This document shows, in pieces, positions 1 to 64,000 of a DNA stretch of 64,000 nt. The stretch covers positions 311,994 to 375,993 of the forward strand of contig NZ_CADFEN010000001.1 of assembly GCF_902833145.1 (NCBI RefSeq). Reading direction: 5' to 3'. Each line of letters opens with the position of its first letter. Position 1 is the stretch's first letter. Position numbers and translations under genes: made by a program. The stretch comes from Burkholderia sp. BCC0506. GTDB taxonomy: Bacteria > Pseudomonadota > Gammaproteobacteria > Burkholderiales > Burkholderiaceae. The notes beneath the pieces were generated by a model. The model made no database searches, was not told the origin of the DNA, and saw only the letters and a program-made list of their open reading frames with translations.

Positions 1-60
1 GCGACAGCCGAATCGCGATGTGCGATACCGGCTCTTCACGCACGAACCTGCCCGCCTTTC

Positions 61-1509
61 TCAATCGTGCCTGATCGCGATGGTCTTCAGCGCGGTAAAG
101 CCGAGCAACGCCTCAAAGCCTTTCTCGCGGCCATATCCGCTTGCCTTCACGCCGCCGAACGGCAGTTCCACGCCGCCGCCGGCGCCGTAGTTGTTGATGA
201 AGACCTGTCCGGCCTGCAGCTTGCGCGCGAGCCGCAGCGCGCGGGCGCCGTCCCGCGTCCAGACGCCCGCGACGAGGCCATATTGCGTGCCGTTCGCGAG
301 TGCGACCGCCGCGTCTTCGTCGTCGAACGGCATGGCCGCGAGCACCGGGCCGAATACCTCTTCCTGCGCGAGTTCGCTGTCGGGCGGCACGTCGCGGAAC
401 AGCACCGCTTCCTGGTAGTAGCCCGCACCCGATGCGCCGGCCGCGATGGTGCCGCGCGCCGCTACGCGAATGCCGTCGGCCTGCGCGCGCTCGACGATGG
501 CGCGGACCCGCGCATGCTGCTGGGCGTTGACGAGCGGCCCCATCTCCAGATTCATCGACGGCGGCCCCGAACGCAGCCGCTCGAAATGTTGGGCGAGACG
601 ATCGAGCACGCGCTCGTAGACGGTGCGCTGGACGAGCAGGCGGCTGCCGGCCGAGCAGGTTTGCCCCGCGTTCTGCACGATCGCGTTGACGATCACGGGC
701 AGCGCCTGGTCGAGGTCGGCATCGTCGAACAGCAATTGCGGCGACTTGCCGCCCAGCTCGAGCACCGCGGGGCAGTGACGCTCGGCGGCCGCACGGCCGA
801 CCCGCGCGCCCGTTCCGGTCGAGCCGGTAAACGAGATGTGACGAATGCCGGGATGGGCCGACAGTGCCGCGCCGGCTTCGCCGCCCAAGCCGGTGACCAC
901 GTTGACGGTGCCGGCCGGCAAGCCGACCTCCGCCGCGAGTTCGGCCAGCCGCAGAATGGACAGGCTCGCATCTTCCGCGGGCTTGACCACGCACGCATTG
1001 CCGGCGGCGAGCGACGCACCGACCGAGCGGCCGTAGATCTGCATCGGGTAATTCCACGGAATGATGTGGCCGGTCACGCCGATCGGTTCGCGCACCGTCA
1101 ATACCGTGAAGCCGGCCGTGTAGGGCAGCGTGTCGCCGTGCAGCTTGTCGACGCATCCGGCGTAGTACTGCAGGTAGCGCGCGAGCACCGCTGCGTCGGT
1201 ACGGGCGGTGTTCAGCGCCTTGCCCGTGTCGCGCGCTTCGAGCTGCGCGAGTTCGTCCGCATGCTGCGTGACGGCCGCCGCGTACGCGAACAGCAGGTTG
1301 CCGCGCTCGACCGGCGACAGCTTCGCCCACGGGCCGTCGAGCGTATCGCCCATCGCGCGCCGGGCCGCGGAAACGGCGCGCTGCACGTCCGTCGCATCGC
1401 CGCGCGCGATCGTCGCGAACGGTTCGCCGGTGCTCGGGTCGACGACGTCGATCCGCGCGCCGGTGTTCGGCGCGACGCGGGCATTGTCGATGTAGTGATC
1501 AAATTGCAT
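61..1509 (-). CDS. NAD(P)-dependent aldehyde dehydrogenase
   Basis: A full-length (482 aa) member of the aldehyde dehydrogenase superfamily, oxidising an aldehyde to its carboxylic acid in the cytoplasm. The PWNYP segment near residue 151, the FTGS turn at 227-230, the general-base motif ELGGK with Glu251, and the nucleophile in NAGQTCSAGS with Cys285 are all visible. The start has an AGGAA-type ribosome site inside the end of the upstream dehydrogenase gene, only 3 bp away, so the two are co-transcribed. The substrate cannot be read from sequence; next to a tartrate-type dehydrogenase a semialdehyde is plausible (inference). The first 60 bases of the window lie downstream of its stop and may hold the start of another minus-strand gene, but too little is present to call it. 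Confidence 0.93.
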   Translation of the reverse strand: MQFDHYIDNARVAPNTGARIDVVDPSTGEPFATIARGDATDVQRAVSAARRAMGDTLDGPWAKLSPVERGNLLFAYAAAVTQHADELAQLEARDTGKALNTARTDAAVLARYLQYYAGCVDKLHGDTLPYTAGFTVLTVREPIGVTGHIIPWNYPMQIYGRSVGASLAAGNACVVKPAEDASLSILRLAELAAEVGLPAGTVNVVTGLGGEAGAALSAHPGIRHISFTGSTGTGARVGRAAAERHCPAVLELGGKSPQLLFDDADLDQALPVIVNAIVQNAGQTCSAGSRLLVQRTVYERVLDRLAQHFERLRSGPPSMNLEMGPLVNAQQHARVRAIVERAQADGIRVAARGTIAAGASGAGYYQEAVLFRDVPPDSELAQEEVFGPVLAAMPFDDEDAAVALANGTQYGLVAGVWTRDGARALRLARKLQAGQVFINNYGAGGGVELPFGGVKASGYGREKGFEALLGFTALKTIAIRHD

Positions 1510-1512
1510 GGG

Positions 1513-2616
1513 TCATTCCTCGATCGATGCGTTATTCGCGACGGTGTGGGCTATCGCCGCGCCCAGTTCTTCGGTGCCGGCCGTGCCGCCCATGTCGCGG
1601 GTGCGCGGGCCGGTGACGAGCACGGCCTCGATCGCGGCGACGATTTCTGCGGCCGCGGCTTCGTAGCGCGATTCGCCGCGGCCGAGGTGTTGAAGCAGCA
1701 ACGCGGCCGACCAGATCTGGCCGATCGGATTTGCGATGCCGCGCCCGGCGATGTCGGGCGCCGAGCCGTGCACCGGCTCGAACAGCGACGGGAAGCGTCG
1801 CTCCGGGTTCAGGTTCGCCGACGGCGCGATCCCGATCGTGCCGGTACAGGCCGGGCCGAGGTCGGACAGGATGTCGCCGAACAGGTTCGACGCGACGACG
1901 ACGTCGAAGCGATCAGGGTTCTGGACGAAGTGCGCGCACAGTATGTCGATGTGATATTTGCGCGTTTCGATGTCCGGGAACGAGCGGGCGATCTCCGCGA
2001 GGCGCTCGTCCCAGAACGGCATCGTGATCGAGATGCCGTTGGATTTCGTCGCCGCCGTCAGCTGCTTGCGCGGGCGCGAGCGGGCGAGTTCGAACGCGAA
2101 CCTGAGCACGCGGTCGACGCCGACGCGCGAGAAAACCGACTGCTGCACGGCGATCTCGCGGTCGGTCCCGGTAAACATCCGGCCGCCCACCGACGAATAC
2201 TCGCCTTCGGTGTTCTCGCGCACGACGATGAAGTCGATGTCGCCCGGCTGGCGCCCCGCGAGCGGCGCGGGCACGCCCGGCATCAGGCGGACCGGGCGCA
2301 GGTTCACGTATTGATCGAACTCGCGCCGGATCCTGATCAGCGATTCCCACACGGCGACGTGGTCCGGCACGATGTCGGGCGCGCCGACCGCCCCGAAGAA
2401 AATGGCGTCGTGCGCGCCAATCTGCCGCGCCCAGTCGGCCGGCATCATCGTGCCGTGGCGAACGTAGTGATCGGTACACCAGTCGCCGAACTCGTCGAAC
2501 GCCAGCGGAATGTCGAAGCGGTCGGCGGCCGCGCGCAGCACGCGCAGGCCTTCGGGCATCACTTCCTTGCCGATGCCGTCGCCGGCGATGACCGCGATGC
2601 GGTGCGGGTTCTTCAT
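1513..2616 (-). CDS. ttuC: Tartrate dehydrogenase/decarboxylase-type protein
   Basis: A 367-aa member of the isopropylmalate/isocitrate dehydrogenase family that closely fits the tartrate dehydrogenase (D-malate decarboxylating) branch. Landmarks are the N-terminal GDGIGKEV, the segment FDQYVNLRPVRL at 100-111, VRENTEGEYS at 132-141, a conserved Lys191, the metal-binding aspartates in NLFGDILSD (248, 252) and PVHGSAPDIAG at 281-291. Such enzymes use NAD and Mn2+ or Mg2+ on tartrate, D-malate or related hydroxy-diacids. I chose the internal ATG at 2616, which begins MKNPHRIAVI, because the 27 residues upstream are low-complexity and lie outside the family fold. It is the first gene of a pair with the aldehyde dehydrogenase. 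Confidence 0.85.
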   Translation of the reverse strand: MKNPHRIAVIAGDGIGKEVMPEGLRVLRAAADRFDIPLAFDEFGDWCTDHYVRHGTMMPADWARQIGAHDAIFFGAVGAPDIVPDHVAVWESLIRIRREFDQYVNLRPVRLMPGVPAPLAGRQPGDIDFIVVRENTEGEYSSVGGRMFTGTDREIAVQQSVFSRVGVDRVLRFAFELARSRPRKQLTAATKSNGISITMPFWDERLAEIARSFPDIETRKYHIDILCAHFVQNPDRFDVVVASNLFGDILSDLGPACTGTIGIAPSANLNPERRFPSLFEPVHGSAPDIAGRGIANPIGQIWSAALLLQHLGRGESRYEAAAAEIVAAIEAVLVTGPRTRDMGGTAGTEELGAAIAHTVANNASIEE

Positions 2617-2917
2617 GTTGCGGGAAGCCTCCAAGACGAAGCTGGCGTCCCGCACGGGAGAGGCAGACACGGGGCGGGGGCGCGAGCCGGAGCGCATCGC
2701 ACTGCGGCGGCGGCCTTCGATACGCGACGCCGCGTCCGGTCACCCCGGATTGCGTCGGCATGTCTCCCGTGTCTCTTCCGTTGCGGTAACCGGCGGACTG
2801 TTGAATCTGTCCGTCGAATCTACTGCGTCGCAAGCGCCGAAAGGAAGTGCGGATCCGTGAACGGGACCTTCGAAAATCTGCAACACGCCGGTGCGCGCGG
2901 AACGCGTGGCCGCGCAG
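2617..2917. other. Intergenic region upstream of ttuC-like gene
   Basis: About 300 bp between the start of the dehydrogenase gene and the 3' end of the LysR gene on the same strand. It must carry the promoter for the ttuC-aldehyde dehydrogenase pair. Open frames here are extensions or shadows of neighbours, and no convincing hairpin or operator was seen. Confidence 0.5.
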
Positions 2918-3838
2918 TCAGCCGTTCGATTGCCCGGCTTCACCGGAGACGAGCGACGGCGGCGCGAACGACGCGAGGAACTCGAACAGCTTGCGCGTCG
3001 GCAGCGGGACCGCACCCGCGCGGATACCGACCGACATGACGCGGTCGGCCCACGGCGCGTCGAGGCGAATGAAGCGCAGGCGCATCGGTTCGCGAAACAG
3101 CGCGACCGCGCGCTCGGGCAGGATGCCGATGCCTTGCCCTGCCGCGATCAGCCGGCACATGGCTTCGAAGCTCTGCACCTGCACGCGGAAGCGGACCGAC
3201 TTGCCGAGCAGCGCCGCTTCCCGGACGAGCGAACGCGTGAGTTCCGAGCGGTCGTCGAGCGCGACCAGATCGTGGTCGAGCAACGCGCTGAAGTCGATCG
3301 AATCGCCGGTGAGCGGGTAGTCGTCGGGCACGACCACGCTGGCCCGGTCGATGCAGTAAGGGGCGAGGTGGATGCCCTCGGGCGCCGCGCGCGACGTGAC
3401 GATGCCGACGTCCGCGCGGCCTTCGCGCAGCGCCTGCAGGATGTCGGAACTTCTCAGCTCGCTGATCTGCAGCTTGATGTCGCGATAGCGTTGCGAAAAG
3501 GTGCGCAACTGATCGGGAAGATCCTGGCTGATCGCCGAGATGTTCGCGAACACGCGGACGCGGCCGACCGCGCCTTTCGTATAGTCGGACAGCTCGCTGT
3601 AGATCGCATCGGTGCGCAGCAGCAGGTCGGTCGCGTGGCGCAACAGCGCTTCGCCGGCGGGCGTGAGCTCGACGCCGGCCACCGTGCGGTTCAGCAGCAC
3701 CACGCGAAAATGATGCTCGAGCAGCGCGATCCGGCGGCTTGCGGTGGAGAGCGACATGTGGGACTGTTGCGCGGCGCGCGACAGGCTGCCCAGCTCGGAG
3801 GCACGGACGAACAGGGCGAGGGACGTGAGATCGAACAA
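2918..3838 (-). CDS. LysR family transcriptional regulator
   Basis: A 306-aa LysR-type regulator of normal length. The N-terminal winged helix-turn-helix reads through SLSRAAQQSHMSLSTASRRI (about residues 18-37), followed by the linker helix and a periplasmic-binding-protein-like effector domain from about residue 90. It sits between the ttuC pair (same strand, downstream) and the divergent MFS transporter, so it probably controls hydroxy-acid uptake and breakdown with a substrate-derived coinducer (inference). A 13-bp inverted repeat lies in the 389-bp divergent gap. Confidence 0.93.
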   Translation of the reverse strand: MFDLTSLALFVRASELGSLSRAAQQSHMSLSTASRRIALLEHHFRVVLLNRTVAGVELTPAGEALLRHATDLLLRTDAIYSELSDYTKGAVGRVRVFANISAISQDLPDQLRTFSQRYRDIKLQISELRSSDILQALREGRADVGIVTSRAAPEGIHLAPYCIDRASVVVPDDYPLTGDSIDFSALLDHDLVALDDRSELTRSLVREAALLGKSVRFRVQVQSFEAMCRLIAAGQGIGILPERAVALFREPMRLRFIRLDAPWADRVMSVGIRAGAVPLPTRKLFEFLASFAPPSLVSGEAGQSNG

Positions 3839-4227
3839 GCGCGGGCTCCGGTTGAAACTGCGGCAAGTATGTCATTCATCGGCGCGCTCCATGGTGTCGG
3901 GCAAAGTGGTGCTAACCCTGACGGGCCGCGAATGGTGCGCCGCACACCGCGACGCGGCCTTCACGCCGCGCCGGCCCGTTTCGTGCGAGCGAGCGGCGGC
4001 TGGCGTGCGTTTTCCGGTGGCTTGGTGCATTGCACCGTACGATGGCCGGCCGGCGCCTGCGTTCGAGATATTCGAAGTGCCGCTTGAAGGATTTCGCATA
4101 TCGGGTGGGCGGGGCAGCCGGTAGATTCGAACCGTCCCTGTCGCACACACCTATCTCAACAGCGACTGCGCGCGCGACGACGCAAAGCATCCGCGCGCGG
4201 GCCATCCATGAACTTTCGGAGACAAAC
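3839..4227. promoter_or_regulatory. Divergent regulatory region between LysR gene and MFS transporter
   Basis: A 389-bp gap with no supportable gene. Near its middle is a perfect inverted repeat, GGTGCA-T-TGCACC, at 4024-4036, about 190 bp from either start codon. LysR proteins usually bind interrupted dyads between divergent genes, so this is the best operator candidate here; no recognisable -35/-10 pair was assigned. Confidence 0.4.
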
Positions 4228-5556
4228 GTGGAAATCGACGCGACCTGCAACCCGGGCGAGCTCGCCGCCCCGGCATCGGCGCACGACCTTGCACAGGAGG
4301 ACCGGATCTTTCGTCGGCTCGCCGTGCAGATCCTGCCCATCCTGATGTTCGCGTACGTCACGTCGTACATCGATCGCGTGAACGTCAGCTTCGCCAAACT
4401 GCAGATGAGCCAGCACCTGGGGTTCTCCGACGCGGTGTTCGGGTTCGGTGCCGGGATATTCTTTCTCGGTTACGTGATCTTCGAGGTGCCGAGCAACATG
4501 CTGCTGGTGCGCGTCGGGCCGCGCCGCTGGATCACCCGGATCGTCGTGTCGTGGGGTGTCGTGTCGGGATTGACGGCGTTCGTGTCCACGCCGATGCAGT
4601 TCTACGTGATGCGCTTTCTGCTCGGCGTCGCCGAGGCCGGCTTCATCCCGGCCATCGTGCTCTACATGGCCCGCTCGTTCCCGGGGCGGCGGCGCGCGCG
4701 GATCCTGTCGATGTTCTATGCGGCGCTCGCGCTGGCCGGGTTGATCGGATCGCCGTTGACCGGCTTCATCCTGCAGTATTTCGACGGAGCGATGCAGATA
4801 CCGGGCTGGAAATGGATCTTCATCCTCGAGGCGCTGCCGGCATTCCTGGCCGCTTTCTACGTATGGAAGGGCCTCGACGACGACGTCACGCGCAGCGAGC
4901 GCTTCTCGCCCGCGGAGCGCGCGATCCTGGCGCGCGTGCTGGCGGAAGACCGGGCGGCGACCGAGTCGGTTCATCACCGCGGTCTGTTCTCGAACTGGCT
5001 CGTATGGGCGTGCTGCGTGATCTACTTTCTCGACGTGTTCGCGATTTACGGCTATACATTCTGGGCGCCGACGATGATCAAGCAGATGGGCATCGGCAGC
5101 GATTTCGTCATCGGCTTGCTCGCCGCGCTGCCGAATGCGGTGGCCGTGGTCGTGATGGTCCTGTTCGGACGCAGCGCGGACCGGCGCGGCCGGCAGCGGC
5201 TGCACGTCGCCGCGCTGTTGCTGATGGGCGCGACCGGGCTCGGGCTGTCGGTCGTCTGGCACGATCAGCTGTGGCTCGGCATGTTCGCCCTTTGCATCGC
5301 GAACGCGGGGCTCATCTCGTTTCCGCCGCTGTTCTGGAGCATGCCGACCGCGGCGCTCGGCGCCGCGTCGGTATCGATGGGCATCGCGGTGATCAGCTCG
5401 TTCGGCAACCTCGGCGGCTTCTTCGGGCCCTATGCGGTCGGCTACCTGAAGCAGGCGTCCGGCAGTCTCGCCACGCCGCTGTTCGTGATGGTCGGGTGCC
5501 TGTTGCTGGGTCTCGTCCTCACGATGCTGCTGCCGGCGCGGCTGGTGGAGCGGTAA
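4228..5556 (+). CDS. MFS transporter, anion:cation symporter (tartrate/phthalate permease-like)
   Basis: A 442-aa twelve-helix inner-membrane importer of the anion:cation symporter branch of the major facilitator superfamily. The first helices carry the branch-typical YVTSYIDRVNVSFAKLQM and GYVIFEVPSNM, followed by RFLLGVAEAGFIPAIVLYM; the central cytoplasmic loop runs from about residue 200 to 240. I start at GTG 4228, preceded by GGAGA at good spacing, because upstream in-frame codons encode arginine-rich sequence that would not precede the first helix. Family members import tartrate, phthalate or glucarate-like acids, and the ttuC and reductase neighbours suggest a hydroxy-diacid. Confidence 0.9.
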   Translation: MEIDATCNPGELAAPASAHDLAQEDRIFRRLAVQILPILMFAYVTSYIDRVNVSFAKLQMSQHLGFSDAVFGFGAGIFFLGYVIFEVPSNMLLVRVGPRRWITRIVVSWGVVSGLTAFVSTPMQFYVMRFLLGVAEAGFIPAIVLYMARSFPGRRRARILSMFYAALALAGLIGSPLTGFILQYFDGAMQIPGWKWIFILEALPAFLAAFYVWKGLDDDVTRSERFSPAERAILARVLAEDRAATESVHHRGLFSNWLVWACCVIYFLDVFAIYGYTFWAPTMIKQMGIGSDFVIGLLAALPNAVAVVVMVLFGRSADRRGRQRLHVAALLLMGATGLGLSVVWHDQLWLGMFALCIANAGLISFPPLFWSMPTAALGAASVSMGIAVISSFGNLGGFFGPYAVGYLKQASGSLATPLFVMVGCLLLGLVLTMLLPARLVER

Positions 5557-5614
5557 CGAAAGTCCAATTCGCCGCGGACGCTGCGCCGCGGCGCCATCTT
5601 TTGACGGGAACGAC

Positions 5615-6517
5615 ATGAAACAGCAGATTGGCCTGATCGGCGTGGGGTTGATGGGGCATGGGATTGCGCGCAACGTGCTGAAGCACGGCTATCCGCTCAC
5701 GGTCGTCGAGCATCCGGGCAACCAGCCGCTCGACGAACTGCTGCGCGGCGGCGTACGGACCGTGCGGACCGCGCGCGAACTGGCCGCGCAAGCGGACGTC
5801 GTCATTCTCTGCGTGACGGGGTCCCCCGAAGTGGAGGCGGTGCTCACCGGTGAAGACGGCGTGTTGGCCGGGTTGAAGGACAACGCGATCGTCGTCGATT
5901 GTTCGACTGCCGTTCCCGAGTCGACCGTCAGAATGGCGCGGCTCGTCGAAGCGGCAGGGGGGCGCTTCGTCGACGCGCCGATGACGCGCGGCGCCAGGGA
6001 GGCGCACGAGGGCCGGCTGAACCTGCTGGTCGGTGCGACGCCGGAGTTGTTCGCGGAGATCGGGCCGGTGCTCGCATGCTTCGCGGAAAACATCACGCGC
6101 GTCGGCGATGTCGGGGCGGGCCACAGCATGAAGCTGCTGCACAACTATGTTTCGCTCGGGACCATCGCGCTGCTGTCGGAAGCCGTCGCGTGCGCGAAGC
6201 GCTCGGGCGTGGACGTCGCGGTGCTCGCCGACGTGCTCGCCAACGGCGGTGGCGGCGGCGCCGCGCTGAACCGGCTGCGTCCGTTCCTGGAGACGGGCGA
6301 CACGTCCGCGCTGCCGTTCCATATGGCGAATGCGCTGAAGGACCTGTCGTACTACTCGGCGATGGCCGAAGGCGTCGACGCGGCTCATGCGATCGCGGCG
6401 GCTGTCACGGAGACGTACCGCGACGCCGTTGCGGGCGCGGGGGCGCATTGTCCGGTGCTGAAGTTGTCGGATGTACTGATGGTGGGGGCTACGCGGGACG
6501 AGGGTACGGCGCGTTGA
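5615..6517 (+). CDS. NAD(P)-dependent oxidoreductase, 3-hydroxyisobutyrate dehydrogenase family
   Basis: A 300-aa beta-hydroxyacid dehydrogenase. The dinucleotide-binding motif GLIGVGLMGHG starts at residue 6, the substrate motif FVDAPMTRGA lies at 118-127, and the catalytic signature G-x3-K-x3-N is present with Lys173 and Asn177. Related enzymes include tartronate semialdehyde reductase and 3-hydroxyisobutyrate dehydrogenase. It lies 58 bp downstream of the MFS gene on the same strand and is probably co-transcribed. In a tartrate-type pathway it would reduce a C3 semialdehyde or oxidise a beta-hydroxy acid (inference). Confidence 0.9.
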   Translation: MKQQIGLIGVGLMGHGIARNVLKHGYPLTVVEHPGNQPLDELLRGGVRTVRTARELAAQADVVILCVTGSPEVEAVLTGEDGVLAGLKDNAIVVDCSTAVPESTVRMARLVEAAGGRFVDAPMTRGAREAHEGRLNLLVGATPELFAEIGPVLACFAENITRVGDVGAGHSMKLLHNYVSLGTIALLSEAVACAKRSGVDVAVLADVLANGGGGGAALNRLRPFLETGDTSALPFHMANALKDLSYYSAMAEGVDAAHAIAAAVTETYRDAVAGAGAHCPVLKLSDVLMVGATRDEGTAR

Positions 6518-7084
6518 TGGGGCGGGCGGTCGCGCGTGCGGGGCAGGATCGACGTCGAGAGGGGCAGCACGCTCAGCGCATGATGATCCCGCCGCCCACA
6601 GAAATCGACTGACCGGTCACACCGCCGAATGCCGAGCTGCATACCCTCGGTCCGAAGTTGTCGGCCGTGCGGCGCCGGGTGGTGGATGGTGGTTTCCGGC
6701 CACTTCCGGATATCGACCGTGGCTGGTAGTGAGCCATTCGAAAGGCAAGATGTCATTTGGGAGCGGCCACTCGTCAGCCATTTTGCGGTCCACGTCAGAG
6801 CACGCGCTGCGATGGCTCAGAACATCGGGTGACCCCGAATTTGAATAGCAATTTCGCGTTCAGGCCGTGTTCCATCGTCAAGCGTGCGACTGACACGCCT
6901 GGCTCGGAAGCCAGCGTTGCCAGTCGCGGCAGAACGGCGACTCCGCTTACAGGGATTGCTCACTATTTTCCGAAAAGATTCTCGGCATATCATGCATATG
7001 CGGCGAATCATGCCGCTGCCTGACCGAGATCCATGAGCAGAAACACCACTGTTGCATCCAACATTCAAGCCGGGGGACCCAATC
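6518..7084. other. Intergenic junction upstream of toxin-like gene
   Basis: A 567-bp gap whose composition drops from GC-rich to markedly less so toward its right end. It contains the short-chain-dehydrogenase 3' remnant described separately; otherwise all frames are broken and no repeat or mobile-element end was recognised. The right end must hold the promoter of the following gene, which has a GGGGGA ribosome site. Confidence 0.5.
6573..6635 (-). pseudogene. 3' remnant of a short-chain dehydrogenase/reductase gene
   Basis: Twenty minus-strand codons ending in TGA read SAFGGVTGQSISVGGGIIMR, which matches the C-terminal signature of short-chain dehydrogenases (a hydrophobic run, TGQ-x-I-x-V, then a glycine stretch). 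Upstream codons in this frame do not resemble the rest of an SDR, so only the extreme 3' end survives. It lies between the catabolic locus and the lower-GC toxin-like gene and looks like a scar from deletion or insertion. Its shortness limits certainty. Confidence 0.55.
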
Positions 7085-9403
7085 ATGCCTACGCCTGCAG
7101 AGAAACAAATTAAAGCGCAAATCGATTTGCTCTTGGACTTAAAACTGGTTGGCATGGACCCTGTCGACAAGTCGAATTTGCAAAGCCGTATCGAGCGAAT
7201 CCAAACGCAATATGAGTTGGCAGTGGAAAAGGGAAAAACCTCCGCTCGCTACAAAGACCTCAGCGACTCCATCGCAAAGAACCTCCCGGCTCTCGTGAAT
7301 GGCATTTACGCAGCCGACAAGGCGTTCAAGAAGGGCGACTATATCTCGGCCTCCGCGTCGATGATGAGCATCTGCGCGAGCGTACTCCCGATTTTGACCG
7401 CAGCGACGGCAACGAGCGGGCCCGTCGGTGTATTGATCGGCGCACTGCTCTCGGTTGTGGCGCAGATTCTCAGTTTTTTCGCGCCGCAGCAGCCCTCGCT
7501 TGAAAGCAAGATCCAGAAGATGCTGGATCAGCTCAAGACCGACGAGGAGATCGACTCGATCAAGGGTTTCGGCCACAGCATCAGCAGCTACGCATCGTCG
7601 TTGCGTTGGAAATGCTCGGGTGAGAAGACGTGGATGGCGGCAGTCGCGCTCCCCGGTACGGTTTCCCTCACAAAAGGTTCAGCAAATGTCGTCGGAACCG
7701 GTACGAAGTTCAGCACGACCGCCGAGGTCGGTCAGTGGCTCACATTCGATTCCGACGCGCCGACAAAACCCTACCAGATCGAGAAGATCGACAGCGATAC
7801 GAGTTTGACGCTGGCAACGAAATATGACGAAAAGTCGCTGTCGGCCGGCACATATCAGTACCGGCGTCAGAAGATCGTGAAAAGAAGCATCGACGAAATT
7901 CTGGGCATGCCCCTCACGAACGAGACCGAAGCGGACGCTTTCATGACGGAGTTGATCGCGCTCGATTGGGGACTTGGGAGGGATCAGGCGAAACTCGATT
8001 CCCCGGTTTTCTTGAACTGGAAAGTGGCGGCATATCTCCAGAAGCCGTCGAATCAGAGCAAGGAAGGATGGCCTGAAGTCCTCGGCCTGTGGTGCCAGAC
8101 TTATATCGAATTGCTGACAGCAAACACGATGCTCAGTTGCATGATCAGTCGAGAAAAACTGGAGGCGGTGTTGGCCGCTACCCGAGAGGAGAACACGACA
8201 AGCCCTCTTTCCAAGGGGGTTCGGCGTCGGTGCCATGAAGCCGTGCTTTATCTTGGGGCACTCGTGAAAGCACTTCCCATTTCGTGGGAAGGGGATAAAA
8301 GGGAAATGCTCAAGATCCTGACAGCCGTACGGCCTGTTGCGCGTGAGCGTGGACTCTACCTGCGCGTCGGACGTCGCGGGACCGGTCTTGGACTGTATGT
8401 CGCCCGGGGTAATGGCAGAGCCGCCCCTTTCGCGTGGGACTATAAGAGTAACACCGGTTGGCTTGGTAGCCTCTCCATCCACACTCCCAAGGCCCAGATT
8501 GACTCGTTCACCCCCAAATATGAACTTCTGGCGACAGAAAAAGGTCCGTCCCGTGTTTCGCACTTTCTTCTCGATTCTGTTAGTGGCAACCTGTCCGACA
8601 CCGGCCCCGTGATCGGCGACGATCTCCGGGATGGGAGGAACCCGGAGACGTACCTCGACGTCAGCGGACTTGCGTTCAACGATGGCACATTCGGTGTTGA
8701 AGGCAGCACGCACCCCAAGACGCTCGTTTCACTTGCGATCGAGAACAGGATGAACGATGCGCGCTATGTGAATTACTACACGATCGGGAAAGACGGGAAG
8801 GCCACCCGGGTGAACGTCCGGCATGGTCTGGCCAACCTGGCGGAAATTCGCTCCGTGTATGCTCCCGCGAGTGCTTTATCGGATGACCCGGACGGCGATG
8901 CCTTGACCGGCGACAACCAGCCCAAACCGAACTCGGTGCTCACGTATGGCGGGATTCGCAACAAAAATCAGTTGTACGTGACGGAAGAGAGTGAGGCGTC
9001 CACCGTTGAAGGTCCAGAAGGCTGGAAGAGCTACAACGCGATCGAGGTCGATGCTCACTATGTGTGGCTATTCGGAAAGGGAGGCATCGCGTGCGCGACG
9101 CATGCCTCGATGCTCAAATGCCGAAGAGGCAAGATCGCGCGTCCGTCGTGGATTCATCACGATTTCGACACGCAGTTCAATCGCCCCGAGGTCGCCAATT
9201 TATACCCGTGTGCGGACGGGACGCTGCTTGTGGCCATGCTGGGCAATATCTACACGGCCGACTACAGTATCGATCGCAAGGCGTCGCGGGTTGTCACCAG
9301 TTCGTGGGTGAAACGGGGCGGCGATGCAACCCAGGTCGTGAAGATGCCAATTCCTTGCTGGTCGATATTGGAGCAATTGAATGCGTGTTTGCTCGAAGAG
9401 TAG
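7085..9403 (+). CDS. Large hypothetical protein with helical pore-former-like N-terminus
   Basis: A 772-aa protein that I cannot assign to a named family. Residues 1-85 are charged, helical sequence. Residues 86-133 form two hydrophobic stretches separated by a Ser-Gly-Pro turn (about 90-110 and 113-132), as in helical-hairpin pore-forming proteins, and amphipathic helix follows to about 175. Residues 187-261 form a compact beta insert (GTVSLTKGSANVVGTGTKFS and onward) resembling a small domain common in phage tail and secreted proteins. The last 350 residues are beta-rich and may be a propeller or lectin-like binding domain. There is no signal peptide. The start is ATG 7085 with GGGGGA upstream; an in-frame TTG at 7052 is less likely. 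Codon use is less GC-rich than flanking genes, suggesting transfer. Toxin activity is inference. Confidence 0.85.
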   Translation: MPTPAEKQIKAQIDLLLDLKLVGMDPVDKSNLQSRIERIQTQYELAVEKGKTSARYKDLSDSIAKNLPALVNGIYAADKAFKKGDYISASASMMSICASVLPILTAATATSGPVGVLIGALLSVVAQILSFFAPQQPSLESKIQKMLDQLKTDEEIDSIKGFGHSISSYASSLRWKCSGEKTWMAAVALPGTVSLTKGSANVVGTGTKFSTTAEVGQWLTFDSDAPTKPYQIEKIDSDTSLTLATKYDEKSLSAGTYQYRRQKIVKRSIDEILGMPLTNETEADAFMTELIALDWGLGRDQAKLDSPVFLNWKVAAYLQKPSNQSKEGWPEVLGLWCQTYIELLTANTMLSCMISREKLEAVLAATREENTTSPLSKGVRRRCHEAVLYLGALVKALPISWEGDKREMLKILTAVRPVARERGLYLRVGRRGTGLGLYVARGNGRAAPFAWDYKSNTGWLGSLSIHTPKAQIDSFTPKYELLATEKGPSRVSHFLLDSVSGNLSDTGPVIGDDLRDGRNPETYLDVSGLAFNDGTFGVEGSTHPKTLVSLAIENRMNDARYVNYYTIGKDGKATRVNVRHGLANLAEIRSVYAPASALSDDPDGDALTGDNQPKPNSVLTYGGIRNKNQLYVTEESEASTVEGPEGWKSYNAIEVDAHYVWLFGKGGIACATHASMLKCRRGKIARPSWIHHDFDTQFNRPEVANLYPCADGTLLVAMLGNIYTADYSIDRKASRVVTSSWVKRGGDATQVVKMPIPCWSILEQLNACLLEE

Positions 9404-9418
9404 CCATCGCGGAATCCA

Positions 9419-9446
9419 GGGCTCGTCGTCGCGCGATGACGAGCCC
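9419..9446 (+). terminator. Hairpin after the toxin-like gene
   Basis: Sixteen bases after the stop codon is a perfect 9-bp inverted repeat, GGGCTCGTC/GACGAGCCC, whose 10-base spacer can extend the stem further (TCG/CGA). No T-run follows, so it may act as a weak terminator or RNA-stabilising 3' structure. Confidence 0.5.
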
Positions 9447-9983
9447 GAATTAAGGCCGCCTCCGGACACGCCTGGGGGGCCCGCTCATGAGCTTGCGCGG
9501 CTTTGGCGGGCGACCGTCAACTGAAGCAAGAATGGGGCGGCTCTGCTCGCTCCGAGCCGCTCACGCAGGCATTTTGGGTTTTACCGAACGATCGCATGCG
9601 ACTAAGCGAGTGCCCCGTGGATGGCGCCGCTTTCGCAGTTACTCAGTCGGCTAGGGATGTGGTGGCCGCTGCAGATAGAGGGATGATCGTTGTACCGCTC
9701 AACACGGTCGCACAGATAGCGCCGGGTTCTACGTCTCTTGTGGGTTGCGGATTCAACCCGCAGTCGACAGCTGACGATCCGAAAGGCCGCGAGCATAGGT
9801 GCGCGCAGGTTTGCGTACTACACCCGTCGAATAGGGAGCGGGTGCTGCTGCTTCACCAGATGGGTACTTCCATGATCGCAGCATTCTTGCCGAGTATCAG
9901 GTCCGGCTAATCCATTTTGCGGCGGCTACAAGAAACGCGCTGAACACCCATGCCGCGTTCTCCCACCGATTTCCCGCCACAAC
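9447..9983. other. Intergenic region without recognised gene
   Basis: About 540 bp between the toxin-like gene's hairpin and the 3' end of the MFS exporter. A 135-codon plus-strand frame exists, but it has no good ribosome site, no domain-like pattern and codon use unlike genuine genes here. No other structure was seen. Confidence 0.45.
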
Positions 9984-11216
9984 TCACCGAACATCCGTCG
10001 CCGATGCCGTAACCGTCGCCGCGCCCAACGTCGCGCCACCGATCTTCGGCAACCACGCAAACGCGATCGTGACCAGCGTGACGCCGACGACGAGCATCGG
10101 CACCACCATCGGCCATGCGCCCGCTTGATAGCGCGGCTCGGTGAAAACCGCCGCCGTCTGCCCCACGCCGAACGCGAAGAACATCATGACGAAGCCGGAC
10201 CACGATACCGCGCGGCCGGCCAGATGAGGCAAGCCGCTGACCGCGCCTGCCTGCCCGCATGGCTGATGAATCCCGTGCCCGAGGCAATACACGCCATGTC
10301 CGACGAGCAGCGGCCAGATGCTGCCGGGAAGCAGCGCACAGCCCAATGCCTGGATCACCGCACCGGAAAGGCTCAACGTCGCGCCCTGGCGCACCGTTCG
10401 CAGCATGCTTTGACGTCGCAGCAACTGCCGGCAGCCAAAGGTACTCAGGACATAGACGAGCGTACCGCTCGCCGGTATCCAGCCGTATCGCTGGGGCGAG
10501 ATGCCGAGATTGCGGATGTAGATCGTCGGAGAAAGCAGCAGAAAACAGAACATGCCGGTGTACGTCGACGCGGCCAGCAGCGTCCATATCCTGAACGGGG
10601 CATTGCCGAATATCTCGCGCACGTCCGCGGTCGAGTTCCGGCGCGGCGCGATACTGGCGACGCTTTCCTCGAAGCCGTACCAGCACATGACGAGCAAGCC
10701 GAACGCATAGAGGCTCATCCCCGCGAGTACCCATCGCCAGCCGGCGTGCTGCGTGACATACGCACCGAGAATCGGCGCGAGGAACGCCATCATCCCCATT
10801 CCCATGAAACCGCGCGCCATCACGTACGGGCCATCGCCCGCCGAGTACCGGTCGCGTACCGTCGCACGTGCGCAGACCAGGATCGCGGCCATGGCAAAGC
10901 CCTGCATCGCACGCGCGGCCACCAGCATCGCGGCAGTTGAAGCGAGCGCCGCTGCCAATGCGCTCAGCGCATAGAGCGCCAGGCCGGTCAGCAAGACGGG
11001 ACGACGGCCGATTCGGTCGGACAGACTGCCCATCGGCAATTGTCCGATACCGAATATCAGTGCGAAAACGGTGAGGCTGACGCTGGCGGAGCCCAGCGTC
11101 GCGGCGATTTCAGGCAGCGCCGGCAGGTAACTGTCGGTCGCCACCGGCTGGGCCGCCAGCAGCAGCGGCAACATGAGCGCGAAGTTCAGGCGAGCGGGGC
11201 GCGTGGTGTCCGGCAT
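9984..11216 (-). CDS. MFS transporter, Bcr/CflA drug-resistance type
   Basis: A 410-aa twelve-helix inner-membrane exporter. The first helix carries ATDSYLPALPEIAATLG and the loop motif GQLPMGSLSDRIGRRPVL (motif A), both characteristic of the Bcr/CflA subfamily that exports drugs such as bicyclomycin, sulfonamides or dipeptides. The ATG at 11216 (MPDTTRPARL) is preferred over the in-frame start 17 codons upstream because it sits directly before the first membrane helix. The gene stands alone and its substrate is unknown. Confidence 0.9.
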   Translation of the reverse strand: MPDTTRPARLNFALMLPLLLAAQPVATDSYLPALPEIAATLGSASVSLTVFALIFGIGQLPMGSLSDRIGRRPVLLTGLALYALSALAAALASTAAMLVAARAMQGFAMAAILVCARATVRDRYSAGDGPYVMARGFMGMGMMAFLAPILGAYVTQHAGWRWVLAGMSLYAFGLLVMCWYGFEESVASIAPRRNSTADVREIFGNAPFRIWTLLAASTYTGMFCFLLLSPTIYIRNLGISPQRYGWIPASGTLVYVLSTFGCRQLLRRQSMLRTVRQGATLSLSGAVIQALGCALLPGSIWPLLVGHGVYCLGHGIHQPCGQAGAVSGLPHLAGRAVSWSGFVMMFFAFGVGQTAAVFTEPRYQAGAWPMVVPMLVVGVTLVTIAFAWLPKIGGATLGAATVTASATDVR

Positions 11217-11387
11217 GACGGTGTTCGGCACGGTATCGGGCGTGGGGTGAAGACAGCGGCAATGCAAGGTCGCTCGACGCAGCGCGTTCGTACGGATGCG
11301 CCGCGTCTACCCGGTCGCGCCTGCTGACCCGGCTGTGATCGACGCCGCGGCGCATCGGACGCGCCCGTATGCCGATCCATCGCGTGT

Positions 11388-12221
11388 TCAGTCGAACGGC
11401 ACGGCCAGCCGGTCGATCACCGAACTGGTCTCGGGGCGCACGCCGCGCCACCATGCGAACGCCTCGGCCGCCTGCTCGACGAGCATGCCGACGCCGTCGG
11501 CGATCCCGTGCACGCCGGCGTTTTTCGCGAGCCGGAGAAAGGGCGTGAGACGCTTGCCATACGCGAGTTCGTAGGCGGTTCCCTTCGGACTGAACACGCT
11601 CGGCGGGACCGGCGGCAGGTCGCCGGTCAGGCTGGCCGACGTTGCATTGACGACCAGGTCGAAGCGTCCCATCCGCGCGAGATCCGCGTAGCTGCCGGCC
11701 ACGAGCGGGCCGCGCCCGGCGACCTGTGCGGCCAGCGCGCGCGCCTTGTCGACGTCGCGATTCGCGATCACGAGTTCCGCCGGGCCGGCTTCGAGGAACG
11801 GCAGCAGCGCGCCGCGCGCCGCGCCGCCCGCCCCGAGCACCAGCACACGCTTGCCGGCCATCGGAAGGTTGAGGTTCGCTTCGATGTCGCGAACCAGCCC
11901 GATTCCGTCGAAGTTGTCCGCCAGGATGCGGCCGCCGTCGAACTTGAGCGCGTTGGCCGCGCCCGCGAGCTGCGCCCGCTCGCTGCGTTCGTCCGACATC
12001 GCGAACGCGTCGAGCTTGAACGGCGCGGTCACGTTGATGCCCTTGCCGCCGTCGTCGAAAAACGCACGCACCGCGGCAGCAAAGGCGCCTGCCGGTTCGA
12101 GCGGACCCTCGATCGCCGTATAGCGGAGGTCCTGCTTCGTCGCCTGCGCGAAGAGGCCGTGAATTAGCGGGGATTTCGTGTGTCCGATCGGATTGCCGAT
12201 CACCGCGTACTGGTCGGTCAT
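11388..12221 (-). CDS. aroE: Shikimate dehydrogenase-family oxidoreductase
   Basis: A 277-aa AroE-family NADP/NAD-dependent dehydrogenase interconverting 3-dehydroshikimate and shikimate or a quinate-like analogue. The substrate domain has TKSP at 15-18 (usually SxSP), the NVTAPFK motif with catalytic Lys69, and NFDG at 103-106 where NTDG with the catalytic Asp (here 105) is usual. The Rossmann motif GAGGAARG is at 130-137. Changes in the serine and NTDG positions suggest a specialised paralogue rather than the housekeeping enzyme. It is the last gene of a five-gene operon and its ATG overlaps the preceding stop by 4 bp (ATGA). Confidence 0.87.
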   Translation of the reverse strand: MTDQYAVIGNPIGHTKSPLIHGLFAQATKQDLRYTAIEGPLEPAGAFAAAVRAFFDDGGKGINVTAPFKLDAFAMSDERSERAQLAGAANALKFDGGRILADNFDGIGLVRDIEANLNLPMAGKRVLVLGAGGAARGALLPFLEAGPAELVIANRDVDKARALAAQVAGRGPLVAGSYADLARMGRFDLVVNATSASLTGDLPPVPPSVFSPKGTAYELAYGKRLTPFLRLAKNAGVHGIADGVGMLVEQAAEAFAWWRGVRPETSSVIDRLAVPFD

Positions 12222-13441
12222 GATTGGCTCGCTTTCGAATAGAGGACGCCGTCGGCCTGCATCGCGTCGATTTCGGCCGCATCGAACCCGAGGGAGCGCG
12301 CGACTTCCGCGTTGTGCTGGCCGAGATCGGGCGCGACGTCGCGAATCGTCGTATCGCAATCGGAAAACCGGAACGGCAGGTTGGGCAGGCGCAGCGTCCC
12401 GTAGCGCGGATGCTGCTGCTCGACGACCATGCCCCGGGCCTGGATCTGCGGATCGTTCAATACCTCGTCGATGCGCTGCACCTTCGCGCAGGGCACGTCG
12501 ATGCCGTCCAGCAGATCCAGTACCGACGCGACGGAACGCGCGGCCACCCACGGCTCGACCACCGACAGAATCTCCGCGCGGTGCGCGTTGCGCCCGGTGC
12601 TGTCGTGAAACCGTGTGTCCGCGCCGAAACCGGCCGGGCCACCGTGCGTCGCGATCAGCTCGGCGAAGCGCTTCCACGCGTCGTCGACCTGCGCGGCGAT
12701 CACGAGATCGCCGTCCGCGGCACGGAACACGCCGTAGAGTGTCGAGGTGGGCATGTCGTGGCCGGTCTGTTCGGGCAGCACGCCCTTGAGCGTGTAGCAC
12801 TGCACCGCGTATTCGTGCATCGACACCAGCGTGTCGTACAGCGCCATGTCGACGTGTTGCCCGCGGCCGCTCTTCACGCGCCCCAGCAACGCGGCGTTGA
12901 TGGCCGCGACCGCATGAATGCCGGTGTACATGTCGCCGAGCGAAATGCGCAGCAGCGGCGGGCGCTCGCCGGGCGTGCCGACCATCTGCATGATCCCGCT
13001 CTTCGCTTCGGCGATCAGCCCGAAGCCCGCGCGATGCGCATCGGGACCGGTGTGGCCGTACGCCGAAATCGAGCAGTAGACGAGGCCCGGATTGCGCGCC
13101 GACAGTTCGGCATAGCCGAGCCCGAGCTTGTCCAGCGCGCCGGGCCGATAGTTCTCGATGAAGACGTCGGCGGAGTCGCACAGCCGCTGCATGAACGCCT
13201 TGCCGCGCGCGTCCTTCATGTTCACGCTCACGCCGCGCTTGCCCATGTTGAGCTGCAGGAAATAGCCGCTTTGCTGGTCGTCGAGCACGGTCGCGTGCTG
13301 GCGTCCGGCGTCGCCGGCGCCGGGACGCTCGACCTTGATCACTTCCGCGCCGAGCGCCGCGAGACAGCGCCCGACATACGGGCCGGCGAGGAAATGGCTG
13401 TAGTCGACGACGCGAATGCCTTCGAGGGGACGAGCCTGCAT
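12218..13441 (-). CDS. Class III (CaiB/BaiF family) CoA transferase
   Basis: A 407-aa family III acyl-CoA transferase, which moves CoA between carboxylic acids through an aspartyl anhydride. It has the N-terminal GIRVVDYSHFLAGPY, IKVERPG, IENYRPGALDKLGLGY, and the catalytic aspartate in LGDMYTG at residue 170. Its start overlaps the MaoC stop by one base (TGATG) and its end overlaps aroE by four, so translation is coupled along the operon. In context it probably activates an organic acid as its CoA thioester for the MaoC hydratase (inference). Confidence 0.93.
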   Translation of the reverse strand: MQARPLEGIRVVDYSHFLAGPYVGRCLAALGAEVIKVERPGAGDAGRQHATVLDDQQSGYFLQLNMGKRGVSVNMKDARGKAFMQRLCDSADVFIENYRPGALDKLGLGYAELSARNPGLVYCSISAYGHTGPDAHRAGFGLIAEAKSGIMQMVGTPGERPPLLRISLGDMYTGIHAVAAINAALLGRVKSGRGQHVDMALYDTLVSMHEYAVQCYTLKGVLPEQTGHDMPTSTLYGVFRAADGDLVIAAQVDDAWKRFAELIATHGGPAGFGADTRFHDSTGRNAHRAEILSVVEPWVAARSVASVLDLLDGIDVPCAKVQRIDEVLNDPQIQARGMVVEQQHPRYGTLRLPNLPFRFSDCDTTIRDVAPDLGQHNAEVARSLGFDAAEIDAMQADGVLYSKASQS

Positions 13442-13899
13442 CACAGTGCCTCCGGACGGCGCGGCACCATCAGACGATGTTCGCCGCGTTGAACGACCTG
13501 CCCGTCCTGATTGATCAGCTCCGACGGCAGCACGACGATGCCCCAGTCCGGACGGCTCTTGCTGGCGCGCATCGAACCGACGCGGAACGTCACGTGCAGC
13601 ACGTCGCCGACCTTGATCGGCAACAGAAAATCCCAGGTCCAGCCGAGCGACATGCCCGGCAGGAAGCGATAGTCGCTCTGGGTTTTCAGGCCGTCGGCAA
13701 CGGACAGGCCGAACAATCCGTGCGCGACGAGGCAGCCGAAGTGGCTGGCGTTCGCGTATTCCTCGTCCACGTGAACGGGCGTATGGTCGCCGGTGAGGTC
13801 GGCATACGCGAGAATGCGCTCCTTGGTCACGACGTAGCTCGGGCTCGTGCACGTGTCGCCTTCGCGGGCGTCGTCCCAGTATTTCTCGACGATCGTCAT
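13441..13899 (-). CDS. MaoC-like (R)-enoyl-CoA hydratase
   Basis: A 152-aa hot-dog-fold hydratase. The dehydratase loop is clear: AYADLTGDHTPVHVDEEYA with the catalytic Asp/His pair, then HFGCLVAHGLFGLSVADGL. Such enzymes hydrate enoyl-CoA thioesters such as mesaconyl-CoA. I chose ATG 13899 because GGAGG sits at correct distance; an ATG two codons earlier (13905) would leave no spacing. It starts a few bases beyond the upstream VOC stop and ends overlapping the CoA-transferase start. Together these suggest a route through a CoA-bound branched or unsaturated acid. Confidence 0.88.
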   Translation of the reverse strand: MTIVEKYWDDAREGDTCTSPSYVVTKERILAYADLTGDHTPVHVDEEYANASHFGCLVAHGLFGLSVADGLKTQSDYRFLPGMSLGWTWDFLLPIKVGDVLHVTFRVGSMRASKSRPDWGIVVLPSELINQDGQVVQRGEHRLMVPRRPEAL

Positions 13900-13901
13900 G
13901 G

Positions 13902-14294
13902 TCATGCCTCCGCACGCGGGTTGATCGCCAGCGCCTGCGCGACGCAGGAAGCCGGCCGGGCCTGGATCAGTTCGACGGCGAGCCCGTCGGGCAGCCGGAT
14001 CCAGTTGCGCCCCTGCGGCATCTCGGTCACGTCGAAGCGCCGCGCGGCGGCCAGCGCGGCCTCCAGGTCTTCGCACATCACGCCGAGGTGGGCGAGCCGG
14101 CCCTCCGGGCCGTCGTGTTCCGGCGCGTGGATGAACTGCAGGCCGCCGAGCGTCCAGTACTGCCGTGGTGCGTCGAGCGTGCCGTCCACTTCGCGCAGCG
14201 TCATGCCGAGGACTTCCTCGAAGAAACGGATGTGCCAGTGGATGTCCTTCACCCAGATCGCGACGTGTTCGAGATAGGCTTTCGTGGCGTTCAT
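13902..14294 (-). CDS. VOC/glyoxalase-fold protein
   Basis: A 130-aa vicinal-oxygen-chelate protein with one full betaalphabetabetabeta pair: LEHVAIWVKDIHWHIRFFEE at the N-terminus (first metal-ligand His region), LQFIHAPEHD mid-protein, LAHLGVMCEDLEAAL, and a terminal DGLAVELIQARP carrying the final Glu ligand. The family covers lyases, epimerases and dioxygenases, so the reaction is open; in an operon with CoA and AroE-like enzymes an epimerase or lyase is plausible. The start has GAGGAGG upstream and overlaps the preceding stop by 4 bp. Confidence 0.85.
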   Translation of the reverse strand: MNATKAYLEHVAIWVKDIHWHIRFFEEVLGMTLREVDGTLDAPRQYWTLGGLQFIHAPEHDGPEGRLAHLGVMCEDLEAALAAARRFDVTEMPQGRNWIRLPDGLAVELIQARPASCVAQALAINPRAEA

Positions 14295-15241
14295 GCTGCG
14301 GCCTCCTCGCGCTGGCGATCGGCCATCGCGCGCTCCAGCCCCTTGATGCAGGCGACGAGCGTGGTGTTGACCGGGGTCGGCACGCCGTAGCGTTGCCCGG
14401 CGCGCACGACCGAACCGTTGATGAAGTCGATCTCGGTGATCGAGCCTTTCTCCAGGCTTTGCAGCATCGACGTCTTGAAGGCTGCCGGCAGCCCCTCGGC
14501 GGCGAGCGTCCATGCCTGCTCGGGATCGGTCATCGACAGCTTGACACCGGCCGCCCGCGCCGCCGCGATCGCCTCGGCCACGGCCGCGAGCGAGGTCGCC
14601 TTCAGCAGCGGCTCGTCGTAGAGCTGCCCGTAGGTGAGGCCGGTGAGGCCCGTCAGCGCGCCGGTCGCGACGTTCACGAGCAGCTTGTCCCACATCGTGC
14701 CGACGATGTTGTCGCTGATCGTCGTCGCGAGGCCGGCGGCATCGAACGCCGCGGCGATCGCCTGGATACGCGGCGTGATGCGGCCGTCGAGTTCGCCGAT
14801 GTAGGTGTTTTTGCCGATCACGCCGGCTTCGATATGACCCGGCCCGCGCCGTACGCCGCCGACGTAGGTCTTACCCGCGAGCACGCGCTCGCGGCCGACG
14901 GCGTCGATGAGGATGTCTTCATGGCCGAGGCCGTTCTGCAGCGACAGCACGACGGTATCCGGGCCCATCAGCGACAGGGCGCCGCGGATCGCGGCATCGG
15001 TGTGGAACGACTTGACGAGCACCACCACGAGGTCGGCCGCGCCGACTTCGGCGGCGTTGGCCGTCGCATGGACGCGCACCTGCCGCGTGCCGCTGGCATC
15101 GTCGACCCGCAGGCCGTCGCGACGCATCGCATCGACGTGCGCGGGCGAGCGACCGATCAGCCAGGTCTCGTGACCGCCTTCGGTGAGGGTGGCGCCGATC
15201 GCACAGCCCAGTGCACCGGCGCCCAGAATCGCGATTTTCAA
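14291..15241 (-). CDS. Ketopantoate reductase-family (PanE/ApbA-like) oxidoreductase
   Basis: A 316-aa NADP-dependent 2-ketoacid reductase fold: Rossmann motif MKIAILGAGALGCAIG at the N-terminus, LVKSFHTDAAI, VLSLQNGLGHED, and the C-terminal helical domain with WDKLLVNVATGALTGL. I start at TTG 15241 because AAGGAG lies six bases upstream and the motif begins immediately; a GTG at 15268 is possible but has no ribosome site. As first gene of the operon beside a divergent LysR gene, it likely handles the same substrate as the downstream genes rather than pantothenate synthesis (inference). Confidence 0.88.
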   Translation of the reverse strand: MKIAILGAGALGCAIGATLTEGGHETWLIGRSPAHVDAMRRDGLRVDDASGTRQVRVHATANAAEVGAADLVVVLVKSFHTDAAIRGALSLMGPDTVVLSLQNGLGHEDILIDAVGRERVLAGKTYVGGVRRGPGHIEAGVIGKNTYIGELDGRITPRIQAIAAAFDAAGLATTISDNIVGTMWDKLLVNVATGALTGLTGLTYGQLYDEPLLKATSLAAVAEAIAAARAAGVKLSMTDPEQAWTLAAEGLPAAFKTSMLQSLEKGSITEIDFINGSVVRAGQRYGVPTPVNTTLVACIKGLERAMADRQREEAAA

Positions 15242-15322
15242 TGGTGTCTCCTTGACGTATGGCCTCACGATAGGTGCTGTCGCTCATGCCGGCAATGCAA
15301 TGGATACAATGACGTCATTGCC
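15242..15322. promoter_or_regulatory. Divergent promoter with a 14-bp palindrome
   Basis: The 81-bp gap between the five-gene operon and the LysR gene contains a perfect palindrome, CAATGACGTCATTG, at 15307-15320. It overlaps the expected ribosome-binding position of the LysR gene and is the obvious candidate for an autoregulatory operator. Confidence 0.55.
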
Positions 15323-16243
15323 ATGGACAATAATGCGACGATGCCCGCCGATCTGCCCGACCTGAAGCTGCTCCAGCTGTTCGATCTCCTGTACGACGTG
15401 CGCAGCGTGACGCGCGTCGCCGAACAACTCGGCCAGAGCCAGCCGACCGTCAGCATCTGGCTCGGGCACTTGCGGGAATACCTGCACGATCCGCTCTTCA
15501 TCCGCACACCCGGCGGCATGGCGCCGACGCCGCAAGCCGACGCGCTGATCGGGCCTTGCCGGGAAATCCTCGAATCCTTGCGGCGCTTCACTGCGTGGGA
15601 AATCGCATTCGATCCCGCGACGGCTCAGCGGCGCTTTCGCATCTGCATGACCGACGCGAGCCACATCACGCTGCTGCCGCGGCTGCTGGCCCATGTCCGT
15701 GCGCAGGCGCCCGGCGTGCGGCTGGAAGCCGCACGGATCGACGGCAATACGGAGCGCGCGCTCGAATCCGGCGAAGCCGATCTCGCGATCGGCTATGTGC
15801 CGTGGCTGGGCGGCAGCATTTACCAGCAGAAGCTGTACGACCAGGACTGGATTTGTCTGGTGAACCGGCATCACCCGCGGATTCGCGGTCGCCTCGGCGT
15901 CAAGCGGTATCGTTCCGAAGGACATGTCGCCATTACGGCGGGAACGGGGGCGCAACTCCTCGAGCAGGCGCTGCGGCAGGCGCGCATCGAGCGGGACGTG
16001 GTGCTGGAATTGCCGGGTTTTCTGGGCCTGGGGGCGATCGTGCAGACGACCGACCTGATCACGACGCTACCGCGTCATATCGGCGAGACGCTGGCCCAGG
16101 CCAGCGAGCTGGCGGTGCATGCATGCCCGATTCCCGTCGAAGGCTTCGCGGTGCGGCAGCATTGGCATGCACGCTATCACCACGAGGCCGGCAACCGATG
16201 GCTGCGCGGCGTCGTGATTCGACTGTTCGGCGCTTCGCCTTGA
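15323..16243 (+). CDS. LysR family transcriptional regulator
   Basis: A 306-aa LysR-type regulator resembling the NahR/NodD/LinR branch. Its DNA-binding segment reads DLPDLKLLQLFDLLYDVRSV then TRVAEQLGQSQPTVSIWLG, and the effector domain starts near residue 100 (RRFRICMTDASHITLLPRL), a pattern typical of that branch. Transcribed away from the five-gene operon, it is the probable activator of that operon. The start could be ATG 15323 or ATG 15341; the former is used though the palindrome occupies the usual ribosome-site position. Confidence 0.9.
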   Translation: MDNNATMPADLPDLKLLQLFDLLYDVRSVTRVAEQLGQSQPTVSIWLGHLREYLHDPLFIRTPGGMAPTPQADALIGPCREILESLRRFTAWEIAFDPATAQRRFRICMTDASHITLLPRLLAHVRAQAPGVRLEAARIDGNTERALESGEADLAIGYVPWLGGSIYQQKLYDQDWICLVNRHHPRIRGRLGVKRYRSEGHVAITAGTGAQLLEQALRQARIERDVVLELPGFLGLGAIVQTTDLITTLPRHIGETLAQASELAVHACPIPVEGFAVRQHWHARYHHEAGNRWLRGVVIRLFGASP

Positions 16244-16329
16244 ACGGCGGCTTCGGCGGTCGCGATGGAGGCCGGTGGTTGTGCGGTTGCGGTGCGTCGA
16301 GTTCGGTTCCGGTCGAGCCTGCAATCCGA

Positions 16330-18237
16330 TCATCGATAGACGATCTGCGCGGCGAGGTCATGCTTGATCGACCTGGCCATGCTTCGGAATTCGGGGTACT
16401 CGTCCGGTTGCAGATACGGCCGCGGCGAATTCAGCTCGAGCGTCCGGGTCACGCTGACGGTGCTGCCTTCGATTGCATAGGATGACGTATAAGTGCCGAG
16501 CGGCGAATTCACCGTGACGGGCTTCGGAAGGCTCAACACCTTCAGCGAGGGTGGCAACTGCAGTTTCGTGATTTCGCTGAAGCGCCCGGCTTTGAACAGC
16601 AGCGGGGTTTTTCGTCTGGCCGAACCCGCCCCGTCAAAGGCACTGGCAATCGTGTCGAAGCCGCCGAGTCCTCGTGGGACGCGCATCGCGCCGGGGCCGG
16701 GGAGCGGGGTGTAGTCCGGTAGTTCGAATACACCGGAGAACGAAAACGCAGTGCGCAGATCGTCGACGTCGCCGTGACGGTAGCGGCCGGTGCCCTCCGA
16801 TCCGGTCGCGGTGAGGAACGCCTGCGCAAACAACGGTTCGACACTTGCCGGCATCCGGGCGAACACCGAGCGGGCGCTCCAGTCGTATTCGCCGCGGTTT
16901 TCGACTTTGCTGCTGCCGCGAACTGTGCCGAGTGGGTCGAGCGTGGTGTGCGTGGTGACCGTCACCGTATCGGCGTCCGAGTGTGCAACGGGAAGGACGA
17001 CCAAGCGAGACGGCGCATCGCCGATGCCCGTCAGCAGCGCCTGCTTGCCTTCCTCGTTGAAGGGAAGGGTACCGAAGCGGGCCGTGCCTGCCGTCGAGTC
17101 GAGGTAGACGTCGAATTCGGGAACGTAGGTAATCGCGTGATTGAATACGGCCAGCGGACTGGCGGCCGAAGGCAGCCAATAGCGAGTGTCCGCATTCACG
17201 AGTACCGTGCTGCTCGCGATCCCTTTTGCTGCCAGCAGCGCCTGCAGCAGCGTCGTATGGTCCTTGCAGTCGCCATAGCGTGCGTGCAACACGTCTTGCG
17301 CGGTGTGCGGGACGACGCCGCCGAAACCGAGAAACACGGCAACATAGCGGATGTTTCGGCTCACCCATTGATACAGGGCATCGGTTTGATCGCGCCGGTT
17401 GGCGATGTCCTTCGTGACGGAATCGGCCAGCGCTTGTACGTCGGGCGTAACCGTCGCCTGTGCCAGCGCACGGGCAGCGTATGCTTGTCCGAGCGCCGCG
17501 TAATCCGGAAATGTCGTGATCGCGAGTCGCGGGCTGCGATCGTCGATACTCGGCCCATTCGCTTCGAACGGTTGCGCAGGCGCATCCTTGATTGTCCAGC
17601 GCCAGGTTTGCCGGCCATCGACATCGGCGGCAACCTGTCCACCCTGCATGTCGACGACGTCCGCGTGCAGCGTCATCGACGCGGGCGCATTGATCGTGAT
17701 GCTGGCGTTCCGGATCGGCTTGTTGTTCGGAAACGTGTCGTCGGCGGAGAACTGCCCGGGGAACAGCGGCATAACCTGCGTCTCGCGCGTGCGCATGGTC
17801 ACGGTCGCGCCGGGCTCGACGCCCGGAAAGACGATCGTCTTGACGAGGTTGTCGTCGAAGCTGGGGGCGTGGACGCTCGACGCGCTTTGACGCGTGAAGA
17901 TCGCATTGGCAGGAACGTCGATCCGCACGCCGTCGCGCGTGGTGGTGTAGGCTTCGAGCACCTCGAACTTCTGCAACTCGCGGCTATATCGATAGGAAAC
18001 CTGACCATACGATCTGACGCCCTGTTCCGTCTCCATGCGGATCGACCTGGCCTGTTCATGGATCGACGAGCCGTCGGGATTCACGGTGTAGACGCTGTCG
18101 TCGGACAAGACGGTGATGGCGGGAGAGAAGTCGGCGGAATACGCAACCGTTGCATGCGTTGCGATTGCCGCCACGGCGACGTGTACCCGGATCATGCGGC
18201 CGATTGAAATGGATCGACGGTCTCGCGGAATCTGCAT
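16330..18237 (-). CDS. DUF3857 and transglutaminase-like domain protein, exported
   Basis: A 635-aa protein with an N-terminal signal-like segment (hydrophobic from about residue 15, MIRVHVAVAAIATHATVAYS). The DUF3857 beta domain covers about 55-240. A transglutaminase-like cysteine protease core follows, with GDCKDHTTLL containing Cys324 and probable His367 and Asp380. The C-terminal part is a beta-rich DUF2569-type tail without obvious membrane helices. These proteins are common in Gram-negative envelopes but functionally uncharacterised; peptide cross-linking or cleavage is inferred from the triad. The ATG at 18237 has GAGAGG upstream; ATG 18195 is an alternative. Confidence 0.85.
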   Translation of the reverse strand: MQIPRDRRSISIGRMIRVHVAVAAIATHATVAYSADFSPAITVLSDDSVYTVNPDGSSIHEQARSIRMETEQGVRSYGQVSYRYSRELQKFEVLEAYTTTRDGVRIDVPANAIFTRQSASSVHAPSFDDNLVKTIVFPGVEPGATVTMRTRETQVMPLFPGQFSADDTFPNNKPIRNASITINAPASMTLHADVVDMQGGQVAADVDGRQTWRWTIKDAPAQPFEANGPSIDDRSPRLAITTFPDYAALGQAYAARALAQATVTPDVQALADSVTKDIANRRDQTDALYQWVSRNIRYVAVFLGFGGVVPHTAQDVLHARYGDCKDHTTLLQALLAAKGIASSTVLVNADTRYWLPSAASPLAVFNHAITYVPEFDVYLDSTAGTARFGTLPFNEEGKQALLTGIGDAPSRLVVLPVAHSDADTVTVTTHTTLDPLGTVRGSSKVENRGEYDWSARSVFARMPASVEPLFAQAFLTATGSEGTGRYRHGDVDDLRTAFSFSGVFELPDYTPLPGPGAMRVPRGLGGFDTIASAFDGAGSARRKTPLLFKAGRFSEITKLQLPPSLKVLSLPKPVTVNSPLGTYTSSYAIEGSTVSVTRTLELNSPRPYLQPDEYPEFRSMARSIKHDLAAQIVYR

Positions 18238-18515
18238 GTGGACGGCCCTCTCGATTTCTTGTTTTCCTCCGGCGAGGAGGACGCAAGAAGCTACCACGAC
18301 GAAGAGGATGCCGCTACGGCTTGCGCTGCGAATTCGGCGTTGATTTGCGTGTGGTGTTTGCGTCGACAGGTTCTTGTCAGCTGATTGCCGGGCCGCTCGT
18401 AAACGATTCGTATCCTGGCGCGGCTGGACGCGCGCACGCAATGTCGACGCTCGCGAATGGCTGACGACTCCGCCGATGCGAAGCCGCGCCAATCGGGCGT
18501 AGCGGGGGAGGACGG
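18238..18515. other. Intergenic region upstream of transglutaminase-like gene
   Basis: About 280 bp between the DUF2867 remnant and the start of the DUF3857 gene. It should contain that gene's promoter. I see no hairpin, palindrome or plausible frame. Confidence 0.4.
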
Positions 18516-18697
18516 CTACCGGCCGGGCCATCCAATTGCCTGCGCGCGATCGAGCGAGGACCGCACGACGCGGCGATGAAAAGGTGCGATGACGCCGAGA
18601 TAAACGCGGCCCAACGGGCGATTGTAGAAAACGAGCGTGGTGAGTGTCAGCGCGCTGCGCACGGCACGGCTCGTCGCGAGAACATCGCGGAGGATTA
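18516..18697 (-). pseudogene. 3' remnant of a DUF2867-family gene
   Basis: Immediately downstream of the TetR stop, a minus-strand frame of about 60 codons ending in TAG contains TTLVFYNRPLGRVYLGVIAP followed by FHRRVVRSSLDRA. This is the C-terminal pattern of DUF2867 proteins (N-x2-G-R-x-Y then PFH-x2-V). No start codon or N-terminal part precedes it except out-of-frame TetR sequence, so the gene is truncated. The TetR gene appears to have been joined to it by a deletion. Confidence 0.55.
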
Positions 18698-19276
18698 CCC
18701 CCCGGAAGCCCCCCACCCTTGGCTGCCGACCTCTGCCAGCGCGTCGAACACCGCCGGCGAGCGTTCCAGACGGGCGATCGTGCGGGCGCCCTCGAGCGCG
18801 GCGACCAACGCGGCCGCCGCTGACGATGCGCGCGCGGAAGCGAAACCGCACCCCCTGAAATGCGCCGCAATCACTTCCGTCGAATCGGCAAACCCCCGCG
18901 CAACCCGCTTGGTCAGTTCAGCATCGAGCGCGGGCAGTTCGTTTGCCAGGTTCTGCATCAGGCACCCGTACTGGAAATCCGCGGCGACCATTTCGGCCGC
19001 AAAAGTGCTGAAGAGCCGACGCACGAAATTCAGCGCATGACCGGTCGTATCGGCCGAGATGTTCTGCAAGACGGCAATTCGATTCGTGACGTAATGGTCG
19101 ATTGCTTCCTCGGCGAGTTGTGCCTTGCCGCGGGGAAAGTGAAAGTAGAACGATCCCTTGGGCGCACCGCTTTCTTCGAGGATCTGGGTCAGTCCGGTCG
19201 CGGTGTAGCCCTGGATGCGAAACAGCCGTTCGGCCGTGGCAATCGCGCGAGCGCGCGCGTCAGTCTTGCGTGTCAT
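18695..19276 (-). CDS. TetR/AcrR family transcriptional repressor
   Basis: A 193-aa regulator with the TetR N-terminal helix-turn-helix (AERLFRIQGYTATGLTQIL then PKGSFYFHFPRGKAQL) and a helical ligand domain resembling the TetR_C_11/YxaF type (QYGCLMQNLANELP). The start at ATG 19276 (MTRKTDARAR) suits the family. It is transcribed divergently from the alpha/beta hydrolase gene, and two tandem palindromic 17-bp repeats occupy the 81-bp gap, so it most likely represses both itself and the hydrolase until a small electrophile or lipophilic ligand binds (inference). Confidence 0.92.
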   Translation of the reverse strand: MTRKTDARARAIATAERLFRIQGYTATGLTQILEESGAPKGSFYFHFPRGKAQLAEEAIDHYVTNRIAVLQNISADTTGHALNFVRRLFSTFAAEMVAADFQYGCLMQNLANELPALDAELTKRVARGFADSTEVIAAHFRGCGFASARASSAAAALVAALEGARTIARLERSPAVFDALAEVGSQGWGASGG

Positions 19277-19308
19277 GGCGGAAAAGTACCACGTTTCGCT
19301 TGACCGGG

Positions 19309-19342
19309 CTATGGCGATCGCCATACTATGGTGATCACCCTA
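19309..19342. promoter_or_regulatory. Tandem TetR-type operators
   Basis: Two adjacent 17-bp copies, CTATGGCGATCGCCATA and CTATGGTGATCACCCTA, differ at three positions. Two differences (C to T and G to A) are symmetric and preserve base pairing in the dyad. The first holds a perfect 14-bp palindrome at 19311-19324 and the second a perfect 10-bp palindrome at 19330-19339. They lie directly between the TetR gene and the hydrolase start, as repressor operators do. Confidence 0.75.
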
Positions 19343-19357
19343 TTCCGGAGTGCCACG

Positions 19358-20635
19358 ATGCCCGTCGACAACAGCAAGCCCTCGGCGCCGCGACGAGCGG
19401 TCCTGGCGATGGGCGCGGCCGGCCTGGTGGCGGCTTGGCTTCGGCCCGCCCGTGCAAACCCGACAGGAGAAGGTGATTTGGCCATGTCGACCTACGCTGC
19501 CGGAACGCTGCCCAAAGGGGTGCGTTCGCGCATGATCCACGGGGTGAACGGCCTCGATGTCCATATTCTCGAGGCCGGTCATGAAAGCACCGGCCGGCCG
19601 CTCGCGCTGCTTTTGCACGGTTTTCCGGACCTGGCCTACGGCTGGCGGCATCTGATGCCCATCCTGGCCGACGCGGGATACCACGTCGTGGCGCCCGATC
19701 AGCGGGGGTATGGGCGTACCACCGGCTGGGCGAACGACTACGACGCCCCGCTCGAGCCCTTCAGCCTGCTGAATATGACGCGCGACGCGCTCGGACTGGT
19801 GTCGGCGTTGGGATATCGGCAGACGTCGATGCTCGTAGGACACGACCTCGGCTCGCCCGTGGCCGCGTATTGCGCGCTGGTGCGACCGGACGTCTTTCCG
19901 TCGGTGGTGCTGATGAGCGCACCGTTCCCGGGCCCGCCCGCGCTTGCGTTCGACACGGCGCGCAGCGAGATGTCGCCGGCGCGACCGAACGGCGAAGGTC
20001 GGAAACTGGCGGCGGCGCTTGCCGCGCTCGATCCCCCGAGAGCGTATTACCAGCAATACCTGAGCACCCGGAACGCCAACCCGGACATGTGGCACCCGCC
20101 TCGAGGTTTATCCGCGTTCCTGCGAGCATTCTTTTACGTCAAGAGCGCCGACTGGCCGGGCAACAAGCCGCATCCGCTCAAGGCGCTCACTGCCGCGGAA
20201 CTGGCGCAAATGCCCACGTACTACGTGATGGATCTCGGCAAGACGATGCCCGAAACCGTCGCGCCCTTCGAACCGTCCGCCGCCGAAATCCTCGCCTGCA
20301 AATGGCTGACCGACGCGGAACTCGCGGTGTACACGGCGGAGTACGGCCGCACCGGGTTTCAAGGCGCGCTGCAGGCGTATCGTGTCTTGTCCGATCCCGA
20401 CCTGAACGCCGAGCTGCGCCTGTTTTCGGGCAGGACGATCGACGTTCCGTCGCTCTTCATTGGCGGCACGCGCGATTGGGGCACCTATTCGGCGCCGGGC
20501 GCGCTCGATCTGATGAGAACGAAGGCGGCGACGAACATGCGCGGCATCGAGCTGATCGACGGCGCAGGTCACTGGATCCAGCAGGAGCAACCGGACAAAC
20601 TCGGCGAGCGCCTGCTCGCTTTCGCGAAGGCGTGA
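19358..20635 (+). CDS. Alpha/beta hydrolase, epoxide hydrolase-like, Tat-exported
   Basis: A 425-aa hydrolase. Residues 11-33 resemble a twin-arginine signal (PRRAVLAMGAAGLVAAWLRP then ARA). The hydrolase core has the oxyanion motif LLLHGFPD at 85-92, a nucleophile elbow GHDLGS with Asp163, and the catalytic histidine in DGAGHWIQQEQPD near the C-terminus. Asp at the nucleophile position is the epoxide-hydrolase or haloalkane-dehalogenase type. The start is ATG 19358 with GGAG upstream. It is adjacent to, and probably controlled by, the divergent TetR repressor through the tandem operators. Confidence 0.88.
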   Translation: MPVDNSKPSAPRRAVLAMGAAGLVAAWLRPARANPTGEGDLAMSTYAAGTLPKGVRSRMIHGVNGLDVHILEAGHESTGRPLALLLHGFPDLAYGWRHLMPILADAGYHVVAPDQRGYGRTTGWANDYDAPLEPFSLLNMTRDALGLVSALGYRQTSMLVGHDLGSPVAAYCALVRPDVFPSVVLMSAPFPGPPALAFDTARSEMSPARPNGEGRKLAAALAALDPPRAYYQQYLSTRNANPDMWHPPRGLSAFLRAFFYVKSADWPGNKPHPLKALTAAELAQMPTYYVMDLGKTMPETVAPFEPSAAEILACKWLTDAELAVYTAEYGRTGFQGALQAYRVLSDPDLNAELRLFSGRTIDVPSLFIGGTRDWGTYSAPGALDLMRTKAATNMRGIELIDGAGHWIQQEQPDKLGERLLAFAKA

Positions 20636-20750
20636 AGCAGGGGGCCGGCGCGGACGAACGACCGCGAGGGACGAGGGCGGAAATCCGCATCGGGTCGAAA
20701 TCGCGCGTATCGATGGAATACGGCGCCTTTCGCGACCGGCGGCAGCCGCA

Positions 20751-21671
20751 TCAGGCGCGACAGGCCGTTTCGGCGCCGAACCGGTCGACCACGAATTCGG
20801 TAAAGCTGCGAAGCTTCGGTGATTGCTGCCGCTCTCGCAAATAAAGGAGATTCATCGACCGCTCGGGCGCGGCAAAGTCCGGCATGATTTCGATCAGGCG
20901 CTCGTCGCGAATGTCGTCGTGTATCAACAGGGAAGGCAGCATCGCGATACCCAGCCCTTGCAATGCGGCCCGGCGCAACGCATCCGCGCTGTCGATTCTC
21001 AGTCTGCCGTCCACGGAGAGGCTCATCGGCCCATCCGGGCCTTTCAGCATCCATCGGGATTGCGCTGCGTGCCATTCCGATCGGGGCGGATACGCATACG
21101 TCAGGCAATGATGCTCGCGAAGTGCATGCGGCGTAGTCGGCGCGCCGTGTTCGCGAACGTAAGCGGGCGACGCACACAGCACCAGCCGGTATGGCGCCAG
21201 CGGACGCGCGACGACATCCGGGTTGGCGAGCTGACCGATGCGAATGGCTGCCTCGAAACCTTCGTCGAACAGGTCGGCGAGCGAGTCGGTTGCGACGATA
21301 TCGAGCCTGATCCCGGGGTAGCGCTGGTAATAGTCCGCGAGCGCGGGAATCAGGCACTCGTTCGTAAACACGACGGGCGCGGTCACGCGCAAACGCCCTC
21401 GCGGCTGCTCAAGGTGATCGAGCGCAAGCTGTTCCGTGTCGTCGACCAGGCCGAGGATCTCGACGCATCGCTCGTAGTAAGCGTGGCCGAACGCGCTGAC
21501 TTTCTGCTTGCGGGTCGTGCGGTGAACGAGGACCGTGCCAAGCCGATTTTCCAAAGCCTGCAGGTAATTGCCGACCATGGTCGGCGACAGATCGGACGCT
21601 TGCGCGGCCGCCGTCAGGCTACCGGTTTCCACGATGCGGACGAATACGGCCATCGCCTTGAGGAGATCCAT
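20751..21671 (-). CDS. LysR family transcriptional regulator
   Basis: A 306-aa LysR regulator. The N-terminal FVRIVETGSLTAAAQASDLS-type helix-turn-helix and ENRLGTVLVHRTTRKQ wing are typical of the AaeR/DmlR-like group, as is the effector-domain start RGRLRVTAPVVF. It diverges from the NIPSNAP gene across 96 bp. A perfect 14-bp palindrome covers its start codon and suggests autoregulation (inference). Confidence 0.92.
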   Translation of the reverse strand: MDLLKAMAVFVRIVETGSLTAAAQASDLSPTMVGNYLQALENRLGTVLVHRTTRKQKVSAFGHAYYERCVEILGLVDDTEQLALDHLEQPRGRLRVTAPVVFTNECLIPALADYYQRYPGIRLDIVATDSLADLFDEGFEAAIRIGQLANPDVVARPLAPYRLVLCASPAYVREHGAPTTPHALREHHCLTYAYPPRSEWHAAQSRWMLKGPDGPMSLSVDGRLRIDSADALRRAALQGLGIAMLPSLLIHDDIRDERLIEIMPDFAAPERSMNLLYLRERQQSPKLRSFTEFVVDRFGAETACRA

Positions 21672-21767
21672 TGCGCAATGGTACTGGATTCTGTTTCAAG
21701 GTGACGCGCGTTTATCGGCCACCGGTTTGGACATACATTGCGATGGACGAATGAAAGGAGAGCAGAC

Positions 21768-22382
21768 ATGCCGTATGAACTCGCGACGTTGTCGTGTCCG
21801 CTGCTGGACCAGGACAGGGTGTCCCGCCATGCGCATCGCTGGGTATCGGATGCCGACGCGCAAGGCCGGCTGCTTGGCGCATGGCGCACGGAAATCGGTG
21901 AGCTGTCGCGGATTGTCGTGCTGCGCGGCTTCGGGACGATGGATGAATTGCAGCATGAACGCGATCGCGCATTGGGTGCCGAGCGACCTTTCGGGATTGA
22001 AAGCGAATCCGTTCGATTGGCCATGGAAAGCTATGCGCTGTTTCCTTTTCTACCCGACATCGAACCGCGCGCATTGGGTGGCTTCTATGAGATTCGTCGC
22101 TACTGGCTGAAAGCCGGCGGCATTGCGCCGACCCTTTCCGCGTGGGAACGTGCGGTCGGTCCGGCCAAGGCCTATACGTCGCATCTCGTTTGCAACATGT
22201 ACGCGCTCGATGGACCGCCGCGCATCACGCACATTTGGGGATTCTCGAGTCTGGAAGAACGCATGGCGTTGAGAAAGCGGCATTACGCAGAGGGTCTGTG
22301 GCCGCCGGCAGGCGGGCCGGAACAGATCGAACGGGCGACGTCGACGATCGGTCTGCCGGAGACGTGGTCGCCGTTGCATTGA
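21768..22382 (+). CDS. NIPSNAP-family protein
   Basis: A 204-aa protein of two related ferredoxin-like halves: YELATLSCPLLDQ at the N-terminus and GGFYEIRRYWLKAGGIAPTL in the second half, the usual NIPSNAP beginning. Members are small alpha/beta-barrel dimers often found with catabolic or antibiotic genes, but their reactions are unknown. The start has AAAGGAG seven bases upstream. It is divergent from the LysR gene and is probably its target. Confidence 0.8.
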   Translation: MPYELATLSCPLLDQDRVSRHAHRWVSDADAQGRLLGAWRTEIGELSRIVVLRGFGTMDELQHERDRALGAERPFGIESESVRLAMESYALFPFLPDIEPRALGGFYEIRRYWLKAGGIAPTLSAWERAVGPAKAYTSHLVCNMYALDGPPRITHIWGFSSLEERMALRKRHYAEGLWPPAGGPEQIERATSTIGLPETWSPLH

Positions 22383-22597
22383 ATGGGCCGTTTGCGACCG
22401 ATGCGGCAAGCGATGCCAAGCGATAGCCGCGGATACGGCATCGAGAAGCCATGTTGCGACGCGCCGACTGGCCTTGCTGCGATTGCTCGGTTTTCCCTGG
22501 ATCAATGATGTCTGCGCCAGGCTGTCACGTATTTCCCGCTTGGGCGAAATAGGGCGGACGATCCACCGGCCGCCGGTGGCCGCAATGTCGACGGACG

Positions 22598-23911
22598 TTA
22601 TCGACTTAACGGGTCGGTTACGCCGGGTGTGGCAAATCCCTCGGGGTACTCGCGTCTATACCAATCGACGACCTGATCGTGATCGAGCTCGAAAAACTCG
22701 CGCGATCTTGGTATCAGTACGAATCCCACCGCCATCAGTGAGGCTAGGAGGCAAAAACCGGAATAAACGGCCGGGAGCGGCCAATGAGCGAGCGCAATGC
22801 CGGCGAGTAGCGGCCCCAATGCGCTCGCAACCTGCGTGCTCATCGCGTTGACGGACGTCATTCGCACCCTGAATTCCTTCGGAATAGCGAGCGTCCGGTG
22901 TGTCGAGCCCACTAGCACCATGATCGTGTTGGCGAAGCCGGCGCAGCCGAACGCCAGAATCAAAAGCCAGGACTGGTGGGCAATCCCGACCACCGATAAG
23001 AGGATGCCTTCCGATACGGCGGCACACACGCGCACGGGGTAACGGCCGAAGCGGTGCACGAGATAAGTCGAAATGCCGAAGCTGCCGAGCAGCATGCCAA
23101 CCGAGATGCTCGCTTCGCAGGCGCCCATCCACGTGCTCGACAGGCCGAGGGCGCTGATTTTCAGCGGCACGAAAAGATTGAACGCGGGACCGATGAAGAC
23201 CCAGACCAGGAAGTTCACGAGCGTCCAGCCTCGCTCGATCGGCACGGCCCACTTAGCCTTCATTCCGGCCGTAAACTCGATCCACCACTGCGCTGTTCCT
23301 CCGGTCGCGGCGCGGCGCTCTTTGCTGGTCGGCCGCGGCAGCATGCAAAGGACGAACGTGGCTAGCGCGAGCAGGCCGAAATAGGTCCAGAATGTTGCGG
23401 CCGTTCCGACGCTCGCCAGCAAAGCGCCGCCCACAAGCGGGCCCACGAGACGTCCAGCCGAAGCGGCGCGTTTGCGCAGCGCGAGTGCCTCGGGTAGCTC
23501 TGCCGGCGGCACGAGTTCGGGCGTGATGGCGGCCGATGCGCCGCTGACAAAGGCGTTGGCGACGACGGCAGCCAGGCTGACGGCGATGACGACGTGAAAG
23601 TTGTAGCCGTCGATCGTTGCGACCGCGGCGAGCAGCATTCCCGTGATTGCCGTCGCCGCGATACCGAAAATCAACTGTGTTCGCTTGGCATAGCGCTCAC
23701 TGAACGGAGCGACGAGCGGTTGCGATACGAACGTGACCACAGCAATGGCGATGCCGTAGCTCACGAGATCCTGTGCGCCGCCTTGCTGGGTCACCCACCA
23801 CGGGATCGCAATAAGGCTGATCATTTGAGCCAGGGTGGTCAGTACCTCACCGACGAGCATCGCTCGTAGTGCCGGATGGACATTTCCGATAGCGCGAAGA
23901 TTCAGTGCCAT
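22598..23911 (-). CDS. MFS transporter, MFS_3/enterobactin-exporter-like
   Basis: A 437-aa twelve-helix inner-membrane protein. The N-terminal part (VGEVLTTLAQMISLIAIPWW then VSQPLVAPFSERYAKR, motif A) resembles MFS_3 exporters that move siderophores or macrolides. The ATG at 23911 follows GGAG and begins MALNLRAIG; an in-frame ATG at 23950 lacks this. It follows the LysR gene on the same strand with a 94-bp gap, so the two may form a unit. The substrate is unknown. Confidence 0.87.
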   Translation of the reverse strand: MALNLRAIGNVHPALRAMLVGEVLTTLAQMISLIAIPWWVTQQGGAQDLVSYGIAIAVVTFVSQPLVAPFSERYAKRTQLIFGIAATAITGMLLAAVATIDGYNFHVVIAVSLAAVVANAFVSGASAAITPELVPPAELPEALALRKRAASAGRLVGPLVGGALLASVGTAATFWTYFGLLALATFVLCMLPRPTSKERRAATGGTAQWWIEFTAGMKAKWAVPIERGWTLVNFLVWVFIGPAFNLFVPLKISALGLSSTWMGACEASISVGMLLGSFGISTYLVHRFGRYPVRVCAAVSEGILLSVVGIAHQSWLLILAFGCAGFANTIMVLVGSTHRTLAIPKEFRVRMTSVNAMSTQVASALGPLLAGIALAHWPLPAVYSGFCLLASLMAVGFVLIPRSREFFELDHDQVVDWYRREYPEGFATPGVTDPLSR

Positions 23912-24005
23912 TCGTTCTCCAGTTTCTGACAAGCTCGATGCAATGTTCATCGCGTTTGCCAACGTCGCCTTGATCGTTGAAGGCTTGCGGTAGTGTGAAC
24001 AAGCC

Positions 24006-24899
24006 CTATCCGACTGCGATCGACCTGGCGAACGCGATGAACTGCTCGACGCAGGGTGACGAGAACGGTTCGGACCACGTGGCGACCAATTCGAGAACAT
24101 GCGGCGTCGCAAGCGGCACGTAAGCGACACCCGAGCGTTGCAACGTCGACGTGAAGCCGGGCACGATGGCGACGCCGCGTTCCGCTGCCACCAGCGACAC
24201 CAGCGTCGTGATCTGCGACGCGGTCGGCCCTATCCGCGGCGCAACGCCCTCACGGGCGCACAGATCCTCGAGCGCCGCGTTCAGCGCGGAACCGTAACCC
24301 GCCGGGAACGTGACGAAGTTCTCGTTGACGAGTTCACTGAACGCGATCGTCGCCTTGCTCGCGTACTTGCTCTGGGCAGGAACCGCGGCGACGAGCGGCT
24401 CCCGCGACACGACGAGGGACTCGATGCATGCCCCCGACGTCTTCGCCGCTGCCCAACCGAATCCAACGTCCATCGTGCCGTCGGCGATCTGCTGGCGTTG
24501 ACTCGCGGTCGATACTTCCCGAAACGCCAACTCGACTTCCGGCATGCTGCGGCTCACATTGCGGATGATGTCCGAAAACGCGTCGGACATCGGAATGGAG
24601 CTCGCATAGCCGATCACGACGCGGCCGACCATGCCTTGCGCCATCTTGCGCGCCGTTGCCTCCGCCTCGTCGACTGCATGAATGACGCTCCTCGCGTGTT
24701 CGAGAAACAGCGCGCCTGCCGGCGTGAGCTGTACCGCGCGTGTCGATCGTTCGAACAGCCGGATGCCGAGGTCGGTTTCGAGCGCGGCGATATGGCGCGT
24801 CAAAGGCGGCTGGGCGATACGCAAGCGCAGCGCCGCGCGTCCGAAATGCAATTCGTCGGCGACGGTCACGAAATAGCGGAGGCGGCGTAGATCGAGCAT
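24006..24899 (-). CDS. LysR family transcriptional regulator
   Basis: A 297-aa LysR regulator of the classic BenM/CatR-like shape: MLDLRRLRYFVTVADELHFG, AALRLRIAQPPLTRHIAALE, LFERSTRAVQLTPAG. The effector domain carries GRVVIGYASSIPM. The gene is divergent from an MFS gene at 24995 (95-bp gap) and upstream of another on its own strand, so it plausibly controls one or both transporters. The start at ATG 24899 is the usual position relative to the helix-turn-helix. Confidence 0.92.
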   Translation of the reverse strand: MLDLRRLRYFVTVADELHFGRAALRLRIAQPPLTRHIAALETDLGIRLFERSTRAVQLTPAGALFLEHARSVIHAVDEAEATARKMAQGMVGRVVIGYASSIPMSDAFSDIIRNVSRSMPEVELAFREVSTASQRQQIADGTMDVGFGWAAAKTSGACIESLVVSREPLVAAVPAQSKYASKATIAFSELVNENFVTFPAGYGSALNAALEDLCAREGVAPRIGPTASQITTLVSLVAAERGVAIVPGFTSTLQRSGVAYVPLATPHVLELVATWSEPFSSPCVEQFIAFARSIAVG

Positions 24900-24994
24900 T
24901 CTTGTCTTTTCGGTATCAATGGCGACGAAAACAGTATTGGCACGCGTGTCGCCCACTCGTCAGACTGTCACGCAAACCAGATAGGGCGTCATCA

Positions 24995-26173
24995 GTGGGC
25001 AACAGAACCATTCGATTCGCATTTTTCCTGTGCGGGTTTGCGGCATTTCTCAATCTTTATTCGACTCAGGGCATCCTGCACGAGCTCGCCGCGGCATTCG
25101 ACGTAAGCGCCGAACAAGCCGGCCAGGGCATCAGCGCCACCACGTTGGCGGTCGCCATTATCGCTCCGTTCGTCGGCGCGCTGGCCGCCCGCTTCGATCG
25201 GCGGACGGTCATTTCGTGCGCCGCCGTGGCGTGCGCGCTTCCCGTTCTCTGGTCGGCGCACGCGGCGAGCTTTTCATCGTTCCTCGCTGCGCGCTTTGCC
25301 GCGGGCATGCTGATGCCGTTCATCTTCGCGATCTCGATCGCCTGCATCGGCGAGAACTTCAGCCACGACGCGGCGACGGAAGTCAGTGCGCTCTTCGTCG
25401 CCGGCACGACACTCGGCGGATTCGCCGGGCGCTTCGTGACCAATACCTTGACGTCCGCGTTCGGCTGGCGTCACGCGCTCGACGTCATCGCGTTCCTGTG
25501 TCTCGCAACGGGCGTCGCGATCCACGCGTGCCTGCCGGCGTCCGGCGCCGCGCGGCCGCATGACGAGGGCGCATCGACGCCGCGCTGGAAGCGCTTGACG
25601 CACGGCCCATTGCTCGCGTCGTTTCTGGTCGGCGCATGCGTGCTCGCATCGCAGGTCGCGACGTTCACCTTCGTCGGCTTGCGACTGGCCCGTGCGCCGT
25701 TTGGCTTCGATACGGTCGAGATCGGCGCGATCTATGCGGTATTTCTCGTCGCGGTCGTCGTCACGCCGCTCGCCGGGCGCGTCGCGGCGCAACGTGGCCC
25801 GCGCGACCTCGCCCTTGCGGCGACCGGGCTCGCGATCGTCGGTGCGTTGCTGACGCTGTCGGGCAGTGTCATCGCGATCCTGACCGGGCTCGCGCTCAGT
25901 TCGACCGCGGTGTTCGTCGAGCAGGCGTCGGCCAATGCGTTCATCTCGCGGGTGGCACGGGATGCAAGATCGACGGCGATCGGCATTTACCTTTCCTTCT
26001 ATTACTTTGGCGGAAGTCTCGGCTCGGTCTTGCCCGTTCCTGCCTGGAATCGCTGGGGCTGGCTGGGCTGCGTCGCATTCGTCGTCGGTGCGCAGGCGTG
26101 CGCCGGCGCGCTCGTGTTTTTCTTCTGGCGGGCGACGCCGGCCGCCGACGCTGCTCGCCCGAAGTCAGGCTGA
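24995..26173 (+). CDS. MFS transporter
   Basis: A 392-aa twelve-helix transporter of the YnfM/NepI-like drug:H+ antiporter type: FLNLYSTQGILHELAAAFDV in the first loop, GALAARFDRRTVI (motif A) and AGMLMPFIFAISIACIGENF in helix 4. The start is GTG 24995, just before the first helix, with only a weak upstream ribosome site. Its 3' end overlaps the convergent ATP-grasp gene by nine bases. With the neighbouring LysR gene it could export the product of the ligase cluster to its right, though this is context only. Confidence 0.87.
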   Translation: MGNRTIRFAFFLCGFAAFLNLYSTQGILHELAAAFDVSAEQAGQGISATTLAVAIIAPFVGALAARFDRRTVISCAAVACALPVLWSAHAASFSSFLAARFAAGMLMPFIFAISIACIGENFSHDAATEVSALFVAGTTLGGFAGRFVTNTLTSAFGWRHALDVIAFLCLATGVAIHACLPASGAARPHDEGASTPRWKRLTHGPLLASFLVGACVLASQVATFTFVGLRLARAPFGFDTVEIGAIYAVFLVAVVVTPLAGRVAAQRGPRDLALAATGLAIVGALLTLSGSVIAILTGLALSSTAVFVEQASANAFISRVARDARSTAIGIYLSFYYFGGSLGSVLPVPAWNRWGWLGCVAFVVGAQACAGALVFFFWRATPAADAARPKSG

Positions 26174-27373
26174 CTCGGTAGTCGATTTCAACTCACCGCG
26201 CTCGGCGGCCGAGCCCGCGTCGTCCGCCGCACCGTGCACAACCGGCAACGCAACCCGCACATAAAGAAACGCGCGCCGTTCGCGATCGGGCAGTACTTGC
26301 GGCCCGTAGTTGATCCTGAGCACCCCGTCGTCGATCTCGCCGGCCTGCGCGAAACGCCACGCACCGGGATCGCTGTCGAGCAGGAATTCGGCGCGCGCAT
26401 ACGCGTGCGGCTCGAACAGCTCGGGGATCGTCACCGTCTTTCCGTCGAGCTTGTCGAGCAACGCTTCGACCACGTTGAAGCCGTAGCCGTCGCGCACGAT
26501 GTCGCAGATGAAGCTGCCCGCGATGCGCGGATTCAGCTCGATCACGTGCGGCACGCCGTCGTGCACGATGCAGTCGAGATGCACGGGCCCCCACGTGAGC
26601 CCGGCGGCGGCCGTCGCCTGCGCGCCCACGTCGATCAGCGCGCGCAGCGTGTCGGCGTCGAGATCGAGTTCCGACGTGTACCCGCGTTCGAGAAAACCGG
26701 CGCCATGCCGTTTCAGCTTGCGCAACGCACCGACGTAGCGGCCGTCGAAATACTCGACGCAGTATTCGCTGCCTTCCAGGAATTCCTCGACGACGACGCG
26801 TTCGGTCGCAAGCGAGGGGGCGTCGGCCTGCACGGCGGCGAGCGCGTCGAGCTGCGCACGCACGGCGGCGATGTCCTCGCAGCGGCGCACGCCGTCGCTC
26901 GCGGAGCCTTCCGACGGTTTGACGACGACCGGAAAGCGCAACGGGGCGGCCGCGGCCGCGAGCGCCGCCGGTGCGGCCAGCGTACCCGCGACGAATTGCG
27001 CGGCCGGGATGCCGTGCGCGGCGAGCAATGCCTTCTGGTTCGACTTCGACACCGCGTGCGCGACGTTCCGGGCATCGGGGCCGGGCAGCCCGAGCGCGTC
27101 GGCCACCCAGGCCGCGGTGCGCGCATAGGTGTCGTGCGCGGTCGTCACGCGCAGCGTGTCGAGTTCGTCCGCGAAGCGCGCACGCAGCCAGCCGGCGAGC
27201 GGGCCGGCGTCGGGTGCGAGGTTGACGGTCTCGACGCCGTCGGGAAACACGCCGTCGAGACGGTGGCCGGGCGCGGTGATGACGGTCACGGCCACCTGGC
27301 GCGCGAGGGCGGCGCGCACCAGCGCGACGCTGCTGCCCGTGGCGCGTGCGCCGATCACGATGAGTCGCTTCAT
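26165..27373 (-). CDS. ATP-grasp carboxylate-amine ligase (first of two)
   Basis: A 402-aa ATP-grasp enzyme that would activate a carboxylate as acyl phosphate and join it to an amine. Visible are the N-terminal pre-ATP-grasp Rossmann-like segment (MKRLIVIGARATGSS), the ATP-binding VVKPSEGSASDG with Lys152, the EEFLEGSEY segment at 196-204, and the metal-binding IELNPRIAG with Glu279 and Asn281. It is not a recognisable PurK, carbamoyl-phosphate synthase or D-Ala-D-Ala ligase. Relatives include L-amino-acid ligases that make dipeptides or siderophore amides. The gene precedes the BASS-like transporter on the transcript's far side: that gene ends 37 bp upstream of its start. Confidence 0.85.
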   Translation of the reverse strand: MKRLIVIGARATGSSVALVRAALARQVAVTVITAPGHRLDGVFPDGVETVNLAPDAGPLAGWLRARFADELDTLRVTTAHDTYARTAAWVADALGLPGPDARNVAHAVSKSNQKALLAAHGIPAAQFVAGTLAAPAALAAAAAPLRFPVVVKPSEGSASDGVRRCEDIAAVRAQLDALAAVQADAPSLATERVVVEEFLEGSEYCVEYFDGRYVGALRKLKRHGAGFLERGYTSELDLDADTLRALIDVGAQATAAAGLTWGPVHLDCIVHDGVPHVIELNPRIAGSFICDIVRDGYGFNVVEALLDKLDGKTVTIPELFEPHAYARAEFLLDSDPGAWRFAQAGEIDDGVLRINYGPQVLPDRERRAFLYVRVALPVVHGAADDAGSAAERGELKSTTESA

Positions 27374-27410
27374 GATGGATCCTTGATCGAGGGCGGAAGA
27401 AGAAAGCCGG

Positions 27411-28355
27411 CTAGCGTGCGCGCCTGCGCAGGCGCTGGGCTTCGAGGCGCGGCAGCAGATGCTGGACGACGCGCGGCAGCGTGTAGATCGGCAACTGCGC
27501 GCATGCGAATACGAGCGCCATGGTCGGCGTCGCGGCCAGCCCGAGCGCGGCCCACATCAGCCCGACGTTGCGATTGGCGACGATCAGCGCGACGTTCAGG
27601 CGCGTGCGGACGTCGCCGGGCGTGAGCCCGTACGCGACGATCTGGAAGCCCGCGTTGACGGCGAACGCGAGCGCGATTGCGGTCAACGCACGGTGCGGGG
27701 CGTCGACGATCGACTGCTGCATGCCGGCCATCGTGCCGAGCGCGAATATCAGCAGCGCGACGACGACGATCGCGTCGATCGGCGTTGCATGGCGCGCGAG
27801 CCGTGCGCCGGCAAAGCGCCGCACGAGCAGCGCGACACCCTCCGCGCTGCCGATCAGCAGCGCGAGCCGCAGCGCGAGGCTCGACGGCGAGATCGACACC
27901 GCCGCGTCGTGGCTGAACCACGCGGTCAGCAGCGGTGCGGTCAGCGGCACGAACACCATCGATGCGAGGGTCGCGACGAGCGCGACACTGGCGTCGAGCG
28001 ACAGCATCCGCGCGATCGTCGACGTGCCGCTCGACGGCGGCGCGCAGTACGCGATCACCAGTGCGACGACCCAGTCGTACGGCAGGCCGGCGAGCCGCGC
28101 GGCGATGCCGAGCGCGACCGGGCACGCGATCATCGTCATCGCGGGCAGCAGCAGCGACACGGCGGGCCGCCGCGCCACCGCGCGCACGGCGCTCGGCTCG
28201 ACGCGCAGCAGCGTGCCGAGCACGAACAGGAACACGGTAACGGGCATCAGCGGCCGCGCGACGTCCGCGAGCGGCGGCACCAGCAGCCCGAGGCCGACGC
28301 CGCACGCGAGCACGGTCGGGCCCCGCCGCACGAGCGCGGCGATCAGTGCTCGCAC
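27411..28355 (-). CDS. Bile acid:sodium symporter-family transporter
   Basis: A 314-aa polytopic inner-membrane protein of the BASS/arsenical-resistance-3 fold, with about ten hydrophobic helices in two pseudo-repeats. The polar AYCAPPSSGTSTIARM in one half and VANRNVGLMWAALGL in the other correspond to crossover-region motifs. It is the first gene of a minus-strand pair with the ATP-grasp ligase and diverges from a LysR gene. BASS relatives move organic anions with sodium; here uptake of a precursor or export of a product is possible (inference). Confidence 0.8.
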   Translation of the reverse strand: MRALIAALVRRGPTVLACGVGLGLLVPPLADVARPLMPVTVFLFVLGTLLRVEPSAVRAVARRPAVSLLLPAMTMIACPVALGIAARLAGLPYDWVVALVIAYCAPPSSGTSTIARMLSLDASVALVATLASMVFVPLTAPLLTAWFSHDAAVSISPSSLALRLALLIGSAEGVALLVRRFAGARLARHATPIDAIVVVALLIFALGTMAGMQQSIVDAPHRALTAIALAFAVNAGFQIVAYGLTPGDVRTRLNVALIVANRNVGLMWAALGLAATPTMALVFACAQLPIYTLPRVVQHLLPRLEAQRLRRRAR

Positions 28356-28519
28356 GGGCGCACCTCAGGCTGGCGACGAGCGGGAGTGAAGTCGAAACAG
28401 GCGGCGGACGGCATGCGGATTCCTTGGACGGGGCGGCAGCACGGAATACGCGCTAGGCTAATCCGGATGATGAGCGAAGTAAAATGATATAAACTGAATC
28501 GGTAACGAGAGAAAATGAT

Positions 28520-29395
28520 ATGAACATCCCTTTGCTCGAAACGTTCCGGGCCGTCGTGCAGGAAGGCAGCGCGTTGCGCGCGGCCGAACGGCTCGGCTGC
28601 ACGCAATCGAACGTCACGGCGCGGCTGCGTCAGCTCGAGGAATCGCTCGACGCGCCGCTGTTCGACCGGCACGGCAAGCGGCTGGTGCTGAACGATGCCG
28701 GGCGTCGGCTGATGCCGTATTGCGACCGCATCCTGCGTCTCGTCGACGAAGCGACGCAGGTGGTGCGCGACACGCCGGTGGCCCGCAGCTTCCGGCTGGG
28801 ATCGATGGAGAGCACGGCCGCCACGCGGCTGCCGGCGCTGGCCGCCGCGCTGAAAGAGCGCGATCCGGCGCTCGGCCTCGTGGTACAGATCGGCAGCGAG
28901 CCGGATCTGGCCGACGCGCTGCTGCGCGGCCGGATCGACGCGGCGCTCACCGCACGCGCGGTCGTGAGGCCCGGGCTGCGTTACGAGCCCGCGTTCGCGG
29001 AAGACATGGTGCTGGTGAGCGCGGCGACCGTCACGCGCCGGCAACTGCTGGCCGACAACACGGTGCGCCTGCTCGCGTTTCACGACGGCTGCCCGTATCG
29101 CGCGGTCGCGGAGCACTGGCTGAAGGCGCGCGGCGTCGCGATCGAATCGGTGTCGTCGTTCGGCACGTTCGGCGCGATCCTCGGCTGCGTGGCGGCCGGA
29201 ATGGGCGTCGCGATCCTGCCGAAGCGGATCACGGTCGAACACGTGGCGCGCAAGGAGCTGCGCACGCATGCGTTCGACGATCTCGACAGCGTGACGACCT
29301 ACCTCGTCACGCCCGACGAAGCGCCGGCCTTGCCCGAACTCGACGCGTTGCGCGCGGTGCTCGGCCGGCAGGCGGGGGCGCTGCTCGCGCGCTGA
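28520..29395 (+). CDS. LysR family transcriptional regulator
   Basis: A 291-aa LysR regulator: LLETFRAVVQEGSALRAAER, LGCTQSNVTARLRQLEESLD, LFDRHGKRLVLNDAGRRL. It lies between the two ATP-grasp transcription units, divergent from the transporter-ligase pair and convergent with the second ligase (18-bp gap), so it is the likely pathway regulator. The ten-base sequence AAAATGATAT occurs twice upstream, at 28481-28490 and 28512-28521, the second overlapping the start codon; this could be a regulator-binding repeat. Confidence 0.9.
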   Translation: MNIPLLETFRAVVQEGSALRAAERLGCTQSNVTARLRQLEESLDAPLFDRHGKRLVLNDAGRRLMPYCDRILRLVDEATQVVRDTPVARSFRLGSMESTAATRLPALAAALKERDPALGLVVQIGSEPDLADALLRGRIDAALTARAVVRPGLRYEPAFAEDMVLVSAATVTRRQLLADNTVRLLAFHDGCPYRAVAEHWLKARGVAIESVSSFGTFGAILGCVAAGMGVAILPKRITVEHVARKELRTHAFDDLDSVTTYLVTPDEAPALPELDALRAVLGRQAGALLAR

Positions 29396-29413
29396 CACGA
29401 GTACGCGGCGGCC

Positions 29414-30682
29414 CTATGCCGGCGCGACCGCACGTTCATCCGCGAAGAAATCGGCCTCGATTTCGCGAATCCGCCGGCAATCCTCGAGCAGCCGCTCGAA
29501 CGTCGGGCTGTACAGGCCGACCGTGCCGAGCGCCGTCTGCAAGTCGGTGGTCACGCGCAGCGTGTCGCCGACCTTGATCCACTGCTTGAGGCCGACGAAC
29601 GACGGCAGCGCCTCGATCGCCTGCCACGTGAAATCCTGCCGCAGCACGCCGTTGCGCGATGACAGCAGCAGCACGTGCCCGCAGTATCCGCGGAAATCCG
29701 TCGGCGCGGTGACGTCGCCGAACAGGCGCTCCGGATGCAGCACCGCTTCGACCGTGGCCGACACGTGATTCTCGCCGCTGACCGCGCTCGTCAGCCGCGG
29801 ATCGAGACTGCCGTGCAGCCGGGCGTTCAGCTCGACGATCGTCGGGCCGTCGGCCGTATCGAACAGCTCCAGATGGGTCGGCCCGAAACGCACGTCCAGC
29901 GCGTCGAGCACGTCGGCCGCGTAGTCGAGCAGCGGTGCGTAGCGCGGGTCGGCATGGTTCAGCACCAGCATCTTGTCGAGCCGCGGCGCGTGCGTGCGAT
30001 CGCGATGCACTTCCCACAGGCTGACCACGCGATGGCGGCCCTCGAACGACACCGAATCGACGATGTATTCCTGCCCCTCGGAATAGTGCTGGATCACGAT
30101 GTCGTCGTTCGGCTGGTTGTACAGCGACCGGGTGGCCAACACGTCGCGCGCGGCGGCCTCGACCTGCGCGAGCGTCCGGCAGATCTTCACGCCGGCCACA
30201 CCCGCGCTGCGCGCCGGCTTCACGACGAGCGGCAGCGTGCCCTGCGCGCGCGCCCAATCGAGCGTTTCATCGACCGACGTGCTGTGGAAGTGCGCCGGCG
30301 CGCGCAGCCCGGCCTGGCGAATGCGTTCGTTCATCGCGAACTTGTCGCGGCGCGCGGCGGAGGTCGCGAGCGGATTGCGAAACGGCACGTCGAGCCGTTC
30401 GGCCAGCGTGTCGGCCAGCTCGAGCGCCGCGTCGAGGCCGTGCAGCACCGCGCCGATCCGCAGGTCGCTCAGCTGCGCGAGCGTCGCGTCGATGTCGCCG
30501 CGATGCTGGACCTGGCGGATGTAGTCGGACGGCACGAACTGGTTCCGGTAGATGTCCGGCAGATCGGGATCGCTGATCACATGCGCGCAACGGATGCCGT
30601 ATGCGCGAAACGCGGGGGCCAGGTAGGCGGCGGTCGACGCGCCGTCGACGATCAGGACGGTATCGATGAAGCGATGCGGCAT
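29414..30682 (-). CDS. ATP-grasp L-amino acid ligase-like enzyme (second of two)
   Basis: A 422-aa ATP-grasp ligase distinct from the one at 26165. It has the ATP-binding VVKPARSAGVAGVKICR with Lys155 in the glycine-rich-loop style of BacD-type L-amino-acid ligases, a QHYSEGQEYIVDSVS segment at 198-212, and the metal-binding triad region FGPTHLELF (Glu272) and IVELNARLHG (Glu284, Asn286). Such enzymes make alpha-dipeptides or peptide-like amides without NRPS. The start ATG 30682 has GAGGA at five bases. It lies 53 bp downstream of the DHA2 exporter gene on the same strand, suggesting coupled synthesis and export. Confidence 0.87.
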   Translation of the reverse strand: MPHRFIDTVLIVDGASTAAYLAPAFRAYGIRCAHVISDPDLPDIYRNQFVPSDYIRQVQHRGDIDATLAQLSDLRIGAVLHGLDAALELADTLAERLDVPFRNPLATSAARRDKFAMNERIRQAGLRAPAHFHSTSVDETLDWARAQGTLPLVVKPARSAGVAGVKICRTLAQVEAAARDVLATRSLYNQPNDDIVIQHYSEGQEYIVDSVSFEGRHRVVSLWEVHRDRTHAPRLDKMLVLNHADPRYAPLLDYAADVLDALDVRFGPTHLELFDTADGPTIVELNARLHGSLDPRLTSAVSGENHVSATVEAVLHPERLFGDVTAPTDFRGYCGHVLLLSSRNGVLRQDFTWQAIEALPSFVGLKQWIKVGDTLRVTTDLQTALGTVGLYSPTFERLLEDCRRIREIEADFFADERAVAPA

Positions 30683-30735
30683 GGATTCCTCGCTCGGATG
30701 GGGGATCGGTTGAAGGATGTCAGGGGGCAGCGTGC

Positions 30736-32178
30736 TCAGGCCCGCGTGCCGGTAGCAGGTGTGTCGCGAGGCCAGCGCGCGGCCAGCGCGATACAGATCG
30801 CGACGAGCGCGGCCGCGACGGCGAACGCGCGCGCCGCGCCGGCCACGATTGCCGCGCCCTCGCCGGCGACCAGCGCGCCGAGTGCCGCGACGCCGATCGC
30901 GGCACCGACCTGGCGCGCGGTATTGAGGATCGCGGACGCGGTGGCCGAGCGGCCGGCCTCGACGCTGCCGAGCATCGTCGACGTCAGCGCGGGAATCGCG
31001 ATCCCGCCGCCGATCGCCATCGCCGCGAGCCCGGGCGCGAGCAGCACGTACGGCGTGTGCGCGGCGAGCGTCTGCCACAGCCACGCGTAGCCGGCGAGCG
31101 ACACGGCAAGGCCGACGATGACGGTCGCGCGGAATCCGTAGCGAACCGCGAGCCGTGCGCTCGCGATGTTGGCGAGCATGATGATCGTGAGCGGCGCGAG
31201 CGCGAGCCCCGATTCGGTCGCCGTGAAGCCGCGCGCATTCTGGAAATAGACGCTGAGCGAGAAGATCAGCCCGTAGAACGCCGCATTCGTGACCGCGCCG
31301 ATCGCGAGCACCCCCGGCACGCGCGCGATCCGGAAGAACGCGAGCTGCAGCATCGGCGCGGGCACGCGCCGCTCGATCGCGACGAACGACGCGCCGAGTA
31401 AGACCGACGCGATCAGCGCGCCGGCCGCATACGGGTCATCCAGTCCGTGCGCGCCGGCCCGGATGATCGCGCCCGTCAGCAGACCGAGCACGAGCACCGC
31501 GACGATCTGGCCGGCCGGATCGAACAGCCGCGTGCGCGCGGCGGCCGAATCCCGCACGTGGCGCAGCGTGAGCCAGAGCCCGAGCGCACAGATCGGCAGG
31601 TTGATGAAGAAGATCGCGCGCCAGCCGAGCGAATCGATCAGCAGGCCGCCGAGCGTCGGCCCGGCCGCGCTGATCGCGCCGCCCGTCGCGCTCCACCACG
31701 CGACGGCCTTCACGCGCGCGGCGGTATCGTCGGCGCAGGCATGCGTGATGAGCGCGAGCGACGTGGGCAGGATCATCGCGGCGCCGACGCCTTGCGCGAC
31801 CCGCGCGACGATCAGTGCCGCCAGCGACGGTGCGAGCGCGCAGCCGAGCGACGCGAACAGGAACAGCGCAAGACCGTATGCAAACAGCCGGCGGCTGCCG
31901 AAGCGGTCGGCCAGCGTGCCCGACGTCAGCAGCAGCGCGGCGAACGACAGCGTGTACGCATCGACGATCCATTGCAGCCCGTGGACGCTCGATCCGAACG
32001 CGTGACCGAGGCTCGGGATCGCGACGTTGACGACGGTCACGTCGAGCTGGACGATCGCGAAGCCGAGGCTCGCGGCCGCGACGGTTGGGAAGAGGGCGCG
32101 CAGCGACGTGCGGGGCGATTCCGCGGTGGCGGTCGGTGCACGGTCGACGCGGTCGAGGGCCGGGGCGCGATCGCTCAT
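30736..32178 (-). CDS. MFS transporter, DHA2 (EmrB/QacA, 14-helix) family
   Basis: A 480-aa drug:H+ antiporter-2 type exporter. The first helix carries QLDVTVVNVAIPSL (motif D1), followed by QWIVDAYTLSFAALLLTSG and LADRFGSRRLF (motif A); about fourteen hydrophobic helices are present. It is transcribed with the ATP-grasp ligase downstream and diverges from the 2-oxoglutarate oxygenase. Pairing of a DHA2 exporter with a dipeptide-type ligase is the usual arrangement for self-resistance and export (as for bacilysin BacE; here inference). Confidence 0.9.
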   Translation of the reverse strand: MSDRAPALDRVDRAPTATAESPRTSLRALFPTVAAASLGFAIVQLDVTVVNVAIPSLGHAFGSSVHGLQWIVDAYTLSFAALLLTSGTLADRFGSRRLFAYGLALFLFASLGCALAPSLAALIVARVAQGVGAAMILPTSLALITHACADDTAARVKAVAWWSATGGAISAAGPTLGGLLIDSLGWRAIFFINLPICALGLWLTLRHVRDSAAARTRLFDPAGQIVAVLVLGLLTGAIIRAGAHGLDDPYAAGALIASVLLGASFVAIERRVPAPMLQLAFFRIARVPGVLAIGAVTNAAFYGLIFSLSVYFQNARGFTATESGLALAPLTIIMLANIASARLAVRYGFRATVIVGLAVSLAGYAWLWQTLAAHTPYVLLAPGLAAMAIGGGIAIPALTSTMLGSVEAGRSATASAILNTARQVGAAIGVAALGALVAGEGAAIVAGAARAFAVAAALVAICIALAARWPRDTPATGTRA

Positions 32179-32585
32179 CGCGGCTTCCGGTGCGTGCGGG
32201 ACGTGCAGGACGTGCGGTGCGGCAGGCGGTATCGATGCATTCTGGCGGGTTCCCGTATGGCGGATGAAGGAAGCCGGCTGCCCGTCGGGCAGCCGGCCGC
32301 ATCGTCGAATCCGACAGAAAACTAGCATCGACCCGTTGGCGAATACAAATAATAAGCAGCGATTTTTTAACAAGTATTCGTGTTAAAGGGCGGTGCAAGG
32401 GACGTGAACCGGTTCCTTCCGCATTGCTGAACATATATCGATAATTTTCGTTTGCAATCGAATTAATATCATTTCGCAATGCAATGACGGTCTCCTAGTC
32501 TTGTCGAGCGCTTCGCCCCGAGGACGGCGGCGCGCGGCGGCGATGCCACGCCGCTCTTCGAACCGGATTTTTATACGAGAGACCT
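32179..32585. promoter_or_regulatory. Divergent, AT-rich promoter region of ligase cluster
   Basis: A 407-bp gap between the exporter and the oxygenase genes. Its middle, about 32330-32480, is far more AT-rich than its surroundings. It contains an inverted repeat TTAACA-N8-TGTTAA at 32367-32386 that could be an operator for the nearby LysR protein. The oxygenase gene has a GAGAG ribosome site. No gene is supportable here. Confidence 0.45.
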
Positions 32586-33707
32586 ATGACCTATCTCGCA
32601 GATGCACGCATCGCTTTGACGGCAGCGGAATCCGCTCATATCCGCAAGACGCTCGGCGCGCTGGATTACGACCCGGCCGGCGGCGCAGGCTACATCAGCG
32701 CAGTCCGCAAGCTGGCCTACAACGCGTTTCCCGACCGGATCGTCGACGCATTCGACCGGGCGAAGGCGCCGACCGCGGACGCGCACGGCTCGATCGAGAT
32801 CGACAACCTGCCGATCGACGGCGACGTGAACGGCAGCCCGCGGTTCGAGGAAACCGGCCGCTCGTTCAAGGCCGGCGTGCTGAGCGAGAACGTGCTGGTT
32901 GCGCTGAGCACGCTGGCCGGCGAACCGTACTCGATCGCGCACGAGGGCCGCGAGCTGGTGAACAACCTGACGCCGCACAAGGCGACCGCGCGCGACTATA
33001 CGGGCCTCGGCTCCGAGGTCGAGCTCGACTTCCATATCGAGAACGCCGCGCAGGCGCACATGCCGGAAGGCGACACGTCGCCGTTCGCGCTGCTGCTGCT
33101 CGGCGTGCGCAGCGAGGCCGGCGGCGGCCCGTACACACGGCTCGCCGATGCGCGCCGCGCGCTGCAACTGCTGTCGCCAGAGGACATTGCGCAACTCTAC
33201 GGCGAGCACTACATCATTCGCGTGCCGTACCGGTGGCGCGGCGCGGCGCCGACGCCGCGCGACAACACCGACCTGAGCGCCGTGCTGTCGGGCCCGCTCG
33301 ACGCGCCGCGCGTGACGGTCGCGTTCTATCCGGACATGGTGCTGGCGGTCAACACGCGCGCGCAGGAAGCCTTGGCTAACCTGTATCGCGCGGTGCGCGA
33401 GGTGTCGTTCGGCGTGCAGGTGTCGCCGGGCAAGCTGGTGCTGATCAACAACCACTTCACGCTGCATTCGCGCGACCGCTTCGATCCGCAGTACGACGAA
33501 AACGACCGCGCGTTCCGCTGGGTACAGCGCGTGTTCGTCGCGCGCAGCCTGTGGAATTTCCGTGCGTTCACGCCGCTGCAGGCGCGCGTGTTCGATCCGA
33601 AGGCGCTGTATGCGGGCGAGTCGGCGCAGGCGAGGCATCCGTCGCATGCCGTGCAACCGGCGCCGCAGCGTGCGGCGGCGGTCGATCTCGAAGCGACGCC
33701 TGCGTGA
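32586..33707 (+). CDS. Fe(II)/2-oxoglutarate oxygenase, clavaminate synthase/asparagine oxygenase-like
   Basis: A 373-aa TauD/TfdA-superfamily dioxygenase of the clavaminate-synthase, VioC and AsnO type, which beta-hydroxylate or desaturate free amino acids such as arginine or asparagine. The facial triad is visible: HIE with His150 and Glu152, and the distal His294 in INNHFTLHSRDRF; a 2-oxoglutarate-anchoring arginine follows in RWVQRVFV (Arg315). The GLGSEVELDFHIENA segment is typical of the subgroup. It is the first gene of the plus-strand unit, divergent from exporter and ligase. It probably hydroxylates an amino acid that one of the ligases condenses (inference). Confidence 0.88.
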   Translation: MTYLADARIALTAAESAHIRKTLGALDYDPAGGAGYISAVRKLAYNAFPDRIVDAFDRAKAPTADAHGSIEIDNLPIDGDVNGSPRFEETGRSFKAGVLSENVLVALSTLAGEPYSIAHEGRELVNNLTPHKATARDYTGLGSEVELDFHIENAAQAHMPEGDTSPFALLLLGVRSEAGGGPYTRLADARRALQLLSPEDIAQLYGEHYIIRVPYRWRGAAPTPRDNTDLSAVLSGPLDAPRVTVAFYPDMVLAVNTRAQEALANLYRAVREVSFGVQVSPGKLVLINNHFTLHSRDRFDPQYDENDRAFRWVQRVFVARSLWNFRAFTPLQARVFDPKALYAGESAQARHPSHAVQPAPQRAAAVDLEATPA

Positions 33708-33718
33708 TCGCCCCGGCG

Positions 33719-33756
33719 GGGCGGCGGCCGGCGCCGAACGCTGCCGGCCGCCGCCC
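33719..33756 (+). terminator. Strong 14-bp hairpin after the oxygenase gene
   Basis: A perfect inverted repeat with 14-bp arms (GGGCGGCGGCCGGC at 33719-33732, partner 33743-33756) and a 10-base loop, located 11 bp after the oxygenase stop and 46 bp before the binding-protein start. There is no T-run, so it may attenuate or protect the 3' end of the oxygenase message rather than fully terminate. Confidence 0.5.
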
Positions 33757-33802
33757 GTGCCCGCTTCAAGCATCCTCGAACAAAGACAGGATTCCACAAG
33801 AC

Positions 33803-34744
33803 ATGAGAAGAACCGCCTTTCCCGCCGCCCGCATGGCCAGCTTGCTGGCCGCCTGGCTGATCGCCGGGAGCGCCGTCGCCGCGCACGCCGCATCGTTCGA
33901 CCTGAGCCCCGAGCAGCCGGCCCGGCAGCGCGGCACCGTGAACCCGGCGGTCGAGCAGGCGTTGCCGGCCGGCTTCCGGTTTGCCGAAGCGAACACGCTG
34001 ACGATCGGCATCGCGCCGAACCTGCCGCCGCTCAGCACCTATGCGACCGACGCGCGCACGGTGGTCGGCTTCGATCCCGATCTCGCGCAACTGATCGCGG
34101 ACAGCATCGGCCGCAAGCTGAAGATCGTGCCGCTCGCATGGGCCGACTGGCCGCTCGCGCTGCAGTCGGGCAAGGTCGATGCGGTGATCTCGAACGTGAC
34201 GGTGACCGAGCAGCGCAAGGAGAAGTTCGACTTCTCGACCTACCGGAAGGACCAGCTCGGCTTTTACGTGAAGACCAACAGCAAGCTCGCCGCGATCCGC
34301 GAGCCGAAGGATGTCGCCGGGCTGCGCGTCGTGACCGATTCGGGCACGAACCAGGAAAAGATCCTGCTCGAATGGAACCGGCAGAACGTCGCGCGCGGCC
34401 TCGCGCCGGTCGAGATCCAGTATTACGCGGATGCGGCCGAGCGCTGGGTTGCGCTGCAGTCGGGCCGCGTCGACACGATCTTCAGCGTGAATTCGATGCT
34501 CGCGTACCAGGCGTCGCTGCGCGGCGATGCGAAGCTGATCGGCACCGTCAGCGGCGGCTGGCCGCGCACCGCGGATATCGCGATCACGACGCGCAAGGGC
34601 AGCGGCCTCGCCGAGCCGCTGACGCTCGCGATCAATGCGCTGATCGCGAACGGCAGCTACCGGAAGGCGCTCGATCACTGGCGGCTGGAGGCCGAGGCGA
34701 TCGACCGGTCGCAGACCAATCCGCCGGGGCTGCCGCGCACGTGA
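33803..34744 (+). CDS. ABC transporter amino acid-type substrate-binding protein (orphan)
   Basis: A 313-aa periplasmic solute-binding protein of family 3. The first 30 residues are a cleavable signal peptide (basic start, then MASLLAAWLIAGSAVAAHA). The amino-acid-binding hallmarks VVGFDPDLAQLIADSIGRKL, VDAVISNVTVTEQRKEKFDF and KDVAGLRVVTDSGTNQE are present. No permease or ATPase genes are nearby, so it must borrow a transporter or act as sensor. It lies 95 bp after the oxygenase, separated by the strong hairpin. It may capture an amino acid precursor. Confidence 0.88.
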   Translation: MRRTAFPAARMASLLAAWLIAGSAVAAHAASFDLSPEQPARQRGTVNPAVEQALPAGFRFAEANTLTIGIAPNLPPLSTYATDARTVVGFDPDLAQLIADSIGRKLKIVPLAWADWPLALQSGKVDAVISNVTVTEQRKEKFDFSTYRKDQLGFYVKTNSKLAAIREPKDVAGLRVVTDSGTNQEKILLEWNRQNVARGLAPVEIQYYADAAERWVALQSGRVDTIFSVNSMLAYQASLRGDAKLIGTVSGGWPRTADIAITTRKGSGLAEPLTLAINALIANGSYRKALDHWRLEAEAIDRSQTNPPGLPRT

Positions 34745-34825
34745 GTACGGCACGCGAGATCGATCGCGTCGATGCGTTGCATGAACACGGCGGCATCGAT
34801 CTTCGGCGGGGACGGAAAGGGACGC

Positions 34826-35209
34826 TTACCGATACGTCCAGAGCCGGTGCAGCACGAACGTCGTCGGCGGGATCAGCAGCGCGATCGCGACGACGCCCAT
34901 CGCGCGCGACGCACCGAGCGCCTCGGCGGCGCGCGCAAGCAGCATCGTTTCGACGAAGCCGACGAGCGTGACCGCGAGAAAGCGCATCGCGTTGCGGGTG
35001 CGTACCGTCGACGAGAAGCTCCACAGCGTATTCGCCAGATACGAGAACGCGGTGGCGCAGAGGAATGCGACGGCATTCGCGGTTACCGGCGTCGCATCGA
35101 CCAGCGCGAACAGCGCCGCCGCGACCAGCGTGTGGATCGCGGTCGAGCCGAGCCCGGACACGCCGAAGCGCACGAGCCGCGTACGCTCGGCCTGGAGCAG
35201 CGCGATCAT
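34826..35209 (-). CDS. gtrA: GtrA-family flippase-like membrane protein
   Basis: A 127-aa four-helix inner-membrane protein of the GtrA family: LVRFGVSGLGSTAIHTLVAA in helix 1, NTLWSFSS between helices 2 and 3, and PTTFVLHRLWTYR at the C-terminus. GtrA is thought to flip undecaprenyl-phosphate-linked glucose across the inner membrane. It is last in a four-gene operon, 12 bp after the GtrB-like gene, which supports the assignment. Confidence 0.88.
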   Translation of the reverse strand: MIALLQAERTRLVRFGVSGLGSTAIHTLVAAALFALVDATPVTANAVAFLCATAFSYLANTLWSFSSTVRTRNAMRFLAVTLVGFVETMLLARAAEALGASRAMGVVAIALLIPPTTFVLHRLWTYR

Positions 35210-35221
35210 TTCGACCGGACG

Positions 35222-36265
35222 TCAGCGTGCGCCGATGCGCGCGCGGACCGGCTGCGCGCGGCGGCGGGCGGGCTGGCGGCGCGCATCGCGCGCGACCGGC
35301 AGTTCGATCACCTTGCCGTGCGCCTGGTAGCGGCGACGGATCAGGTAGACGGGCCGTTGCTTCGATTCGTCGTAGATTCGCCCTACGTATTCGCCGACGA
35401 CGCCGATCCCGATCAGCTCGATGCCGCCGATGAACAGCGTGACCGAGATCAGCGACGCGTAGCCGAGCACCGGATTGCCGAACAGCAGCGTGCGCAGGAC
35501 GATGAACGCGCCGTACAGGAACGCGAGCGCCGCGATGCCGAGGCCGATGTAGGTCCAGCTGCGCAGCGGCACGGTGCTGAAGCTGGTGATGCCTTCCAGC
35601 GCGAAATTCCACAGCTTCCAGCCGGAGAATTTCGAGTGCCCGGCGCTGCGCGGATCGCGCTGGTACTCGACGATCACGGTCTTGTAGCCGACCCACGCGA
35701 ACAGCCCCTTCATGAAGCGATGCCGCTCGGGCAGATTGCGCAGCGCATTCACGACCTTGCGGTCCATCAGCCGGAAATCGCCGACGTTCTCCGGCAGCTT
35801 CACGTCCGACAGCAGGTTGTGCACGCGATAGTAGATCGCGGCGGCCGTGCGCTTCGCGAACGAATCGCATGCGCGGTTGCTGCGTTTCGCCGCGACCACT
35901 TCCGCACCGTCGCGCCAGTGTTCGATCAGCACCGGAATCAGGCTCGGCGGGTCCTGCAGGTCGGCGTCGAGCGGGATCACCGCATCGCCGGCCGCTTCGT
36001 CGAGGCCGGCCGTCAGCGCGGCCTCCTTGCCGAAGTTGCGGGTGAGATCGATGACGCGCACGCGCGGTTCGGCAGCGCCGATCCGGACCAGGCGTTCCAG
36101 CGTGTCGTCGCGGCTGCCGTCGTTCACGCAGACGATCTCGAAGCGGATCGCGTCGATCGAGGTCAGCAACGGAATCACGACGTCGAAGAAGTGTTCGACG
36201 GCTTCGCCTTCGTTGTAGAACGGCACGACCAGCGAGACGAGCGGCGTGTAGATGGATTCCCGCAT
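35222..36265 (-). CDS. gtrB: GtrB-like family 2 glycosyltransferase
   Basis: A 347-aa polyprenyl-phosphate glycosyltransferase. The GT-A catalytic domain shows SLVVPFYNEGEAVEHFF at the start, VNDGSRDDTL, the DxD-like PLDADLQDPP, and MKGLFAWVGY. Two C-terminal membrane helices (about residues 235-305) follow, ending in GEYVGRIYDESKQRPVYLI. Such proteins load glucose onto bactoprenol phosphate on the cytoplasmic face. A basic, arginine-rich tail of about 25 residues follows the last helix. The gene is between the GT87 pair and gtrA. Confidence 0.9.
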   Translation of the reverse strand: MRESIYTPLVSLVVPFYNEGEAVEHFFDVVIPLLTSIDAIRFEIVCVNDGSRDDTLERLVRIGAAEPRVRVIDLTRNFGKEAALTAGLDEAAGDAVIPLDADLQDPPSLIPVLIEHWRDGAEVVAAKRSNRACDSFAKRTAAAIYYRVHNLLSDVKLPENVGDFRLMDRKVVNALRNLPERHRFMKGLFAWVGYKTVIVEYQRDPRSAGHSKFSGWKLWNFALEGITSFSTVPLRSWTYIGLGIAALAFLYGAFIVLRTLLFGNPVLGYASLISVTLFIGGIELIGIGVVGEYVGRIYDESKQRPVYLIRRRYQAHGKVIELPVARDARRQPARRRAQPVRARIGAR

Positions 36266-36289
36266 GATGATTCCCCTTGTGTTGTCGCT

Positions 36290-37666
36290 TTACCGGCCGG
36301 CGCCGAGCGTCGGGCGGCCGGTGCGGCGCATGCCGTGCGCCGGGCGGTGGTGCGTTCGGACCGGGTGCGCGAACCCGGTCTCGGTCGACGCGTCGCGCGC
36401 GTCGGGCATCGACGGCACGTCGCGTCGTTCCCGGGCGATCCGGCTGACGAGCAGCGCAAGCGACGCGAGCGTCACGAGCGGCATGAACTGGAACGACAGG
36501 TGCGGCACGACCGCGAGGCCCGCGAGCGGCGTGAGCCACATCAGCAACAGCCATTCGCGATCGAAGCGGCGCCAGCCGCGCGTCCACGCATAGCGTGCGT
36601 ACCACGCGATCACGATGCCGTACCACGTCAGGTCGTAGTCGTACAGATAGGGGCTGACGAGCAGGCATGCGCAGGCGAGGGTCGCGGCGCGCAACGCGTA
36701 CGAACACGCGCCGCGCCAGGCGTAGACGACGGCGATCGCGGCGCTCGCCGCCGACAGCAGCTGAAGGCCGCGCGCGACGAGTGCGGGCCAGCCGGCCATC
36801 GTCGCGAGCGCGAACGCGGTCGGCATGCGCGCGAGCTGTGCACGGCCGGCGCCCATGGTCGCATAGACGTCGGCGATCACGTGCGTGAACGCGATCCACG
36901 GGCCGACGCCGAACGCGAGCGTCGCGAGCACGGCGCTCACGGCGATCGTCGCGGCCCAGGCGGTCAGTGCGCGCCATTGACCGGCACATAGCAACGCGAG
37001 CGGGAACAGCACCGCGATCTGCGGCTTCGTCGTCAGCAGCCCGAAACAGATTCCCGCGCAGACGGGGCGGCGGTTCAGCGTGAGCAGGCCGGCGGCGGCG
37101 AGCGTCGCAGTGAAGAGACTCGTCTGCCCGACGATCAGCGTGAGGAATGCACCGGGGAACGCGAGCGCGCACAGCGACGCGGCGTCGCGCTGCACGGTCG
37201 CGCGCATCGCCGCCGCGAACAGTGCGATCGCGATGCCGAGCCACAGCACGAGCGCCAGCGTGTACGGCAGCCAGCCGAGCGGCAGCACGAACAGCAGCAT
37301 CGTCGGCGGATAGAGCCACGGTTGCGTACCGCCCGCGAGCGTCATCGTCGGTGTCGCCGACTTCTGCGCCGCGACCAGCGCGGCGTAATGCCACGCGTCG
37401 GCACCGTGCCCGTGCGCGGCGAGCCACGCGGCGCTCCAGATCGGCGAGAAATCCGGTGACAGCGGTTCCGGTGCGTGGTTCGACACGATCATGCGGACCA
37501 GGTAGATGCCGATGAACAGCAGCTCCGTCAGCAGCGCGGCGGCCGCATACAGGCGCACGCGGTCGCGATTGAGCCAGTGCGGACGGCGGCGCGGGCCCGC
37601 GATCGGCAGTTCCGGATGCACGTCGATGGCGGAATGCGCAGGGCGGGCGAACGAGGGCGCTTTCAT
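36290..37666 (-). CDS. DUF2029/GT87-family polytopic glycosyltransferase (second copy)
   Basis: A 458-aa integral membrane protein with about ten helices. It has the family's periplasmic-loop hallmark PLSPDFSPIWSAAWL (acidic residue before helix 2) and WLYPPTMLLFVLPLGWLPY, and VSPYLYDYDLTWYG later. GT87 enzymes use lipid-linked sugars on the outer face of the membrane. The tail beyond helix 10 is hydrophilic. Its ATG overlaps the previous gene's stop by 4 bp (ATGA). The paralogue upstream shares the same landmarks, so this is a tandem duplication. Confidence 0.87.
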   Translation of the reverse strand: MKAPSFARPAHSAIDVHPELPIAGPRRRPHWLNRDRVRLYAAAALLTELLFIGIYLVRMIVSNHAPEPLSPDFSPIWSAAWLAAHGHGADAWHYAALVAAQKSATPTMTLAGGTQPWLYPPTMLLFVLPLGWLPYTLALVLWLGIAIALFAAAMRATVQRDAASLCALAFPGAFLTLIVGQTSLFTATLAAAGLLTLNRRPVCAGICFGLLTTKPQIAVLFPLALLCAGQWRALTAWAATIAVSAVLATLAFGVGPWIAFTHVIADVYATMGAGRAQLARMPTAFALATMAGWPALVARGLQLLSAASAAIAVVYAWRGACSYALRAATLACACLLVSPYLYDYDLTWYGIVIAWYARYAWTRGWRRFDREWLLLMWLTPLAGLAVVPHLSFQFMPLVTLASLALLVSRIARERRDVPSMPDARDASTETGFAHPVRTHHRPAHGMRRTGRPTLGAGR

Positions 37667-38901
37667 TGCTTGCCTCGTGTCGCCAGTGCCGTGCGACGCA
37701 GCACGATCAACAGCACCGCGAGCAACACGACCGGCCCGATTTGCGGCAGCTTCATCAACCGGTTGAACATCTCGAAGACCGGCAGCAGCCACGCGATCAC
37801 GAGGATGCCCTGGTCGCCGGGCAGCCAGCCTTCGTCGAGACCGTGCGCGATCAGACAGAAGAGCGCGATGCCGAGCCAGGTGAGTTCGTAATGCCACAGA
37901 TAAGGCGTCGTCAGTAGCGTGGCGACAGCCAGCACCGCGCCGCGCAGGCGCATGTCGTGCGTGCGGCGCCACACGCTGACGGCCGCGGCGATCGCGAGCA
38001 GCGCGACCGCCGCCTGCGCGGCCAGCGCGGCCGCGACCGATGCGCCCGCGAGCCGCAGTGCGGCGAACGGCGTCGGCGACGCGAGCCAGTACGACGCGAG
38101 CATGAAATGCTGCGCGCGTACCGTCGACATCGCATGGCTCAACCCGTGCAGCGCGGCGGGGCCGGCCAGCACGACGCCGGCCGCCGCGAACAGCGTCGCG
38201 CTGATCGCCGCCGCCGCGAAGGCGCGCCACGCACGCGTCGCGATCAGCACGAACGGGAACACGACGGCGAGTTGCGGCTTGATCGCGAGCAGTCCGATCA
38301 GCACGCCCGCCACGACCGGGCGCTTGCCGAGCAGATGCAGCGCGAGCGCGGCGAGGCCGGCGGTCAGGATGCTGTTCTGGCCGAACAGCGCGGACACGCA
38401 CGCCGCCGAATACGCGGCGACGACGAGCGCCGCCGCCCGCGGCACGGGAAGATGCGCGCGCAGTCCCGACAAGCGCAAGACGGCGAACGCGTAGCATAAA
38501 AGACTGCCCGCGAAAAAGAGGAAGTAAGCGGGCAGGAAAGGCACGAGGGCAACCGGCGCGACGAACAGCAGCATCGTCGGCGGATAGAGCCAGGGAAGCG
38601 GCCGGCTTTGCAGCGACGCACCGAAGTGCGCGAACTCGGCCTGCGCGAATGACGAAGGGTCGTAGGCCGATGCGGCATGGCCTTGCAACACGAGATGCGA
38701 TGCGGTCCAGAAGACCGAGAAGTCGGTGCCGGGGCGGACGGTGGCGTTCGACGTGAAGCCGTCGGTCACGACGCCCCAGACGATCACCAGCGCAACGAAG
38801 AGCATCAGCATGATGCAGCTGTACGGAATGATCCGGTCGGCCGTCAGCCATTGAGCACAGCGTATTGCGCGATCGCGCGTTCCACGATTGGCTGTGTACA
38901 T
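37663..38901 (-). CDS. DUF2029/GT87-family polytopic glycosyltransferase (first copy)
   Basis: A 412-aa membrane protein and first gene of the operon. It has RPGTDFSVFWTASHLVLQG in the first periplasmic loop, WLYPPTMLLFVAPVALVPF, and TTPYLWHYELTWLG. It is an evident paralogue of the next gene. I chose the ATG at 38901 because 51 upstream codons read as non-conserved, low-complexity sequence; the ribosome site is weak. With GtrB and GtrA it forms a unit for sugar transfer to a periplasmic or surface acceptor; the acceptor is unknown. Confidence 0.82.
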   Translation of the reverse strand: MYTANRGTRDRAIRCAQWLTADRIIPYSCIMLMLFVALVIVWGVVTDGFTSNATVRPGTDFSVFWTASHLVLQGHAASAYDPSSFAQAEFAHFGASLQSRPLPWLYPPTMLLFVAPVALVPFLPAYFLFFAGSLLCYAFAVLRLSGLRAHLPVPRAAALVVAAYSAACVSALFGQNSILTAGLAALALHLLGKRPVVAGVLIGLLAIKPQLAVVFPFVLIATRAWRAFAAAAISATLFAAAGVVLAGPAALHGLSHAMSTVRAQHFMLASYWLASPTPFAALRLAGASVAAALAAQAAVALLAIAAAVSVWRRTHDMRLRGAVLAVATLLTTPYLWHYELTWLGIALFCLIAHGLDEGWLPGDQGILVIAWLLPVFEMFNRLMKLPQIGPVVLLAVLLIVLRRTALATRGKQ

Positions 38902-39953
38902 GATGCCCCGTCTGTCGTGTGACCGCGTGGTCTGTCGCGGCCGTTTGATGTTGTCGTGCCCCTGCGGATCGATCGCTCTGAAATGGCGTTGTCCGGTGAA
39001 TTCATTGTTGAAGAAAAAATCGCGGGATGCAAACCGCGCACGGCCGACCGACATTGAATGTGTTCAGCGATCCGGATGAAAACCGCCTTTTCTGGTATGA
39101 GAAAACGCTGCCGCCGGAATGCGTGTTTCCGGCTTGAAACATTCCGCGATTTTTACCGGCCGTGCATGCCGCCGGACCCGAGCCGCACGAGCGGCTCGCC
39201 GCGTTCGGGAAAATCCCGAGAAAATTTTTTACGCCCTTTGTGCAGCGCGACGACGGGGGTTCATGCCGACTGCGCACGCCGAAACCGCATATATCAAAGT
39301 TGAAACATTTCGGCCGGCGGGCGTTTGGCGGGCGGCCGGCCGGGGTGCCCAAACCCTTGGTGCGCCTCGATTCCGCCCGGGATGGTCCGCTCTTTGCGTA
39401 AGCGTTGGCACGGCAGTCGACGATGTGACGACCGGACGGTTCAGGCGGAAAGCAGCGGAACCGGCTCGCGAATCACCTGCGGAAAAGACAGGCCGGAGCG
39501 CGTCGGGGAACACGCCGCTCCAGTTCGGTCACCTGCGGGAACCGTCGTCGAGCGACCCGAGAGACCCGGTTGCTTCAGGGCAATAAGAAATCGGCATGGC
39601 AGTACATGGGGAATAAAAATGAAAGACCACAGCGCATCGCGGTTCGCAAGCCGCGTTAAAGACACATTGCAGCTTTGCCGGGAGTTCATCTCTCGTTCAA
39701 TCGAATTCCATGCATCGAACGGCCGTCGTGCCGTTCCGCTCGCTCGACCTGCGCGGTTCATCCGGCCGGTCGAACCGTACACGCGTCTCTCGTGCTCCGT
39801 CTCGCCGATACCCGTTCGCACGGACAGGGGCGGTCCGCCCCGTTTCCGCGACTGATCGTCGGCTTCCGATTTCCAGAGTAGTGCCGGTGGTGCCAGCCCC
39901 CGACGTCCTGACCGACGAAGGGTATTTCATAGAAGTCCGAAAGGAGAGTGCTC
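38902..39953. other. Long intergenic region before the Tad locus
   Basis: About 1.05 kb between the glycosyltransferase operon and the first pilin gene, unusually long for this window. It contains two successive hairpins ending in a T-run (39181-39230) and AT-rich tracts around 38995-39080. A 78-codon frame at 39619-39855 has a GGGGA ribosome site but an arginine-rich, non-conserved look and is not called as a gene. The Tad promoter is expected here, but a convincing one was not found. Confidence 0.5.
39181..39230 (+). terminator. Double hairpin with T-run upstream of the pilin genes
   Basis: AGCCGC-ACGA-GCGGCT (39181-39196) is followed by TCGGGA-AAA-TCCCGA (39205-39219) and then TTTTTT at 39225-39230. 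This resembles an intrinsic terminator on the plus strand, about 720 bp upstream of the first pilin. There is no annotated plus-strand gene before it, so it could end a small RNA or lie in a long leader. Confidence 0.45.
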
Positions 39954-40145
39954 ATGTCGAGAATCATCGAAAAGATCGCCTGGTTCGCCGACGATCAGGA
40001 CGGTGTGACGGCCATTGAATACGGCCTGATCGCCGCACTGATCGCGATCGGCATCGTCGCCGCGCTGACGACGGTCGGTACGGATCTGAAAACCGTCTTC
40101 AACACGGTTGCCGACGATCTGGATTCGATCGTGGCAGCCATTTGA
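39954..40145 (+). CDS. flp: Flp/Fap type IVb pilin
   Basis: A 63-aa major pilin precursor. The short basic leader ends before the Flp processing motif G-V-T-A-I-E-Y-G-L-I in DGVTAIEYGLIAALIAIGIV: the peptidase cuts after Gly, and the Glu and Tyr are the family hallmarks. A single hydrophobic helix is followed by an acidic C-terminus. AAGGAG at seven bases supports ATG 39954. It is 75 per cent identical (47 of 63 positions, counted by eye) to the next pilin. It forms the pilus filament for adhesion and aggregation. Confidence 0.93.
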   Translation: MSRIIEKIAWFADDQDGVTAIEYGLIAALIAIGIVAALTTVGTDLKTVFNTVADDLDSIVAAI

Positions 40146-40286
40146 CGATCGGTACGGCGAACGGCTCTTCCGAATTGTTCGCCGGCACCACACGGCATCA
40201 ACAACATGCCTCGACGTATCGATGCCGGATCATTCGATCCTGCCGGCACGCGAGGGCCTTGAAAGTGACTACGCAAGGAGATCATC

Positions 40287-40478
40287 ATGTCCAAGCTCAT
40301 TCAACACGTCAGCCGTTTCGTCCGCGACGAAGACGGCGTGACGGCCATCGAATACGGCTTGATCGCCGCCCTGATCGCCATCGGCATCATCGGCGCGCTG
40401 ACGACGGTCGGCAAGGACCTCAAGACCGTGTTCGCCACGATCGCCGACGACCTCGATTCGGCCGTCGCAGCCATCTGA
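40287..40478 (+). CDS. flp: Flp/Fap type IVb pilin (second)
   Basis: A 63-aa pilin precursor, paralogous to the preceding gene, with the same GVTAIEYGLIAALIAIGII processing/helix region and the conserved terminus DDLDSAVAAI. AAGGAG lies six bases upstream. The two genes are 141 bp apart, while later tad genes are tightly packed, which suits separate high-level pilin expression. The differences from Flp-1 are concentrated in the leader (residues 3-15) that is removed. Confidence 0.93.
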   Translation: MSKLIQHVSRFVRDEDGVTAIEYGLIAALIAIGIIGALTTVGKDLKTVFATIADDLDSAVAAI

Positions 40479-40559
40479 TGGAGCGTGCCGCGGACGGCTC
40501 GGCTGGTGCAGCGTTCGAGCCGTCCCCGGCGATCCGATCAACCGGAAACGGAGGCCGTC

Positions 40560-40778
40560 ATGCAAGCCATCACGCGTGTCGCACGGCGCTGGATCGCCGA
40601 CGAACGAGGTGTGACGTCGATCGAATATGCATTGCTCGCGTCGATGTTCGCGATCGCGGTACTGGGCAGCGTCGTCACGCTGAAGGACTCGCTCGGCGAC
40701 ACGTACGAGATGATCGCCGCGGCCGTGACGACCGCCGTGACCACCGCCGTGATCACGGCGTTGTCCATGGCTTCCTGA
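40560..40778 (+). CDS. Divergent Flp-like pilin (third)
   Basis: A 72-aa pilin-like protein. It keeps the processing and hydrophobic-helix pattern in RGVTSIEYALLASMFAIAVL, with the Glu-Tyr pair, but has a different C-terminus, AVTTAVTTAVITALSMAS, rich in short valine/threonine repeats. It may be a minor pilin or an inactive pseudopilin. GGAGG lies five bases upstream of ATG 40560. It lies directly before cpaA, 28 bp away. Confidence 0.8.
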   Translation: MQAITRVARRWIADERGVTSIEYALLASMFAIAVLGSVVTLKDSLGDTYEMIAAAVTTAVTTAVITALSMAS

Positions 40779-40806
40779 TCCACCGATTCGATCCGCGAGG
40801 TTCGCC

Positions 40807-41346
40807 ATGCTTCCCGTTGCGCCGCCTTACCCGGTTCCGTTGTGCGTGACGCTGCTCGCGGTCGCCGCGGCCAGCACCGACATCGCGACCCGTCGCATTC
40901 CGAACCGTCTCGTCCTGCTCGGCCTGGCCGGCGCGCTGGTTGCCCAGTGCCTGTTGCACGGCGTGCCGGCGGGCGTGCTCGGGTGGCTCGGCGGGGCCGC
41001 GACCGGCTTCGGCCTGCTGCTGCCGTTCTACCTGTTGCGCGGGATGGCGGCGGGCGACGTGAAGCTGATGCTCGCGATCGGCGCATGGGTCGGTGCGGAA
41101 ATGACGTTTTACATCGTGCTGGCCACTTTTCTGGCCGGCGGAGTCGGCGCCATCGCCTACGCGCTGCTGCGCGGGCGGATGCGCCAGATGTGGGCGAACG
41201 TGCGCACGCTGATCGTGCGGCGCTCGCAAGCGGCGCGCGCCGAGGCCGACGACGGCCCTGTCGAGATCGCATCGGTCGGCACGCTGCCGTACGGCGTCGC
41301 GATCGCGGCCGGCACGCTGGGCATGCTGTTCGCGTCGTGCGCATAG
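40807..41346 (+). CDS. cpaA: Tad prepilin peptidase CpaA/TadV
   Basis: A 179-aa aspartyl prepilin peptidase of the short (CpaA/TadV) type without the N-methylase domain. The two catalytic aspartates are visible: in STDIATRRIPN (near residue 24) and in the GDVKL motif near residue 80. Several helices surround them. It cleaves the leaders of the Flp pilins in the inner membrane. Confidence 0.92.
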   Translation: MLPVAPPYPVPLCVTLLAVAAASTDIATRRIPNRLVLLGLAGALVAQCLLHGVPAGVLGWLGGAATGFGLLLPFYLLRGMAAGDVKLMLAIGAWVGAEMTFYIVLATFLAGGVGAIAYALLRGRMRQMWANVRTLIVRRSQAARAEADDGPVEIASVGTLPYGVAIAAGTLGMLFASCA

Positions 41347-41378
41347 CGCGGCGGGTCCGCAACGAGGACGCAACGATC

Positions 41379-42779
41379 ATGAACACGAACCACACCGAAC
41401 CGAGACGCGACGCGCAGGTGGCACGCCTGCCCGATCCGCCGCCGTCGCGGGAGGTCCATACGAAGCTGGGCGCGCAACTGCCGTCGGCGCCGCGCTCGCT
41501 CGCCGAAACGGGGCTCGGCATGGCGTTCGTCGCCGGCCTCGTGCTGAAGTCGACGCTGGTGCTCGGCCGCCCGTCATACGGCGACCTGGTCGAGCGGCAC
41601 TGCCTGCCGCTCGCGGTGCTCGACGAGGTCTTCGCGTTCCTGGTGCGCGAGCATCTCGTCGAGCTGACCCATCGCGGCGCGACCGATCTCGACGTGACGT
41701 TCCGCCTGACCGACGCGGGCCGCGTGCTCGCGCTCGAGGAGCGGGAACGCAGCAGCTACAGCGGGCCCGCGCCGGTGACGCTCGATGCGTATCTCGCGAG
41801 CGTGGCCGCGCATTCGGTGCGCAAGCTGCACATTGGCCAGAGCGACGTGTGGGCGGCGTTCGAAGGCGTCGTGATCGACACGGCGGTGCTCGATGCCGCG
41901 GCCGCCGCGCTGAACGCGGGCCGGCCGCTGCTGATCTACGGCCCGGCCGGCAGCGGCAAGACCTTTCTCGCCGAGCGGCTCGGCGCGCTGATGCACGGCC
42001 GCGTGCCGGTGCCGTACGCGATCTGCGCGGCCGGCGAAGTGATCCAGGTCTACGACCCGCTCGTGCATGTCGACGCGGAAGTCGCGGGCGGCGGCCAGTC
42101 GGTCGATCGCCGCTGGCGCCTGTGCCAGCGGCCGGTCGTGATGTCGGGCGGCGAGCTGACGCTCGACGAGCTCGACCTGCGTCGAGACGAAGCGGCCGGC
42201 TTCTACCAGGCGCCGCCGCACATGAAGGCGAACATGGGCATGTACGTCGTCGACGATCTTGGCCGGCAGCGCGTCGAGCCGCGCGACCTGCTCAACCGCT
42301 GGCTGCGTCCGCTCGATCGCGGCGTCGATTTCATGACGCTCGAATCCGGCAACCGCTTCGTGCTGCCGTTCGACGTATGGCCGGTGTTCTCGAGCAACCT
42401 GGCGCCGGAGCAGTTCTGCGACGACGCATTCATGCGCCGCCTCGGCTCGAAGCTGCACGTCGGCGCGATGTCGATCGACGACTACCGCGCGGTGTACGAC
42501 GCGGCCTGCGCGTCGCTCGGGCTCGTCTCGGCGAGCGATGCCTTCGACTTCCTGCTGCATCGGCTGCATCTGCCGACCGGCAAGGCGTTTCTCGCGTGCT
42601 TTCCGGCGGACCTGTTGCGCCTCGTGGCCGCCGGCGCGCGTTACCGCGGCGATCCGCCCGAGGTGACGCACGACGCGCTGTACGACGCGTGGGCGAGTTA
42701 CTTCGGCGCGGCGCCCGAACGGGACGGCAGCCATCCGCCGCCCGTCGAGCGCGGAGGCCGCACGTTCATCACCGGTTGA
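41379..42779 (+). CDS. AAA+ ATPase of the Tad locus
   Basis: A 466-aa cytoplasmic ATPase. An N-terminal region of about 130 residues with winged-helix character (LAETGLGMAFVAGLVLKSTL, then TDAGRVLAL) precedes an AAA domain: Walker A YGPAGSGKTFLAER at 187-200, a GELTLDELDLR segment, and a DDLGRQR stretch. This is not the assembly ATPase TadA. Similar genes appear within betaproteobacterial Tad loci, where their role is unclear; regulation or unfolding is possible. GAGGA precedes the ATG at 41379. Confidence 0.85.
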   Translation: MNTNHTEPRRDAQVARLPDPPPSREVHTKLGAQLPSAPRSLAETGLGMAFVAGLVLKSTLVLGRPSYGDLVERHCLPLAVLDEVFAFLVREHLVELTHRGATDLDVTFRLTDAGRVLALEERERSSYSGPAPVTLDAYLASVAAHSVRKLHIGQSDVWAAFEGVVIDTAVLDAAAAALNAGRPLLIYGPAGSGKTFLAERLGALMHGRVPVPYAICAAGEVIQVYDPLVHVDAEVAGGGQSVDRRWRLCQRPVVMSGGELTLDELDLRRDEAAGFYQAPPHMKANMGMYVVDDLGRQRVEPRDLLNRWLRPLDRGVDFMTLESGNRFVLPFDVWPVFSSNLAPEQFCDDAFMRRLGSKLHVGAMSIDDYRAVYDAACASLGLVSASDAFDFLLHRLHLPTGKAFLACFPADLLRLVAAGARYRGDPPEVTHDALYDAWASYFGAAPERDGSHPPPVERGGRTFITG

Positions 42780-42814
42780 GCCGTTTCTTTCACGATTCGT
42801 CGAGGAGCATTGCC

Positions 42815-43654
42815 ATGAAAAACAGTCGCGCGCTCATGATGCTGGTCGTCGCGATGATCGCGGGTCTCGCCGCGGTCGTGTTCGCGTCCCGCTGGCTGGT
42901 ACAGACGTCCACGAGCTCGGTCACGCCGGTCGCGGTGGCTTCCACCGACCTGAACCTGGGCGAACCGCTCGGGCCGAACCAGATCCACATGGTCAGCTGG
43001 CCGGCCGGCAGCGTGCCGACCGGCGCATTCACCGATACGAAGGCGCTCGAGGGGCGCGTCGTGCGCACCAGCCTCGCGCGCGGCGAGCCGGTGATCGAGT
43101 CGAAGCTCGCGCCGGTCGGCACGAAGGGCGGGTTGTCCGCGGTAATCGCCGACGGCAGCCGCGCGATCACGGTCCGCGTGAACGACGTGGTCGGCGTCGC
43201 GGGCTTCGCGCTGCCGGGCAACTACGTCGACGTGATCGTCAACACGCAGGAACAACAGGGCAAGACCGACGGGCAGAGCATCTCGAAGATCGTGCTCGAG
43301 CACATCCTCGTGCTCGCGGTCGCGCAGCAGGTCAGCCGCGACGACACGGCGCCGAAGGTGGTCAACGCGGTGACGCTGGAAGTCACGCCCGAGCAGGCCG
43401 AACGGCTCGACCTCGCGCGCAGCGTCGGCACGCTGTCGCTCGTGCTGCGCAACCAGGTCGACCAGAAGACGCTGAACACCGGCGGCGCGACCAAGCTGAC
43501 GCTGCTCGGCAAGGAGCCTGCACCCGAAGCGCCGTCGGCGCCCGTCCGCGCGCGGCCGGTCCGAGTGCACGTCGCGTCGCATGCGGCGCCGGAAGCCCGG
43601 CGCGATTGCGTCGGCGTGCTGACGGGCGTGAAGGGCAGCGTCGAATGTTTCTGA
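42815..43654 (+). CDS. cpaB: Flp pilus assembly protein CpaB/RcpC
   Basis: A 279-aa periplasmic protein anchored by an N-terminal helix (MMLVVAMIAGLAAVVFASRW). It has the SAF-type domain (VAVASTDLNLGEPLGPNQI, then RGEPVIESKLAP) followed by the RcpC domain (AITVRVNDVVGVAGFALPG, NYVDVIVN). It may link the secretin to the cell wall. GAGGAG lies upstream of ATG 42815. The C-terminus carries about 60 residues of low-complexity and two cysteines. Confidence 0.92.
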   Translation: MKNSRALMMLVVAMIAGLAAVVFASRWLVQTSTSSVTPVAVASTDLNLGEPLGPNQIHMVSWPAGSVPTGAFTDTKALEGRVVRTSLARGEPVIESKLAPVGTKGGLSAVIADGSRAITVRVNDVVGVAGFALPGNYVDVIVNTQEQQGKTDGQSISKIVLEHILVLAVAQQVSRDDTAPKVVNAVTLEVTPEQAERLDLARSVGTLSLVLRNQVDQKTLNTGGATKLTLLGKEPAPEAPSAPVRARPVRVHVASHAAPEARRDCVGVLTGVKGSVECF

Positions 43655-43721
43655 AGCAGAGCGAATCAGCCACACCAACAAGCCGGCCGCCGGCAACGCG
43701 CGGCGGCCCTGGAAGTCGATA

Positions 43722-43738
43722 ACCGGCACGGCGCCGGT
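43722..43738 (+). other. Short hairpin between cpaB and cpaC
   Basis: ACCGGC-ACGGC-GCCGGT is a 6-bp hairpin about 20 bp before the secretin start, with a second GC stem (GGCCGCC/GGCGGCC) just upstream in the 104-bp gap. It may tune the relative expression of cpaB and cpaC; a T-run is absent. Confidence 0.35.
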
Positions 43739-43758
43739 CTCTCGGGGGATCAGACGAA

Positions 43759-45693
43759 ATGAAGATCAAACCGCAACGCACAGGTACCGGCCCGCTACGC
43801 ACACGCGTCGCACGGGGCACGATGATGGCCGCGATCCTCTGTTCGGGATGGCTGACCGTGTATGGCGCACTCGCGCAGGAAGGCATCGAGTCGGCGGTGC
43901 TGACGAAGGGCGGCGCCGGCGCGCCGGCCGCGGTCGGCAAGGGGCCGATGCAGATGACGATCAGCATGGCGCCGGTGCCGGCCGCCGCGCCCGCCGCCTC
44001 GGCGGGGCCGCTGCGCGGGCCGAACTGCGTCGGCGCCGTGCGCGAATCGACCAGCGTCGCCGTGCCGCTCGGCAAGTCGCTGCTGGTGCCGATGCCGGAG
44101 CCGGTGCGCAACCGGACGATCGGCAATCCGGCCGTCGCGCAGGCGACGATGGTGTCGCCGCAGACGCTCTACATCCTCGGGCTCGCGGTCGGTACGACCA
44201 ACATGATCGTGCAGGGCAGGAGCGGCGCGTGCCGCGTGATCGACGTCGCGGTCGGCGCGGACGCCGGCGGCCTGCAGGCGTCGCTGCTGCAGCTGATGCC
44301 GAACGAGCGCGACATTCATGTGTCGACCGCGGCCGGCACGATCGTGCTCGCCGGCACGGTGTCGAGCTCGCAGGCCGCGCAGCAGGCCGTGCAGATCGCC
44401 CACGCGTACGGCGACAGCGCGGGCGACGCGGCGGCCGGCGGCAAGCAGGGCGGCGGCGTGCTCAACATGCTGAACGTCACGTCGCCGCAGCAGGTGATGC
44501 TCGAGGTGAAGGTGGCCGAGGTGTCGAAGACGCTGATCAACCAGATGGGCAGCGCGTTCAACATCCAGGGCGGGTTCGGTTCGTGGAGCGGCGCGCTGGT
44601 CAGCAACCTGCTCGCGGGCGTCGCGAGCGGCGCGGTGTTCAACAAGGCGAACAACAAGCCGTTCAGCATCGCGGCCGACGCGCAGAACACCGACAACCTC
44701 GTCAAGATCCTCGCGGAGCCGAATCTCGTGACGATCAGCGGCCAGGAGGCGACGTTCCTCGCGGGCGGCAAGATCTTCATCCCGATCCCGCAGAGCGGCA
44801 GCAACGGCGTCTCGTCGATCACGCTGCAGGAAGAGGAGTTCGGCGTCGCGCTGAAGTTCACGCCGACGGTGCTGGCCAACGGCCGGATCAGCCTGAAGGT
44901 CGCGCCGGAAGTGTCGGAACTGTCGCAGACGGGCGTCACGCTGAGCGCGTCCAACATCGGCGGCACGTCGATCCTGCCGCTGATCACGACCCGGCGCGCG
45001 TCGACGACGGTGCAGATGAGCGACGGCGAATCGTTCGCGATCGGCGGGTTGATCAAGGACAACGCGAGCGGTGCGCTGAAGGCGATTCCGGGCGTCGGCG
45101 AAGTGCCGGTGCTCGGCGCGCTGTTCCGCAGCACGTCGTTCCAGCAGGATCGTACCGAGCTGATCTTCCTGATCACGCCGCACCTGGTGAAGCCGCTGCA
45201 GACCGCGGACGTCGCGTTGCCGACCGACAGCTTCTCGAAGCCGAACGAAGCCGACGTCTTCGCGACCGGCAACATGGAAGGTCGCGGCGGCGTGCGCAAG
45301 GCAGGCGCCCAGCCCATGCACCCCGCAAACGGCGCGGCCGCCGCCCCGCAGACGCCGGCCCAGGCGCCCGCGCCCGCGCCGGCACCGCAATCGGAAGCAC
45401 CGGTCGCACCGGCCGCGCTGCCCGCACCGCGCGCGCCGCAAGACGCCGACGTGCAGCCGCCGGTACCGGCCGAGCCGCCGAAGGCGCCGGCGCCGGTCGC
45501 GGCCGCCGCGCCGCAGTCGGACCCGGCCACCGCGGCGCGTGTCGCGCGCATCGAAGCCGCCGCCGCGCGCCTCGCGGCGGCGGGCCCCGAACCGTCGGCC
45601 CAGCCGGCGGCGCGACCGAAGCACCGGATCGCGGCGGCGCCGAAGGCGCAGATCGCGCGCGCCGCCGCGGAACCCCAGTCCACCGATCGTTGA
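43759..45693 (+). CDS. cpaC: Tad pilus secretin CpaC/RcpA
   Basis: A 644-aa outer-membrane secretin. A signal peptide at the N-terminus (MMAAILCSGWLTVYGALAQ) precedes an N0-like domain with GNPAVAQATMVSPQTLYILG and a BON-like domain (DIHVSTAAGTIVLAG). The secretin domain follows: QQVMLEVKVAEVSKTLINQM, LVTISGQEATFLAGGKIFIP, VAPEVSEL, and a final GEVPVLGALFRSTSFQ and ELIFLITPHLVKPL. Unusually, about 130 C-terminal residues are Ala/Pro-rich and could be a periplasmic or surface tether. It forms the outer-membrane channel for the Flp filament. Confidence 0.92.
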   Translation: MKIKPQRTGTGPLRTRVARGTMMAAILCSGWLTVYGALAQEGIESAVLTKGGAGAPAAVGKGPMQMTISMAPVPAAAPAASAGPLRGPNCVGAVRESTSVAVPLGKSLLVPMPEPVRNRTIGNPAVAQATMVSPQTLYILGLAVGTTNMIVQGRSGACRVIDVAVGADAGGLQASLLQLMPNERDIHVSTAAGTIVLAGTVSSSQAAQQAVQIAHAYGDSAGDAAAGGKQGGGVLNMLNVTSPQQVMLEVKVAEVSKTLINQMGSAFNIQGGFGSWSGALVSNLLAGVASGAVFNKANNKPFSIAADAQNTDNLVKILAEPNLVTISGQEATFLAGGKIFIPIPQSGSNGVSSITLQEEEFGVALKFTPTVLANGRISLKVAPEVSELSQTGVTLSASNIGGTSILPLITTRRASTTVQMSDGESFAIGGLIKDNASGALKAIPGVGEVPVLGALFRSTSFQQDRTELIFLITPHLVKPLQTADVALPTDSFSKPNEADVFATGNMEGRGGVRKAGAQPMHPANGAAAAPQTPAQAPAPAPAPQSEAPVAPAALPAPRAPQDADVQPPVPAEPPKAPAPVAAAAPQSDPATAARVARIEAAAARLAAAGPEPSAQPAARPKHRIAAAPKAQIARAAAEPQSTDR

Positions 45694-45713
45694 AGCCATC
45701 CAAGGGGAAGCTC

Positions 45714-46010
45714 ATGAAATCCGCCTACCTCGTATGCGTGCGCCGTGCGGCGCTCGCCATCCCGCTCGCGTTCGCGCTTGCCGGCTGCATGTCGTCGACC
45801 CCGGTGTGGGACAGCCGCTTCGGCGACTCGGTCCGCACCGTGATGCAGGCCCAGATCATCGATCCGCATGCCGGCGAACATCCGGCGTCGGCGCCGGGGG
45901 TCGACGGCCGCGCCGCCGCGGCCGCGCTCGACAACTACGACAAGTCGTTCAAGCAGACCCAGCCGCCCGCCAATGCGTTCGTGATCGGCATCGGCAAGTC
46001 CACCCAGTAA
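45714..46010 (+). CDS. Small lipoprotein of the Tad locus
   Basis: A 98-aa predicted lipoprotein. A signal peptide ends in a good lipobox, FALAGCMSS, and is followed by a short, polar mature part. Position directly after the secretin suggests an RcpB or pilotin-like role in secretin insertion, but sequence similarity is not visible. AAGGGGAAG lies before ATG 45714. Classical CpaD is longer. Confidence 0.8.
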   Translation: MKSAYLVCVRRAALAIPLAFALAGCMSSTPVWDSRFGDSVRTVMQAQIIDPHAGEHPASAPGVDGRAAAAALDNYDKSFKQTQPPANAFVIGIGKSTQ

Positions 46011-46035
46011 CGACGGCACGCTCAGGGAGAACGCC

Positions 46036-47307
46036 ATGAACAGCGCAGCCCGCTATCCGAAAGTCACGCGTCGCAGCCTGCACCGCCAGCGCGGTGCCGT
46101 CGCGATCATCGTCGGCCTTTCGCTGGCGGTGATGATCGGATTCGTCGGGCTCGCGCTGGATCTCGGCAAGCTGTACGTCACGCGCAGCGAACTGCAGAAC
46201 AGCGCCGATGCATGCGCGCTGTCCGCCGCGCGCGACCTGACTTCGGCGATCAGCCTGTCGGTGGCCGAAGCCGACGGCATCGCGGCCGGCCACCTGAATT
46301 TCGTGTTTTTCCAGAAGAAGTCGGTGCAGATGTCGACGAACGCGAACGTCACGTTCAGCGATTCGCTGAGCAACCCGTTCCTGGCGAAGAACGCGGTCAC
46401 GACGCCGGCGAACATCAAGTATGTACAGTGCACCGCGACGCTCAGCAACATCGCGCACTGGTTCATCGAAGTGCTGAACGTGCTGCCCGGCACGAAGCTC
46501 GCGAATGCGGCGGAAGTGTCGGCGAGCGCGATCGCGACCGTCGGCGGCGGGCAGACGACCTGCGCGATTCCCGTGTTCGTGTGCCGTGGTCCGTCCGATC
46601 CGGCCTACAAGGTCGGCGACTGGATCTCGTCGCCGTCCGGGTCGTCGTCGAGCTACGGGCCCGGCAATTTCGGCTGGGCGGCGCTCGACGGGTCGACGAA
46701 CGAGACGACGCTCGCGAGCGAGCTGTCGGGCAATACCTGCAACATCACGAGCCCGCCGGACCTGAGCACCACGGGCCTGAAGTCGGCGTCGCAGCGTGCG
46801 TGGAACACGCGCTTCGGCATCTATACGAACGGCGCGAACGGCTCGAGCGGCCAGCCGGATTTCACCGGCTACGCGTATGTCGGGCCGAACTACGGGCCGC
46901 CGGGAACGCCAGGCATCAAGGGTGACGCGTACACGCAGTTCGTGGCCGACCGCGCGAGCTTCAAGTCTTACCAGGGCGACGGTGCACCGCCGTCCGGCAG
47001 CGGCATCGCCACCAACGGCACGGCGACCGCGAGCAACTACACGACGTACGGCAGCGACCGGCGCCTCGCGCTCGCGCCGGAAGGCGACTGTTCGACGCTG
47101 AAGGGCAGCAGCGGCAAGGTCCACGTCACGCAATGGGATTGCGTGCTGATGCTCGATCCGCTCCCGTTCAGCGCCGGCAGCGGCCCGGTCGTCGCGCACC
47201 TCGAATACCTCGGCTCGTCGGTCTCCGGCAACAACCCGTGCGCGACGCACGGCTTGCCGGGCAGCGGCAGCGCGTCGGGCACCCAGGTGCCGATGCTCGT
47301 TCAATAG
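46036..47307 (+). CDS. tadG: TadG-like pilus assembly protein
   Basis: A 423-aa protein with an N-terminal Tad helix (RGAVAIIVGLSLAVMIGFVG) followed by the characteristic LALDLGKLYVTRSELQNSADACALSAA. The remainder is a Gly/Ser/Thr-rich periplasmic region with several cysteines. TadG-like proteins are minor, pseudopilin-related components. No von Willebrand factor A motif is seen. It starts 25 bp after the lipoprotein gene, with GGGAGA upstream. Confidence 0.87.
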   Translation: MNSAARYPKVTRRSLHRQRGAVAIIVGLSLAVMIGFVGLALDLGKLYVTRSELQNSADACALSAARDLTSAISLSVAEADGIAAGHLNFVFFQKKSVQMSTNANVTFSDSLSNPFLAKNAVTTPANIKYVQCTATLSNIAHWFIEVLNVLPGTKLANAAEVSASAIATVGGGQTTCAIPVFVCRGPSDPAYKVGDWISSPSGSSSSYGPGNFGWAALDGSTNETTLASELSGNTCNITSPPDLSTTGLKSASQRAWNTRFGIYTNGANGSSGQPDFTGYAYVGPNYGPPGTPGIKGDAYTQFVADRASFKSYQGDGAPPSGSGIATNGTATASNYTTYGSDRRLALAPEGDCSTLKGSSGKVHVTQWDCVLMLDPLPFSAGSGPVVAHLEYLGSSVSGNNPCATHGLPGSGSASGTQVPMLVQ

Positions 47308-47320
47308 CGGAGAGACGATC

Positions 47321-47854
47321 ATGAAGAAGCCGCCGATTCGTCGTTCGCGCACCCGTGGCGCCGTCGCCGTCGAGTTCGCGCTCGTGCTGATGCCGATGAT
47401 CATGCTGGCGACCGGCGTGGCCGAGTTCGGCCGGGCGATCTACCAGTACGAGACGCTGACCAAGGCGACCCGCGACGCGGCGCGCTACCTGTCGGTCTGG
47501 TTGCCGACCGACAGCGCGTATCCGGTGTCGCAGGCGCAGTGTCTGGTCGTGTACGGCAGCACGACGTGCGGCACGTCGGGCACCGAGCTGGTGCCGGGGC
47601 TCACGACGTCGATGGTCACGATCTGCGACGCGCAGCGCACGACCGGCTGCAGCGATGCGTCCGACCCGTCGCAGTTCTCGAACCTGCCGACCTACGACTC
47701 GGACAACAACGCGGCAAGCGGGACGGCCACCGGCGCGATCAATGTCGTCGAAGTGAAGATCAGCGGCTACAAGTACCAGCCGATTCCCGCGTACCCGGCG
47801 CTGCCGTCGATCACCTTCGGCAACATCGTCACCGTGATGAGGCAAGTGTCATGA
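47321..47854 (+). CDS. tadE: TadE-like pseudopilin
   Basis: A 177-aa minor pilin. The TadE hallmark is present: RGAVAVEFALVLMPMIMLAT with Glu next to the cleavage-type Val, then EFGRAIYQYETLTKATRDAA. A periplasmic region with cysteines (CLVVYGSTTCGTSG and more) follows. CpaA probably processes it. It begins 13 bp after tadG and overlaps the next gene by 4 bp. Confidence 0.9.
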   Translation: MKKPPIRRSRTRGAVAVEFALVLMPMIMLATGVAEFGRAIYQYETLTKATRDAARYLSVWLPTDSAYPVSQAQCLVVYGSTTCGTSGTELVPGLTTSMVTICDAQRTTGCSDASDPSQFSNLPTYDSDNNAASGTATGAINVVEVKISGYKYQPIPAYPALPSITFGNIVTVMRQVS

Positions 47855-48294
47855 ACGCGCGTCACTTTCCGCGGTCGAGCCGGCGCGCGCAGCGCGGCGC
47901 GGCGATCGTCGAATTCGCCCTCATCGCGATGGTGCTGATCATGCTGCTGATCGGCATCTTCGAATTCGGCCGCGTGCTGTTCTACTGGAACACCGCGAGC
48001 GAAGCCGTGCGGCTCGGTGCCCGCACGGCGGTGGTCTGCGACGTGAACGCCGCGGGTGTCGTGAAGCGCGTGCGATCGCTGCTGCCGCTGCTGTCGAACG
48101 CGAACGTGTCGGTCAGCTACACGCCTTCGAGCTGCGACATCAACACGTGCTCGTTCGTGACGGTGAGCGTCACGAACGTCACCGTCAAGACCATGATCCC
48201 GTTCGTGAACGTCACGGTCACGATGCCGCCGTTCACGACGACGCTCCCGCGCGAAAGCCTGAGTTCCGCGACCGGCGGCTCCGCCTGCAACTGA
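47851..48294 (+). CDS. TadE/TadF-like pseudopilin
   Basis: A 147-aa second TadE-type protein: RGAAIVEFALIAMVLIMLLI, then GIFEFGRVLFYWNTASEAVR. The C-terminal half is rich in Val/Thr and has two cysteines close together (SSCDINTCSF) plus one near the end. It is probably a minor pilin partner to the preceding gene, translationally coupled through ATGA. TadF is the usual name for a third such protein, but assignment between E and F is not secure. Confidence 0.87.
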   Translation: MNARHFPRSSRRAQRGAAIVEFALIAMVLIMLLIGIFEFGRVLFYWNTASEAVRLGARTAVVCDVNAAGVVKRVRSLLPLLSNANVSVSYTPSSCDINTCSFVTVSVTNVTVKTMIPFVNVTVTMPPFTTTLPRESLSSATGGSACN

Positions 48295-48316
48295 TCGAAC
48301 ACACGAGGCACACGAC

Positions 48317-49525
48317 ATGATCAACATCCTCGTAGCTTCCGACGATACCGCGCGGCTCACGCAGATCGCGCGTCTCGTGGCCGACTGCGGACGCTATCGC
48401 ACGACGCGCGCCACCGGCCGTGCGTCGCAGATCGAGCATCGCACCGACGGGCTCGACGCGTTCGACATCCTGCTGGTCGACGGCACGTCGCTCGATCCGT
48501 CCGAGCTGTCGGCGATCGAGCGCATCTGCCGCGCGCACGCGAGCCTGACCTGCATCCTCGTGACGCCCGATGCGTCGCCGCACGTGCTGCTCGACGCGAT
48601 GCGCGCGGGCGCGCGCGACGTGCTGCAGTGGCCGCTCGATCCGCAGGCGCTCGGCCGCGCGCTCGAACGGGCGGCCGCGCAAAGCACGCGGCGCGATAGC
48701 GACGACACGCGGATCGTGTCGTTCATGTCCTGCAAGGGCGGGGCCGGCACGAGCTTCGCGGCCGGCAACGTCGCGTTCGAGATCGCCGAGGGCTTCAAGC
48801 GCCGCGTGCTGCTGATCGACGTGAACCAGCAGTTCGCCGACGCGGCATTCCTCGTCAGCGACGAAGCCCCGCCGTCGACGCTGCCGCAGCTGTGCGCGCA
48901 GATCGAGCGGCTCGACGGCGCGTTCCTCGATGCGAGCGTCGCGCACGTGACGGAAAACTTCCACGTGCTGGCAGGCGCCGGCGACCCGGTCAAGGCCGCC
49001 GAGATGCGCGAGGACGCGCTCGAATGGATTCTCGGCGTCGCCGTGCCGCGCTACGACTTCGTGATCTTCGACGTGGGCGTCGGCATCAACCCGCTGTCGA
49101 TGGTCGCGCTCGATCGCAGCGACCAGATCCAGATCGTGCTGCAGCCCGCGATGCCGCACGTGCGCGCCGGCCGCCGGCTGCTGGAAATCCTCGTGTCGCT
49201 CGGCTACTCGACCGACCAGTTGCGGCTGATCGTGAACCGCGCGACGCGCGCGAGCGAGCGGACCCGCACCGCGCTCGAGGAAGTGCTCGGCCTGCACGCG
49301 GCCTGCACGATTCCCGACGACGCCGACACCGTGCTCGAAGCGATCAACCAGGGCCACCCGGTGTCGCGGCTCGCGCGCGGCTCGGCGGTCGCGCGTGCGT
49401 TGCAGGGGTGCGCGAAGCAACTCGTCGACGGCGAAGTGCGCGCGGGACGCAGCGCGCCGCACAGCGAACCGTTGATGTCCCGGCTGTTCGGTCGCAAGGC
49501 CACGCCGAAGCTCAAGTCGATGTAA
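48317..49525 (+). CDS. cpaE: Tad pilus polar localisation ATPase-like protein TadZ/CpaE
   Basis: A 402-aa protein with an N-terminal receiver-like domain (residues 1-120, ILLVDGTSLD, LVTPDASPHVLLDAM and DVLQWPLDP) and a C-terminal ParA/MinD-type domain. The deviant Walker A reads CKGGAGTSF at 139-147: the signature Lys140 is present but the P-loop lysine is replaced by Thr145. This is common in TadZ and suggests reduced or absent ATP hydrolysis. The remainder has DFVIFDVGVGINPLS. TadZ positions the Tad machine at the pole. Confidence 0.92.
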   Translation: MINILVASDDTARLTQIARLVADCGRYRTTRATGRASQIEHRTDGLDAFDILLVDGTSLDPSELSAIERICRAHASLTCILVTPDASPHVLLDAMRAGARDVLQWPLDPQALGRALERAAAQSTRRDSDDTRIVSFMSCKGGAGTSFAAGNVAFEIAEGFKRRVLLIDVNQQFADAAFLVSDEAPPSTLPQLCAQIERLDGAFLDASVAHVTENFHVLAGAGDPVKAAEMREDALEWILGVAVPRYDFVIFDVGVGINPLSMVALDRSDQIQIVLQPAMPHVRAGRRLLEILVSLGYSTDQLRLIVNRATRASERTRTALEEVLGLHAACTIPDDADTVLEAINQGHPVSRLARGSAVARALQGCAKQLVDGEVRAGRSAPHSEPLMSRLFGRKATPKLKSM

Positions 49526-49543
49526 TTCTCTCGGGGAACCATC

Positions 49544-50911
49544 ATGTCATTGCGCGAACAGATGTCCTTGCACCGGGCCCAGCCGCTGGCGGCGGGCAAC
49601 GAACCGGCCGGCCCGGCGCATTCGTCGGTGCGCGACGCATACCAGAAGCTGCGCCGCGACATTCACCTGGCCGTGCTCGAGCGCGTGGAGCTCGAGCGCC
49701 TGTCGCGGCTGCATCAGGATCAGATCCGCATGGAAATCGGCGCGCTGATCGCGCGCATCCTCGACGAGGAGCGGCTGCCGGCGAACGACATCGAGCGGCG
49801 CCAGCTCGCGATCGACGTGTACGACGAGATGTTCGGCTTCGGCCCGCTCGAAGCGCTGCTGCGCGACCCCGGCATTTCCGACATCCTCGTGAACACGTAC
49901 CGGCAGGTCTACGTCGAGCGCTGCGGCCAGCTCGAGCTGACCGACGTGACGTTCTACGACGACGCGCACCTGATGAAGGTGATCGAGAAGATCGTGTCGC
50001 GCGTCGGGCGCCGCATCGACGAATCGAGCCCGATGGTCGACGCGCGGCTGCCGGACGGCTCGCGCGTGAACGCGATCATCCCGCCGTCGGCGATCGACGG
50101 GCCGCTGATGTCGATCCGGCGCTTCGCGGTCAACCCGCTGAAAATGGACGACCTGGTGCGCTTCCACAGCCTGACGCCGCCGATGGCCGAGCTGCTCGAC
50201 GCGCTGTCGCGCGCGAAGGTGAACGTGCTGGTGTCGGGCGGCACGGGCAGCGGCAAGACGACGCTGCTCAACATCCTGTCCGGCTTCATTCCGCGCAACG
50301 AGCGGATCGTGACGATCGAGGACGCCGCCGAGCTGCAACTGCAGCAGCCGCACGTGCTGCGGCTCGAAACGCGCCCGCCGAACATCGAAGGCAAGGGCGA
50401 GATCACGCAGCGTACGCTGGTGCGCAACGCGCTGCGGATGCGCCCCGACCGCATCATCCTCGGCGAAGTGCGCGGCGCCGAAGCGCTCGACATGCTCAAC
50501 GCGATGAACACCGGCCACGAAGGCTCGCTCGCGACGATCCACGCGAACACGCCGCGCGACGCGCTGACGCGCCTCGAGAACATGGTCAGCGTCGCCGGCC
50601 TGACGCTGCCGCCGAAGACGATGCGCCAGCAGATCGCGTCGGCGATCTCGGTGGTCGTGCAGGCGGCGCGCCTCACGGACGGCAAGCGCAAGATCGTCAG
50701 CATCCAGGAGCTCACCGGGATGGAGGGCGACATCATCAACATGCAGGAGATCTTCACGTTCAAGCGCACGGGCGTGGATCGCGACGGCGCGGTGCGCGGC
50801 CACTTCTGCGCGACCGGCGTGCGGCCGAAGTTCGTCGAGCGGCTGCAGGCGTTCGGCATCAACCTGCCGGATTCGCTGTACGACCCGTCGCTGCGTTACG
50901 AGACGGACTGA
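49544..50911 (+). CDS. cpaF: Tad secretion ATPase TadA/CpaF
   Basis: A 455-aa hexameric type IV-like secretion ATPase that powers Flp assembly. The N-terminal domain has [20 protein letters not shown] and [20 protein letters not shown]; the ATPase domain has Walker [13 protein letters not shown] at 232-243, an Asp-box [10 protein letters not shown], Walker [17 protein letters not shown], and a His-box ([17 protein letters not shown]). GGGGA precedes ATG 49544, 18 bp after cpaE. Confidence 0.95.
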
Positions 50912-50944
50912 CGCCAGGGCGCCGTGTGCTGCCGGGGAGGCCTC

Positions 50945-51922
50945 ATGAATGCGATCTTTTACGGTTTCGTGATTCTCACCTTCGTCGCGGTCGTGCTGTC
51001 GATCGAAGGTATCTACCAATGGTGGAACGCGCGGCACGGCGCCGCCGCGCGCCGGATCGAATCGCGCATTCGCGCGATGTCGGCCGGCGGCAACGTGCAG
51101 CAGGAGCGATTGTCGATCCTGAAGAAGCGCATGCTCGACGAGTCGAAACCGTTCGACCGGCTGCTGCTGCGCGTGCCGCGCGTGCATGCGCTCGACCTCG
51201 TGATCCAGCAGTCGGGCCTCGACTGGACGCTGCCGAAGCTGATCACGCTCGGCGCGACGTTCGCGGCGCTCACGTGGTGCGCGGCAAGTTTCGCCAGCTT
51301 GCCGCAACTCGCCGCGGTGCCGCTCGCGTTGTTCGCCGGCTGGATGCCGATGCTGTACGTGCTGCGCTGCCGCGCGCGGCGCATGCGCAAGCTGGAGCGG
51401 CAATTGCCGGACATCTGCGACATGATCGCGCGCGCGCTGCGCTCCGGGCATTCGTTCACGAGCACGCTCGGGATGGTCGGCGACGAGTTTTCCGAGCCGA
51501 TGGGCGGCGAATTCCGCGTGACGTTCGACGAGGTCAACTACGGCGTGTCGCTGCACGACGCGCTGATGAACCTCGCGACGCGCGTGCCGGTGCAGGATCT
51601 GCGCTACTTCGTGATCGCGGTGCTGATCCAGCGCGAGACGGGCGGCAACCTGGCCGAACTGCTCGAGAGCATCGCGGGGCTGATCCGCGAGCGCTTCAAG
51701 CTGTTCGACAAGGTGCGCGTGCTGTCGGCGGAAGGGCGGATGTCGGCGTGGATCCTCGGGCTGTTGCCGTTCGGCACTGCCGCGGTGATGGCGCTGCTGA
51801 ACCGCGAATTCCTGTCGGTGCTCTGGGAGGATCCGGCCGGGATCCGGATGGTCGGCACGATGCTGGTGTCGATGCTGTTCGGTCTTCTCTGGATCCGCCG
51901 TATCGTCCGCATCCGCGTCTGA
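50945..51922 (+). CDS. tadB: Tad inner-membrane protein TadB
   Basis: A 325-aa T2SSF-domain platform protein. It has an N-terminal membrane helix, then two helices around 95-140, then the cytoplasmic T2SSF domain (ERQLPDICDMIARALRSGHS, FAVLIQRETGGNLAELLE-like segment in VIAVLIQRETGGNL), and final helices. ATG 50945 has GGGGAGG upstream. With TadC it forms the inner-membrane platform under the TadA hexamer. Confidence 0.93.
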   Translation: MNAIFYGFVILTFVAVVLSIEGIYQWWNARHGAAARRIESRIRAMSAGGNVQQERLSILKKRMLDESKPFDRLLLRVPRVHALDLVIQQSGLDWTLPKLITLGATFAALTWCAASFASLPQLAAVPLALFAGWMPMLYVLRCRARRMRKLERQLPDICDMIARALRSGHSFTSTLGMVGDEFSEPMGGEFRVTFDEVNYGVSLHDALMNLATRVPVQDLRYFVIAVLIQRETGGNLAELLESIAGLIRERFKLFDKVRVLSAEGRMSAWILGLLPFGTAAVMALLNREFLSVLWEDPAGIRMVGTMLVSMLFGLLWIRRIVRIRV

Positions 51923-51956
51923 CGCGAGCCGAATAACGAACCGTTGCGAGGCTGTC

Positions 51957-52931
51957 ATGCAAAACCTGAGCGTGGTCCAGGCCGTGATGCTGGGCGGCTT
52001 GTTCATCTTCGTGGCCGGCGGCGTGCTCGTCGCGATGCTGCTGTTCGCGCCGCGCAGCATCCAGCGCCGGATCCAGCAGGCCGGCGGGGCCGGGGCGGGC
52101 ACCGTCGCCGGCCCGGGCGACGGCGGCGACACGGCGTCGCGCTGGGTCGCGAAGCTGGTCGAGCTGTCCACCCCGATCTCGAAGCTGTCGGTGCCGAAGG
52201 AGGGCTGGGAGAATTCGCCGCTGCGCATCCGGCTGATGAATGCCGGCTGGCGCAACCAGAGCGCGGCCGCGCTGTATTTCACCGCGAAGACGATGCTCGC
52301 GCTCGGCCTGCCGTGCGCGGCGCTGCTGTCGCTGATCACCACGTCGCTCGGCGACGAGCGCGCGGTGCTGTCGCTGATCCTCGTGGCGCTCGCCGGCATC
52401 GGCTACTACATCCCGAACGTCGTGATGTCGCAGCGGATCAAGGTGCGCCAGCGCAAGATCTTCGAGGATTTCCCGGATGCGCTCGACCTGCTGACGGTAT
52501 GCGTCGAAGCGGGGCTCGGGCTCGATGCGGCGTTGATGAAGGTGAGCGAGGAGCTGCGGTTTCGCAGCGAGGTGGTCGCGAGCGAACTCGACCTGCTGCT
52601 GCTCGAGATGCGCTCCGGCTTCACGAAGGAGGCGGCGCTGCGCAACCTCGCGCTGCGCACCGGCGTGGAGGACATCGAATCGTTCTGCGCGATGCTGATC
52701 CAGGCCGACCGGTTCGGGACGAGCATCGGCGAATCGCTGCGCGTGCTGTCGGACATGTTGCGCACGCGGCGCCGGATGCGCGCGGAGGAACGCGCGGCGA
52801 AGATCGCGCTGAAGCTGCTGTTTCCGCTGATCTTCTGCATCTTTCCCGCGCTGATGATGGTGCTGCTCGGCCCGGCGATGATTCACGTCTATCGCGTGCT
52901 GTTGCCGACCTTCGTCGGCATCGCGCAGTGA
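51957..52931 (+). CDS. tadC: Tad inner-membrane protein TadC
   Basis: A 324-aa second platform protein with the same layout as TadB: an N-terminal helix (GGLFIFVAGGVLVAMLLF), a central helix pair, the T2SSF domain (IFEDFPDALDLLTVCVEAGL, MLIQADRFGTSIGESLRVLS), and a C-terminal helix (LIFCIFPALMMVLLGPAMI). It is the last gene of the Tad operon. The TPR protein TadD usually follows here but is absent. Confidence 0.93.
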   Translation: MQNLSVVQAVMLGGLFIFVAGGVLVAMLLFAPRSIQRRIQQAGGAGAGTVAGPGDGGDTASRWVAKLVELSTPISKLSVPKEGWENSPLRIRLMNAGWRNQSAAALYFTAKTMLALGLPCAALLSLITTSLGDERAVLSLILVALAGIGYYIPNVVMSQRIKVRQRKIFEDFPDALDLLTVCVEAGLGLDAALMKVSEELRFRSEVVASELDLLLLEMRSGFTKEAALRNLALRTGVEDIESFCAMLIQADRFGTSIGESLRVLSDMLRTRRRMRAEERAAKIALKLLFPLIFCIFPALMMVLLGPAMIHVYRVLLPTFVGIAQ

Positions 52932-53165
52932 GCGGTGCGCGGGTGCGGCTTCGGGCGCATCGATCAACGCTATACGTGCCGGTTTCAACGCGATTCGGCG
53001 GCCGGCACGGCAACAGGCTTCATGGAGGCTCCCTCCCCAGGCGGCGCCGCGAGACAGGTCGACCATAGCGGCGTCAACGCATCCTGGACCCATGGTCGGC
53101 CATGGAACAAGCCGTAGTCCACCGCCTTCACGGCTGCCCCCTACTGCTAACGACTTGAAGCGGCG

Positions 53166-53190
53166 GCGCCCGGCACGGTGTACCGGGCGC
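53166..53190 (-). terminator. Hairpin between the Tad and molybdoenzyme operons
   Basis: A perfect 8-bp stem, GCGCCCGG/CCGGGCGC, with a 9-base loop, 18 bp beyond the molybdoenzyme stop and about 235 bp after tadC. The operons converge here, so it may terminate the minus-strand transcript; no long T-run is present. Confidence 0.45.
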
Positions 53191-53207
53191 GGACGCTTGC
53201 CGGGCGT

Positions 53208-55703
53208 CTAGGTCACCGTTCCCTTCTTCAGCTCCTCGATACACGGAATTCCGGCGCGCCGTTTCGGCCGCAGGAATTTCGGCACCGACGGCGCCTGGCC
53301 GACGCCCGCATGGCTTTGATCGGCCTTCGGCTTCACCGCGGCCCGCTTGACCTTGTGCGGAATCCGGCAGCCGCCGGCCGGCAGGTCGCCGTACGGTTCC
53401 TCGTCGGCGGCCGCCGCGGGGGCCGCCGGCACCGCGGGGGCGGTCGATGCGACCAGCATCGGCGCGAACGGCAACGCACGCATCCGCTCGCCGGTCAGCA
53501 CGAACGCACCGTTGGCCACGGCCGGCGCGATCGGCGGCACGCCGGCGTCGCTCAACCCGGTCGGCTGGGCGTCCGACGGAACGAAGAACACATCCACCGG
53601 CGGCGCTTCCTGCATGCGGATGGGCGAATAGTCGGCGAAACCGGCGTTGCGGACCGCGCCATGGTCGACGTCGATCGCGAAGCCCGGCTTCGTCATCCCG
53701 AGGCCGAACAGCGCACCGCCCTGGATCTGCGCTTCCGCGCCGGTCGGGTTGACGATGCGGCCCGCATACACGCCGGCCGTCACGCGGTGCACACGCGGCT
53801 GCTGCGCTTCGATCGACACGTCCGTCACGTACGCGACGACCGAGCCGGCCGTTTCGTGCATCGCGACGCCCCATGCATGACCGGCCGGCAGCGTGCGCGT
53901 GCCGTAGCCGGACTTGTCGACGGCCAGCGCGAGCGCCTGCCGATGGGGCGCGTGCTCGGGGCCGGTCAGCCGCGCCATCCGATAGGCGACCGGGTCCTGG
54001 CGCGCCGCGTGCGCGAGCTCGTCGACCAGCGTTTCCATCACGAACGCCGTATGCGTGTTGCCGCCCGAGCGCCACGTCTGGACCGGCACGTCGACGTCGG
54101 TCTGATGAACCGATACCTGCATCGGGAAGCCGTACGGGCTGTTCGCGACGCCGTCGGTCAGGCTGGGATCGGTGCCGCGTCTGAGCATCGCCGTGCGCTC
54201 GAGCGGCGAGCCCTTCAGCACCGACTGGCCGACGACGACGTGCTGCCAGTCCCGCACGGCGCCGCTGCCGTCGACACCGATGTCGACGCGATGCAGCACC
54301 ATCGGGCGGTAATAGCCACCGCGCAGATCGTCCTCGCGCGTCCAGATCGTCTTGACCGGGCCGAGATGGCCGGCCGCGAGGTACGCGGCGGACACGCGGG
54401 CGGCTTCGACCACGTAGTCCGACGTGGGCGTCGAGCGCCGGCCGTAGTCGCCGCCCGTCATCATCGTGAAGATCTGGACTTTCTCCGGCGCGACGCCGAG
54501 CGCCTTCGCGACGGCCGCGCGGTCGGTGGTCTGCAGCGACGAGCCGCCCCAGATCTTGATCCCGCACGCGCAGCTCGCCGGCCCGACGTCGACCGTGCAG
54601 CTGAGCGGTTCCATCGCCGCGTGCGCGAGATACGGAAATTCGTAATCCTTCTGGATTCGCGTCGCCGCCGGCGGCGCGCTGCCGGCGTCGGCCGTGCGCA
54701 CCACGGTCCCCGGCGTGCCGGCGAGCTGCTTGTACGCCTGCATCTGTTCGGCGGACGTGACGGTCGAGCCGGCGTCCTTCCACGTGACCTTCAGCGCATC
54801 GCGGCCGAGCTTGGCCGGCCAGTAGCCGTTCGCGATCACGGCGACGCCGGTGCCGCCGCGATCGGTCGGGATCTCGACGACCTCGACCACGCCCTTGACG
54901 GCCCGGGCCGCCGCCGCGTCGTAGCTCGCGACCTTGCCGCCGAAACGCGGCGGACGCGCGACCACGGCCACCATCGTGTCCGGCAGACGCCAGTCCATCC
55001 CGTACTTGAGCGTGCCGTCGAGTACCGCGCGCGAATCGACGCGCGGGGTCGGCTTGCCGATCAGGCGGAACTGGTCGGGCGACTTCAGCGGCACGTGTTG
55101 CGGCACCGGCATCGCCATCGCGTCCGGTGCGAGCTCGCCGTAGGTCGCGCGGTAGTTGCCGGACGTCACGACGCCATTCGCCGTGCGGCAGGTGGCCGGA
55201 TCGACGTTCCAGCGCCGCGCGGCGGCGGCGACCAGCATCGCGCGGGCGGAGGCGCCGAGTTCGCGGTATTGCATGAACGAGTGATTGATCGACGTCGAGC
55301 CGGCCGTCATCTGGATGCCCGTCACCGGATCCTTGTACGGCTCGCCGGCCGGCGCGAGCACGGTGCGCACGTTGCGCCAGTCAGCATCGAGTTCGTCGGC
55401 CAGCGCCATCGGCAGCGCGGTGCTGACGCCCTGGCCGGACTCGGTGCGGTTGACGGCCACGGTCACGGTGTTGTCCGGCGCGATGATAAGGAATGCTTGC
55501 GGCGGCGAAGCCGGCGAGGTCTTGCCCGCCTGCGCCGCGGCGCGCGTCGGCGCGATGCCGAGCGCGAGGCAGCCGCCTGCCGCGATCGTGAGCTTCAGGA
55601 AGCCGCGCCGGCCGAGCGTCGGAGAACCTGTTCCGGCGAACGGAGAAGCGTCGGAGTGAGGGGCGTCGGCGCTTGCCGGGCGCCCGAAAGTGCGGATACG
55701 CAT
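53208..55703 (-). CDS. Molybdenum hydroxylase large subunit (IorB/aldehyde oxidase-like), Tat-exported
   Basis: An 831-aa molybdopterin-binding subunit of the xanthine dehydrogenase family, isoquinoline 1-oxidoreductase beta-type. It starts with a twin-arginine signal (GRRGFLKLTIAAGG, arginines at 32-33). Molybdopterin-domain segments include VAVNRTESGQGVSTALPMAL and WGGSSLQTTDRAAVAKALGV, and VWRSGG-like RSGGNTHTAFVMETLVDELA. I prefer ATG 55703 over GTG 55709 because GGGAGA has proper spacing only for the former. It oxidises an aldehyde or N-heterocycle in the periplasm using the 2Fe-2S subunit; no cytochrome subunit is seen nearby. Confidence 0.88.
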   Translation of the reverse strand: MRIRTFGRPASADAPHSDASPFAGTGSPTLGRRGFLKLTIAAGGCLALGIAPTRAAAQAGKTSPASPPQAFLIIAPDNTVTVAVNRTESGQGVSTALPMALADELDADWRNVRTVLAPAGEPYKDPVTGIQMTAGSTSINHSFMQYRELGASARAMLVAAAARRWNVDPATCRTANGVVTSGNYRATYGELAPDAMAMPVPQHVPLKSPDQFRLIGKPTPRVDSRAVLDGTLKYGMDWRLPDTMVAVVARPPRFGGKVASYDAAAARAVKGVVEVVEIPTDRGGTGVAVIANGYWPAKLGRDALKVTWKDAGSTVTSAEQMQAYKQLAGTPGTVVRTADAGSAPPAATRIQKDYEFPYLAHAAMEPLSCTVDVGPASCACGIKIWGGSSLQTTDRAAVAKALGVAPEKVQIFTMMTGGDYGRRSTPTSDYVVEAARVSAAYLAAGHLGPVKTIWTREDDLRGGYYRPMVLHRVDIGVDGSGAVRDWQHVVVGQSVLKGSPLERTAMLRRGTDPSLTDGVANSPYGFPMQVSVHQTDVDVPVQTWRSGGNTHTAFVMETLVDELAHAARQDPVAYRMARLTGPEHAPHRQALALAVDKSGYGTRTLPAGHAWGVAMHETAGSVVAYVTDVSIEAQQPRVHRVTAGVYAGRIVNPTGAEAQIQGGALFGLGMTKPGFAIDVDHGAVRNAGFADYSPIRMQEAPPVDVFFVPSDAQPTGLSDAGVPPIAPAVANGAFVLTGERMRALPFAPMLVASTAPAVPAAPAAAADEEPYGDLPAGGCRIPHKVKRAAVKPKADQSHAGVGQAPSVPKFLRPKRRAGIPCIEELKKGTVT

Positions 55704-55724
55704 GGTCACAGTCTCCCGGCAGGC

Positions 55725-56183
55725 TCAGGCCAGCGTGCTGGCCGCATCGTGAATCGCGGCGCGGATGCGCTGGTAGGTCGCGCAACGGCACAGGTTGCCG
55801 GCCATCGCGCGGTCGATGTCGGCGTCGGTCGGCGCCTTGTTGCCGCGCAGCAATCCGGCCGCGCTCATCATCTGGCCGCTCTGGCAGTAGCCGCATTGCG
55901 CGACGTCGTGCCGGACCCACGCGTCGAGGACGGCCTTGCCGACCGCATCGTCCGCGAGATGTTCGGACGTCGTGATGCGCGCGCTTCCGACCGCCGACAG
56001 CGCCAGCGTGCAGCTTCGGGCCGGCCGGCCGTCGACATGCACGGTGCAGGCGCCGCAGTCGCCGGTGCCGCACCCGAACTTGGTGCCGGTCAGCCCGAGG
56101 TTGTCGCGCAGCACCCAGAGCACCGGCGTCGACGGATCGGCATCGACCTCCGCCGCCCGGTTGTTGATGTTCAACGTCACCAT
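55725..56183 (-). CDS. 2Fe-2S subunit of molybdenum hydroxylase (IorA-like)
   Basis: A 152-aa electron-transfer subunit with two clusters: the plant-ferredoxin type GCGTGDCGACTVHV with Cys38, 43, 46 and Cys58, and the helical second cluster with Cys97, Cys100 and Cys132, Cys134 (CGYCQSGQ and LCRC). It has no signal peptide, so it would travel to the periplasm with the large subunit by Tat hitch-hiking. It is the first gene of the pair, 21 bp before the large subunit. Confidence 0.93.
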   Translation of the reverse strand: MVTLNINNRAAEVDADPSTPVLWVLRDNLGLTGTKFGCGTGDCGACTVHVDGRPARSCTLALSAVGSARITTSEHLADDAVGKAVLDAWVRHDVAQCGYCQSGQMMSAAGLLRGNKAPTDADIDRAMAGNLCRCATYQRIRAAIHDAASTLA

Positions 56184-56922
56184 CGTGAAGTTCTCCCTTG
56201 GACACCTCGTTATCGTCCGCGAACCGGAAAGGCAATGCGGCGGATCTGAACCAATTAAAGCAGATCCGCTAAAAAGTCGGCATCTCGGAATTTGATTTTT
56301 TTGCCTTTATTAACAGTTGGCGAGATTTATTTAAAGAGAATCGTTTTCATCTCGGCTGATGAATAAGTTAATGCGAATGAAAGAGTATTGAGTTTTGCCA
56401 AAAAAATATCCCGCCGATGGGAAACGTTTGCGAGTTGGACCTATATTTGACTCGCGTTCGCACCTGGAAACATGCGGATTGGACGGCAGGCACTGATGAA
56501 TCGATAAGCGGGGCAAGGGAGGCCGGGGTATCCGGCGAGACTGGACCGGCGTTTGATTGTCGGGCGGAAGGCCCCGTAAATACAGGGTTTCTACGTAGAG
56601 GTGCTGTTGGTCTGGACCGGCAAACGTGCGATGAATCGCGGTCGCCGGAGCAGCGCTTCCGGTTTTGCGAAAACAACCATTTATAAAGAGTGGAAAATTT
56701 ACCGGGTGAAGAAGGGGGTATAAAAGTAAAATATGCCGATTCAATAATTCTCGTCGATTGATTCCTGTTTGTTTTTAATCCGGCCATCCGCTTCGGACTG
56801 GTGGCGGGGCGGTGTTTTTTTCAAAAGAACATCGAATTACGTATTCCGGTATTTGCCTCCGGCATTTTGAATGCGTCGAGGAATGCCCGGTGTCGTCGAT
56901 TCTCTTATGGGAAGGTGTGATT
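56184..56922. promoter_or_regulatory. AT-rich divergent region before the autotransporter
   Basis: A 739-bp gap between divergent genes, much of it distinctly AT-rich relative to the rest of the window. It contains a 9-bp inverted repeat, GCGGATCTG-N12-CAGATCCGC, at 56240-56269, close upstream of the molybdoenzyme operon, and a T-run at 56814-56821. No supportable gene is present. Low GC in a surface-protein leader suggests H-NS/xenogeneic-silencer-type control (inference). Confidence 0.5.
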
Positions 56923-59900
56923 ATGCGTATGCGCATGGGTTCCAACAAAAAGCGCGCGGAAGCACGTCCGAAATTCCTCGTTCCGACCGGCATGCTGGTC
57001 GCGCTGGTCGGCGCGGGGGTCATTCCCGCCGACGCACTGGCCGCCTGCACCGGGACGCCCACCGTCACCTGTACCGGCGCCACCAACAACTATTCGAACG
57101 GCACGAACGGTCTCGACGTCACGGTCGCGCCGGGCGCGACGGTTTCCGTGGCGCCGCTGTTCGGCGGTACCTCGATGTCGCTGACGGGCAGCGGCGTCAC
57201 GTTGACCAACTACGGGACGATCGATCCCGCGCTGGGCGCACTGAGCGCGTATGCGAGCGGCGCGGTCGTCGGCAACGTCGCATCCGCGAGCACCGTCAAC
57301 GTCACGAACGCGAGCACCGGCGTGATGAAGGGTGCGACGAGCCTGCTGCTGGGCAACGGGCCCGCACTGACCGTATACAACGGCACGGGCGGCACGACCA
57401 ACATCACGAATGCCGGCACGATCGGCTCGACCGGCGTGCTCGGCTCCAGCGCCGGCCCGACCACGCAGGTGGTCACGACGGCGGGCGGCGCCCAGGTCAA
57501 TTTCGACAACGCGAGCGGCGGCACGATCAACGGCTCCGTGACGCTCGCGCCGAGCGGGCTGGTGGGGACCGGCAACACGTTTACCAACGCCGGCACCGTC
57601 ACGGGCAGCGTGTCGCTCGGCGCGGCGCTTGGCACGGCGAACACGTTCAACGCGATGACGGGGTCGTCGGTCGGGCTCGGCGTCGATGCGGGCCTCGGTG
57701 GCAACAACACGCTCAACCTGCAACTGAACACGGCCGCCGGCGGCGCGACGAACGGCGCCATCGCGATCGATACGTTCGGCAATTTCAACAATCTCGCCGT
57801 GCAGGGCGGCACGTGGGACATCACCGGCGCATCAACCGCGACGAACGCGTCGCTGACCGGCGGCACCGCGATCGTCCACGGCGCCGGTGCGCTCGGCACC
57901 GGCACGATCGTCGCCGGCGGCGGCACGCTCGAGGCCGGCGCGGCCGGCGTGAACCTGCTCAACAACGTGACGCTGAACGGCGGCCTCACGGTGGACGGCG
58001 CGAACGGGCTCGGGTTGTCGGGTGCGATCGGCGGCACCGGTGCGCTCAACGTGAGCGGTACCGGCACGCTGGCGCTGAACGGCGCCAATTCATTCACGGG
58101 TGGAACGAATCTGACGGGCGGCGGCGGGCTCCTCGTCGGCACCGCGACGGCGCTCGGCGGCGGCGCGCTGAACGTGACGGGCACGGGCGGCACGCTCGGC
58201 ACGAGCGTCGGCGGCACGGTGCTCGGCAACGCGGTGAATATCGACACGGGCGTCACGCTGGGCCTGAACGGTTCGGCCAATCTCGGGCTGGGCGGCGTGA
58301 TCGCCGGCAACGGCGGGCTGGCGCAAACCGGCTCGGGCACCACCACGCTGCTCGGCCTGAACACGTTTACGGGCGGCACGACGCTGAGCGGCGGCGGGCT
58401 CGTCGCCGGCACTGGCACGGCGCTCGGAACCGGCGCGCTGCACGTGAGCGGCACGGGCGGCACACTCGCGACGAGCGTCGACGGCACGCTGCTCGGCAAT
58501 GCGGTGAATCTCGATGCGGGGGCCACGCTCGGCCTGAACGGTGCGGCGGGCCTGAGCCTCGGCGGCACGATCGCGGGTAGCGGTGGCCTCGCGCAAAGCG
58601 GCACGGGCACGACGACGCTGCTCGGCGCGAATACGTTCTCGGGCGGCACGGCACTGAGCGGCGGCGGGCTGATCGCCGGCAATGGCGCGGCGCTCGGCAC
58701 GGGGGCGCTGAACGTGTCCGGCGCGGGCGGTACGCTCGCGACGAACGTCGGCGGCACGGTGCTCGGCAATGCCGTCAACCTGGGCGCGGGCGCCACGCTC
58801 GGCCTGAACGGCGCGGCCGACCTGAGCCTCGGCGGGACGATCGGCGGGAGCGGCAGCCTCGCGCAATCCGGTGCCGGCACGACGACGCTGCTCGGCACGA
58901 ACACGTTCACGGGCGGCACGACGCTCGGCGGCGGCGGGCTCATCGCCGGCAACGGCGCGGCATTGGGCACGGGGGCGCTGAACGTGGTCGGCGCGGGCGG
59001 CTCGCTCGCGACGAACGCGAGCGGCACGGTACTCGGCAATGCGGTGAATCTCGGCGCGGGCGCGACCCTCGGGCTGAACGGCGCGGCCGATCTCGGCCTG
59101 AGCGGCACGATTGCCGGCGCGGGCGGCCTGGCGCTCGGCGGCACCGGCGCCACGACGCTGACCGGCGCGAACACGTTCACCGGCGGCGCGAGCCTGACGG
59201 GCGGCGGCAGCCTGATCGTCGACGGCAGCACGGCGCTCGGCGTGGGCGGCGCGTTGAACGTGAGCGGCCTCGGCGGCTCGCTGAGCGCGGATCTGGCGGC
59301 CGGCGCGGCGCTCGCGAACGGCATCAACCTGAACGGCGCATCGTTGACGCTGAACGGCGCGAACGACCTCGGCCTGAGCGGCGCGATCGGCGGCACCGGC
59401 GGTCTCGTGCTGAGCGGCACGGGCACGACGACGCTGTCGGGCGCGAACACCTTCGGCGGCGGCACGACGCTGAGCGCCGGCACGCTGCTCGCCGGCAGCA
59501 ATACGGCGCTGGGCACCGGCGCGCTGAACGTCGCGGGCGCGGGCGGCGCGCTCGGCGCGAGCGTGAGCGGCACGACATTGGGCAACGCGGTCAACCTCGG
59601 CACGGGCGCGACGCTCGCGTTGACCGGCGCGAACGATCTCGGCCTGAGCGGCACGATCGCCGGTAACGGCGGTCTCGCGCAAATCGGCTCGGGCATCACG
59701 ACGCTCACCGGCGCGAACACGTTCTCGGGCGGCACGACGCTGAGCGGCGGCGGCCTCCTCGCCGGCAACGGCAGCGCACTCGGCACCGGCGCGCTGAACG
59801 TGACGGGCGCGGGCGGCTCGCTCGGTACGACCGTCGGCGGCACGGTGCTCGGCAACGCGATCCAGCTCGGCGCGGGTGCGGCACTGACGGTTGGCGGTGC

Positions 59901-62900
59901 CAACGATCTCGGGCTGAGCGGGATCATTTCCGGTAGCGGTGGCCTGTCCGTGAACGGGCCGGGCACGACGACGCTCACCGCGGCCGAGACGTTTACCGGC
60001 GGCACCACGATCGGCGGCGGCACGCTGGCGATCGGTGCGGGCGGCAGCCTCGCCGCGTCGAGCCCCGTCAACCTGACGGGCGCGGGCGCGCAATTCAGCA
60101 TCGCCGGCGCGACCACGCCGCAGTCGATCGGCACGCTGTCGGGCGTCGCGGGTTCGGCGATCGACCTCGGCGCGAACAACCTGACGCTGGCCGGCAGCGG
60201 CAGCGGCGTGTTCGCCGGCAACATCGGCGGGGCGGGCGGGCTGACGCTGTCCGGCACCGGCTCGCAGGCGCTGACCGGCAACAACACGTATGCGGGCGGC
60301 ACGGCGCTGACGGGCGGCAGCCTGCTCGTCGGCAGCGGCGCGGCGCTCGGCGTCGGCGCGCTCGACGTCAACGGCTCGGCTTCGCTCGGCGCGAGCGTGC
60401 CGGGCGTGACGATCGGCAACGCGGTCAATCTCGGTACCGGCGTCACGCTGGGGCTGAACGGTGCGAACGATCTCGGCCTGAGCGGCACGATCGCCGGCAC
60501 CGGCAGCCTCGCGCAAACCGGTACCGGCACGACGACGCTCAGCGGCACGAACACGTACACGGGCGGCACGACGTTGAGCGCAGGCGGGCTCATTGCCGAC
60601 AACGGCAGCGCGCTCGGCACCGGTGCGCTGAACGTGAGCGGCGCGGGCGGCACGCTCGCGACGAACGTCGCCGGCACCGTGCTCGGCAATGCGGTGAACC
60701 TCGGCGCCGGCGCGACGCTGGGGCTGAACGGCGCGGCCGACCTGAGCCTCGGCGGCGTGCTGTCGGGCGCGGGCGGTCTTGCGCAAACCGGCACCGGCAC
60801 GACGACGCTGCTCGGTGCGAACACGTTCACGGGCGGCACGACGCTGAGCGGCGGCGGCCTCATCGCGGGCAACGGCAGCGCACTCGGCACCGGCGCGCTG
60901 AACGTGACGGGCACCGGCGGCTCGCTCGGCACGAGCGTCGGCGGCACCGTGCTCGGCAATGCGGTGAACCTGGGCACGGGCGCGACGCTGACGGTTGGCG
61001 GTGCGAACGATCTCGGCTTGGGCGGCGCGATATCGGGCGGCGGCAATTTGTCGGTGAGCGGCCCGTCGACGACGACGCTGACCGGCGCGAGCTCGTACAC
61101 GGGCGGCACGACGATCGGCACCGGCAGCACGCTCGCGGTCGGCGCGGGCGGCAGCCTGTCGGGCGGCAGTTTGTTCGACCTGGCCGGCGCGGGCGCGACG
61201 CTCGACCTGAGCGCGGCCACGTCGCCGCAGACGACCGGCGGGCTCGTCGGCGCGGCCGGCTCGGCGGTGAATCTCGGCGGCACCAACCTGACGCTCGGCG
61301 GTTCCGCTAACGGCACCTTCGGCGGCACGATCGGCGGGGCGGGCGGGCTGACGCTGTCCGGCACCGGGATCGAGACGCTGACCGGCGCGAACACGTACAC
61401 GGGCGGCACGACGATCAACAGCGGCACGCTGGCGATCGGCGCGGGCGGCAGCCTGTCGGCGGGCGGCGCCGTGAATCTGGGTGGGGCCGGCGCAACGTTC
61501 GACCTGAGCGGTGCCACGACGCCGCAGACGGCCGGCGCGCTGTCGGGCGTGGCCGGTTCGACGGTGAACCTGGGCGGCAACAACCTGACGTTGGGCGGCA
61601 CGGGCAGCGGCACGTATGACGGCACGATCGGCGGCGCGGGCGGCAGCCTGACGCTGGGCGGCACGGGCACCGAAACGCTGAACGGCACGAACACGTACAC
61701 GGGCGGCACGAACCTGACCGGCGGCGGCACGCTGATCGCGGGCAACGGCTCGGCGCTCGGCACCGGCGCACTGAACATCGGCGGCGCGGGCGGCACGCTG
61801 GCCGCGAGCGTCGCCGGGACGACGCTCACCAACGCGGTGAACCTCGGCACGGGTTCGGCGCTGACGCTCGGCGGCACGAACGACCTCGGCCTGGCCGGGA
61901 TCGTGTCGGGCGGCGGCGCGCTCGCGCAAACCGGCAGCGGCACGACGACGCTGTCCGGCGCGAACACGTACACGGGCGGCACCACGCTGAGCGCCGGCGG
62001 ACTGTCCGTCGGCAACAACACCGCGCTCGGCACGGGCACGCTGAGCGTCACCGGCAACGGCGGCGCGCTCAATGCGAGCACGGCCAACCTCCTGCTTGCG
62101 AACGCGGTCGATCTGGGCGCCGGCTCGTCACTGAATCTCGGCGGTCTGTACGACTTCGGCCTGAACGGCATCATTTCCGGTGCGGGCGGCGTGGTGCAGT
62201 CCGGCACGGGCACGACGACGCTCGGCGGCGCGAACACCTACAGCGGCGGGACGACGTTGAGCAGCGGCGGATTGAGCGTCGGCAGCAACACGGCGCTCGG
62301 TTCCGGCGCATTGAACGTGACCGGCAACGGCACGCTGAACGCGAGCGTGAGCGGCACGACGCTCGGCAATGCGGTGACGCTCGGCGCGGGCGCGACGCTC
62401 GGGCTGAACGGCGCGAACGACCTCGGCCTGAGCGGCACGATTTCCGGTAGCGGCGGCTTGGCGCAGACCGGCGCGGGTACCACGACGCTCACCGGCACGA
62501 ACACGTACACGGGCGGCACGACGTTGAGCGGCGGCGGGCTCATCGCCGGCAACGGCAGCGCGCTCGGCACGGGCGCGCTGAACGTCACCGGCGCGGGCGG
62601 CTCGCTCGGCACGAACACGGCCGGCACGACGCTCGGCAATGCGGTGAATCTCGGCGCGGGGTCGACGCTGACCGTTGGCGGTGCGAACGATCTCGGGCTG
62701 GGCGGCGGGATCTCGGGCAGCGGCGGCCTGTCGGTCAGCGGCCCGTCGACGACCACGCTCACGGGCGTGAACACCTATACCGGCAACACGACGATCGGCG
62801 GCGGCAGCACGCTGGCGGTCGGTGCGGGCGGCAGCCTGTCGTCGGGCAGCGCGCTCGATCTCGCCGGCACGGGCGCGACGCTCGACATCAGCGGGGCGAC

Positions 62901-64000
62901 CACGCCGCAGACGAGCGGCATGCTGTCCGGCGTAGCGGGCACGAACGTGAACCTCGGCGGCAACACGCTCACGCTGGCCGGTACCGGCAACGGCAGCTAT
63001 GCGGGGACGATCGGCGGTACCGGCGGGCTGACGATGTCGGGCACCGGCACCGAAACGCTGACGGGCACCAATACATATACCGGCGCGACGACGATCAACA
63101 GCGGCACGCTGGCGATCGGCGCGGGCGGCAGCCTGTCGGCGAGCAGCCCGGTGAACCTGGCCGGCGCGGGCGCGACCTTCGACGTCAGCGGCGCGACCAC
63201 GCCGCTGACGACGGGCACGTTGTCGGGCGTGTCGGGCTCGACGGTGAACCTGGGCGGCAACAACCTGACGTTGGGCGGTTCGGGCAGCGGCACGTACGGC
63301 GGCACGATCGCCGGCGCGGGCGGCAGCCTCACGTTGTCGGGCACCGGTACCGAAACGCTGACCGGCAACAACACGTACACGGGCGGCACGAATCTGACCG
63401 GTGGCGGCACGCTGATCGCGGGCAGCGGCTCGGCGCTCGGCACGGGCGCGCTGAACACGAGCGGGGCGGGCGGCACGCTCGGCACGAGCGTCGCGGGCAC
63501 GACGCTGACCAATGCGATCAATCTCGGTTCGGGTTCGACGCTGACGGTGGGTGGCGCGAACAACCTCGGGCTCGGCGGTGCGATCTCGGGCAGCGGCAAC
63601 CTCGCGGTGACCGGCCCGTCGACGACGACGCTCACCGGCGCCGGCACGTACACCGGCAACACGACGATCGGCGGCGGCAGCACGCTGGCGGTCGGCGCGG
63701 GCGGCAGCCTGTCGTCGGGCAGTGCGATCGATCTGGCCGGCGCGGGCTCGACCCTGGACGTGAGCGCGGCCACGTCGCCGCAGACGACCGGTACGCTGTC
63801 CGGCGCAGCGGGTTCGGCGGTGAACCTCGGCGGCAATACGCTGACCCTCGGCGGGTCGGGCAGCGGCACGTTCGGCGGGACGGTCGGCGGCACGGGCGGG
63901 CTGACGCTGTCGGGCACCGGCACCGAAACGCTGACGGGCACCAACACATACACCGGCGCGACGACGATCAACAGCGGCACGCTGGCGATCGGCGCCGGCG
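56923..64000 (+). CDS. Giant autotransporter passenger with tandem beta-strand repeats (partial, 3' end beyond window)
   Basis: The frame is open from ATG 56923 (GAAGG seven bases upstream) to the window end, giving 2,359 codons with no stop. The basic, extended signal peptide ends near AlaLeuAla40, and mature sequence starts ACTGTPTVTCTG. Up to about residue 385 the sequence is a nonrepetitive beta-helix-like Gly/Thr/Asn-rich passenger. From there to the edge about 22 copies of the autotransporter-associated beta-strand repeat follow, each with a landmark such as GTTTLSGANTYTGGT or GNNTYTGGT. The C-terminal beta-barrel is not in view. Adhesion or biofilm function is inference. Confidence 0.9.
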   Translation, partial: MRMRMGSNKKRAEARPKFLVPTGMLVALVGAGVIPADALAACTGTPTVTCTGATNNYSNGTNGLDVTVAPGATVSVAPLFGGTSMSLTGSGVTLTNYGTIDPALGALSAYASGAVVGNVASASTVNVTNASTGVMKGATSLLLGNGPALTVYNGTGGTTNITNAGTIGSTGVLGSSAGPTTQVVTTAGGAQVNFDNASGGTINGSVTLAPSGLVGTGNTFTNAGTVTGSVSLGAALGTANTFNAMTGSSVGLGVDAGLGGNNTLNLQLNTAAGGATNGAIAIDTFGNFNNLAVQGGTWDITGASTATNASLTGGTAIVHGAGALGTGTIVAGGGTLEAGAAGVNLLNNVTLNGGLTVDGANGLGLSGAIGGTGALNVSGTGTLALNGANSFTGGTNLTGGGGLLVGTATALGGGALNVTGTGGTLGTSVGGTVLGNAVNIDTGVTLGLNGSANLGLGGVIAGNGGLAQTGSGTTTLLGLNTFTGGTTLSGGGLVAGTGTALGTGALHVSGTGGTLATSVDGTLLGNAVNLDAGATLGLNGAAGLSLGGTIAGSGGLAQSGTGTTTLLGANTFSGGTALSGGGLIAGNGAALGTGALNVSGAGGTLATNVGGTVLGNAVNLGAGATLGLNGAADLSLGGTIGGSGSLAQSGAGTTTLLGTNTFTGGTTLGGGGLIAGNGAALGTGALNVVGAGGSLATNASGTVLGNAVNLGAGATLGLNGAADLGLSGTIAGAGGLALGGTGATTLTGANTFTGGASLTGGGSLIVDGSTALGVGGALNVSGLGGSLSADLAAGAALANGINLNGASLTLNGANDLGLSGAIGGTGGLVLSGTGTTTLSGANTFGGGTTLSAGTLLAGSNTALGTGALNVAGAGGALGASVSGTTLGNAVNLGTGATLALTGANDLGLSGTIAGNGGLAQIGSGITTLTGANTFSGGTTLSGGGLLAGNGSALGTGALNVTGAGGSLGTTVGGTVLGNAIQLGAGAALTVGGANDLGLSGIISGSGGLSVNGPGTTTLTAAETFTGGTTIGGGTLAIGAGGSLAASSPVNLTGAGAQFSIAGATTPQSIGTLSGVAGSAIDLGANNLTLAGSGSGVFAGNIGGAGGLTLSGTGSQALTGNNTYAGGTALTGGSLLVGSGAALGVGALDVNGSASLGASVPGVTIGNAVNLGTGVTLGLNGANDLGLSGTIAGTGSLAQTGTGTTTLSGTNTYTGGTTLSAGGLIADNGSALGTGALNVSGAGGTLATNVAGTVLGNAVNLGAGATLGLNGAADLSLGGVLSGAGGLAQTGTGTTTLLGANTFTGGTTLSGGGLIAGNGSALGTGALNVTGTGGSLGTSVGGTVLGNAVNLGTGATLTVGGANDLGLGGAISGGGNLSVSGPSTTTLTGASSYTGGTTIGTGSTLAVGAGGSLSGGSLFDLAGAGATLDLSAATSPQTTGGLVGAAGSAVNLGGTNLTLGGSANGTFGGTIGGAGGLTLSGTGIETLTGANTYTGGTTINSGTLAIGAGGSLSAGGAVNLGGAGATFDLSGATTPQTAGALSGVAGSTVNLGGNNLTLGGTGSGTYDGTIGGAGGSLTLGGTGTETLNGTNTYTGGTNLTGGGTLIAGNGSALGTGALNIGGAGGTLAASVAGTTLTNAVNLGTGSALTLGGTNDLGLAGIVSGGGALAQTGSGTTTLSGANTYTGGTTLSAGGLSVGNNTALGTGTLSVTGNGGALNASTANLLLANAVDLGAGSSLNLGGLYDFGLNGIISGAGGVVQSGTGTTTLGGANTYSGGTTLSSGGLSVGSNTALGSGALNVTGNGTLNASVSGTTLGNAVTLGAGATLGLNGANDLGLSGTISGSGGLAQTGAGTTTLTGTNTYTGGTTLSGGGLIAGNGSALGTGALNVTGAGGSLGTNTAGTTLGNAVNLGAGSTLTVGGANDLGLGGGISGSGGLSVSGPSTTTLTGVNTYTGNTTIGGGSTLAVGAGGSLSSGSALDLAGTGATLDISGATTPQTSGMLSGVAGTNVNLGGNTLTLAGTGNGSYAGTIGGTGGLTMSGTGTETLTGTNTYTGATTINSGTLAIGAGGSLSASSPVNLAGAGATFDVSGATTPLTTGTLSGVSGSTVNLGGNNLTLGGSGSGTYGGTIAGAGGSLTLSGTGTETLTGNNTYTGGTNLTGGGTLIAGSGSALGTGALNTSGAGGTLGTSVAGTTLTNAINLGSGSTLTVGGANNLGLGGAISGSGNLAVTGPSTTTLTGAGTYTGNTTIGGGSTLAVGAGGSLSSGSAIDLAGAGSTLDVSAATSPQTTGTLSGAAGSAVNLGGNTLTLGGSGSGTFGGTVGGTGGLTLSGTGTETLTGTNTYTGATTINSGTLAIGAG
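58081..64000 (+). repeat. Tandem array of about 22 repeats encoding passenger beta-strand units
   Basis: Repeat landmarks (the GGGCGGCACG-type core) recur at 58371, 58641 and 58911, exactly 270 bp apart (90 codons), then drift to 264-300 bp. A second unit type is longer, carrying TINSGTLAIGAGGSL. Near the right end the array has a higher-order period: matching landmarks at 62781 and 63654, and at 63081 and 63954, are each 873 bp apart. Units of the first type (for example at 59,73x, 60,83x and 62,51x) are nearly identical at base level. Confidence 0.85.

Follow-up and report, generated by a model that had tools for sequence, protein, structure and literature searches.

A conserved four-gene core with two ATP-grasp ligases and an Fe(II)/2OG oxygenase in Burkholderia and other genera: a predicted NRPS-independent oligopeptide pathway

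A core of four genes, oxy, DHA2, ligA, and ligB, is shared by Burkholderia and several other genera, and it probably encodes an NRPS-independent oligopeptide pathway in which an oxygenase oxidizes an amino acid, two ATP-grasp ligases join residues, and a DHA2 protein exports the result. What was observed of the core is which genes it contains, that they are intact, that catalytic residues are conserved, which folds are predicted, and that the genes are inherited together. It lies within a 64,000-nucleotide stretch of DNA (the window), located on contig C1 of a 7.29 Mb Burkholderia genome. The first-pass annotation of this DNA had proposed an NRPS-free pathway built on two ligases; that finding is real and is now better supported than it was from sequence alone, by the conservation of the unit, the family and fold of the ligases, and the lack of condensation domains near the locus (the six matches in the genome are all on contig C5). 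A solute-binding protein (SBP) has to be removed from the proposed set, the BASS and LysR genes are optional, the substrate can be sharpened to a likely acidic one, and the product is still a prediction. The features of the locus are as follows.

26165..27373, minus strand: ligA, ATP-grasp ligase with an L-amino acid ligase fold (open reading frame, Pfam, fold)
27411..28355, minus strand: BASS/SBF-like transporter, accessory (PF01758, 23.9 bits, cut-off 24.3)
28520..29395, plus strand: LysR regulator, accessory (PF00126, PF03466)
29414..30682, minus strand: ligB, ATP-grasp ligase of the PRK07206/DdaF type (NF005543, 308 bits, cut-off 302)
30736..32178, minus strand: DHA2 major facilitator exporter (PF07690, 166 bits; TIGR00711 EmrB, 201.5 bits, cut-off 230)
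32479..32585, plus strand: 5' leader of oxy, strongly conserved, possible cis-regulatory element (91% mean column identity)
32586..33707, plus strand: oxy, clavaminate-synthase-like Fe(II)/2OG amino-acid oxygenase with a G6-type pocket (TauD, 39.6 bits, cut-off 27)
33803..34744, plus strand: family-3 solute-binding protein, a Burkholderia-only neighbor and not part of the core (PF00497, SBP_bac_3)

All seven genes named in the first-pass annotation are open reading frames where it had placed them, with three gene starts refined relative to the first list of reading frames. In a comparison with two other Burkholderia loci, each of the seven has a dN/dS between 0.05 and 0.26 and 0 internal stops. 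At the DNA level, the block 26165-34744 is 93.6% identical to a large secondary replicon in Burkholderia cenocepacia, 91.9% in B. arboris, and 91.0% in B. pyrrocinia, where the match covers 87% of the block, and related loci are found on "chromosome 3" in Burkholderia sp. MS389 and B. anthina; on these sequence grounds the locus is taken to belong to the third replicon of a genome of the Burkholderia cepacia complex. The first six genes stay together in B. pyrrocinia while the flanks differ and the SBP is a distant fragment 6 kb away, so the boundary of the unit can be drawn at 26165-33707.

Searching a collection of 84,980 species, each represented by a single genome, with a profile of seven oxygenases yielded 48 loci; the scan was built on two short peptide patterns, so divergent relatives of oxy are missed. 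By tblastn, oxy, DHA2, ligA, and ligB occur together in 21 of the 24 loci with an oxy of 60% identity or more in the best piece, and in none of the 24 loci below 60%. Co-occurrence of both ligases with the oxygenase in other genomes, on which the first-pass annotation had let its proposal depend, thus extends to six genera: twelve loci are from Burkholderia, five from Variovorax, and one each from Paraburkholderia bryophila, Robbsia andropogonis, a Pantoea, and Erwinia aphidicola. The three exceptions are B. lata, which lacks ligA, BASS, and LysR; Trinickia soli, which has oxy alone, with one stop codon; and Candidatus Burkholderia humilis, in which oxy is fragmented (72% in the best piece). 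Still counted among the 21 are B. arboris, with a split ligB, and a metagenome-derived Variovorax locus with two genes in pieces. Judged by their sequences, the loci of B. lata, B. arboris, Trinickia, and Candidatus Burkholderia humilis look decayed. Among the loci below 60%, three from Legionella have a distant ATP-grasp protein (25-26%). Among 299 genomes of the family, obtained as sample draws, ligB (E <=1e-60) is present in 20, all of which have oxy, and oxy (E <=1e-150) is present in 21, the sole one without ligB having an internal stop codon. The set is also carried by annotated plasmids of Rahnella sikkimica, Pantoea agglomerans, and Pantoea alfalfae. In these Rahnella and Pantoea plasmids the operon continues with a third ATP-grasp protein, a PLP enzyme of aminotransferase fold, and an NtaA/DmoA flavin monooxygenase; in Rahnella, the one of these tested, where ligB is annotated shorter than elsewhere, the first is PRK02186-like, the second matches PRK07505 (whose relatives are alpha-oxoamine synthases), and the third scores above the NtaA/DmoA cut-off.

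Trees and identities from 11 related loci show that the core genes have been reassorted among loci and appear to have different histories. Gene order within the core varies between genera. The oxy of Robbsia clusters with Burkholderia and Paraburkholderia (support 0.63), its DHA2 is nearest to Variovorax (69-72%), and its ligB is closer to Variovorax by identity (73-76%) and stands beside Pantoea and Erwinia in the tree, outside the Burkholderia clade. For Burkholderia ligA, the closest relatives are in Variovorax (61-64%; support 0.67) and not in Paraburkholderia (48-49%). The four functions look like a unit because they are kept together despite changing order and relatedness. LigA is the most variable of the four genes, and the identities of ligB and DHA2 run in parallel (r 0.98 over the 11 loci, a value that is not a significance test); it is a reasonable inference from these sequences that ligA determines a residue that varies and that the exporter is matched to ligB. 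Co-inheritance of the core genes is, however, not proof of a common product.

The two ligases are dissimilar, as the first-pass annotation had said, and Pfam, family models, and fold agree that both are ATP-grasp enzymes. ATP-grasp_4 is found in both (61 and 39.5 bits, cut-off 27), and ligA and ligB account for the two above-threshold matches among the three that PF13535 has in their own genome. Known L-amino acid ligases are the closest to them in a fold comparison, in which the known ligase RizA falls among unrelated ATP-grasp enzymes; both are predicted to be of the L-amino-acid-ligase type, with ADP-forming peptide bond synthesis. In the PDB, ligB matches an L-amino acid ligase (30vh, E 3e-52). 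LigB reaches 212 bits against the DdaF model NF041595, far under the cut-off of 840 that defines membership. For ligA, which has no close characterized relative, the best family match is the ATP-grasp part of PRK02186 (143 bits, cut-off 625), and the BacD model for alanine-anticapsin ligase, NF053745, gives 20.9 bits against a cut-off of 850.

The predicted model of oxy has the overall fold of clavaminate-synthase-like Fe(II)/2OG amino-acid oxygenases, with low confidence in the active-site loop. The H150-x-E152...H294 triad reported earlier is present, and H294 is kept in all 21 of the 23 oxygenases with a PYRWR motif whose alignment reaches that position. With residue roles taken from the part of PMC6224419 available and positions mapped by our own alignment, oxy carries the triad (H150, E152, H294), the 2OG Arg (R311), the alpha-carboxylate Arg (R315), and the alpha-amine Glu (E120). 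Our alignment of oxy to AsnO and CmnC places P214, Y215, R216, A246, and Y248 at pocket positions P12-P16. This corresponds to the group G6 signature, which a 2018 paper gives, in the part consulted, as "PYRA/V" at P12-P15 with Tyr at P16 (PMC6224419). P-Y-R-A-Y occupies P12-P16 in 10 of 10 cluster members tested; PYR and Y248 are kept in all 18 sequences of a wider alignment, with A or V at P15, and PYR is absent from four more distant oxygenases (L059, L062, L061, and L121). Two of these, L059 and L062, are in glutamate-mutase-like loci that were considered as the same system; they probably represent a different one, since their oxygenases are 26-29% identical and are without the PYR motif. 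G6 substrates were predicted to be Glu- or Asp-like from models only, as far as the same partial source goes (PMC6224419). The substrate of oxy is probably a free L-amino acid with an acidic side chain, a reading based on that one paper's model-based prediction and on residue alignment.

For the core we infer the substrates, step order, product, regulation, and biological role as follows. Oxy would act on a free L-amino acid, probably an acidic one, and oxidize it, most likely by beta-hydroxylation. LigA and ligB would then use ATP to make one amide bond or two, and the resulting di- or tripeptide, with the oxidized residue in it, would be exported by the DHA2 protein. The scheme follows the pattern of mangotoxin and phosphonoalamide synthesis. 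LysR may regulate the set in Burkholderia and Variovorax, and BASS may move an anionic precursor or product. The biological role would most likely be that of a small antimetabolite. The step order may be reversed, because the mangotoxin oxidase MboA acts on a finished tripeptide, Leu-Ala-Arg in the portion of the report seen (PMC13185094); in that case the ligases would join unmodified amino acids and oxy would oxidize the completed peptide. This order is unlikely, since oxy retains two residues of free-amino-acid oxygenases, the Glu for the alpha-amine and the Arg for the alpha-carboxylate, and the best structural neighbors of its model are amino-acid oxygenases, several of them solved with free Lys, Arg, or hydroxyasparagine bound.

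The remaining genes are less constant than the core. BASS and LysR, counted by the first-pass annotation as members of the compact set, are present in it but are accessory and not universal across loci: of the 13 named Burkholderia loci 12 have BASS, as do the Paraburkholderia locus and two of the five Variovorax loci; each of the five Variovorax loci has a LysR homologue (46-49%) oriented divergently to oxy; and neither gene is detected by tblastn at E 1e-5 in the Robbsia, Pantoea, or Erwinia loci. The orphan amino-acid binding protein, also counted as a member, does not belong there. It adjoins oxy in each of the 18 Burkholderia loci that the family scan covers (the window and 17 others, L036-L052) and in all 13 named Burkholderia loci of the genome-collection scan, but the loci of Paraburkholderia, Robbsia, Pantoea, Erwinia, and Variovorax were searched without finding it next to oxy, and it was therefore rejected as a core gene. 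The oxy leader has a mean column identity of 91% in 23 Burkholderia sequences. It matches no Rfam family at gathering score, has one base pair with double-sided changes (covariation), and has an ordinary folding energy (z -0.5); a 23-base piece of it (1 N, <=3 mismatches) occurs once in its own genome. From its sequence the leader is a possible cis-regulatory element, a structured RNA or riboswitch being the form considered. Three Variovorax loci have an extra downstream protein, which in the one tested is weakly M14 zinc-carboxypeptidase-like (18.7 bits, cut-off 21.6). On either side of the Paraburkholderia locus are genes for sulfonate ABC transporters, for a taurine-dioxygenase-like protein, and for a luciferase-like monooxygenase; sulfonate chemistry was considered for the system on this account and set aside, these flanks being from one genome only and not noticed in other genera.

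Oxygenases with the same pocket are also found without ligA and ligB, where the neighboring gene encodes an auxin-efflux-type carrier, an amidohydrolase, or an MFS protein, so a PYR-A-Y pocket does not by itself imply peptide synthesis. In two Pseudomonas loci a 50%-identical oxy occurs with a BASS homologue (45-46%) and an amidohydrolase or amidohydrolase-like gene (called by Pfam in L092 and by eye in L093). This arrangement, together with the genes flanking the Paraburkholderia locus, would suit uptake and breakdown of an amino-acid-like compound, with the ligases detoxifying or conjugating it and DHA2 as a resistance pump. Such a role is improbable, more so than the reversed step order: the core is without a hydrolase, lyase, or transaminase, and two ATP-spending ligases with an exporter would suit synthesis better. 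That the ligases are unrelated housekeeping enzymes beside oxy by chance is very improbable even though ATP-grasp is a huge superfamily (the Pfam search is positive in 12 of 14 control genomes), and is already contradicted by four genes staying together in six genera despite differing order.

If the oligopeptide pathway is correct, it gives a biological context to G6 oxygenases with a predicted acidic-amino-acid pocket and adds a compact route to small peptides from an oxidase and two ligases. A broader and more tentative extension, perhaps one chance in three or a little better, is that G6 oxygenases hydroxylate or further oxidize Glu, Asp, or a sulfonate analogue, and that two exchangeable ligases and a matched exporter turn the result into small acidic peptides, an unrecognized antimetabolite class of beta- and gammaproteobacteria to which the Pantoea and Rahnella plasmids may add a third ligase, an alpha-oxoamine-synthase-like enzyme, and a flavin monooxygenase. 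Clusters of this kind are without NRPS or ribosomal markers; in a Pantoea study, as seen in part, four known small antibiotic clusters for the most part went undetected by genome-mining tools (PMC7744662). The hypothesis is directly testable with a few purified proteins.

Identity with a described Pantoea product (PNP-1 to PNP-5, pantocins) is unlikely, in a comparison of descriptions rather than sequences. The gene list of published PNP-1 differs from the set described here in the part of the paper available (PMC4010436), and PNP-3 is described, in a similarly partial account, as 8 genes over 8,487 bp in Pantoea only (PMC11350110), whereas the operon here has 7 genes over about 8.9 kb and is also in Rahnella. 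No description of the combined oxy, DHA2, ligA, and ligB set was recognized in the open-licence literature, represented mostly by titles and the beginnings of abstracts. The earlier comparison to bacilysin or dapdiamide holds as an analogy only: ligB is related to DdaF, but the remaining pathway genes were not found in the set. The dapdiamide system likewise combines an Fe(II)/2OG oxygenase with stand-alone ligases (PMC12568646), and ligB falls in the wider DdaF family; however, according to the accessible part of the literature, dapdiamide synthesis involves an amide synthetase, DdaG, and a substrate tethered to an NRPS, and ligB is not within the DdaF cut-off. Oxy resembles AsnO, VioC, and KDO in predicted fold, iron triad, and alpha-amine and alpha-carboxylate residues, but their pockets, as partly described, are acidic for Arg or Lys, or PPSD in AsnO, in contrast to PYR-A-Y (G6) in oxy. 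Phosphonoalamide synthesis also uses two distinct ATP-grasp ligases, PnaC first and PnaB second, to make a dipeptide followed by a tripeptide, the N-terminal residue being a special one; this residue is phosphonoalanine, formed by PepM and a transaminase, and the portion of the account available mentions no dioxygenase (PMC11867202). Mangotoxin is the worked-out case. Its oxidase, as the available part of the report describes it, is a diiron enzyme of the heme-oxygenase-like type that has a redox partner, in contrast to the Fe(II)/2OG oxygenase here, and its pathway has an arginine deiminase, which this set is without; what the two share is an oxidase with two ATP-grasp amino-acid ligases, which in mangotoxin yield a tripeptide toxin without an NRPS (PMC13185094).

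The 107 nucleotides before oxy, the gene of the clavaminate-synthase-like oxygenase, are strongly conserved, with 91% mean column identity in an alignment of 23 Burkholderia sequences. Pairing of GGTCTC with GAGACC is predicted within this leader, and the likely ribosome binding site would fall under the pairing; folding energy gave no support for RNA structure in the leader and covariation barely supports it. The leader and the other regions with coordinates are as follows.

Window 32479-32585: oxy leader, based on sequence conservation in Burkholderia
L117/L118/L119 8989-17929: extended version of the cluster on enterobacterial plasmids
L081 1-14224 (the L053 region): core cluster with flanks, Paraburkholderia bryophila
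L059 7971-15541 and L062 9462-15755: loci with a distant oxygenase, neighbours judged by eye

Beyond the core, the plasmid version carries genes for a third ATP-grasp protein, a PLP enzyme resembling alpha-oxoamine synthases, and a monooxygenase of the NtaA/DmoA type. In Rahnella (L117), a short gene similar to that of methionyl-tRNA synthetase is found some 4 kb upstream. In P. bryophila, the core cluster is flanked by genes for sulfonate ABC transporters, for a protein resembling taurine dioxygenase, and for a luciferase-like monooxygenase. Several separate pieces were matched per oxygenase gene in Candidatus Burkholderia humilis (L109) and in Bartonella (L107, L110, L111, L113-L116), and these genes look as if they are decaying.

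The distant oxygenase of L059 and L062 adjoins putative genes for glutamate mutase subunits, aspartate kinase, and aspartate-semialdehyde dehydrogenase, and the L059 locus also has an ATP-grasp protein. Parallel designs combining an oxygenase, an ATP-grasp protein, an MFS transporter, and an Asp/Glu racemase occur in Legionella species (L094, L095, and L106; Pfam-tested in L094) and, with an additional tRNA-ligase-like protein, in Pantoea sp. JZ29 (L121).
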